From: JBFMHD01 sp040752395 [NCBI: Candidatus Hydrogenedentota bacterium]
GTDB lineage: Bacteria; JBFMHD01
Direction of reading: 5' to 3'
Length of the DNA stretch: 11,530 nucleotides
Assembly (NCBI GenBank): GCA_040752395.1
Contig: JBFMHD010000077.1
Location: 1 to 11,530 of the forward strand
Each line of letters begins with the position of its first letter. Positions within the stretch are counted from its first letter, which is position 1. Below the pieces are notes generated by a model. It worked only from the letters and a program-made list of their open reading frames with translations. It searched no databases and was not told where the DNA came from. A program made the position numbers and the translations under genes. This document shows positions 1 through 11,530 of this stretch, one piece after another.

Positions 1-40
1 TGCGTTCTAAATCCTGGCTGATGACACCAGATTTTTGTAT

Positions 41-92
41 TTCGCATTCCGCATTTTTCTGATACTTCTTACTTTCAAAGGCACAAAGGCAC
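41..92. repeat. Short tandem units (two heptads, two octads)
   Basis: TTCGCAT and TCCGCAT stand in tandem at 41-54, and AAAGGCAC is repeated exactly twice at 77-92. Both lie just outside the large repeat copy A. They are short enough to be chance individually, but they match the tandem 7- and 8-nt habit of the other spacers in this window. No gene is visible in 1-97. Confidence 0.5.
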
Positions 93-97
93 AACGT

Positions 98-264
98 ATG
101 AAAAACTAAAGATGATATGAAAAGAGTCGTGAGTCGCAAGTCGTGAGTCAAAACAGGACTCGAGACTCAAGACTCAAGACTTTTCAGCAGGCTTTTGGCT
201 TTTGTCTCCAGCCGGCTGTAGTCCGTAGGCTGTAGCCCGAATTATTAGGGTTACAGCGTTTTTC
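98..264 (+). repeat. Complex heptad-structured repeat, copy A
   Basis: This ~167-bp element matches 11214-11380 on the opposite strand with about six mismatches by eye. It is built of 7-nt units: GAGTCGT, GAGTCGC, AAGTCGT, GAGTCAA (124-151), a spacer AACAG, then the inverted units GACTCGA, GACTCAA, GACTCAA, GAC (157-180). These are followed by GGCTTTT twice (190-203), GTCTCCA, and GGCTGTA, GTCCGTA, GGCTGTA (214-234). The two inverted arrays can fold into a hairpin of 5-bp helices separated by 2-nt mismatches. The tail (about 238-264) is the part shared with the 5' leaders of other genes in the window. Here it is followed by GAAGGGAG rather than CAGAGGAG and lies about 30 bp before the ComEC-like start codon. 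Similar 7-nt repeats (STRRs) are known in cyanobacteria; no relationship is implied. Confidence 0.9.
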
Positions 265-293
265 GAAGGGAGTAAAAACGAGGGTTCGGGTTT

Positions 294-1292
294 ATGGTTG
301 AAGAAGATAGATTTGCCCGATTTAGAGCTAAACAGGAAAAAAAACAAAGAAAATCTATATTCAGTTTAGAAAATGTTATCACTTATATATTTTTACTAAT
401 CGCTATAGGTATCTGGTTTTTCGCGTTTCCTTTAATAGTTGATAAAATAAAGCCTGATTTTCAAAATATTTCTGCGAATGCGAGTTTCAATGATAATATT
501 ATGGAGATAATAATGTTTGATGTGGGCCAGGGGGACGCTTTCTTGATTAAAACTCCATCTGGTAAATTCGCCTTAATTGACGGCGGAAGTGGTAAAACTA
601 CGTTAGATAATTATAAAGGCAGTGATGCTGGTAATAGAGTTATTTTACCCTATCTTAATAATAAGGCTGTTACATCACTTGATTGGGTCGTAATGACACA
701 TCCTGATTTTGATCACTGCGGCGGCTTGATTGATGTTCTTAACAATATAAAAGTTAAAGAATTTATTGACCCCTGCATACAAGACCCTTCACCTTTTTAT
801 GAAGAATTATTAACTATTATTAAAGAGAAGAACATATCTTATATAAAGGCAAGGGAAGGCGACATTCTTGCCTGGGACCCATCAATTGTGGTTCAGGTTT
901 TAAGTGCAGAACATCCACTTGAGATGGGTAATAATAATAGCTCTATTGTTTTAAGAATAGCCTTTGGTAAAATAAGTTGTTTATTTCCAGGAGATGCAGA
1001 ATACGAGATTGAAAAAGAACTATTAACAAAGTACGGTGACCAGCTTAAATCGCAAATATTAAAAGTTGGTCATCACGGCTCAAAAAGTTCGTCGTCTTTG
1101 TCTTTTATAAGAACCGTCCGGCCTGAAATAGCTCTTATTTCTGTAGGGGTTAATAATAACTACGGTCATCCTGATGAACAGGTTTTATATAGACTAAAGA
1201 ATATTAAATCTAAAATTTATCGAACCGACATTGATGGAACTGTTGTAATAAAAATTAATGGTGAAAAATATAATGTAACAACTGAAAAATAA
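294..1292 (+). CDS. ComEC/Rec2-type MBL-fold metallohydrolase with N-terminal membrane anchor
   Basis: This is a 332-aa protein with a metallo-beta-lactamase fold like the C-terminal domain of the competence protein ComEC. It lacks the multi-helix ComEC channel domain, so it is not a full DNA-uptake protein. A basic N-terminus (residues 1-22) precedes one membrane helix (about 28-50), and the hydrolase domain would then lie outside the cytoplasm. The domain begins MFDVGQGDAF (74-83). It holds the metal-binding motif THPDFDHCGG (135-144), FPGDAE (231-236), GHHGSKSSSS (259-268) and a late GHP (291-293). Stand-alone members of this family are usually annotated as MBL-fold hydrolases, and their substrate (nucleic acid or other phosphodiester) is generally unknown. 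The start is the first ATG after repeat copy A; the GAGGG/GAAGGGAG purine runs upstream are imperfect ribosome-binding sites. It converges with the next gene, stop codons 4 nt apart. The family call is firm, the substrate unknown. Confidence 0.9.
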   Translation: MVEEDRFARFRAKQEKKQRKSIFSLENVITYIFLLIAIGIWFFAFPLIVDKIKPDFQNISANASFNDNIMEIIMFDVGQGDAFLIKTPSGKFALIDGGSGKTTLDNYKGSDAGNRVILPYLNNKAVTSLDWVVMTHPDFDHCGGLIDVLNNIKVKEFIDPCIQDPSPFYEELLTIIKEKNISYIKAREGDILAWDPSIVVQVLSAEHPLEMGNNNSSIVLRIAFGKISCLFPGDAEYEIEKELLTKYGDQLKSQILKVGHHGSKSSSSLSFIRTVRPEIALISVGVNNNYGHPDEQVLYRLKNIKSKIYRTDIDGTVVIKINGEKYNVTTEK

Positions 1293-1296
1293 TAAT

Positions 1297-1524
1297 TTAC
1301 TCTTTTTTCTCTTCTTTTTTACCGATACTTTCCACAAGATAGGTAAGATTATACAAGAGTATCATATTGCCAAATACAATATATATTGTAGCAATACTTG
1401 AACACATTATAATCATATTTGTTGGTAGACCATAGTTCATCAGAATAATTAATCCTAAAGTAACAAATGTAGCCATTGCTATCGCAATCACCACATATAT
1501 TCTAAGCTTTTCTATACCCATCAT
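1297..1524 (-). CDS. Small two-helix membrane protein, function unknown
   Basis: This 75-aa protein has two clear hydrophobic helices (about residues 8-29 and 36-60), with a short loop containing YGLPTN between them, and a highly charged tail ending GKKEEKKE. Both termini probably face the cytoplasm. I do not recognise the family. It is supported as a gene by a strong Shine-Dalgarno, AGGAGG, nine bases before the start; two ATG codons lie in tandem and either could be used. The Shine-Dalgarno is the end of a repeat-derived leader (1534-1566) that also precedes the pyrophosphatase and cupin genes. It converges with the ComEC-like gene and has no visible functional partner. Confidence 0.7.
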   Translation of the reverse strand: MMGIEKLRIYVVIAIAMATFVTLGLIILMNYGLPTNMIIMCSSIATIYIVFGNMILLYNLTYLVESIGKKEEKKE

Positions 1525-1533
1525 AAAACTATA

Positions 1534-1566
1534 CCTCCTCTGAAAAACTTTGTAACTATAATAATA
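1534..1566 (-). repeat. Repeat leader, copy B (tail only), with RBS
   Basis: On the minus strand this reads ATTATTATAGTTACAAAG, then TTTTTCAGAGGAGG. It matches the tail of repeat copies A, C and D with a few changes. It ends in the ribosome-binding site of the 75-aa membrane protein. The TATTAT/TATTAG box lies about 33 nt upstream of the ATG here, close to the 30-32 nt seen in copies C and D. Confidence 0.75.
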
Positions 1567-1572
1567 TCAAGT

Positions 1573-1592
1573 AGAAGCAAGAAGCAAGATAA
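1573..1592 (+). repeat. AGAAGCA heptad array
   Basis: AGAAGCA occurs twice in exact tandem, followed by AGATAA. The same AGAAGCAAGATAA string occurs at 9032-9043 and, on the minus strand, at 6815-6827. In all three places a TGTAG-hairpin follows within about 10-35 nt on the same strand. Confidence 0.7.
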
Positions 1593-1616
1593 ACAAACAT
1601 CTGGTTTTTCATATAT

Positions 1617-1656
1617 TGTGTAGAGCGGAAACCGCGCTCATGTCGGCTCCTCTAAA
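1617..1656 (+). repeat. TGTAG-hairpin element, copy 1
   Basis: TGTGTAGAGCGG, AAA, CCGCGCTCATG forms a short GC-rich hairpin (GCGG-AAA-CCGC, or GAGCG with CGCTC) in otherwise AT-rich DNA. It is followed by GGCTCCTCTAAAA, resembling CTCCTCTGAAAAA after the copy at 11441-11476. The rest of the 1525-1785 spacer is AT-rich; I see only an AATTTTTAAAAATT palindrome (1759-1772) just past the pyrophosphatase stop and no gene. Confidence 0.75.
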
Positions 1657-1785
1657 ACCATGATACAGAAAATAAAGGCCGATCTTTATATAAATTATCT
1701 TCTATGTAATAATGCAAAGAAGTTAATTACTTTAAAAACTTAAGGAGAAAACGTATATAATTTTTAAAAATTGTCAAATAAAAAA

Positions 1786-4164
1786 TCAGTTTTCTTTTGG
1801 TATTCTCATTTTATAAAAAGAACGCCATACAAATATTAAAGAAATAATAAAGAGTACCACTCCAATAACAGTTGTATGAATTTTCTGCATTTTTATAGCG
1901 ATCTCAACAGCAAGCATCCCAAAAAGAGTTGAAAATTTGATTATCGGGTTCAAAGAAACCGCAGTAGTATCTTTGAATGGATCACCCACAGTATCACCGA
2001 TAACAGTAGCTGCATGAAGCGGTGTACCTTTTTCTCCTAAATCAACCTCGATTATCTTTTTTGCGTTATCCCACGACCCACCAGTATTTGCCATATAAAT
2101 CGCCTGAAATAAACCAAAAACCGCGATTGCGATCAGATAAGCTACAAAGAAATACGGATTAAAAAAAGCGAACGCAAGAGTTACAGTCATAAGAGCAATA
2201 AAAATATTCCACATACCGGTCTGAGCATATTGTGTGCATATCCTGACCACTGTTTTTGTATCTTCTATATCAGCTTCTTTTTTCTCTAAATTCATATTCT
2301 TTTTAATAAATGCAACTGCGCGATAGGCACCTGTTGCAACTGCCTGGATTGACGCGCCGCTGAACCAGTATATTACAGCACCGCCACAAATAAACCCTAA
2401 TAATACCAGCGGTGCGGTCAAATTAAGCATTTCTTTTATCTGCTCACCAAGTAATAAAATTATTGAAAAAATCATTGTCGTAGCACCAGCTACCGCAGTA
2501 CCAATTAAAACGGGTTTTGCAGTTGCTTTGAATGTATTGCCAGCTGAATCATTTGCCTCAAGATAATGTTTCCCAAGAGTGAAATCAGGCTCAAAACCAA
2601 AATCCCTTTTTATCTCTTCCTTGATCCCGACAATCTTCTCAGTCTGGGCAAGTTCAAAGACTGATTGTGCATTATCAGTCACAGGACCATAACTATCAAC
2701 CGCAATGTTAACAGGTCCCATACAGAGAAAACCATAAGCTACAAGACCAAATGCAAATATCGAGGCATAAGGCATAATATTCTGTAACCCGCCAAGACTT
2801 ACAAAATATGCACCTGTCATAAGTCCGACTATTAGAATCCCTTTCCAGAATGCGCTGAAATATCCTGATACCATACCAGAAAGAATTGTGAGTGATGCGC
2901 CACCTTCCCTGGTCGCTGTAACTATCTCCTTGACATGTTTTGATTTCGAACTCGTGAATATCTTTGTAAATTCAGGGATTAAAACAGCAGCCAGAGTACC
3001 ACAGCTGATAATCAACGCAAGCTGCCACCATAATGAAGTATCTGATAAATCACCAACAAGCATATAACTCATACCAAAAGAAGTGCTTATGCAAAGAATC
3101 GCCGCGATCCATATCAATCTTATCAGTGGTTCCTCAAAATCAAATTCTTTTAAGCCTTTATATTTTCGTTCAGAAATAAATTGGTTTACAAAATAAGCTA
3201 TACCTGAGAAAAAATCCATCAAGAACCTCATTGCAAAAATCCAGACAATTAGTTTGGCCTGGATATGCGGATCAGAAACAGCAAGCGTGATAAACGAGAT
3301 TAACGCTACACCTGTAACACCATAGGTCTCAAACCCATCTGCAGTAGGTCCTACGCTATCACCTGCGTTATCACCTGTGCAATCAGCGATAACACCGGGG
3401 TTACGCGGGTCATCTTCTTTAACCTTGAACACAATCTTCATAAGGTCAGAACCTATATCAGCGATTTTAGTAAAGATTCCGCCTGCGATACGTAATGCTG
3501 AAGCACCTAATGATTCACCGATTGCAAACCCTAAAAAACAGAAACCTACAATATCGCGCGGCACAAAAAGTAATATTATAACCATCATTACAAGCTCAAG
3601 TGATATCAGAAACAAACCTACACTCATACCAGCACGTAGCGGTATGTTTACAACATCCCAGGGGATTCCGCGGAGCGAAGCAAATGCTGTTCTTGCATTC
3701 GCATAAGTATTTACACGTATACCATACCATGCCACACTATACGAACCACCCATACCTATGACTGTAAATAATAAAACTAATAAAATAACAGGGATACCAC
3801 GATCCTGTAAAAAGAAAAGATAATAGCTTATACAACAAGCGATAAACGCAAACAACATCAGTAAAAATTTTCCCTGCTGAATAAGATAAGTTCTACAGGT
3901 CTGATAAATAGTTTCTGCTATATTAAGCATAGAGTTATGTACGGGTAACTTTTTTATTTTGTTACGCAGTGTTAAACTGAATCCGCAGGTGCCAGCAATA
4001 ATTATCGCACCATAAAATAGGAGATGCCAGGCATCTATACCACCGAATTTCGCAAATGAGCCCTCCCTTAAATCCGGAATCGCTAAATCTGCTTCACTTG
4101 CAAATAATAAAGGATTACAAAAGAATATACTCAACAATAATAAAACAAATCTTAATAACCACAT
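1786..4164 (-). CDS. hppA: Membrane-bound proton-translocating pyrophosphatase
   Basis: This 792-aa integral membrane enzyme hydrolyses pyrophosphate and pumps cations out of the cytoplasm. The pyrophosphate-site motifs are all present: EDDPRNP (250-256), DNAGDSVGPTADGFETYG (265-282), GPVTDNAQ (493-500), GGSWDNAKK (695-703) and GDTVGDPFKDTT (723-734). The acidic and lysine ligands are intact. Lysine in GNTFK (542-546), where potassium-dependent enzymes have alanine, suggests a potassium-independent, hence probably proton-pumping, type. FETYGVT and SLNPIIK also resemble that subgroup. Some usually conserved positions differ (TADGFET for the usual ADLFE, SVGPT for the usual AGMGA), so it is a divergent member. 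Residues 1-23 look like a signal peptide. It is somewhat longer than most bacterial homologues. The start has a Shine-Dalgarno (GAGGAG) seven to nine bases upstream, contributed by repeat copy C. It follows livF on the same strand but has its own leader, so it is probably transcribed separately. Confidence 0.95.
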   Translation of the reverse strand: MWLLRFVLLLLSIFFCNPLLFASEADLAIPDLREGSFAKFGGIDAWHLLFYGAIIIAGTCGFSLTLRNKIKKLPVHNSMLNIAETIYQTCRTYLIQQGKFLLMLFAFIACCISYYLFFLQDRGIPVILLVLLFTVIGMGGSYSVAWYGIRVNTYANARTAFASLRGIPWDVVNIPLRAGMSVGLFLISLELVMMVIILLFVPRDIVGFCFLGFAIGESLGASALRIAGGIFTKIADIGSDLMKIVFKVKEDDPRNPGVIADCTGDNAGDSVGPTADGFETYGVTGVALISFITLAVSDPHIQAKLIVWIFAMRFLMDFFSGIAYFVNQFISERKYKGLKEFDFEEPLIRLIWIAAILCISTSFGMSYMLVGDLSDTSLWWQLALIISCGTLAAVLIPEFTKIFTSSKSKHVKEIVTATREGGASLTILSGMVSGYFSAFWKGILIVGLMTGAYFVSLGGLQNIMPYASIFAFGLVAYGFLCMGPVNIAVDSYGPVTDNAQSVFELAQTEKIVGIKEEIKRDFGFEPDFTLGKHYLEANDSAGNTFKATAKPVLIGTAVAGATTMIFSIILLLGEQIKEMLNLTAPLVLLGFICGGAVIYWFSGASIQAVATGAYRAVAFIKKNMNLEKKEADIEDTKTVVRICTQYAQTGMWNIFIALMTVTLAFAFFNPYFFVAYLIAIAVFGLFQAIYMANTGGSWDNAKKIIEVDLGEKGTPLHAATVIGDTVGDPFKDTTAVSLNPIIKFSTLFGMLAVEIAIKMQKIHTTVIGVVLFIISLIFVWRSFYKMRIPKEN

Positions 4165-4172
4165 TGTCTCTC

Positions 4173-4243
4173 TCCTCTGAAAAACGCTGTAATTCTAATA
4201 ATTCGGGCTACAGGCTACGGCTGGCTGGAGTCCGTGGCTTGCT
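4173..4243 (-). repeat. Repeat leader, copy C, with RBS of hppA
   Basis: Read on the minus strand, this is a shortened copy of the complex repeat. It keeps the GCCGTAGCCTGTAGCCCG region and the tail ending TTTTTCAGAGGAG, but has lost the GAGTC/GACTC hairpin arrays. It ends eight bases before the pyrophosphatase start and provides its Shine-Dalgarno. A TATTAG box 30 nt before the ATG could be a -10 element, but I see no good -35, so a promoter is only a guess. The flanking 4244-4295 is AT-rich with nothing else recognisable. Confidence 0.8.
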
Positions 4244-4295
4244 TTTATAATATAAATTATAAATTATGTCTATCTAATTTTTGAGATATTTTTTT

Positions 4296-5003
4296 CTATT
4301 CTTCACCAAGATATGATTTCTTTACTAAATCTGAGTTAAGTAGGTTCTTTGAAGTATCATGGAGTATTATATTACCTGTCTCTATTACATAACCTCGGTT
4401 TGCAAGATGTAGCGCAGCATAAGCATTCTGTTCTACAAGTAAGATGGAGACCCCTCGGCTGTTAATAGTCTTAATAATCTCAAAAATTTTCTCTATTATT
4501 ATCGGTGCTAACCCAAGCGATGGTTCATCAAGCATAAGTAGTCTCGGCTCATTCATCAATGCTCTTCCTATCGCAAGCATCTGCTGCTCACCACCTGATA
4601 AAGTCCCGCCTAATTGTTTTCTCCTTTCATATAAAATAGGGAATAGTGAATATACATTCTCTAAATATTCCTTTACTTTTGTTTTATCTCTGACAAGATA
4701 AGCACCCATTTTAAGGTTCTCCAAAACAGTTACTCTCGGAAAGATTCTCCTTCCTTCAGGAACATGTGAGATACCGACTCTGACCCGTTTATCAGCACTA
4801 TACGTGTTTATATTCATATCTTGAAATAAAATATTACCCTGCGTATTATTAATTATTCCTGATATAGTTAATAAAGTAGTGGTTTTCCCGGCACCATTTA
4901 CACCTATTAAAGTTACTATCTCGCCAGCATTAACCTCTATATTTAGATTCTTTATAACCGGCGTATGATCGTATCCTGCACTGACGTTTATAAGTTTTAA
5001 CAT
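4296..5003 (-). CDS. livF: Branched-chain amino-acid-type ABC transporter, ATPase LivF
   Basis: This 235-aa protein is the usual LivF length and is one of two cytoplasmic ATPases that power the uptake system encoded upstream. Walker A GVNGAGKTT is at 34-42, signature LSGGEQQ at 135-141 and Walker B LLMLDEPSLGL at 155-165. LVEQNA at 189-194, with Gln where many ABC ATPases have the switch His, is normal for LivF. HVPEGRRIFPRVTVLENL (80-97) is also typical. The start lies seven bases after the livG stop, whose TAA overlaps an AAGG ribosome-binding site, so the genes are probably translationally coupled. It is the last gene of the operon, and I see no clear terminator after it. Confidence 0.95.
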   Translation of the reverse strand: MLKLINVSAGYDHTPVIKNLNIEVNAGEIVTLIGVNGAGKTTTLLTISGIINNTQGNILFQDMNINTYSADKRVRVGISHVPEGRRIFPRVTVLENLKMGAYLVRDKTKVKEYLENVYSLFPILYERRKQLGGTLSGGEQQMLAIGRALMNEPRLLMLDEPSLGLAPIIIEKIFEIIKTINSRGVSILLVEQNAYAALHLANRGYVIETGNIILHDTSKNLLNSDLVKKSYLGEE

Positions 5004-5010
5004 AAAAGCC

Positions 5011-5772
5011 TTAGTTTTTCTTACCCAGATATGCTTCTATTACATCCGGGTTACTCTGTATCTGTTGTGGTATCCCTTCTGCAATCTTTTCGCCATAATC
5101 AAGCACAATAATTCTATCAGAGATATTCATAACCAATTTCATATCATGTTCAATAAGTATGACGGTAATACCATTATCTCTTATCTTTCTTATTAATTCT
5201 ATCAAATCCTTACGTTCTTCCTCGCTTAAACCAGCAGCTGGTTCATCGAGAAGTAATACTTTGGGTTCTGTTGCCAAAGCCCGTGCTATCTCAAGACGTC
5301 GCTGCCAGCCATACGCCAGCCCCGATGAGACAGTATTGATCTCATCTCCCAAACCCACAAACTCAAGATATTTCATCCCATTTTTAATAGTTCTCTTCTC
5401 TTCTCTTCTATAATGAGATGTATTTAATATTATAGATAAAAAATTAGCGGTAGTTTTGTAGTACATAGCACACAAAACGTTTTCCATAACAGTCATTTTC
5501 GAGAACAATTTTATATTCTGGAACGTTCTTGCTATACCGATTCTTGTAATGATATGTGATGGCAGTTTTGTTATCTTTTTATCATTATAATAAATCTCTC
5601 CTTGTTCTTGTTTTAACATACCTGTAATAACATTAAAGATAGTGGTTTTACCCGCACCATTTGGACCAATGATACTGAATATCTCATTCTCTTTTACCTC
5701 GAAACTTATATTATCCAGTGCAAGTAACCCTTCAAACTTTTTTGTTAAATTCTCAACTCTTAAAATATTCAT
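5011..5772 (-). CDS. livG: Branched-chain amino-acid-type ABC transporter, ATPase LivG
   Basis: This 253-aa protein is the second ATPase of the uptake system, expected to pair with LivF on the LivH/LivM permeases. Walker A GPNGAGKTT is at 36-44, Walker B VLLLDEPAAGL at 172-182 and the switch LIEHDM at 206-211. TRIGIARTFQNIKLF (76-90) and the RRLEIARAL run (158-166) are family hallmarks. The ABC signature reads LAYGWQRR (152-159) where LivG proteins usually have L-S/P-Y-G-Q-Q-R-R, so the usual Gln is a Trp. The rest is intact and I expect it to be functional. The start is 11 bases after the livM stop with no strong Shine-Dalgarno; coupling to livM is likely. The bases just upstream belong to the heptad array that also encodes the end of livM. 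Confidence 0.95.
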   Translation of the reverse strand: MNILRVENLTKKFEGLLALDNISFEVKENEIFSIIGPNGAGKTTIFNVITGMLKQEQGEIYYNDKKITKLPSHIITRIGIARTFQNIKLFSKMTVMENVLCAMYYKTTANFLSIILNTSHYRREEKRTIKNGMKYLEFVGLGDEINTVSSGLAYGWQRRLEIARALATEPKVLLLDEPAAGLSEEERKDLIELIRKIRDNGITVILIEHDMKLVMNISDRIIVLDYGEKIAEGIPQQIQSNPDVIEAYLGKKN

Positions 5773-5774
5773 AA

Positions 5775-5795
5775 TTCTATCTTCTATCTTCTGTC
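5775..5795 (-). repeat. Heptad array across the livM stop codon
   Basis: On the minus strand GACAGAA, GATAGAA, GATAGAA stand in tandem. The array encodes the last two codons and TAG stop of livM (5784-5786) and fills most of the gap to the livG start. It shows the same 7-nt periodicity as the spacer repeats. Confidence 0.65.
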
Positions 5796-6731
5796 TTTTA
5801 CCTCAAACGTATATCTTTTAAACCCTATCAACCCATCAGGTTTAAATATCATTACACAAACTAATATCAATCCGAATGCAAGCATCCGGTATTGTGCTAA
5901 ATCGCGAAGCAACTCATTCATTATTGCTATTATAAAGCTACCACAAATAACACCAGGTATAGAGCCCATGCCACCAAGCACAACTATACATACAATCGTG
6001 ATTGATTCAAAAAAATTAAAAGATTCAGGCGAAACAAATTTCTGATACTGGGCAAAAAATGAGCCTGCGATAGGCGCAAAAACAGCAGCCAGTAAATAAC
6101 TCGATATCTTCATCAAAAAAACATTGATGCCACAAGAAGAAGCAGCATCCTCATTCTCACGAACAGCTTCCCACATCCTGCTTATCTTTGAATGCTCAAG
6201 TCTCATTACAATATAAAAAGTTATAAGACATATAATCAATATTAAATAATAAGAAGATATTCTTGAAGATAAAATAAAACCTGCGATTTGCGGAGCTGGT
6301 ATAGATGATATGCCAAGCGGACCATTGGTTAATAAAAAAGGATTATTGTTTAAGACTATCCTCACAATCTCGCCAAACCCTAATGTAACAATCGCAAGAT
6401 AATCACCACGTAATCGCAGAGTCGTCATACCTATTATAAACCTGAATATAAGTGAGATAATAATCCCGAGTATCATTGTAACCCAGAATGAATAACCCCG
6501 GGTAATTAGTATAGCAGTTGTATAAGCACCGATACCATAAAATGCTATAAAACCTAAGTCTAAAAGCCCAGCAAACCCTATAACAACGTTCAATGACAAA
6601 GCTAAAACAACGTAAATAAGTGTAAGTATAAAAATATGTAAAATATAATTATTAACTAATGGTAAATAGGGGAATAAAAATAGAACTGACAAAACTATAC
6701 AATATAAAAATAGCTGATGCCTTGAACTCAT
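5784..6731 (-). CDS. livM: Branched-chain amino-acid-type ABC transporter, permease LivM
   Basis: This 315-aa integral membrane protein with many hydrophobic helices is one of the two channel subunits. Diagnostic features are LNVVIGFAGLLDLGFIAF (47-64) with GIGAY after it, LRGDYLAIVTLGFGEIVRI (107-125), the cytoplasmic coupling loop WEAVRENEDAASSCGIN (187-203) and VLGGMGSIPG (251-260). Length is typical for LivM. The start codon has only a weak, distant purine stretch (AAGGA about 15 nt upstream), so the start is less certain than the gene. The 95-bp gap to livH holds a TGTAG-hairpin element. The last two codons and stop lie inside a heptad repeat, so the native C-terminus may have been altered by repeat growth. 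Confidence 0.93.
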   Translation of the reverse strand: MSSRHQLFLYCIVLSVLFLFPYLPLVNNYILHIFILTLIYVVLALSLNVVIGFAGLLDLGFIAFYGIGAYTTAILITRGYSFWVTMILGIIISLIFRFIIGMTTLRLRGDYLAIVTLGFGEIVRIVLNNNPFLLTNGPLGISSIPAPQIAGFILSSRISSYYLILIICLITFYIVMRLEHSKISRMWEAVRENEDAASSCGINVFLMKISSYLLAAVFAPIAGSFFAQYQKFVSPESFNFFESITIVCIVVLGGMGSIPGVICGSFIIAIMNELLRDLAQYRMLAFGLILVCVMIFKPDGLIGFKRYTFEVKDRR

Positions 6732-6749
6732 TGTACTCGATGAAAATCC

Positions 6750-6827
6750 TTAATCTTGTTTCTTACTCCTTGCTTCGGGCAGACACATAGGTCTGCCACT
6801 ACATTGGTTTTCAGTTATCTTGCTTCT
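6750..6827 (-). repeat. TGTAG-hairpin element, copy 2, between livH and livM
   Basis: Read on the minus strand: AAGTAAGAAGCAAGATAAC, TGAAAACC, then TGTAGT and the hairpin GGCAGAC-CTATGT-GTCTGCC (stem arms 6778-6784 and 6791-6797, perfect over 7 bp). It ends in a run resembling AGCAAGGAGTAAGAAACAAG. The leader begins at the livH stop codon. Inside the operon it could act on the mRNA (stability or partial attenuation), but it lacks a T-run and is not a classical terminator. Confidence 0.8.
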
Positions 6828-7687
6828 TACTTACCACCCATAATCCCTGATGGTTTAATAAGAAGTATTATTATCAAGATAGCAAAAGCTATCGCGTCTT
6901 TATAACCCGATGAAATATATGCGCTGCCTAAGCTTTCAAGGACTCCAAGTAAAACACCGCCAAGCATCGCGCCTGGAATATTACCTATACCTCCAAGCAC
7001 AGCCGCAGTGAATGCTTTTATACCTGCAACATATCCCATAGTTGGGTAAATGACACCATAATACATTCCTATCAAAATACCAGCAACAGCTGCCAGACTC
7101 GAGCCTATCGCAAAAGTCGTTGAGATAATTCTGTCAATATTTATACCCATTAAAGAAGCAACTATTTTATCCTGAGCAGTACAACGTATCGCACAACCAA
7201 GTTTAGTATACTTTACAAATATATGGAGCACTAACATCAAAATCATGGAGACTAAAAGTATAAAGACCTGAATATAAGTTATTTTTACATCTTCAAAAGA
7301 GATATATCTATCTTTTAAAAAATCAGGTAACGAAAAAGCATGCATACGGGTACCCCAGATAAGCATCGCAACATTCTGTAACGCTATCGAAACACCGATC
7401 GCTGAGATAAGCGGTGCGAGACGCGATGATTTCCGTAATGGTTTATAAGCTACTTTCTCTATTACTATCCCTAAAATAGCAGTAAAAAGAATAGAAAGTA
7501 AAGATGCGGGTAATAATGGCAAATGCCAACTACTTATAAAAAAAAATGTAATAAAAGCACCCATCATCATAATCTCGCCATGAGCAAAATTAATCAGCTC
7601 CAGGATGCCATATACCATTGTATACCCAAGTGCGATTAAAGCGTAAACACTCCCTAATGTTAAACCATTAATGATTTGCTGACACAT
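6827..7687 (-). CDS. livH: Branched-chain amino-acid-type ABC transporter, permease LivH
   Basis: This 286-aa polytopic membrane protein is the partner permease of LivM. It begins with the family's hallmark N-terminus: NGLTLGSVYALIALGYTMVY (7-26), then GILELINFAHGE (27-38). The cytoplasmic loop IRCTAQDKIVASLMGIN (about 166-183) and the C-terminal GGIGNIPGAMLGG (about 231-243) are also diagnostic. The length is standard. The start is five bases after the binding-protein stop codon with no clear Shine-Dalgarno, which suggests translational coupling. It ends GGK-stop exactly where the downstream hairpin element begins. Confidence 0.95.
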   Translation of the reverse strand: MCQQIINGLTLGSVYALIALGYTMVYGILELINFAHGEIMMMGAFITFFFISSWHLPLLPASLLSILFTAILGIVIEKVAYKPLRKSSRLAPLISAIGVSIALQNVAMLIWGTRMHAFSLPDFLKDRYISFEDVKITYIQVFILLVSMILMLVLHIFVKYTKLGCAIRCTAQDKIVASLMGINIDRIISTTFAIGSSLAAVAGILIGMYYGVIYPTMGYVAGIKAFTAAVLGGIGNIPGAMLGGVLLGVLESLGSAYISSGYKDAIAFAILIIILLIKPSGIMGGK

Positions 7688-7692
7688 TATAA

Positions 7693-8814
7693 TTAATACA
7701 GAACAAATTTATCGCCTTCAACTTTCTTTATAATAACTTTTTTGCCAATAACATCACCATTCTCATCGAACGTTGTCCTGCCTGTAACCCCGGGAAAATC
7801 TTTTATTTTCGCTAACGAATCACGAACAAGACCTCTGTCAATAGAATTAGCATTTCTTATGGCTTCTACTAATAAATAAACCGCATCATAAGATTGCGCA
7901 GCCCAGACATCAGGTATATCATTATATTTATCTTTATACTTCCTCACAAAATCCTGCGCCTCTTGCCTGTCATCTGTGTAATGAAAATAACTTGTAACAC
8001 ATACTCCATCAGCTCCATCCCCTGCTATCTTCCATAATTCAGATGAATCTATGCCATCACCACCGATAAACGGTAATTTAATCCCCATTTCTCTTGCCTG
8101 TTTAATAAATATCGCACCTTTTGGTGTCTCACCACTGATACATATAACATCAGCCTCGATTTTTAACCATTTCGATATAATGGGTCTAAAATCCACATCC
8201 ACAGCCGGGTCATATGTCTCTTTTGATAATATATTAGCGCCGAGTTCTGTTGCTCTTTTTTCAAAAATATCAGCTAAACCTTTGCCGTATGCATTATTCG
8301 CATAAATAATTAATATTCTTTTTGCATTCAATCTATTTACAGCAAATTCTGCCAGTTGTCTGCCATTCTCATTATCATTTGGTAGATTTCTAAAAACAAA
8401 TTTTAATCCGCGTTCAGTGAGTCTCGGGTTAGTCGAAGCAGGCGTTAACTGAATAATACCATTCGCATCGTATATCTCAGAAGCAGGTATAGAACATCCG
8501 CTGTTAAAATGACCGATTACTGCGATGATATTATTTATTGTTACTAATCTCTGAGCAACTGAAACTGCCTCTTTTGGGTCAGCTTTATCATCACCTATTA
8601 TATATTCTATCTTATAACCTAAAACACCGCCTGATTGATTAATCTCAGAAAGCGCAAGCTCAACCGCATTTTTTATGCTCTCTCCGAATTGAGCAAGCTC
8701 ACCAGTAAACGGGGCCGCAACCCCTAAAACTATAACCCTCTCTTTTTTACCACAACCACACGGTAAAAAACAACAGCATAAAATAATAACTAATAAAATC
8801 TTAAATATCTTCAT
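7693..8814 (-). CDS. livK: Branched-chain amino-acid-type ABC transporter, substrate-binding lipoprotein
   Basis: This 373-aa periplasmic-type (type I, leucine-binding family) protein is the first gene of the operon. A hydrophobic signal runs over residues 5-18, followed by a Cys-rich PCGCGKK (18-24). Cys21 is the probable lipidated residue although the lipobox is not ideal. The mature domain shows GVAAPFTGELAQFG (31-44), GHFNSGCS (101-108), LTPASTNPRLTERG (123-136), NNAYGKGL (173-180) and AAQSYDAVYLL (305-315), all typical of Leu/Ile/Val and related binding proteins. The real ligand could be another amino acid, an amide or urea; sequence alone does not settle it. AAGGAG ten bases upstream fixes the start. 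The livJ/livK choice of name is arbitrary. Confidence 0.93.
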   Translation of the reverse strand: MKIFKILLVIILCCCFLPCGCGKKERVIVLGVAAPFTGELAQFGESIKNAVELALSEINQSGGVLGYKIEYIIGDDKADPKEAVSVAQRLVTINNIIAVIGHFNSGCSIPASEIYDANGIIQLTPASTNPRLTERGLKFVFRNLPNDNENGRQLAEFAVNRLNAKRILIIYANNAYGKGLADIFEKRATELGANILSKETYDPAVDVDFRPIISKWLKIEADVICISGETPKGAIFIKQAREMGIKLPFIGGDGIDSSELWKIAGDGADGVCVTSYFHYTDDRQEAQDFVRKYKDKYNDIPDVWAAQSYDAVYLLVEAIRNANSIDRGLVRDSLAKIKDFPGVTGRTTFDENGDVIGKKVIIKKVEGDKFVLY

Positions 8815-8840
8815 TTTATAAAAACTCCTTACTTTTTATA

Positions 8841-8869
8841 ATCTTATTCTATTCAACTCGATTTGTCAA
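8841..8869 (-). promoter_or_regulatory. Predicted sigma-70-type promoter of the liv operon
   Basis: On the minus strand TTGACA (8864-8869), a 17-bp spacer and TAAGAT (8841-8846) give a perfect -35 and acceptable -10. The transcript would start near 8834, about 20 nt before the livK ATG, and include the AAGGAG Shine-Dalgarno. Position and spacing are ideal. No operator is evident. I see nothing else in 8870-8955. Confidence 0.7.
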
Positions 8870-8955
8870 TTATTTATTTGGCCTCAATTGTGATTCGACA
8901 TTTAATATAAATATTTCTTGCTTTTTTTCAGACCATTACTTAGTATTCTATCAAT

Positions 8956-9258
8956 ATGAATAACAGTTTAACAGATAATATAGTAATCCCTCAGCTACAG
9001 GTGGAATTTAAAAGCAAGATGCAAGAGGCAAGAAGCAAGATAACGGAAAACTGTTGTAGTAGCGGATTTATCCGCCCAGAAATTCCACTGAAGACAGGGG
9101 GGATACATAATATAAGAAAATGTGTTGGTATAAAAAAAGATAATTCATTATATCTTTTGACCGAACTAAATGATTTTATCAAAAAAAATCAGGTTTCAAA
9201 TAAATTAAGGAAAGATGAACGCATACGAAGAGTTGTTGGTTCTACTTGCAAAAAATAA
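8956..9258 (+). CDS. Doubtful small ORF, 100 aa, carrying a repeat insertion
   Basis: I do not recognise this protein and am unsure it is real. The ATG has no Shine-Dalgarno. The first half (about residues 19-46) is encoded by a dispersed TGTAG-hairpin element with its flanking inverted repeats. The second half (about 52-85) is charged and protein-like, for example NSLYLLTELNDFIKKNQ, and could be the remnant of an older gene. The frame overlaps the following nucleotidyltransferase by 44 nt. A small partner gene in front of a nucleotidyltransferase would be reminiscent of toxin-antitoxin or MNT/HEPN pairs, but no antitoxin domain is visible. It may equally be a chance open frame. Confidence 0.25.
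   Translation: MNNSLTDNIVIPQLQVEFKSKMQEARSKITENCCSSGFIRPEIPLKTGGIHNIRKCVGIKKDNSLYLLTELNDFIKKNQVSNKLRKDERIRRVVGSTCKK
9001..9088 (+). repeat. TGTAG-hairpin element, copy 3, flanked by 9-bp inverted repeats
   Basis: GTGGAATTT (9001-9009) and AAATTCCAC (9080-9088) are perfect inverted repeats. Between them lie four tandem heptads (AGCAAGA, TGCAAGA, GGCAAGA, AGCAAGA; 9013-9040), then TAACGGAAAAC, TGTAGT and a hairpin GCGGAT-T-TATCCGCC (9062-9075). The leader matches copy 2 between livH and livM closely, but the hairpin arms are different. The terminal inverted repeats resemble those of a miniature transposable element, although there is no obvious target duplication. Confidence 0.8.
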
Positions 9259-9658
9259 TATTCGATATATTATTGTCGGTGGACTGGCATGTGCACTAAA
9301 TGGATATGTCCGACCCACTATCGATGTAGATATATTAATAGAGTACACTAGCGAAAATATTAATAATTTATTAAAAACCTTAACAGATTATAAAAATGGC
9401 TATGCGAAAGAATTAAAAGTCGAGGATTTTACTGATGAAGAAGGCGCAATACGAATTATTGAGGATTTTCCCATAGATATATTTGTTAAAATATCAGGAT
9501 ATTATTACAAAGATATATTAGAATACATACGGTATAAAAATATTGAAAATTACAATATACCATATTTAGATAAAAAAATGCTAATTATATTAAAAAATGA
9601 TTCATTAAGAGAGATAGATAAAATAGATGTAATAAACTTAAAAGAATTGCCTGATTAA
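9215..9658 (+). CDS. Small nucleotidyltransferase-fold protein
   Basis: This 147-aa protein shows the minimal nucleotidyltransferase core: GGLACALNGY (22-31), RPTIDVDILIE (33-43) with the paired catalytic Asp37 and Asp39, and a later IDIFV (87-91) whose Asp88 could be the third metal ligand. The C-terminal part, LDKKMLIILKNDSLREIDKIDVINL (118-142), matches the helix that ends many AbiEii/DUF6036-type proteins, with a Lys and an Arg followed by Asp. It would transfer a nucleotide to an unknown target (RNA, tRNA or a partner protein). Many relatives are toxins of toxin-antitoxin systems or partners of HEPN proteins, but none is visible here except the doubtful overlapping ORF. AAGGA three bases before the ATG is a close ribosome-binding site. 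It converges with the phosphoesterase gene. Confidence 0.75.
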   Translation: MNAYEELLVLLAKNNIRYIIVGGLACALNGYVRPTIDVDILIEYTSENINNLLKTLTDYKNGYAKELKVEDFTDEEGAIRIIEDFPIDIFVKISGYYYKDILEYIRYKNIENYNIPYLDKKMLIILKNDSLREIDKIDVINLKELPD

Positions 9659-9679
9659 TTGGCTAACAGAAGTCAATAT

Positions 9680-10429
9680 TTAATAACCATAGATTAATCT
9701 ATCACCCAGTTTTTTAGGTAACCCAGCATCTATAATCTTTTCTCTTGTTTTGTTAAAATCATACTCTGTTCTGATCAGCCTAACCTCCCTTTTGTTTTCA
9801 TCAAAAATACAAAAAGCTGCCCTGTTATCTCTGTCTCTTGGTTGACCCACGCTCCCAACATTCACAATAGCACGTTCATTCTCTTTTAAGGCGATGATAA
9901 TGCCTTTATTAAAATTCTCTTCTAAAGTTATAGTTCCCTCCTCTTTATTAAAAATCCACATACATGGTCTATGTGAATGACCTATAAAACAGAACTGTTC
10001 TTTGAAACTTAAAAACTTATAATAGATACTCTGAATTGAAGTATATCCGGGTATCAGATATTCTAAATATGAATCAGGCGGTGCTCCGTGAACAAACAAA
10101 CTATCGTAAATCGAGATACTATTGGGTAGACTTTTTATAAACTCTTTTTGGATATAAGACAAAATTTTCAAAGAAAAAAGAGCACCCTCTTTAGCAAGCG
10201 GATTCACATCAGGATCATCTCTTAAATACTCATCAATAACCATCATCTCATGATTCCCCATAACATAATCACCGGGTTTAATAATCCCATTTACTCTTTC
10301 AAGACATATCCCTGGATCGGCCCCATATCCAACCACATCACCCAATATTATAATTCTATCCTCATGAACTATTTTTAATACAGCTTCAAGTGCCTCAATA
10401 TTAGAATGAATGTCTGAAAGTATTATCAT
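9680..10429 (-). CDS. Calcineurin-like metallophosphoesterase (YfcE/MJ0936-like)
   Basis: This is a 249-aa cytosolic two-metal phosphoesterase. Numbered from the chosen start, the motifs are LSDIHSN (4-10), LGDVVGYG (29-36), MGNHE (57-61), VHG (113-115) and GHSHRP (150-155), followed by NVGSVGQPRDRDNRAAF (190-206). All the expected metal ligands are present. Relatives hydrolyse phosphodiesters or phosphomonoesters, and the natural substrate is not predictable. The frame remains open for a further 39 codons to 10546, but family members begin at this MIILSDIHSN and the extension overlaps a promoter and an inverted repeat, so I chose the internal ATG. No Shine-Dalgarno precedes it. The promoter at 10436-10464 would start the mRNA at or next to the ATG. 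Confidence 0.92.
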   Translation of the reverse strand: MIILSDIHSNIEALEAVLKIVHEDRIIILGDVVGYGADPGICLERVNGIIKPGDYVMGNHEMMVIDEYLRDDPDVNPLAKEGALFSLKILSYIQKEFIKSLPNSISIYDSLFVHGAPPDSYLEYLIPGYTSIQSIYYKFLSFKEQFCFIGHSHRPCMWIFNKEEGTITLEENFNKGIIIALKENERAIVNVGSVGQPRDRDNRAAFCIFDENKREVRLIRTEYDFNKTREKIIDAGLPKKLGDRLIYGY

Positions 10430-10435
10430 AAGCAC

Positions 10436-10464
10436 ACTATAATAATTTTTTTGTATTAAGACAA
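10436..10464 (-). promoter_or_regulatory. Predicted promoter, possibly giving a leaderless mRNA
   Basis: On the minus strand TTGTCT (10459-10464), a 17-bp spacer and TATAGT (10436-10441) form a fair sigma-70-type promoter. The phosphoesterase ATG begins six bases after the -10 hexamer, so transcription would begin at the start codon itself. This fits the absence of a Shine-Dalgarno. Confidence 0.5.
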
Positions 10465-10510
10465 ATCTTTTTATTAAAGTTATATAAAAAATTGTCGATA
10501 TAAAAATAGA

Positions 10511-10526
10511 AGAACAGGGATGTTCT
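10511..10526. promoter_or_regulatory. Inverted repeat AGAACA-GGGA-TGTTCT
   Basis: This is a perfect 6-bp inverted repeat with a 4-bp spacer, in the region between the minus-strand phosphoesterase and a putative plus-strand transcript. It could be an operator for either, or chance. It is not the classical LexA box, because GAAC and GTTC are six apart rather than four. Confidence 0.35.
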
Positions 10527-10703
10527 AATAAATATAAATCATTCACGGAGGAATGAAGTATGAAGGCTACCTGAAATAAATAATAAAGGTAAAAATTTAA
10601 TATCTAAATTATTCTGATGTAATCGGTAATCATAGAACTAATTATTTTTCATCATAATACAATTTACCGATACTATCAGTTTATATAAATTCTTTATCCC
10701 TAT

Positions 10704-10717
10704 ACCAATGCATTGGT
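10704..10717. promoter_or_regulatory. Perfect 14-bp palindrome ACCAATGCATTGGT
   Basis: The two halves are fully self-complementary with no spacer. It lies about 30 bp before the second GGAGG of the orphan transcript. Position and symmetry suit a dimeric regulator site, but no regulator is encoded nearby. Confidence 0.4.
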
Positions 10718-10760
10718 TGTTGAGTATACATGTTATCTATTAAACATGGAGGTTTAAATA

Positions 10761-10847
10761 ATTATAAGCGGTACAACAAAATTTTTTATTGAAGCCATCG
10801 ATGTAGATAGTGGTGCTCATATTATCAAAATGTTTTACTATTCTTAG
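10761..10847 (+). other. Shine-Dalgarno-led 28-codon frame lacking an ATG
   Basis: GGAGG at 10748-10752 is followed after eight bases by an in-frame ATT, then ATA AGC GGT and on to a TAG at 10845-10847. The encoded peptide includes FFIEAIDVDSGAHII, which looks protein-like. ATT and ATA are rare start codons (infC is a known user of a non-standard start). It could be a real micro-protein, a gene whose start has mutated or been misassembled, or chance. Confidence 0.25.
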
Positions 10848-10885
10848 TGGATACGGTAGCCTGATTAATATAAATCAGATCTTAT

Positions 10886-10923
10886 TCCTCCGCATCCTTA
10901 TAGTGATGCGGAGGATTTTTTTT
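10886..10923 (+). terminator. Rho-independent terminator, plus strand
   Basis: CCTCCGCATC (10887-10896) pairs perfectly with GATGCGGAGG (10905-10914) across an 8-nt loop; T10886 and A10915 extend the stem. Eight T residues follow (10916-10923). On the minus strand the stem is not followed by a T-run, so it is unlikely to serve the cupin gene and must end a plus-strand transcript. Confidence 0.9.
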
Positions 10924-10927
10924 CTCA

Positions 10928-11197
10928 TCACCCAAACCTATAATATTTCTTTATCGGTTTTTTAACATCCCATTCGCAGGAAAGCCCGCTTTCAAAAGTA
11001 ACAAGATCACCAGCTTTTATACTATAATCACCCTCATCTGTTTTTACAGTCACTTCACCCTCAATAATATAACAGGTCTCTCTATCGCTATACTCCCATG
11101 GAAACTTGCTAATTCCACAACTCCATACCCCCCAGGTATTTAATCCTAATTTATCTTTTTCTTCTTTTGTAGGTTGTGATATTTTGACTTTTGACAT
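10928..11197 (-). CDS. Small single-domain cupin (DUF861/Cupin_3-like)
   Basis: This 89-aa protein is one cupin beta-barrel. Recognisable parts are WGVWSCGISKFPWEYSDRE (22-40), CYIIEGEVTV (42-51), IKAGDLVTF (60-68) and GLSCEWDV (71-78), ending KKYYRFG. The E-x-CYI-x-EGEV and AGD-x-V-x-F-x-x-GL pattern is that of the (S)-ureidoglycine aminohydrolase/EutQ-like cupin group, whose short stand-alone members mostly lack an assigned function. The usual paired His ligands are not obvious, so metal binding is uncertain. GGAGG lies eight bases before the ATG and is supplied by repeat copy D. It has no functional neighbours; the gene ends five bases from the T-run of the opposing terminator. Confidence 0.88.
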   Translation of the reverse strand: MSKVKISQPTKEEKDKLGLNTWGVWSCGISKFPWEYSDRETCYIIEGEVTVKTDEGDYSIKAGDLVTFESGLSCEWDVKKPIKKYYRFG

Positions 11198-11205
11198 ACA
11201 CCATT

Positions 11206-11380
11206 CCTCCTCTGAAAAACGCTGTAACTCTAATAATTCGGGGTACAGGCTACGGACTACAGCCGGCTGGAGTCAAAAGCCAAAAGCCTGCTGAAAAGTC
11301 TTGAGTCTTGAGTCTCAAGTCCTGTTTTGACTCACGACTTGCGACTCGCGACTCTTTTCATATCATCTTTAGTTTTTCAT
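11206..11380 (-). repeat. Complex heptad-structured repeat, copy D, with RBS of the cupin gene
   Basis: On the minus strand this is nearly identical to copy A (98-264). It begins ATGAAAAACTAAAGATGATA, continues through the GAGTC array, the GACTC array, GGCTTTT twice and the GGCTGTA/GTCCGTA units, and ends in TTTTTCAGAGGAGG. I count about six substitutions over ~165 bp. The final AGGAGG is the cupin ribosome-binding site. Copies A and D point toward each other around the whole 11-kb interior. Confidence 0.9.
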
Positions 11381-11382
11381 CC

Positions 11383-11476
11383 TTTGTGTAGAGCGCAAAA
11401 ACCAAAAAACGCAATAACCCAATAACCCAAGAACCCAATAGTGTAGAGCGCAAACCGCGCTCATGACTCCTCTGAA
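11383..11476 (+). repeat. TGTAG-hairpin copies 4 (partial) and 5 with an octad array
   Basis: TTTGTGTAGAGCGC (11384-11397) is a truncated unit. It is followed by octads AATAACCC, AATAACCC, AAGAACCC (11413-11436), then a full unit GTGTAGAGCGC, AAACC, GCGCTCATG (11441-11465) with a perfect 6-bp stem, then CTCCTCTGAAAAA. The rest to 11530 is purine-rich and shows no gene; the purine-rich text near 11478-11520 loosely resembles the reverse complement of 35-75. Confidence 0.75.
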
Positions 11477-11530
11477 AAAGTAAGAAATGAGAAGTAGCAG
11501 TAAAATGGAGGATGCAGAAATAATCTTTTA

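What the first reader, a model, noticed from the sequence alone, without database searches (positions are those of the whole stretch)
1534..1566. Repeat tail supplies the ribosome-binding site of unrelated genes
The tail with TATTAG/TATTAT, TTACAGCG (or variant) and TTTTTCAGAGGAG precedes the 75-aa membrane protein, hppA (4173-4200) and the cupin (11206-11235) in sense orientation. In all three it ends in the Shine-Dalgarno, with the AT box 30-33 nt from the ATG. A related but altered tail precedes the ComEC-like gene. Either the repeat is a mobile 5' leader that brings translation (perhaps transcription) signals to genes, or it is a conserved leader targeted by a common regulator.
Basis: partly seen in the sequence, partly recalled or inferred. 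Interest (0 to 1): 0.65.

Follow-up and report, generated by a model that had tools for sequence, protein, structure and literature searches.

The report
Small mobile-like repeats abutting Shine-Dalgarno sites
Short repeated DNA elements with matching inverted ends sit directly in front of four unrelated genes in this bacterial fragment, three of them flush against the signal that ribosomes use to start translation, as if the element preferred to land there; with four copies in one fragment this remains a lead.

Summary
Four copies of the tail lie in the window (0.01 expected, 0 of 200 shuffles), all in sense upstream of different genes. In three (75-aa ORF, hppA, cupin) GAGGAG follows, 7-10 nt from the ATG, and homology stops there. 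These are the three strongest predicted Shine-Dalgarno sites of the window's 11 starts, hppA only just. The fourth (ComEC-like) has another purine block, too far from its ATG.

The tail is the end of a MITE-like element: TGAAAAAC...GTTTTTCA inverted ends bound copies of 71, 167 and 167 bp (one end 7 of 8); a fourth copy keeps one end. TGAAAAAC occurs six times in the window, always at these ends. By these borders the Shine-Dalgarno lies just outside the element. The "AT box" is the loop of a subterminal palindrome, perfect only in copy D, not a recognisable promoter box.

Best reading: an element that lands against the Shine-Dalgarno, and so forms the leader; a carried site is the close rival.

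The parts
1541..1611 (-). Element copy A, 71 bp, bounded by TGAAAAAC...GTTTTTCA (8 of 8); its tail is the leader of the 75-aa ORF
1535..1541 (-). AGAGGAG at the end of A (GAGGAG 1535-1540 lies outside the inverted end), 10 nt before the ATG
   Evidence: predicted pairing -13.3 kcal/mol, strongest of 11 starts
1297..1524 (-). 75-aa ORF, hydrophobic by eye; no Pfam or NCBIfam match
4178..4232 (-). Element copy B, only the gene-side part and end kept; leader of hppA
4172..4178 (-). AGAGGAG at the end of B, 7 nt before the ATG
   Evidence: -9.1 kcal/mol
1786..4164 (-). hppA, membrane pyrophosphatase
   Evidence: PF03030 E=9.6e-177; NF001950 1289.4 bits
11213..11379 (-). Element copy C, 167 bp, inverted ends 8 of 8; leader of the cupin gene
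11207..11213 (-). AGAGGAG at the end of C, 9 nt before the ATG
   Evidence: -12.0 kcal/mol
10928..11197 (-). Cupin (Cupin_3, EutQ-like)
   Evidence: PF05899 E=1.8e-23
99..265 (+). Element copy D, 167 bp, inverted ends 7 of 8; followed by AAGGGAG
294..1292 (+). ComEC-like metallo-hydrolase ORF; a nearer GAGGG precedes its ATG
   Evidence: PF00753 E=1.2e-15; TIGR00361 173.4 bits, below its cut-off 190.05
229..257 (+). Subterminal palindrome in D (10 of 10 pairs, 9-nt loop GAATTATTA), followed by GTTTTTC
122..184 (+). Second subterminal inverted repeat in D (GAGTC words)
   Evidence: DNA fold of 99-190, z -4.00
11467..11479 (-). Fourth exact TTTTTCAGAGGAG, next to hairpin repeat R1; no credible gene follows
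11441..11465 (+). Hairpin repeat R1, GTAG-tagged, upstream of copy C
1618..1642 (+). Second R1 copy, upstream of copy A, beside AGAGGAG 1647-1653

Best explanation
A, B, C and D are copies of a small MITE-like element with inverted ends TGAAAAAC...GTTTTTCA and, in D, hairpins near both ends. It lands next to the complement of a Shine-Dalgarno (CTCCTC directly before TGAAAAAC on the other strand), so its end lies flush before a gene start, in one orientation, with the ribosome-binding site intact. The element's end then forms the 5' leader of the gene. Shown: inverted ends, homology of copies, position and orientation, the purine block directly outside the end in all four copies (GAGGAG in three). 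Inferred: transposition, choice of target, transcription of the leader, use of the site by ribosomes. No promoter is evident; hppA and the 75-aa gene follow genes on the same strand, so read-through transcription is possible.
For: TGAAAAAC occurs 6 times in the window, 6 of 6 intergenic and at element ends (A two, C two, B one, D one; D's other end is 7 of 8), against 0.17 expected in resampled intergenic DNA, most in 1000 resamplings 2. Same length, 167 bp, for C and D. Right after the end: GAGGAG, GAGGAG, GAGGAG, AAGGGAG, then divergence. Tail 4 copies against 0.01. Placement near starts about 9e-5 by chance. Single-strand DNA hairpins near both ends of D, z -4.00 and -3.00, with 0 and 2 of 200 shuffles as stable. 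Predicted SD pairing -13.3, -12.0, -9.1 are the best 3 of 11 starts; livK is next with -8.7.
Against: Only four copies in one fragment; C and D are near-identical, so not independent. No target duplication is seen. The other flank is not random either: CACAA stands 4 nt outside the far end in A, C and D, so the true borders may be wider than the inverted ends. B lacks the far end. D's purine block is 21 nt from its ATG and is not its likely SD. AGAGGAG also adjoins the two R1 hairpins without a credible gene. No transposase was seen among the 8 ORFs scanned.
Confidence: 0.4

Rival explanations
1. Carried Shine-Dalgarno: GAGGAG belongs to the element's conserved border and is brought to each gene.
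For: TTTTTC plus AGAGGAG is identical in A, B and C, and spacers differ. No other of the 11 starts has AGAGGAG. AGAGGAG also adjoins the R1 hairpins without a credible gene, as cargo would.
Against: It lies outside the inverted ends. C and D, 95% identical in the body, differ just there (3 of 7).
Confidence: 0.3
2. Terminator or attenuator: the hairpin and T run end transcripts of the upstream gene or damp the downstream one.
For: D folds into a 10-bp stem followed by GUUUUUC: z -2.62, 3 of 200 shuffles as stable; 157-264 has z -3.90. The Paenibacillus match to the tail pattern (L002) folds as a strong terminator-like hairpin with a T run, z -8.40. A and B lie between genes on one strand.
Against: Hairpins of B and C are nearly gone (-2.8 kcal/mol each, against -18.4 in D), and A has only 7 of 10 pairs, which 3.5% of window positions reach. 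It does not explain the adjoining GAGGAG.
Confidence: 0.14
3. Regulated leader: the genes share a 5' leader read by a common regulator, or a U-run hairpin masks the SD.
For: In C the U run can pair with GAGGAA. The tail is kept in A although most of the rest differs.
Against: A, B, C leaders fold no better than shuffles (z 0.28, -0.80, -0.58). No Rfam match. C/D homology runs about 150 bp beyond the leader. Families of the genes show no common theme.
Confidence: 0.07
4. Mobile promoter: the AT box is a -10 element.
For: TATAGT, TAGAAT and TAGAGT can be read in A, B and C (by eye).
Against: In the consensus scan the box is not the -10 of any listed pair, and 47 hits in the window against 50.9 expected show no excess. 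Nearby listed pairs lie elsewhere: GTTACA/TATAGT in A, with its -10 after the SD, TAGATA/TATATT and TAGATA/TATTAT upstream of B, and TTGCGA/TATCAT inside C and D on the strand opposite to the gene. livK shows TTGACA-17-TAAGAT.
Confidence: 0.04

Closest known systems
MITEs, such as bcr1-bcr3 of Bacillus cereus, described as MITE-like and found in UTRs
   Same: Small, multi-copy repeats that become part of UTRs (passages of PMC3446304); inverted ends here as in MITEs
   Different: Flush against Shine-Dalgarno blocks in one orientation; no target duplication; the passages seen do not say this of bcr repeats
REPs (GTAG superfamily) and BIMEs
   Same: Mosaic intergenic palindromes; neighbouring hairpins R1, 9056-9075 and 6778-6802 have GTAG before the stem
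   Different: The tail palindrome pairs its GTAG; in the species analysed in PMC3733652 section 15 REPs between co-directed genes lie close to the 3' end of the upstream ORF and at varying distance from the next
IS200/IS605-type elements (features recalled)
   Same: Hairpins near the ends, short target beside one end, no target duplication
   Different: Those lack inverted ends; no transposase seen here

Membership tests
MITE | Terminal inverted repeats | tested here: met
   8 of 8 in A and C, 7 of 8 in D; B keeps one end (A's pair also)
MITE | Target-site duplication | tested here: not met
   No clear duplication at the two borders of A, C or D, read by eye from the flanks. 18-nt (89%) and 11-nt (91%) direct repeats flank wider composites at C and A, but they hold the recurring AGAGGAG block
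MITE | Several dispersed non-coding copies | tested here: met
   Four copies in 11.5 kb; genome-wide number not testable
GTAG-tagged REP | Unpaired GTAG at one end of the palindrome | tested here: not met
   GTAG is inside the stem of the tail palindrome; met for neighbouring hairpins
GTAG-tagged REP | High copy number in the genome | not testable with these tools
   No genome held
IS200/IS605-derived element | Hairpins near both ends | tested here: met
   D only: z -4.00 and -3.00 as single-stranded DNA
IS200/IS605-derived element | Absence of terminal inverted repeats (recalled) | tested here: not met
   8-bp inverted ends
IS200/IS605-derived element | Y1 transposase in the genome | tested here: inconclusive
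   None among the 8 window ORFs scanned with Pfam; four liv ORFs, short ORFs and the rest of the genome not scanned
Known RNA leader | Match to an Rfam family | tested here: not met
   0 matches at gathering score in the window
Sigma-70 promoter | -35/-10 pair using the AT box | tested here: not met
   The box is not the -10 of any listed pair

The most novel reading that the evidence does not exclude
A mobile element that homes on the complement of the Shine-Dalgarno, so that insertions land flush before gene starts, in one orientation, replacing the leader while leaving the ribosome-binding site intact.
Probability: 0.25. Interest if true: 0.7.

Novelty: new variant of a known kind. Interest (0 to 1): 0.45.

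Why it matters
If the element recognises Shine-Dalgarno DNA, it would have a built-in way to find gene starts without harming the coding sequence, and could reset the leaders of many genes. If instead it carries the site, it spreads translation signals. Either is directly testable once a genome of this organism is at hand.

Tried and rejected
Promoter reading of the AT box: not supported. Masked SD: folds no better than shuffles in A, B, C. The whole composite 11207-11480 folds only somewhat better than shuffles (z -1.68, 12 of 200 as stable). Known RNA family: none. tRNA: none. Integron attC layout was thought of and dropped because genes lie on both strands (no call).

Relatives of the repeat. 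Viral contigs patterns gave 0, 0, 2 and 0 stretches. The two: L019 shares TTACAGGGTTTTTCAGAGGAG but no AT box and reads as coding by eye; L020 shares only the pattern. Genome contigs gave three matches, taken as chance: L001 and L003 share little beyond the pattern, L002 is a terminator-like hairpin. Plasmids: no match to the window in near mode or to 90-293 in distant mode; phages: none for 90-293.

HppA was used to look for a related genome: viral contigs none confirmed; plasmids 20 records, all under 60% identity; one family search in three G-handle or chance-hit genomes gave 0 of 2 searched, one not held; protein searches in G-handle genomes 4 of 61, 55 of 289, 126 of 149 and 3 of 4. The listed matches include 12 at 61-65% in 10 genomes; the other listed ones are 28-38%, one fragment 50%. 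That list was cut. One locus (L021) was looked at and has other neighbours; I did not search these genomes for the tail. LivG against plasmids was uninformative (cut at 5000 records).

Literature: seven searches were answered. Four returned no paper. None of the listings named a repeat that carries or targets an SD, but the terms were narrow, so I make no claim that this is not in print. Papers: PMC3733652 (abstract, passages, section 15), PMC2817692 (passages), PMC3446304 (passages); others only as listings.

The passive-landing rival of the draft is now part of the best reading.

Full report
The sequence. The window is 11,530 bases, 35% GC. No whole genome is held for it. Genes: ComEC-like metallo-hydrolase (+), 75-aa ORF (-), hppA (-), a branched-chain amino acid transporter set livF-G-M-H-K (-), an ORF with a weak nucleotidyltransferase match below cut-off (+), a phosphoesterase (-) and a cupin (-). 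livF, G, M and H are named from their translations, not from a family search. For the phosphoesterase I used the ATG at 10429, not the GTG at 10546 that the ORF list gives.

Check of the observation. Four copies of the tail exist, all in sense ahead of an ORF. AGAGGAG follows TTTTTC in A, B and C, 10, 7 and 9 nt from the ATG. D reads GAAGGGAG, 21 nt from its ATG, and has a nearer GAGGG. A fourth exact TTTTTCAGAGGAG at 11467-11479 (minus) has no AT box and no credible gene. AGAGGAG occurs six times in the window, mean 0.87 in 300 shuffles and never five or more: three tails, two beside R1 hairpins, one inside the phosphoesterase gene. Placement figures were made after seeing the data.

The element. 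B keeps only the gene end. A is 71 bp, C and D are 167 bp each. TGAAAAAC occurs six times in the window, all at these ends; resampled intergenic DNA gives 0.17 on average and at most 2 in 1000. C and D are 95% identical over 175 bp, B shares 42 bp at 93% with D and 68 bp at 85% with C, A shares 38 bp at 87% with C and 31 bp at 87% with B. The 175 bp run about 9 nt past the far inverted end, and CACAA stands 4 nt outside it in A, C and D, so that border is not clean.

Structure. The AT box is the loop of CTGTAGCCC-GAATTATTA-GGGTTACAG: 10 of 10 pairs in D; 7 of 10 in B, C and A, while 3.5% of window positions reach 7. The D leader folds better than 197 of 200 shuffles; A, B, C do not stand out. 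As single-stranded DNA, D has hairpins near both ends (z -4.00 and -3.00). The full composite at C is only modestly structured (z -1.68).

The purine block. Just outside the gene end stand GAGGAG (A, B, C) and AAGGGAG (D), after which the copies diverge. It gives 75aa, cupin and hppA the three best predicted Shine-Dalgarno pairings of 11 starts (-13.3, -12.0, -9.1; livK -8.7, standard anti-SD assumed). Since C and D are alike in the body but differ in this block, and since it lies outside the inverted ends, I take it as more likely the landing site than cargo. The case for cargo is that the block is identical in A, B, C, is used by no other of the 11 starts, and adjoins R1 hairpins where no gene follows.

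The setting. Intergenic DNA here holds other palindromes. R1 occurs twice, with a part at 11386-11399. Perfect hairpins preceded by GTAG are at four intergenic places, two of them R1 copies (five hits, two overlapping; a sixth hit lies in a gene). GTAG ranks first of 256 tetranucleotides with 5, but AGTC and AAAA have 4 each, so this is weak.

Transcription. The AT box is not the -10 of any listed promoter pair. hppA and the 75-aa ORF lie 131 and 261 nt after genes on the same strand, so read-through is possible; a terminator role is possible in D.

Limits. One fragment, four copies, two of them near-identical. An exact-pattern scan of the 84,980-species collection found no relative, and the four viral-contig pattern scans none; looser relatives could have been missed.

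Noticed in passing
90-269 and 11209-11388: The window is bracketed by 180-bp inverted copies of the same repeat, 11 kb apart.
   Followed up: partly
6787-6828 and 9030-9071: Another intergenic repeat pair with GTAG-preceded hairpins, one copy upstream of livM.
   Followed up: partly
11461-11473 and 1638-1653: Both R1 hairpins are preceded on the minus strand by AGAGGAG, a short spacer and CATGAGCGCGG, so they look like SD-plus-ATG starts of tiny ORFs (31 and 10 codons).
   Followed up: partly
10429-10464: The phosphoesterase ATG lies 6 nt after a TATAGT box with TTGTCT 17 nt upstream, which may mean a leaderless mRNA.
   Followed up: no
1786-4164: HppA is of the NF001950 type (1289.4 bits); 12 matches at 61-65% identity in 10 genomes of one phylum stand out from listed matches of mostly 28-38%.
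   Followed up: partly
L002:2046-2068: The Paenibacillus match to the tail pattern is a strong terminator-like hairpin with loop GTTATTAG and a T run.
   Followed up: partly
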